From NCBI GenBank assembly GCA_028717785.1, contig JAQUND010000029.1, forward strand, positions 1-17,250: 17,250 bases of DNA, in the 5' to 3' direction. The stretch is from Candidatus Nanoarchaeia archaeon (lineage in GTDB: Archaea > Nanoarchaeota > Nanoarchaeia > SCGC-AAA011-G17 > JAFCDX01). Positions 1 through 17,250 of this stretch are shown here, piece after piece (positions within the stretch are counted from its first letter, which is position 1; each line of letters begins with the position of its first letter). The position numbers and the translations under genes were made by a program. The notes beneath the pieces were generated by a model. It searched no databases. It was not told the origin of the DNA and saw only the letters and a list, made by a program, of their open reading frames with translations.

Positions 1-1959
1 GGGGGTACTAATTTATTTTTTGCAGTAATCTCCGTATTTACTATATTTTTATTATTTACAAATAATTTAAAAGAAAAAAATAATCTTATTGGATATTGGG
101 TTTATTTTATATCATTTATAATTTCTATTGTATTTTTAATTCCAGGAAGATATTATACTTTAAACATTTTAGTAACTTCATTAACATCAGTGGGTTTATT
201 CTTTTCTTTAATTGCAACAGGCGTATATTATTTAATAATTTATCACAATATATTTAATCTTAAAAGCAAATATGAACATAAATTACCAATTAATATTATT
301 AGTTTTGTTATTACTGCTTTATTAGGATTTATCGTTGCTATTGTAGTCTTTCCAGTTGCTTTATTTAGAGAACTTAATTCATTAGTAACTGTATTAACTA
401 AGCCATTTAGTGTTAGTAGATGGATTTTAACTGTAGCAGAATCACACCAACCTTATTTTAATCCTGATTGGGTTTCTCAAATGAGTTTCTTATATATTAT
501 TTTATTTATTATTGGGTCTATTTTATTATTTTATTATGTAGTAAGGCATTTTGATAAACATGTTAACAAATGGGTAATTGCTTTTGGAACATTAATAATA
601 GTTGCTATACTTAGTAGATATTCTTCAACTTCAATATTAAATGGAGATAATACTTTATCTATGGCATTATATTTAGGTTCTTTATTTGTATTTTTAGCAA
701 TGATAGTTTATACTTATTTCAATTCTTTTTATAATAATAAAAGTTTATTCCATAAATTTAGTGATATAAATTACAAATATGTATTCGTATTAATTTGGTT
801 TTTATTAATGGTTATTGTTGCAAGAACAGCTATAAGATTAATTTTTGTTTTAATTCCTGTAACTGCTATTTTAGTATCATTTTTTATAATGAGTTCTTTT
901 AACTATATCAAAAATAGAAAAGATAATTATTCTATATGGATTTTAGGTTTGTTTATAATATTTATTGTATTTATTGTTTTTATACCATTTGCAAAAATAA
1001 CTTTAGCTCAAGCAGGTGCTATTGGACCTATGTATAATCAACAATGGCAATATGCTGGTGAATGGGTAAGAAATAATACTGCTGAAGGTTCAGTATTTGC
1101 ACATTGGTGGGATTATGGTTATTTAGTTCAAACTGGTTTTGAAAGACCAACAATAACTGATGGTGGTAATTTTATTTATGCGTGGAATTATTTTATGGGC
1201 AGAAATGTTTTAACAGGTCATTCTGAACAAGAAGCTTTAGACTTTTTATATCCACATAATACTTCATATTTATTAATGGTTTCAGATGAAATTGGTAAAT
1301 ATCCTGCATATTCTAGTATTGGAGCAGATGTTAATTATGATAGATATTCATGGATAAGTACATTTATATTAGCAAAAGATCAAGTTCAAGAAACAAGAGA
1401 TAATATAAATTATGTTTATACTGGTGGAACTGTTTTAGATAAAGATTTTGTTTATAATGGTATTTTATTTCCTAAATCAATTGCAGGTATAGCTGGATTT
1501 ATTATTCCAATAACTAAAAATAGTAGTCTTGAAAAGACAGTATTTTTACAACCTACTGCAGTTATAGTAAATAATAATCAAAGATATGATGTTCCAGTTA
1601 ATTGTATTTATGCTAATAAACAATTCTATAAATTTAATAATGCTAATGGATTAGATGCTTGTATAATGTTAATACCTACAATAAATCAACAAGGACAAGG
1701 TAATCAATTTGGAGCTTTAATGTATATTTCTCCAGAAGTAAAACAATCTAATTTTGCAAGACTATATTTATTTAATCAAGAATCAAAGAATTTTAAATTA
1801 GTGTATAATGATGAATCAAGTATGCCTTTAGCAGTATTAGAAGGTCGTGGATTAATAGGACCAATAAAAATCTGGAAAATTAGTTATCCTGCTAATATAA
1901 TTTACAATGAAACTTATATTCAAAAAGAATTACCAGACCCAAGAGTAATGGGGGTTTAA
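1..1959 (+). CDS. aglB: AglB/STT3-family oligosaccharyltransferase, 5'-truncated by window edge
   Basis: This is the catalytic subunit of archaeal N-glycosylation. It moves a glycan from a dolichol-type lipid carrier to Asn in N-X-S/T sequons on the outer face of the membrane. The frame is open from base 1, so the GTG at 190 is an internal Val codon and the N-terminus (first transmembrane helices and the first DXD loop) lies outside the window. The visible 652 residues hold several membrane helices, then a TVAE motif (bases 430-441) matching the TIXE/SVSE glutamate of external loop 5, then the family hallmark WWDYG (1105-1119), and a soluble C-terminal domain. A D-x-x-x-K stretch (1285-1299) may be the DK-type motif, but the spacing is not the textbook one. 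Family assignment is very secure. It begins an operon of lipid-linked glycan genes, with the next ATG touching its stop codon. Confidence 0.95.
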   Translation, partial: GGTNLFFAVISVFTIFLLFTNNLKEKNNLIGYWVYFISFIISIVFLIPGRYYTLNILVTSLTSVGLFFSLIATGVYYLIIYHNIFNLKSKYEHKLPINIISFVITALLGFIVAIVVFPVALFRELNSLVTVLTKPFSVSRWILTVAESHQPYFNPDWVSQMSFLYIILFIIGSILLFYYVVRHFDKHVNKWVIAFGTLIIVAILSRYSSTSILNGDNTLSMALYLGSLFVFLAMIVYTYFNSFYNNKSLFHKFSDINYKYVFVLIWFLLMVIVARTAIRLIFVLIPVTAILVSFFIMSSFNYIKNRKDNYSIWILGLFIIFIVFIVFIPFAKITLAQAGAIGPMYNQQWQYAGEWVRNNTAEGSVFAHWWDYGYLVQTGFERPTITDGGNFIYAWNYFMGRNVLTGHSEQEALDFLYPHNTSYLLMVSDEIGKYPAYSSIGADVNYDRYSWISTFILAKDQVQETRDNINYVYTGGTVLDKDFVYNGILFPKSIAGIAGFIIPITKNSSLEKTVFLQPTAVIVNNNQRYDVPVNCIYANKQFYKFNNANGLDACIMLIPTINQQGQGNQFGALMYISPEVKQSNFARLYLFNQESKNFKLVYNDESSMPLAVLEGRGLIGPIKIWKISYPANIIYNETYIQKELPDPRVMGV

Positions 1960-2463
1960 ATGAAATTAAAAGAGATTAGTCTTTTTTTAATTCAAGTTTA
2001 CTTTGTTTACTTCTTTATATTTTTAAATAAATGGGAACCATATAGTAATATTCCTATAGGTACTAAGGGAGTAAATATTTTTGTAGCAATTGTTTTATTT
2101 TTAGGAATAATTTATACCCTATTTTATCTTAATTATATATTAAATGTTTACGTTTTTAAAAAAGAGTTTGGTATTAAAATAGATTCAAAATTTATTTATT
2201 TTTGTTTTATATTTTTATTATTAATTAGTATTATTATTGCAAATACAACTAATTCATTTTTTGTTAAATATGGTGATACGCGAGAAACTTGTAAACAAGC
2301 ATATGCTACTACTTGTCAAACGGGGGCATTATGTTCTATTCCTGAATGTAAAGAAGTAAATTTGGATTATAAAGCTGGGAAGGAAATAACTAAAAAATAT
2401 CATCCTGTCTACGCTATATTTATAAATGAGTATTTAACTAAATTAACAGGTAAATTAATATGA
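1960..2463 (+). CDS. small three-helix membrane protein with four-cysteine tail
   Basis: I do not recognise this 167-residue protein as a named family. Three hydrophobic helices (about residues 5-22, 38-60 and 77-95) are followed by a roughly 70-residue hydrophilic tail. The tail has four cysteines at 111, 119, 125 and 130 (spacing C-x7-C-x5-C-x4-C). Positive charges around residues 67-77 suggest that loop is cytoplasmic, which places the cysteine tail outside, where disulfides are more likely than a zinc site. The ATG follows the AglB stop directly and the stop overlaps the next start (ATGA), so it is cotranscribed with the oligosaccharyltransferase. An accessory role in glycosylation is possible from position alone; the sequence does not prove it. 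Confidence 0.8.
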   Translation: MKLKEISLFLIQVYFVYFFIFLNKWEPYSNIPIGTKGVNIFVAIVLFLGIIYTLFYLNYILNVYVFKKEFGIKIDSKFIYFCFIFLLLISIIIANTTNSFFVKYGDTRETCKQAYATTCQTGALCSIPECKEVNLDYKAGKEITKKYHPVYAIFINEYLTKLTGKLI

Positions 2464-3191
2464 AACAAGAAGAAATATACAAGGATATATACGCTGATAA
2501 ATTAACTAAGTTAGTATTTAGGTATAGATGGATTTATGAGAAGTTTTTATTTGGTTTTAAAAATAAAAAAATTTTAGAGTTAGGTTGCCCAGGAAGTGGA
2601 GGAATTATACAATTTCTTAAAAATGATAATGAAGTTTATGGTGCAGATATATCTGAATCTTCTGTAAAAATATTAAAAAGTAAAGGATTCAAATCATTTT
2701 TAATTAATTTGAATGAAGGAACAATTCCATTTAAAGATAAATATTTTGATGATATAATTTTTATTGGTACTATAGAACATCTTTACAATCCCCAACATGG
2801 AATGGAAGAAGTAAAAAGAGTTTTGAAAACTAATGGAACATTATTAATTAGTATACCTAATCCAGCAACAGGTCACTATCAAATATATCCAAAATTATAC
2901 ACTCATAAACAATTTAAAATATATTTAGCTAAGAATGGATTTAAAGTTAGAAGATTTAAAAAATATGGAATTTGTTTCCCATTTTATAATTGGTTTGTAA
3001 AATCATCTAAAGTAAAAGGTAAAGTAGATACATATGTTGATAATTGGGTTATAGGGGCCTTAGTTTATTTATTATCATATATTCCAAGACCAAAATCATT
3101 TGGTTGGAGCTGGATTTACGAATGTACAAATCTAGACAAGAAAAACGATAGTGAAGAATATATGAAGGATTTTACAACCCTATACAAATGA
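2460..3191 (+). CDS. class I SAM-dependent methyltransferase (Methyltransf_11-like)
   Basis: A 243-residue SAM-dependent methyltransferase of the UbiE/Methyltransf_11 type. Motif I is ELGCPGSGG (residues 40-48), the acidic end of strand 2 is Asp63 in GADIS, and the post-II region has the usual IEHL at 105-108, followed by the NGTLLISIPNP strand. A short hydrophobic patch near residues 197-208 could touch the membrane. It sits between the cysteine-tail membrane protein and the GlcNAc-1-phosphate transferase with 4-base ATGA overlaps on both sides, so translation is probably coupled. The context suggests it methylates a sugar or the lipid-linked glycan, but the acceptor cannot be read from the sequence. 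Confidence 0.88.
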   Translation: MKQEEIYKDIYADKLTKLVFRYRWIYEKFLFGFKNKKILELGCPGSGGIIQFLKNDNEVYGADISESSVKILKSKGFKSFLINLNEGTIPFKDKYFDDIIFIGTIEHLYNPQHGMEEVKRVLKTNGTLLISIPNPATGHYQIYPKLYTHKQFKIYLAKNGFKVRRFKKYGICFPFYNWFVKSSKVKGKVDTYVDNWVIGALVYLLSYIPRPKSFGWSWIYECTNLDKKNDSEEYMKDFTTLYK

Positions 3192-4168
3192 GAATAATTT
3201 TAATTTCATCAATACTTGGATTAATTTTAGTTTTTTTTAGTGCAAAATATATTATAAAATATCTTAAAAGAATTAATCTAATGGTTAAGGATATGAATAA
3301 AAAAGATAAGCCTTTAATTCCTATTTCTGGAGGAATTATGGTTTTAGCTGGAGTTATTTTTTCATTATTAGCTTTTATTTTTATTCAAACTTTTATTTAC
3401 AAAAATAGTGTATATACTATAAGTGTTTTCGCAGCACTAAATACAATTTTATTAATTTCTTTGGTTGGTTTAATTGATGATTTATTAATTTTAAAATCAA
3501 AAGTATCTTCTGCGGGGTTAAAACAATGGCAAAAACCTTTATTGACTTTATTAGCAAGTATACCTTTAATTGTTATTAATGTTGGGGATACAAACATGTG
3601 GTTTCCTATTTTAGGAAAAATGAATTTTGGTTTATTTTATCCTTTATTGTTTATTCCTTTAGGTGTTGTTGGAGCAGCAAATATGATAAATATGCTTGCA
3701 GGTTATAATGGATTAGAAGCTGGAATGGGTTTAGTTTATACATTTATGTTGGGGTTATATTCTTATTTTAATGGTTCTTATGTTGGTGCTTTGATAGCAG
3801 GTGTTACATTTTTTTCATTAATTCCATTTTTCTTTTATAATAGATATCCTGCTAAAGTTTTACCCGGTGATTCACTAACTTATTTACTTGGAGCTAGTCT
3901 TGTTTGTATTGCTGTTCTTGGTAATGTAGAAAAAGCAGCTATAATATGTTCAATTCCATTTTTCATTGAATTTATTTTAAAAGCAAGAAATAAATTTAAG
4001 GTAAATAGTTATGGTTATCTTAAGGATGGAAAAATACATTCATTTTATGATAAAATATATTCTATACCTCATATTTTTGCTAGAACAGGTAAGTTTACAG
4101 AAAAACAAATAACTTTCTTTTGTATTTTAATAGAATTATTTTTTGCAAGTTTAATTTGGGTAATATAA
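3188..4168 (+). CDS. MraY/Alg7-family polyprenyl-phosphate GlcNAc-1-phosphate transferase (AglH-like)
   Basis: An integral membrane GT4 enzyme that transfers a sugar-1-phosphate, usually GlcNAc-1-P from its UDP donor, to dolichyl or undecaprenyl phosphate. This starts lipid-linked glycan assembly on the cytoplasmic face. Seen in order over 326 residues with about ten helices: DKPLIPISGG (40-49), the Mg-binding pair DD at 97-98, NMINMLAGYNGLE (165-177), GD at 227-228, and a C-terminal IPHIFARTGK (293-302). The AG-x-NGLE form, rather than the bacterial DG form, is what Alg7/DPAGT1 and archaeal AglH proteins carry, so the enzyme belongs to the N-glycosylation branch rather than the peptidoglycan branch. 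The ATG overlaps the preceding TGA, and the flippase starts 1 base after its stop. The exact sugar is not determined. Confidence 0.92.
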   Translation: MRIILISSILGLILVFFSAKYIIKYLKRINLMVKDMNKKDKPLIPISGGIMVLAGVIFSLLAFIFIQTFIYKNSVYTISVFAALNTILLISLVGLIDDLLILKSKVSSAGLKQWQKPLLTLLASIPLIVINVGDTNMWFPILGKMNFGLFYPLLFIPLGVVGAANMINMLAGYNGLEAGMGLVYTFMLGLYSYFNGSYVGALIAGVTFFSLIPFFFYNRYPAKVLPGDSLTYLLGASLVCIAVLGNVEKAAIICSIPFFIEFILKARNKFKVNSYGYLKDGKIHSFYDKIYSIPHIFARTGKFTEKQITFFCILIELFFASLIWVI

Positions 4169-4169
4169 T

Positions 4170-5453
4170 ATGCACAAAAAAATTATAGAATTTATTAAGA
4201 AAGAAAAAATATTTCATAGTAGCATTTTACTAGTTTCTTCAACACTAATTTTATATTTATGTAACTTCTTTTATCATTTTTATACTGGTCGTGTTCTTGG
4301 TCCAGAAAATTATTCTATTATTGGTTCTTTATTTTCATTAATTTATGTAATATTCGTTCCATTTAATGCTATTCAGATTAGTGTAACAAAATTTGTTTCA
4401 GAATTTAATGTTAAAAATGAACAAGGGAAGATAAAATTTTTGTTAACTAGATCACTTAAAAAATTATTTATTTATGGAATTTTTATTACAATATTTTTTA
4501 TGTTGATAAGTCCATTTATTTCTAATTTTTTAAATATTCCAAGTTATGCTCCAGTTATGATACTGGGTTTAGTTATTTTTGCTTCTTTATTATTACCTGT
4601 TACAAGAGGGGTTTTACAGGGACTTCAATCTTTTAAAAAATTTGGTATAAATATGGCTTCTGAAGGAATAACTAAGGTAATATTTACAGTTTTACTTGTT
4701 TCAGTTGGTTTTGGTGTTAATGGAGCAACATTAGCTTTAGTTTTATCTTTCTCATTTGCATTTTTATTTACATTATGGCAATTAAGAGATATTTTCAAAT
4801 ATAAAGAAATAGAAATTGAAACAAAGCAAGTATACAAATATTCTTGGCCAGTATTAATAACCTTTTTAGCTTTAACCTTAATATTCTCATTAGATATTCT
4901 ATTAGTTAAGCATTTTTTTGATCCTATACAAGCTGGTTATTATGCAGCATTATCTTTAATAGGAAAAATTGTTTATTTTACTAGTTTTCCAGTAATACAA
5001 GTTATGTTTCCTATGGTTTCTGAAGCGAATATAAAAAAACAACATAAAAAAGAATTAATAGGCTTATTGTTTAAAGCAATGTTAATAATATTTTTAATTT
5101 GTTTAGGTATAACTGGATTTTATTTTATATTCCCTAATTTTATGGTAAATTTATTATTTGGTGCTGATTATTCAAGTATAATTCCTTTAATCGGATATTT
5201 TGGAATTTTCATGTCATTATTTTCTTTGGTTTATCTATTTGCATTTTATAATTTATCTTTAAATCAAAAAGGATTTATACCTTTATTAGTATTAACAAAT
5301 ATTTTAGAAATTATAGTAATATATTTATTCCATAATACTATATTACAAATTATAACTTCACTAAGCATGTTGACTTTTTTATTATTAATATCTTTAGTAA
5401 TTTATACTTTTTACAAACATGGTAAAACTATCAGCAATAATTCCAGCGTATAA
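4170..5453 (+). CDS. Wzx/MATE-like oligosaccharide flippase
   Basis: A 427-residue polytopic membrane protein of the polysaccharide flippase family (MOP/MATE superfamily, Wzx type) with about 12-14 predicted helices. The N-terminal signature GRVLGPENYSIIG (about residues 40-52) is characteristic, as is the loop of the VTRGVLQGLQSFKKFG type (about residues 143-158). The likely role is to flip the completed lipid-linked oligosaccharide outward so that AglB can use it; Agl15 is the named haloarchaeal precedent for such a protein. It follows the GlcNAc-1-phosphate transferase by one base. Its last 35 bases overlap the start of the next gene in another frame. The family is secure and the cargo is inferred from context. 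Confidence 0.92.
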   Translation: MHKKIIEFIKKEKIFHSSILLVSSTLILYLCNFFYHFYTGRVLGPENYSIIGSLFSLIYVIFVPFNAIQISVTKFVSEFNVKNEQGKIKFLLTRSLKKLFIYGIFITIFFMLISPFISNFLNIPSYAPVMILGLVIFASLLLPVTRGVLQGLQSFKKFGINMASEGITKVIFTVLLVSVGFGVNGATLALVLSFSFAFLFTLWQLRDIFKYKEIEIETKQVYKYSWPVLITFLALTLIFSLDILLVKHFFDPIQAGYYAALSLIGKIVYFTSFPVIQVMFPMVSEANIKKQHKKELIGLLFKAMLIIFLICLGITGFYFIFPNFMVNLLFGADYSSIIPLIGYFGIFMSLFSLVYLFAFYNLSLNQKGFIPLLVLTNILEIIVIYLFHNTILQIITSLSMLTFLLLISLVIYTFYKHGKTISNNSSV

Positions 5454-6138
5454 TGAAGGGAAAAAAATTTATTCCGATATGAATCATATAATTGATTCTC
5501 TAGATAAAGTTACAAAAGATTTTGAAATTATTTTAGTTAATGATGGTTCTAAAGATAATACTTTAAAAGAAGTGTCTAGAATTAAAGATAAAAGAATAAA
5601 AGTAAAAAGTTATGAAAAAAATATGGGTAAAGGTTATGCTTTAAAATATGGAGTTAATTTTGCAAAGGGAAAATACATTTCTTTTATGGATGCAGACCTA
5701 GATATTAATCCTAATTCACTAAAGAATTTTTTTAAATATATGGAATTTCATAATGCGGATATTATAATTGGGAGCAAAAGACATCCACAATCACAAGTTC
5801 ATTATCCAATTTTAAGAAAGATTTTAAGTAGAGCTTATCAAACAATGATTTATTTATTATTTAGATTAAATGTTAGTGATACCCAATCTGGTTTAAAATT
5901 ACTAAAAACAGAGTGTGCAAAAAAGTTAATGGATAAAGTTACTGTTAAAAAATATGCTTTTGATCTTGAATTATTAGTTAATGCTAAAAGAAATGGGTAT
6001 AAGGTTGTTGAAGCTCCAATTGTATTAGACTATAAGTTCAATTCAACTGTTAATTTTAAGGCTATTTGGGGTATTTTTGTTGATACTTTAGGGGTTGCTT
6101 ATAGGACCCATATACTTAGATATTATGATAAAAAGTGA
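5419..6138 (+). CDS. GT2 dolichol-phosphate sugar synthase-like (DPM1/ALG5-like)
   Basis: A 239-residue GT2 enzyme with the features of dolichyl-phosphate mannose or glucose synthases: IIPAYNE at 7-13, NDGSKDNT at 41-48, metal-binding DADLD at 91-95, GSKRHPQS (118-125), and SDTQSGLK at 153-160, a hallmark of this subgroup. No C-terminal transmembrane anchor is evident, as in the short DPM1 forms. It would charge a polyprenyl phosphate with a single hexose, the donor that GT-C enzymes such as the GT39 protein at 10311-11915 need. The start is fixed by MVKLSAIIPAYNE, so the 35-base overlap with the flippase is probably real. It closes the first operon and is followed by a T-run. Confidence 0.88.
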   Translation: MVKLSAIIPAYNEGKKIYSDMNHIIDSLDKVTKDFEIILVNDGSKDNTLKEVSRIKDKRIKVKSYEKNMGKGYALKYGVNFAKGKYISFMDADLDINPNSLKNFFKYMEFHNADIIIGSKRHPQSQVHYPILRKILSRAYQTMIYLLFRLNVSDTQSGLKLLKTECAKKLMDKVTVKKYAFDLELLVNAKRNGYKVVEAPIVLDYKFNSTVNFKAIWGIFVDTLGVAYRTHILRYYDKK

Positions 6139-6150
6139 ATTCACAACTTT

Positions 6151-6160
6151 TTTAAATTTT
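6151..6160 (+). promoter_or_regulatory. TATA-like box before radical SAM gene
   Basis: TTTAAATTTT lies in the 41-base gap after the Dol-P-sugar synthase gene. The centre of TTTAAA is 26.5 bases before the ATG at 6180, the distance expected between an archaeal TATA box and a transcription start, so the mRNA would be leaderless or nearly so. The preceding Ts (6148-6153) could also help terminate the upstream operon. AT-rich sequence makes single hits weak, but four other starts in the window show the same spacing. Confidence 0.5.
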
Positions 6161-6179
6161 GTTAATGATTTTAAAGAAT

Positions 6180-7688
6180 ATGAAAATTTTACTAATTAAA
6201 CCACAAATAACTATATCTAAAAATTTTAAGGGTATAGGTAGGTTTTTTCCTCCGATAGGACTGGAATATATTGCTGCTTTATTAGAACAAAATAATTACA
6301 CTGTTAAAATTCTTGATACAAGTATAGAAGATTGGAAAAAAATCCATAAAAGAACTGATGGAATGGAATATATGGGTATGAGTTTTGATAAAGTTAAGAA
6401 AGAAATTAAAAAAGAAAATCCTGATGTTGTTGGTATAACAACTTTAACAGTAGATTCAGTTAATGCATTTTCAATAGTTAAAGCAATAAAAGAAGTAAAT
6501 CCTTTAATTAAAGTTATTTTTGGAGGACCTCATGTTTGTGCAATGCCTGAAGAGGTAATTAATAATTCAAATGTAGATGTAATTTGTATTGGTGAGGGTG
6601 AATATACATTTTTAGAATTAATGCAAGAATTTGAAAAGAAAAATCTTAATTTAACTAAAGTAAAAGGAATTTGGTATAAAGAAAATGGAAAAATAATAAA
6701 AAATGAATTAAGACCTTTAATTCAAGATCTAGATAAATTACCTTTTCCAGCTAGACATTTAATTAATTATGAAAAATATGCTGAAGCAGGAAAATATCTT
6801 CAAGGTTCTAGAAGAGTTGAAACAAGAAGAGATACTATAATATCTTCAAGGGGTTGTCCATTCAATTGTATTTTCTGTACTATTAGTATTTCTATGGGTA
6901 AACAATTTAGAGCAAGAAGTCCTGAAAATGTAATAAAAGAAATAGAAGAAATTATAGAGAAATATAATGTTGGTGATATTGGATTTGAAGATGATAATTT
7001 TACATTTAACAAAGAGAGAACAAATAAAATATTAGATTTAATTATTAAGAAAGGACTTAATAAAAAAATAAGTTGGTCTACTCCTAATGGAGTTAGAGCT
7101 GATACTTTAGATGAAAACCTATTAAAGAAAATGAAAGAAGCTGGTTGTGAAGAAATTATTTTTGCTCCTGAAAGTGGAAACCAATTTGTTGTTAATAATA
7201 TTATTAAGAAAAAATTAGATTTAAGAATTGTTGAAAGAAATGCTAAAATTTGTAAAGAAATTGGACTAAGATGTGGAATGTTTTTTGTTATAGGTTCTCC
7301 TGGAGAGACAAAAGAACAAATTAATGATACTGTAAATTTTGCAAATAAAATGAAAAAAGAATATAATGTATTTCCTATGTTATTTACAGCTCAACCTTAT
7401 TATAATACTGATTTGTATAAAATAAGTAAAGAAAAAGGTTATTTAACAAAGACTAATAAAGCTAGTTTTGAACAAGGATTAATCAATGAAGAAGCAATGA
7501 TTAAAACTTCTGAATTTACACCTGAATATTTGGCTAAAATAAGAAGTGAATTTTCAGCATCAATAGATAAAATGGGAATATTTGAATTAATTAAATCAAG
7601 ACCTTTTGATTCTTTAAGAGCATTTTTATTACATCCTAAATATATCATAAAACATCTTTCAAAACTTTTATATTCTAAATTTACATAG
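6180..7688 (+). CDS. B12-binding domain radical SAM protein
   Basis: A 502-residue cobalamin-binding radical SAM enzyme. The N-terminal Rossmann-like B12 domain covers about residues 1-150, with FGGPHVCAMPEE at 114-125 and GEGEYTF at 138-144; no DxHxxG histidine is seen, as is usual in this class. A linker with LPFPARHL (187-194) leads to the radical SAM core, whose cluster cysteines are 226, 230 and 233 (RGCPFNCIFC). The relatives that have been studied methylate or rearrange unactivated carbons, so a role in building an unusual sugar or lipid is plausible here, but the substrate is unknown. I chose the ATG at 6180 (MKILLIKPQ), which fits the family and the TATA-like box; TTG 6159 and ATG 6165 would add seven or five residues. 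A paralogue lies at 11966-13456. Confidence 0.92.
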   Translation: MKILLIKPQITISKNFKGIGRFFPPIGLEYIAALLEQNNYTVKILDTSIEDWKKIHKRTDGMEYMGMSFDKVKKEIKKENPDVVGITTLTVDSVNAFSIVKAIKEVNPLIKVIFGGPHVCAMPEEVINNSNVDVICIGEGEYTFLELMQEFEKKNLNLTKVKGIWYKENGKIIKNELRPLIQDLDKLPFPARHLINYEKYAEAGKYLQGSRRVETRRDTIISSRGCPFNCIFCTISISMGKQFRARSPENVIKEIEEIIEKYNVGDIGFEDDNFTFNKERTNKILDLIIKKGLNKKISWSTPNGVRADTLDENLLKKMKEAGCEEIIFAPESGNQFVVNNIIKKKLDLRIVERNAKICKEIGLRCGMFFVIGSPGETKEQINDTVNFANKMKKEYNVFPMLFTAQPYYNTDLYKISKEKGYLTKTNKASFEQGLINEEAMIKTSEFTPEYLAKIRSEFSASIDKMGIFELIKSRPFDSLRAFLLHPKYIIKHLSKLLYSKFT

Positions 7689-7695
7689 GTTTATT

Positions 7696-8649
7696 ATGAA
7701 GTTTTCAATAGTAATACCAGCAAGAAAAATTGATGATTTTCTAAAGGATTCTATGCATTATTTTCTAGATCAAAGTTATACTAATTTTGAAATCATTATA
7801 GTTTCAGATATTAAAGAAAAATATAAATTTCCAAAAACAAGAATAATAACAACAGGAAAAATAGTTCTTTCTGAAAAAAGAAATATTGGAGCTAAAGCTG
7901 CTAAAGGTGATGTAATTGTATTAACTGATGATGATGCTTATCCTGATAAAGATTGGTTAAAAAATGCAGTAAAATATTTTAAAAATAAAGATATTGGTGG
8001 AGTTTGTGGTCCAGGTATTACTCCTGAAAGTGATTCTTTTTCACAAAAATTATCTGGAATGATACTTGAATTTGCTTCAGGTAAAAATCAGTATAGATAT
8101 AGACCAACTAAAGTACAAGAATGTGATGATTTTCCAACTTATAATTTATTTGTAAGAAAAAGTGTTTTTGATCAAATTCAAAAATCAGATAAAAATTACT
8201 GGGCTGGAGAAGATACTAAATTATGTTATGATATTACTAAAGTTTTAAATAAAAAATTAGTTTATGATCCTAAAATACTTGTTTATCATCATAAGAAAAA
8301 ATTATGGAAACCTCATTTTAAACAAATTTTTGATTATGGATCTCATAGAGGGTATTTTGTTAGGGAATTTCCAAAAACTTCATTTAGATTAACTTATTTT
8401 ATTCCTTCATTATTTGTTTTAGGTTTAGTAATTGGTGGGTTATTATCATTTAAGTTTTTAATTATAAAGAAAATATATTTATTAGTGTTAGGAATATATT
8501 TTTTAAGTTTAATTTATAATGCAATAAGAACTAAGAGTTTAATTTATGGATTAGCAATAATTCCTGTAACATTTTTAACTCAAGTTGTATATGGACTTGG
8601 TTTTATTCGTGGATTAATTTTAAAGGAGAAGATAGATAAAAATAGATGA
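7696..8649 (+). CDS. GT2 family glycosyltransferase with C-terminal membrane anchor
   Basis: A 317-residue GT2 (GT-A fold) enzyme. It opens with FSIVIPARK, and the strand that usually ends in DGS is replaced by VSDIK. It carries KRNIGAKAAKGD (61-72), the metal-binding DDDA at 78-81, and the catalytic-side GEDTKLC at 171-177 followed by VYHHKK. Two or three hydrophobic helices from about residue 232 to the end anchor it to the membrane, so it should act on a lipid-linked acceptor at the cytoplasmic face. It starts 7 bases after the radical SAM stop and overlaps the next gene by ATGA. A TATA-like stretch about 26 bases upstream (around 7670) could give extra internal initiation, but that is weak. 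Donor and linkage cannot be read. Confidence 0.9.
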   Translation: MKFSIVIPARKIDDFLKDSMHYFLDQSYTNFEIIIVSDIKEKYKFPKTRIITTGKIVLSEKRNIGAKAAKGDVIVLTDDDAYPDKDWLKNAVKYFKNKDIGGVCGPGITPESDSFSQKLSGMILEFASGKNQYRYRPTKVQECDDFPTYNLFVRKSVFDQIQKSDKNYWAGEDTKLCYDITKVLNKKLVYDPKILVYHHKKKLWKPHFKQIFDYGSHRGYFVREFPKTSFRLTYFIPSLFVLGLVIGGLLSFKFLIIKKIYLLVLGIYFLSLIYNAIRTKSLIYGLAIIPVTFLTQVVYGLGFIRGLILKEKIDKNR

Positions 8650-9590
8650 AAAATTTTATTAGTGTTATCTTACCTACTTATAATAATGGTAAAGTTTTGT
8701 ATAATTGTTTAGATTCTATTTTTAAACAAAATTATAAAAAATTTGAAGTTATAATTATTGATGGGGGTTCTAGTGATAATACTTTAGAAATTGCAAAAAA
8801 GTTTAAAACTAAAATTTTAAAAAATCCTTATAGAATAGAAGAAAAAGGAAGAGTTATTGGTATTAAAGCTGCTAAAGGAGATATAATTTGTTTAATTGAT
8901 GCAGATAATATATTACAAAGAAAAGATTGGTTTTCCAAAGTTCTTGAACCGTTTAAAGAAAAAGATATTGTTGGTTCTGAAAGTTTATATTATGAATATA
9001 GAAAAAAGGATACTTTTGTTACTAAATATAATGCTTTAATTGGTGGAGATGATGCTTTAGCTGTTTATCTTGGAATATTTGATAGATGGAATTATTTTGA
9101 AAATACTTGGACTAGAATGAAACATAAAGAGGAAGATAAAGGTAATTATTTAAAAATTAAATTTGATAAACAAATACCTGCAATGGGTTGTAATGGATTT
9201 ATGATTGTTAAAAATAAATTAAAAGAAGTAAAATACGATCCTTTCGTTCATACAGATGTTGTTTATCTTTTATCTAAGAAAGGTTATTCTCTTGCTAAAG
9301 TTAAAATTTCAATGACACACATACAACAAGGAATTAAAGATTTTTTTAAGAAAAAAACAAGAAGAATAAAAAGAAGAACTGGAAATGAAGTTAAATTTGA
9401 TTTTGATTATGGATTAACTAAAAAACAATTTATATTTGCATTTTTAAGAATTGGTTTAATATTACCTATATTATATGATACTATTAAGGGATTTATTAGA
9501 AAGCCAAGTTTAGTATGGTTATTCCATCCAATTGCAGTTTATGGAACATTATTTTTATATATTTATTACAATATTAAGAAGTTTTTTTAA
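8646..9590 (+). CDS. GT2 family glycosyltransferase with C-terminal hydrophobic segment
   Basis: A 314-residue GT2 enzyme: SVILPTYNN (6-14), DGGSSDNT at 39-46, KAAKGDIICLIDADN ending in the metal-binding DAD at 85-87, and a PAMGCNGFMI stretch in the acceptor region (about residues 179-188). A strongly basic stretch (about residues 230-245) precedes two hydrophobic segments near the C-terminus, suggesting tethering to the membrane surface. It overlaps the preceding GT2 by ATGA and is the last gene of this + strand operon. Its final 17 bases are also the end of the opposing methyltransferase gene. It probably adds one sugar to the lipid-linked glycan; which sugar is unknown. Confidence 0.9.
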   Translation: MKNFISVILPTYNNGKVLYNCLDSIFKQNYKKFEVIIIDGGSSDNTLEIAKKFKTKILKNPYRIEEKGRVIGIKAAKGDIICLIDADNILQRKDWFSKVLEPFKEKDIVGSESLYYEYRKKDTFVTKYNALIGGDDALAVYLGIFDRWNYFENTWTRMKHKEEDKGNYLKIKFDKQIPAMGCNGFMIVKNKLKEVKYDPFVHTDVVYLLSKKGYSLAKVKISMTHIQQGIKDFFKKKTRRIKRRTGNEVKFDFDYGLTKKQFIFAFLRIGLILPILYDTIKGFIRKPSLVWLFHPIAVYGTLFLYIYYNIKKFF

Positions 9591-10314
9591 CTAAAGATTC
9601 AATATAATAAAAACCAATTAAAGGAACTCTTATTTTCTTTAAGAATCTTAGTAATTTTGATTTTAAATAAATATCAATAACTTTTTCAGGATCTATTAAT
9701 TTTATTCTTATTAGTAATTTAATAATTAAATCCGTTACTGGGAATTTGAATACATGCATATTAGTTTTTTCTATTTTAAAATATTTTTCTAATAAACTTT
9801 CATATTCTTGTTTAGATTTATATTCTCTTTCGTGAGTTGGATCACTTACCCTTTTTCCATATTTATTTTTGTAAATATAGAATCCATATGGTTTTTTTAC
9901 AACACTTGAAATAAATGAATAACCATCTTTTTTAGTAATTCTTTTAATTTCTTTTAGTAAAGAATTATCATTTTCTACATGTTCAATAACCTGAGTACAA
10001 ATAACATAATCAAAATAATTATTTTTTAATTTTGTATTATCTCCAAATGCAAGAACTTTTCTAAAAAGTGGATTTTTTATTCTGTTTAATCTTGTTTGAG
10101 ATGGATCTAGGGCGTAAATATTATCTTCTTTTTTAATTATATTTTCATTAAATAATTGATTTAGTAAATTACCATCACCACATCCAAGATCAATAATATT
10201 TATTTTTTTCTTAGTTTTTCTTAAATTTAGAATAGAATTTTTTAATAAAGGAAATATTTCTCCTATTTCATATAGATGTACATGTTCTTTAGAATATTCT
10301 TCAAATTGTTTCAT
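9574..10314 (-). CDS. class I SAM-dependent methyltransferase
   Basis: A 246-residue SAM methyltransferase. Motif I is the canonical DLGCGDGN (42-49), Asp70 ends strand 2 (YALDPS), and QVIEHVEN (108-115) is the usual post-II region. The C-terminal third is basic with short amphipathic stretches. Its start overlaps the stop of the GT39-type gene (ATGA on the - strand), so the two form one operon. Its 3' end overlaps the convergent GT2 gene by 17 bases. It is only distantly like the methyltransferase at 2460-3191. From context it may modify a glycan or lipid carrier; O- versus C- or N-methylation cannot be told from sequence. Confidence 0.88.
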   Translation of the reverse strand: MKQFEEYSKEHVHLYEIGEIFPLLKNSILNLRKTKKKINIIDLGCGDGNLLNQLFNENIIKKEDNIYALDPSQTRLNRIKNPLFRKVLAFGDNTKLKNNYFDYVICTQVIEHVENDNSLLKEIKRITKKDGYSFISSVVKKPYGFYIYKNKYGKRVSDPTHEREYKSKQEYESLLEKYFKIEKTNMHVFKFPVTDLIIKLLIRIKLIDPEKVIDIYLKSKLLRFLKKIRVPLIGFYYIESLVKKTS

Positions 10315-11915
10315 TTTTTATATTTGTAGATTATTAGTAATGGTTGTGTTTTTGCTGCATCTGCAAAATAACCTTGTATTGGTTGTAATTCGTCTCTATG
10401 TCTATCTGGGTAAGTATAAGCCCATTGTGGTGTAAATACTGGTTCAAATACGTGTATAATTAAATAATCTGGATTAATTTCTTTTACTTTTTTATTAAAT
10501 AGATCTTCTGTTTTCTTTTCACAAGTTTCATTTTTAATTAAATTTCCATAAGGATCATAACATTCACTAATAGTTTCATTTGAATAGAAACTGTAAGTAT
10601 AACCTTCAGAATAATAACCAATTTGTACAACTGAGGCAGTTATTATTTTTGGTGATCCTGTTCCTTTGAAGTCATCTTTAATAAATAAACCTGCTAATTT
10701 TTCTTCATTATAAGTTGTTTTTTTCATTTCAATTAAATCATTAGCATGAGTTAGATTTTGATATAATCCTCCAAATAAAAGAGCAATTAATATAAATATA
10801 GCAACTTCCTTACTATATTTTTTTATATAATTATATATTGTTAATATTCCATTTGCACTCATAAAGAATATTGGTGGCATTAACATTAGTAACCAACGAT
10901 CATTAGCAGCTCTAATTATTACTGCATAAAATAATACTTGTAAAGTTATCCATATTAAAACAAAGAAATTAGCATTCATTTTTTTATCTTTTTGTTTTAA
11001 GAAAATATCAAAACCAAGTATTAATTGTAAAAATACAAAAAATCCAACTATGAATGTTAAGAACCAGATATTTTTTAATAAAACATCAGAGCCTAAAAAG
11101 GAAAAGGTCATTGTTCCAACTTGATTAAGATTATTTGTTAGTAAATTGTTTGTTGATATTGCACTCTCTCCAAAATAAAATTTGAAAGCTCCTGTTATAT
11201 AAGAACCAAATAAACTTGATATTAAAAAATAAACTATTAAAAGTCCTAATCCGAAAAACATAGAATACCAAAAAGTTTTATCTTTTAATAATTCAAATTT
11301 CTTAACTGCAAATAAATAAATTGGATATGAAATTGGTATTAAAGCTAAAGGAAATCTTACTGTAAATCCTAATACACCAAATAAAATAGCATAATATAAT
11401 CCTTTATTTTCATTTTTAGTTATATATTTACACCAGAAGAAATAAATTGAAAGTAATCCAAAAAATAAAGCAGGAACATCTGTTAATAATCTAAAAGTAT
11501 AAAATAAATGAACCCAATAAACACTTAGTATTAAACCAGAAATTAAACCAACTTTTTTATTGTACAAATCTATACCAATAGCATAAATTAAGTAAACTGA
11601 AATTACTGAAGGAACTAGTAAAGTAAAAAATCTCATTACTAATTCTCCTGAGTTAATTAAAAAGAAAAATGCCCAAATTATTGGCATAAACATTGGTCTA
11701 ATCCCTGAAAAATGAGACCACCATTCTTGACCTTGCCAGTGTAATACAAAACCTTTAGCAACAGCTAGATAATCTCCCTCATCCCACCAGATAGGTTGAG
11801 AACCAACTTTAAAAAAATAATATAATCTTATAATAACTGCAAAAGAGATTAATAATACTAATAGTTTATTTTCATTATCTTTTAAAAATTCTTTAGTTTT
11901 TTGCTCAAAACTCAT
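10311..11915 (-). CDS. GT39/PMT-like GT-C membrane glycosyltransferase
   Basis: A 534-residue multispanning GT-C enzyme of the PMT_2/ArnT/GT39 type. The first external loop has the catalytic acid pair in PIWWDEGDYL (41-50; Asp45-Glu46). About ten or eleven helices follow, with TFRLLTDVPALFF and GFTVRFPLALIP conserved-looking loops. The last 130 or so residues form a soluble, probably external domain with two cysteines in the stretch containing SECYDPYG and ETCEKK. These enzymes take sugar from a polyprenyl-phosphate sugar donor, so the Dol-P-sugar synthase-like protein at 5419-6138 is its natural supplier. It could complete the glycan after flipping or O-glycosylate proteins. It is first in a - strand operon, with a TATA-like box centred 26.5 bases before its ATG. 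Confidence 0.88.
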   Translation of the reverse strand: MSFEQKTKEFLKDNENKLLVLLISFAVIIRLYYFFKVGSQPIWWDEGDYLAVAKGFVLHWQGQEWWSHFSGIRPMFMPIIWAFFFLINSGELVMRFFTLLVPSVISVYLIYAIGIDLYNKKVGLISGLILSVYWVHLFYTFRLLTDVPALFFGLLSIYFFWCKYITKNENKGLYYAILFGVLGFTVRFPLALIPISYPIYLFAVKKFELLKDKTFWYSMFFGLGLLIVYFLISSLFGSYITGAFKFYFGESAISTNNLLTNNLNQVGTMTFSFLGSDVLLKNIWFLTFIVGFFVFLQLILGFDIFLKQKDKKMNANFFVLIWITLQVLFYAVIIRAANDRWLLMLMPPIFFMSANGILTIYNYIKKYSKEVAIFILIALLFGGLYQNLTHANDLIEMKKTTYNEEKLAGLFIKDDFKGTGSPKIITASVVQIGYYSEGYTYSFYSNETISECYDPYGNLIKNETCEKKTEDLFNKKVKEINPDYLIIHVFEPVFTPQWAYTYPDRHRDELQPIQGYFADAAKTQPLLIIYKYKK

Positions 11916-11937
11916 ATAATTTATTCAATCATTAATT

Positions 11938-11946
11938 ATTTAAAAT
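11938..11946. promoter_or_regulatory. shared palindromic TATA-like element of divergent promoters
   Basis: The 50-base divergent gap (11916-11965) contains ATTTAAAAT, whose palindromic core TTTAAA (11939-11944) is centred 24.5 bases before the + strand ATG at 11966 and 26.5 bases before the - strand ATG at 11915. One TBP site could therefore serve both genes, each with a leaderless transcript. No Shine-Dalgarno sequence is seen on either side. Confidence 0.5.
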
Positions 11947-11965
11947 CTTCTTTTAGTCAATTAGT

Positions 11966-13456
11966 ATGGAAAAACCAAGAGTATTACTGATAAATCCTCC
12001 TTTAGAAGGGCATATTAATGCAGGTTTAGATAATCTAAAGGTTCCTCTAGGATTAGCTTATTTAGCTGCTTATTTAGAAAAAAAAGGTTATAATGATGTT
12101 AAAATACTAGATGCTTTAGCTGAGGAAAAAATAACTAAAGTAAAACAGAATATATGGCATTCTGGGATGTCTTTTGAGTCTATTGAACAGTATATTAAAG
12201 AGTATAAACCACAAATTGTTGGTATAACTTGTTCCTTTAGTATTTATTATAAAATTGCTTTAGAAGTTGCTAAGATAGTTAAAAAAATTGATAAAAAAAT
12301 TATTGTTGTTTTTGGGGGAGCTCATGTTTCTGCTGCTCCTGAATCTGTTTTAAAATCTGGGTATGTTGATTTAGTTGTTAAAGGTGAAGGAGAATTAACG
12401 TTTTTTGAAATTGTTGATAGATATTATAATCATAAAGATTTAACTAATATTGATGGAACTGTTTTAATTAAAAATAGACAATTGAAAAAAAATAAAGATC
12501 GAGAATTATTAAAAAATTTAGATGAAATTCCTTTTCCAGCTAGACATTTACTTAATATGAAACAGTATTTTAATCATCCTTTAAATTCAATTGGAACAAT
12601 GAGAAAACCAGCAACAGATATTGTTTCTTCAAGAGGATGTACTTGTAAGTGTGTATTTTGTTCGGTTTATACTATTTGGGGAAGAACTTGGCGTGGAAGA
12701 AGTGCTAAAAATGTTGTAGATGAGATTGAATTTTTAATTAAAAATTATGGAATAAAACAAATAAGATTCCAAGATGATAATGTTTCTTGGGATAAAAAAA
12801 GAATGATTGAAATTTGTGATGAAATTCTTTCAAGAAAATTAAATATTAAATGGGATACTCCTAATGGAATTGCTATTTGGACTTTAGATGAAGAATTATT
12901 AAGAAAAATGAAAAAGTCTGGTTATTATAGATTAGCTCCTAGTATTGAATCTGGTTCAATGGATACTATTAGATTTATTCAAAAACCAATTAGTTTTGAA
13001 TTTGTTAAGAAAATACTTAAGTTAGCTGATAAAGTTGGTCTTTGGACTGTGTCTCCTTTTATAATTGGATTTCCTTATGAAACTAAGGAAGATATACTTA
13101 AAACGATTAAATTTGCTTCTAAATCTGGATTAGATTTTGCTATATTTTATATTGCCCAACCTTATGCTGGAACTCCTCTTTATGATATTTATGAAAAAGA
13201 GGGATTATTGAATAATGGAATACAAGAATCTAGTTCTGTACAAGCAACTAAATATAATAGTAAGAATTTTAGTGCTTCTGAATTGATTAATTTTAGGTTA
13301 TTAGCTTATAAAGAATTTTATAAATCTAGATTTATTTATTATTTAAATCCTGTTCACATTTATTACTTTTTTAAAAAATGTGGTAATATTGAAGGATTTT
13401 TGCATATAGTTAAGATGTTTAGATCTATTGTTAGGTTAAATTATACTAAGAAGTAG
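11966..13456 (+). CDS. B12-binding domain radical SAM protein (paralogue)
   Basis: A 496-residue cobalamin-dependent radical SAM protein and paralogue of the one at 6180-7688. Shared landmarks are GMSFES, VFGGAHVSAAPE (115-126), GEGELTF, and IPFPARHLL (188-196). The 4Fe-4S cysteines are 225, 229 and 232 in RGCTCKCVFC, with an extra Cys227 inside the loop. The B12 domain is N-terminal (about 1-150), the radical SAM barrel occupies the middle, and a helical tail follows. It is transcribed alone from the divergent promoter shared with the GT39-type gene and is followed by a hairpin. The probable job is a carbon methylation or other radical step on a sugar or lipid of this locus; the reaction is not identifiable from sequence. 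Confidence 0.92.
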   Translation: MEKPRVLLINPPLEGHINAGLDNLKVPLGLAYLAAYLEKKGYNDVKILDALAEEKITKVKQNIWHSGMSFESIEQYIKEYKPQIVGITCSFSIYYKIALEVAKIVKKIDKKIIVVFGGAHVSAAPESVLKSGYVDLVVKGEGELTFFEIVDRYYNHKDLTNIDGTVLIKNRQLKKNKDRELLKNLDEIPFPARHLLNMKQYFNHPLNSIGTMRKPATDIVSSRGCTCKCVFCSVYTIWGRTWRGRSAKNVVDEIEFLIKNYGIKQIRFQDDNVSWDKKRMIEICDEILSRKLNIKWDTPNGIAIWTLDEELLRKMKKSGYYRLAPSIESGSMDTIRFIQKPISFEFVKKILKLADKVGLWTVSPFIIGFPYETKEDILKTIKFASKSGLDFAIFYIAQPYAGTPLYDIYEKEGLLNNGIQESSSVQATKYNSKNFSASELINFRLLAYKEFYKSRFIYYLNPVHIYYFFKKCGNIEGFLHIVKMFRSIVRLNYTKK

Positions 13457-13461
13457 TTTGT

Positions 13462-13468
13462 GCGCTAC
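13462..13468 (+). repeat. left copy of GCGCTAC direct repeat
   Basis: GCGCTAC occurs 6 bases after the radical SAM stop and again at 16403-16409, bracketing the methyltransferase-ATPase block. I find no other GCGC in the window. Seven bases is short, so this is a candidate boundary only. Confidence 0.35.
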
Positions 13469-13473
13469 AGCTC

Positions 13474-13492
13474 GAACTTTTAGAAAAAGTTC
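13474..13492 (+). repeat. perfect 8-bp hairpin after radical SAM gene
   Basis: GAACTTTT (13474-13481), a 3-base AGA loop, and AAAAGTTC (13485-13492) form a perfect inverted repeat 17 bases past the stop of the upstream gene. No T-run follows on the + strand, so it is not a classic intrinsic terminator. It could still mark an mRNA 3' end or be a protein site at the edge of the defence-like block. Confidence 0.5.
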
Positions 13493-13507
13493 ACAAAATA
13501 GGTAAAA

Positions 13508-13515
13508 CTTAAATA
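13508..13515 (+). promoter_or_regulatory. TATA-like box before 35-residue ORF
   Basis: CTTAAATA is centred about 25 bases before the ATG at 13537, the spacing seen at the other presumed leaderless starts in this window. It supports transcription of the small ORF and perhaps of the genes downstream. Confidence 0.45.
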
Positions 13516-13536
13516 TCTAAAAGGGATTAGATTAAT

Positions 13537-13644
13537 ATGGATAAATGGGCAATGGTTTCAATAAGTATATTGATATTATTTATTACATTATTTATTATTA
13601 AATTTATATTATCACAAAATAGAATTAGAAAAAAGAAAAAGTAA
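13537..13644 (+). CDS. 35-residue single-pass membrane miniprotein
   Basis: A short ORF, ATG to TAA, encoding MDKWAMVS, then one hydrophobic helix (about residues 5-25), then a basic tail ending RIRKKKK. The hydrophobic-then-basic pattern predicts one transmembrane helix with the C-terminus in the cytoplasm. It resembles no family I can name. Support for it being real: a TATA-like box at the expected distance, a clear ATG, and a neat fit in an otherwise empty gap. It lies within the GCGCTAC-bracketed block, 43 bases before the DNA methyltransferase gene, which has its own TATA-like box. It may belong to the module or to the glycan locus. In AT-rich DNA, short hydrophobic ORFs arise by chance, so confidence is moderate. 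Confidence 0.55.
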   Translation: MDKWAMVSISILILFITLFIIKFILSQNRIRKKKK

Positions 13645-13657
13645 ATGTTAAAAGAGG

Positions 13658-13667
13658 TTTAATAAAA
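13658..13667 (+). promoter_or_regulatory. TATA-like box before DNA methyltransferase gene
   Basis: TTTAATAAAA, with its core centred about 26 bases before the ATG at 13688, predicts a leaderless transcript for the methyltransferase-ATPase gene pair. No Shine-Dalgarno motif is seen near the start. Confidence 0.45.
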
Positions 13668-13687
13668 TTCAAATTTAATGATATAAA

Positions 13688-14692
13688 ATGGATAAATTAA
13701 ATGTATTAGATTTATTTTGTGGTGCGGGTGGAATGAGTTTTGGATTTAAAAAAGCAGGGTTTAATATTGTTTTAGGTGTTGAATCAAATAAAAATGCAAT
13801 TAATACGTTTAAAATAAATCATAAAAATTCTGAAATATTGTGTAAGGATATAAGAGAAGTTTCATCTTTAGAAATTAAAAAAATAATGGGTCATTCAAAA
13901 ATAGATGTTATTGTTGGAGGTCCGCCTTGTCAAGGATTTAGTATGGCTGGAAAAAGAATACCTTCTGATCCAAGAAATTCTTTATTTAAAGAATATTTAA
14001 GGTTAGTTAAAGAATTAAAACCAAAAATATTTGTAATGGAAAATGTAAGGGGTTTGTTATCTATGAAAGATTCAAAAGGTATAAAGGTTATAGAAATAAT
14101 ACTAAAAGAATTTAGAAAAATAGGATTTAAAACAAATTATTATAAAGTTAATGCTGCAGATTATGGAGTTCCACAAAAAAGACATAGAATTTTTATAATA
14201 GGTACACAAAAAGAATACAATTTTAATTTTCCTAGAAATACACATACAGAAAATGAAGGTCTTTATAATAAAATAAAACTTAAAAAATGGGTAGGTATAA
14301 AAAATATATTAATTAATAGAAAAGAGTTGAATCAAAAATATTTTTATTCTCAAAAACTAATTAAAGGATTTAAAAGAAGGCAATATTTAAATAAATTAAA
14401 AAATATTGGCTTTGGTTGGCAATTTTTGAATCCAAATAAACCCTCTTATACTATTTCTGCAAGGTATTGGAAAGACGGTGCAGAAGCACTTATAAAGTAT
14501 AAAAATAACAAAATAAGGATGTTAACCCCTCAAGAATGTGCTTTAATACAAACATTTCCTAAAAATTATAAATTTTTTGGAAGTGAAAGAGAGATATACA
14601 CTCAAATAGGAAATGCAGTTCCCCCACTATTGTCAAGTATAATCGCTAAAAAAATAAAAGAGATACTTATTATTCAAAATGGAAAAAATTAA
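13688..14692 (+). CDS. dcm: DNA (cytosine-5-)-methyltransferase
   Basis: A complete 334-residue C5-cytosine methyltransferase. Motif I is DLFCGAGG (8-15), and motif IV, GGPPCQGFS, has the catalytic Cys81. Motif VI is ENVRGL (118-123), motif VIII is QKRHR (163-167), motif IX starts near RMLTPQECALIQTFP, and motif X has QIGNAVPP. All catalytic motifs are intact. The target-recognition region between motifs VIII and IX is about 110 residues long and does not reveal the target. It methylates cytosine in a short DNA site, presumably to mark self DNA. Its end overlaps the GHKL ATPase gene by 14 bases, so the two are coupled. No restriction endonuclease follows, so it is either an orphan or the self-marking part of a non-classical system. 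The symbol is given in the generic sense. Confidence 0.95.
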   Translation: MDKLNVLDLFCGAGGMSFGFKKAGFNIVLGVESNKNAINTFKINHKNSEILCKDIREVSSLEIKKIMGHSKIDVIVGGPPCQGFSMAGKRIPSDPRNSLFKEYLRLVKELKPKIFVMENVRGLLSMKDSKGIKVIEIILKEFRKIGFKTNYYKVNAADYGVPQKRHRIFIIGTQKEYNFNFPRNTHTENEGLYNKIKLKKWVGIKNILINRKELNQKYFYSQKLIKGFKRRQYLNKLKNIGFGWQFLNPNKPSYTISARYWKDGAEALIKYKNNKIRMLTPQECALIQTFPKNYKFFGSEREIYTQIGNAVPPLLSSIIAKKIKEILIIQNGKN

Positions 14693-16403
14693 TTTTAGAT
14701 TTCAAGTAAGTGGAAACATAATAAAAAAGTTTGGTAGAGAATCAATTTCAAATAAAAATATAGCTATTTTAGAATTAATAAAAAATTCTTTTGATGCTGG
14801 ATCAACAAAAGTAACTGTTGATTTTGAAAATATAGACACATCTGATATAAAATTAAAAATTTCTGATAATGGGCAAGGTATGAATTATAACGATATCCAA
14901 AATAAATGGATGTTAATTGCTACTCCAAATAAATCAAAAAAATTTAAAGAAGAAGATAGAGTTTTAGTTGGAGAAAAAGGAATTGGACGGCTTTCTTCAG
15001 AATGTTTAGGGGAAAAAACAAATTTAATTACTTTTCCAAAAAAAGAATTATTTGGATATAAGATTTTGTTTGATTGGAAAAAATATGATAATGAAGATAT
15101 TCTTGTTAATGATGTAATAAATGAAGGAGAAAAAATACTTAATAAGAAAAAAGAACATGGAACAATTATAGAGATAAATAAATTAAGACATAATTGGAAT
15201 GACAATTTTGAAATTAAAAAATTGCTTAAAGATATATATCTCATTCATCCTCCAAATAAATCATTTAAAAATTTTAATATAATTACTCCATTTTCGCGTA
15301 AATTAAATGATCTTATTAAACCAAGAAAAAGTATATTTGATAATGCAGCATACAAATTAAAAGTTAGATTAACAGGCGGGAATAAGGTTTTTTATGAATT
15401 TACTAATTTTAATAAAAAGAAAAAAAGTAATTGGATGACTATTGATAAAAAATTGACTTGTGGGGATTTAGTATTTGAATTATTTTTTTATTATAAACGT
15501 GAAAGAGATTATGAATCAAGATTTGGTAAACATCTTCCTAGTTTAGAAATGAATAAAGTAGATACTTTTTTAAAAGAATATTCAGGTATTAAATTATATC
15601 GTGATAATTTTAGGGTAAAACCTTTTGGAGAAGATGGTAATGATTGGATTGGTATAGATCCTTTATCCTTAAATAATCCAAGTATTATACCTAGAAATTT
15701 TCAAGTTTTTGGTATGGTTCATATTAGTAGATTAAAAAATCCTTTAATAAAAGATGTAACCACAAGAGAAGGTATAGATTTTAATGATGCAGCAAGAGAT
15801 ATGGTTAATTTTATTCAATGGGTTATAACTCAACTTTGGGTTGAATTAAGAAGTGAAGCAGAACCAGATAAAAAGAAAGCAAGAAAGACCATTAAAATTA
15901 TTAAATCAGAAAAAAGTAGAAAGTCAAATTTTCAAATTCCGTCAACTATTCCTGTAGAAGTTAAAGAAAAATCTTTAATTGAAGTAAGAGGTAAGTATCC
16001 ACAAATATTTTATGATGATCTTGAAGAAGAAATAAATATATGTTGTGAGCATAATCATTCAAATGCTGCATTTTTTTTGACAAGAAAATTTATAGAAAAT
16101 TTAATATTAGATATCCTTATCAAAAAGTTTCCTAATAATCAATCTCTTTGGTGGAGTACTCAATATGGATATCATTTAAATTTGAGCCCCCTTATACATA
16201 ATTTATATGTTAATAGAAAAGATTTCAAACCTTATGCTAAAGATTATATAGAAAAATTTAATGAAATTGCAGATAAATTTAGAAATGAAACAAATAATAG
16301 TGCACATAATTTACATGATTATTTATCTGATAAATCCGAATTAAATACATATAAAATAAAAGATATGATACAATTATTAATTAATATATACAATTCTATA
16401 TAG
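14679..16403 (+). CDS. GHKL (MORC/MutL-like) ATPase with HEPN/DUF4145-like C-terminal domain
   Basis: A 574-residue protein. The N-terminal GHKL ATPase module has an N-box ELIKNSFDA (Glu32, Asn36), DNGQGM (63-68), and the ATP-lid glycines GEKGIGRL (98-105). It resembles the bacterial MORC-like (paraMORC) ATPases that are known to sit beside DNA methylases. An S5-like transducer region should follow (to about residue 385), then a Lys-rich linker (about 395-412). The last 130 residues look helical and hold R-N-x6-H (Arg535, Asn536, His543) before a final helix, a pattern like HEPN/DUF4145 domains. R to H is separated by 7 residues, one more than the usual HEPN spacing, so that call is tentative. 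It overlaps the methyltransferase gene by 14 bases and ends 2 bases before the convergent glycosyltransferase stop. The likely role is ATP-dependent sensing or loading on DNA in defence. Confidence 0.87.
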   Translation: MEKINFRFQVSGNIIKKFGRESISNKNIAILELIKNSFDAGSTKVTVDFENIDTSDIKLKISDNGQGMNYNDIQNKWMLIATPNKSKKFKEEDRVLVGEKGIGRLSSECLGEKTNLITFPKKELFGYKILFDWKKYDNEDILVNDVINEGEKILNKKKEHGTIIEINKLRHNWNDNFEIKKLLKDIYLIHPPNKSFKNFNIITPFSRKLNDLIKPRKSIFDNAAYKLKVRLTGGNKVFYEFTNFNKKKKSNWMTIDKKLTCGDLVFELFFYYKRERDYESRFGKHLPSLEMNKVDTFLKEYSGIKLYRDNFRVKPFGEDGNDWIGIDPLSLNNPSIIPRNFQVFGMVHISRLKNPLIKDVTTREGIDFNDAARDMVNFIQWVITQLWVELRSEAEPDKKKARKTIKIIKSEKSRKSNFQIPSTIPVEVKEKSLIEVRGKYPQIFYDDLEEEINICCEHNHSNAAFFLTRKFIENLILDILIKKFPNNQSLWWSTQYGYHLNLSPLIHNLYVNRKDFKPYAKDYIEKFNEIADKFRNETNNSAHNLHDYLSDKSELNTYKIKDMIQLLINIYNSI

Positions 16404-16409
16404 CGCTAC
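16403..16409 (+). repeat. right copy of GCGCTAC direct repeat
   Basis: The second GCGCTAC spans the junction of the convergent gene ends: its first G is the last base of the ATPase TAG, and its CTA is the glycosyltransferase TAG read on the - strand. Loss of the interval between the two copies would leave that glycosyltransferase stop intact. Candidate module boundary only. Confidence 0.35.
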
Positions 16410-17250
16410 TTAGTTGATTCAATTCTAACCCAAATATCTTCAAACTTTTTCTTAACAATATAACTATCTTTAAAGATTAACAACCATAAATATAATCTTA
16501 ATATAATCAATTTAAAATTATAATAAACTTCTTTAACACTTTTACAATAACTAAATATACTAAATACTCCAGAAACTTCCTGACTAAAGTATCTCATAGA
16601 TTTTTCTGAAAAATACTTCTTCAACTGTTCATAACCACCAGTAGATCTTCTTTTTTGTTTAATCCAATCTTTTACATTAGTAGGATATTTAACATAAACA
16701 AGAGCATTTTCTGCATAATTTGTCTTATAACCCTTATTAGCAATATATCTGGACATATAAGCATCTTCAGAAAGCATTTCAGGAGGTATTTCTTTAACAA
16801 TTCCTTTCCTAATTGCAAATAAATAACCACTACATACAATAAATTTTCCTTTCTTACTTAAGTCTCTTCTTAATTTATCTGCCATAAAAGTTAGTAAATG
16901 AGAAGTATAACCTAAGAAATTAGTTCTAGGATTTAAAGAAACTGGATGGCCAGAAACAACACCTGTATCTTTATCAAATTTATCAACTAGTTCATTTACA
17001 GAGTTTATTGAAGTATAAACTTCCCCATCTGTTAATATTAGAATATCACCTTTAGCTTTTTTAAAAGCCAAATTTAAAGCACTTGGTTTTCCTTTAGCTT
17101 GATCTTGAATTAGTTTTACTTTATATTTTTTAGCTGCATTAAGAGTTTCTTTATCTGGAGCTACAACAATAATTTCATACTTTTCTTTAATTTTTTGGTC
17201 TAAAAAGCTAGAAATGGCTTTTCCAATTGTATTTGGTTCTTTAAATGAGG
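16406..17250 (-). CDS. GT2 family glycosyltransferase, 5'-truncated by window edge
   Basis: The frame is open through the right edge, so the TTG at 17069-17071 is an internal Leu codon and the true start lies outside, probably only a short distance away because the fragment begins with the SFKEPNTIGKAISSFLDQ region typical of GT2 N-termini. About 281 residues are visible. In order: KGKPSALNLAFKKAKGD, a D-G-E triad (17021-17029) where most relatives have DXD, SEDAYMS with the catalytic-side ED, and QKRRSTGG, like the Q-x-x-R-W region of processive or membrane-bound GT2 enzymes. Hydrophobic stretches in the last 70 residues suggest membrane contact. It converges on the ATPase gene with a 2-base gap. 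It is part of the glycan locus on the far side of the defence-like block. Confidence 0.88.
   Translation of the reverse strand, partial: SFKEPNTIGKAISSFLDQKIKEKYEIIVVAPDKETLNAAKKYKVKLIQDQAKGKPSALNLAFKKAKGDILILTDGEVYTSINSVNELVDKFDKDTGVVSGHPVSLNPRTNFLGYTSHLLTFMADKLRRDLSKKGKFIVCSGYLFAIRKGIVKEIPPEMLSEDAYMSRYIANKGYKTNYAENALVYVKYPTNVKDWIKQKRRSTGGYEQLKKYFSEKSMRYFSQEVSGVFSIFSYCKSVKEVYYNFKLIILRLYLWLLIFKDSYIVKKKFEDIWVRIESTK

Follow-up and report, generated by a model that had tools for sequence, protein, structure and literature searches.

A cytosine methyltransferase gene overlapping that of a MORC-like ATPase with a HEPN-fold tail: a candidate restriction-modification-like defence module in an exchangeable archaeal genomic spot

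In the accessible text of a computational study, MORC and paraMORC ATPases are described together with cytosine methylases and Vsr in restriction-modification (R-M) operons (Iyer 2008, PMC2292703). The accessible part of a second study describes HEPN domains of the Ymh type fused to the C-termini of paraMORC proteins in R-M neighbourhoods and proposes for them a role like that of PrrC and RloC (Anantharaman 2013, PMC3710099); among open-licence literature this was the only co-mention of paraMORC and HEPN that we found. The idea of combining a DNA methyltransferase (MTase), a MORC-like ATPase and a HEPN domain is therefore known, having largely been published as a prediction, and the two papers, as far as their accessible text goes, bear out the statement in the initial annotation of the present locus that MORC-like ATPases had been predicted beside methylases. 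Experimental work on VcSduA (2025), in which a GHKL ATPase of the paraMORC3 type is joined to a nuclease, has proven phage defence, and mutants of either the ATPase (glutamate) or the nuclease each lose it, according to the available portion of that report (PMC12137116). The accessible section on HEF_HK/Response_reg_2 systems likewise places a C5 MTase next to a GHKL protein related to paraMORC, as in the locus described here (PMC8011034). HEPN systems and a HATPase/REC label are mentioned in the part of the DefensePredictor paper that was available, where no match to the MTase-ATPase pair was established (PMC13092281).

The window, by which we mean the whole 17,250-nt stretch of DNA that was analysed, encodes on its forward strand a C5 cytosine DNA MTase of 334 aa (13688..14692) followed by a GHKL-S5 ATPase of 574 aa with a HEPN-fold C-terminal domain (14679..16403). 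Like the paraMORC-HEPN(Ymh) proteins (PMC3710099), it joins a GHKL-S5 ATPase to a C-terminal HEPN domain beside a DNA methylase, but its tail is not Ymh, having no PF09509 match, and departs from the canonical motif spacing. With the MORC/paraMORC1-5 R-M systems it has in common the ATPase, the cytosine methylase and, in its relatives though not in the window, Vsr; however, the paraMORC tails described in the accessible text are of RE-fold, TIR or HxH type, none being HEPN (PMC2292703), and neither a helicase nor an RE-fold gene was found among the 14 window proteins scanned. VcSduA, with its experimentally proven phage defence, shares the arrangement of a GHKL ATPase controlling a fused C-terminal effector, and differs in that its effector is a DUF4263 PD-(D/E)xK nuclease and that the available text names no MTase as its partner (PMC12137116). 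The window ATPase has no Pfam DUF4263 match and so does not belong to Shedu of the VcSduA type. Among the relatives retrieved below, L014 and L017 resemble the HEF_HK/Response_reg_2 systems as far as these are set out in the accessible text, with a second HATPase domain, a receiver-domain neighbour (shown for L014) and no HEPN tail (PMC8011034).

The two frames overlap by 14 bp (14679..14692, forward strand), as initially annotated, which is likely to couple their translation; overlaps or gaps of less than 35 bp also separate MTase and ATPase frames in six related loci (L001, L002, L003, L005, L007 and L008). The MTase is intact, with every core C5 motif present and a PF00145 score of 266.7 bits against a cut-off of 22 (E 4.4e-79). 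Its top PDB match is M.HaeIII, with the best stretch at residues 4-181, and the best 12 of 62 rows of plasmid MTase matches are 36-38% identical, with no recognition site stated. Directly 5' of the MTase gene lies a 35-aa open frame (13537-13644, forward strand) with a hydrophobic stretch and then a basic tail, which may encode a small membrane peptide or be due to chance.

Within the ATPase, whose domain edges are approximate and whose parts all lie on the forward strand, the GHKL ATP-binding domain covers about residues 1-200 (14679..15278; E32, N36, D63, G65, G67, G98, K100, G101), and an S5-type transducer with helices about residues 201-400 (15279..15878; GIKLYRDNFRV at 303, TTREG at 361). 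The GHKL motifs (N-box E/N, DxGxG and the GxKG lid) are invariant across 40 aligned rows, and with the S5 transducer they place the protein among the GHKL-S5 ATPases of the MutL/MORC/paraMORC type. In the predicted structure, residues 11-395 match MORC3, with MORC3 and MORC4 as the top structural matches, and the initial description of a MORC-like ATPase is thus upheld. It should be noted that the protein is not a MORC in the strict sense, since the family is defined, in the accessible text, by an S5-domain motif, GhXhhpXXRhl (Iyer 2008, PMC2292703). The corresponding window sequence is GIKLYRDNFRV; by eye, each of the 40 rows has F, M or L at position nine and the arginine comes one residue later. 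Tblastn with the ATPase matched 51 plasmid records and one phage record, and among the matches listed none extends beyond residues 2-393, so that the HEPN tail is not included. Of the 51 plasmid records, 41 are from Campylobacter (C. jejuni, for example H3-H20), and their proteins, which contain a related GHKL domain, are mostly annotated as sensor histidine kinases.

A variable linker of low model confidence (about residues 401-436, 15879..15986) leads to the C-terminal domain (about residues 437-574, 15987..16400), for which a four-helix fold most like HEPN folds is predicted, in agreement with the HEPN domain first suggested as a possibility. R469, K470, E473, H543 and Y548 are invariant in all 40 HEPN rows and N539 in 37 of them; the first four of these residues are also invariant in 51 of 51 rows, 11 of which are proteins without an ATPase domain. 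The active site is unusual. The R-X4-6-H endoRNase motif is absent, arginine being found at H-5 or H-6 in none of the 40 rows, at H-8 in 27 (the window included) and at H-7 in 6. The class has no name in Pfam and we came across no report of it in open-licence literature, which is no proof of absence. Ymh tails (PF09509) occur in four related proteins, P0089 and P0091 by scan and P0096 and P0098 by precomputed label, and all four retain R-X4-H as GIRDKKAH or GVRDKKAH. A fold search of the viral library with the HEPN model gave nothing at E 1e-3 or better, and a search with the HEPN region alone returned 11 proteins of 75 candidates, all of them also among the listed matches of the whole protein and all with a GHKL domain. 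Thirteen further loci with the window HEPN class but without an ATPase domain came from the DNA scan. Two of these are archaeal and lie within type I R-M-like operons: in L056 (2035-7686) the domain is flanked by a type I R gene and by one judged by eye to be of S type, and in L060 (2505-6459) it adjoins an Eco57I-type methylase. In L057, L064, L065, L066, L067 and L068, which are thaumarchaeal and bacterial records, the class carries at its N-terminus a short helical segment of another kind, about 80-100 aa long, and lies away from evident R-M genes.

A protein search with the ATPase, in which 7,996 candidates were scored, returned 469 proteins including the window's own; among the 120 matches listed (again with the window's own), 112 carry the window HEPN class, 4 Ymh and 1 DUF4145, and 3 are short or truncated. 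In genomes, a single-protein query found nothing and an alignment query found 70 loci; with 53 from a viral scan this gave 123 loci, of which 109 encode a GHKL relative. Nine loci, found via the ATPase, encode a complete ATPase of similar length (545-596 aa; L001-L008 and L071), the proteins being 26-78% identical among themselves. In six of the nine the gene next to the ATPase encodes a C5 MTase, upstream in L001, L002, L003, L005 and L007 and divergent in L008, and in L006 an N6_N4 MTase lies directly upstream; an MTase of either class thus adjoins the ATPase in seven of nine, the conserved linkage of a DNA MTase to a second protein that marks R-M systems. Taking an assumed per-genome chance of 0.02, adjacency in six of eight genomes has an estimated chance of 1.7e-9, a figure that is illustrative only. 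The coupling initially proposed, and with it the expectation that homologues of the ATPase would not mostly lie away from methylases, is borne out for the nine similar-length relatives but not among the other 100 GHKL loci, mostly of larger proteins, where a C5 MTase is in the fetched flank in 21 and at most 200 bp away in 13. In L004 there is no MTase on the contig, and the sole C5 MTase match of its genome is at a contig end. In L071 the C5 MTase is 1.5 kb off on the opposite strand, with EcoRII-C-type and HhH-GPD proteins between; the MTase, HhH-GPD glycosylase and EcoRII-C-type genes form a row (3457-5844, reverse strand) that is perhaps an R-M set with the glycosylase replacing Vsr. In L002 (1513-5437, forward strand) the MTase-ATPase pair is directly followed by an R-M pair of the HinP1I type and by a Vsr gene.

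The initial annotation had described the module as free of nucleases and had raised the prospect that a nuclease partner present in relatives was lost here. No recognised endonuclease was found in the locus within the window, but a Vsr gene or fusion is present in seven of the nine similar-length loci, in L001 and L003 as a fusion with the MTase and in L005 in broken form; none was found in the L006 or L071 loci or in the window. Pairing of Vsr with a C5 methylase is expected for the repair of deaminated 5mC. Vsr was matched in seven of the eight genomes of L001-L008, and in every one of the seven the ATPase locus holds one match or more; the eighth genome, that of L006, is likewise alone in lacking any C5 MTase match. 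Across the 109 GHKL loci 20 contain Vsr, and 19 of these, all except L004, contain a C5 MTase. Because Vsr tracks the C5 MTase and is absent both beside the N6_N4 enzyme and from the window, it is best regarded as a companion of the MTase, probably acting in repair, and not as the effector nuclease. The common element of these loci is the ATPase-HEPN protein.

Comparison of the relatives indicates that the parts of the module do not travel as a fixed set. With the recognition region counted in, the MTases of the window, L003 and L007 share 62-66% identity, and for the window and L007 the MTases are 66% identical whereas the ATPases are 31% identical and the tails differ. Conversely, the window ATPase is 49% identical to those of L001 and L002, with MTases at 35%. 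These discordant identities argue against a single shared history of MTase and ATPase, and the N6_N4 enzyme of L006 shows that the methylase class can change while ATPase-HEPN stays. A member of the window MTase subfamily (50% over 206 aligned positions) is also found directly 3' of a 747-aa GHKL protein in L141. The C-terminal slot alternates among HEPN types, namely the window's class, Ymh and DUF4145: by profile, L001-L004, L006 and L071 have the window class, L005 and L007 have DUF4145 (L007 also matching the window class profile weakly, E 4e-4), and L008 has neither but shows R-X4-H by eye. Methylase, ATPase and tail act as interchangeable components of a single device.

The genomic position of the module is also variable. 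The host is nanoarchaeote-like. The window STT3 is 53% identical to that of G442, from the Woesearchaeota-record phylum, in which 94 of 279 genomes match at 1e-30. The corresponding locus of G442 (L138) is syntenic, with 9 of 15 window proteins matching at 50-79% in the same arrangement, and neither the window MTase nor the ATPase has a match in it at E 1e-5. DNA similarity ends at 13419 and resumes at 16419, delimiting a spot (13420..16418) that holds the module in the window and 2,036 bp in L138. Since the same flanking genes there enclose unrelated small genes, the module is exchangeable cargo; the four small genes of L138 (5848-7839), which have no Pfam family at E 0.1, are possibly other cargo of the variable site. 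The G+C content of the module (24.0%) equals that of the preceding sequence (24.3%), and composition is thus no mark of recent arrival. ATPase matches at E 1e-40 are rare in four phylum samples (3/379, 5/371, 3/156 and 3/295 genomes), counts in which the centre genomes are included, as are GHKL matches that are partial or larger; those of similar length and coverage number 2, 1, 2 and 1, respectively. The surrounding archaeal glycan locus contains two B12-binding radical SAM proteins (6159-7688 and 11966-13456), the second of which is kept in L138.

We consider it probable that the pair is a mobile R-M-like defence module, with self marked by the MTase and the HEPN effector under the control of the ATPase. 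In favour of this are the pairing seen in the similar-length relatives, the exchange of MTases and of tail types, the copies of the HEPN class that lack an ATPase domain, two of them among R-M-like genes, the variable spot, the rarity of the ATPase in phylum samples and the HEPN fold. According to this model, the C5 MTase would methylate a fixed site across the host genome, the GHKL-S5 ATPase would act as a DNA clamp of the MutL/MORC type, and a clamp on DNA lacking the mark would switch on the C-terminal HEPN domain, whose target would most likely be RNA rather than the DNA of the invader, giving a response of the abortive or dormancy kind. The precedent of VcSduA, the closest case to have been tested, lends this defence reading support by analogy. 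The main weakness of the mechanism is the atypical HEPN site. A more specific version, offered as speculation that is more doubtful than the model itself, is an R-M-like system that leaves DNA unrestricted: sequence specificity would reside solely in the methylase (C5, or N4/N6 in L006), which would serve as the target sensor, with a generic MORC-like clamp reporting missing marks and switching on an exchangeable HEPN effector, whose class in the window has no name and whose active site is unusual. This version fits the finding that the MTase subfamily changes while the ATPase, which has no evident recognition domain of its own, is conserved.

Several alternatives must be weighed against the gated-effector model. 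Restriction enzymes of the BbrUII/HgiDII type are partners of methylases, and the window ATPase could itself be an ATP-dependent DNA restriction enzyme of this kind with an unrecognised nuclease site, HEPN merely dimerising or binding nucleic acid. Its top NCBIfam match is indeed this family (NF050001, E 1.4e-16), PADLOC gives REase_II (PDLC03419, E 7e-8), both in the N-terminal part, and the atypical HEPN site would be explained; however, the NF050001 match reflects a related GHKL domain, is confined to residues 6-175 and scores 60.2 bits against a cut-off of 550, so that the protein falls outside the family, and Pfam finds no nuclease domain. We regard this alternative as unlikely. Slightly less likely again is MORC-like silencing, in which the ATPase would clamp or condense unmarked DNA and HEPN would be a non-catalytic part for dimerisation or binding. 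The structural resemblance to MORC3 and MORC4 and the missing canonical HEPN motif are what such a role would predict, but the tail is swapped for Ymh domains that all retain R-X4-H, as if an active effector sat there, and H543 and R469 do not vary in any of the 51 rows.

The prevalence of Vsr among the relatives, in two of them fused to the MTase, could instead point to a methylation-linked repair module, with a MutL-like ATPase and Vsr-like repair of deaminated 5mC; MutL reportedly influences Vsr. We hold this to be improbable, given that Vsr is missing from the window and from beside the N6_N4 MTase of L006, that it goes with the MTase and not with the ATPase, and that a HEPN tail and an exchangeable spot suit conflict systems better. 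It is formally conceivable, and in our judgement the least probable alternative, that an orphan methylase and an unrelated ATPase are chance neighbours, as the MTase-free contig of L004, the separate gene set holding the MTase of L071 and the larger GHKL relatives, mostly without a nearby C5 MTase, might suggest. Against this stand the adjacency of a C5 MTase in six, and of either class in seven, of nine diverged loci, and frames that overlap or nearly touch.

Within the available literature and the accessible parts of the papers cited, we did not find the HEPN class described here, its spread with and without an ATPase, the exchange of HEPN types and methylase classes over one ATPase, or the variable archaeal spot. 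The locus also draws attention to a HEPN class that lacks a Pfam name and turns up repeatedly in archaea and bacteria, sometimes joined to the ATPase domain and sometimes not. In eukaryotes, MORC proteins are agents of DNA silencing; their origin in conflict systems of prokaryotes has been proposed, according to the accessible text, mostly from gene context (Iyer 2008, PMC2292703). The archaeal unit, consisting of two genes, is small enough for a direct test of whether MORC-like ATPases read DNA methylation and of what is then switched on.
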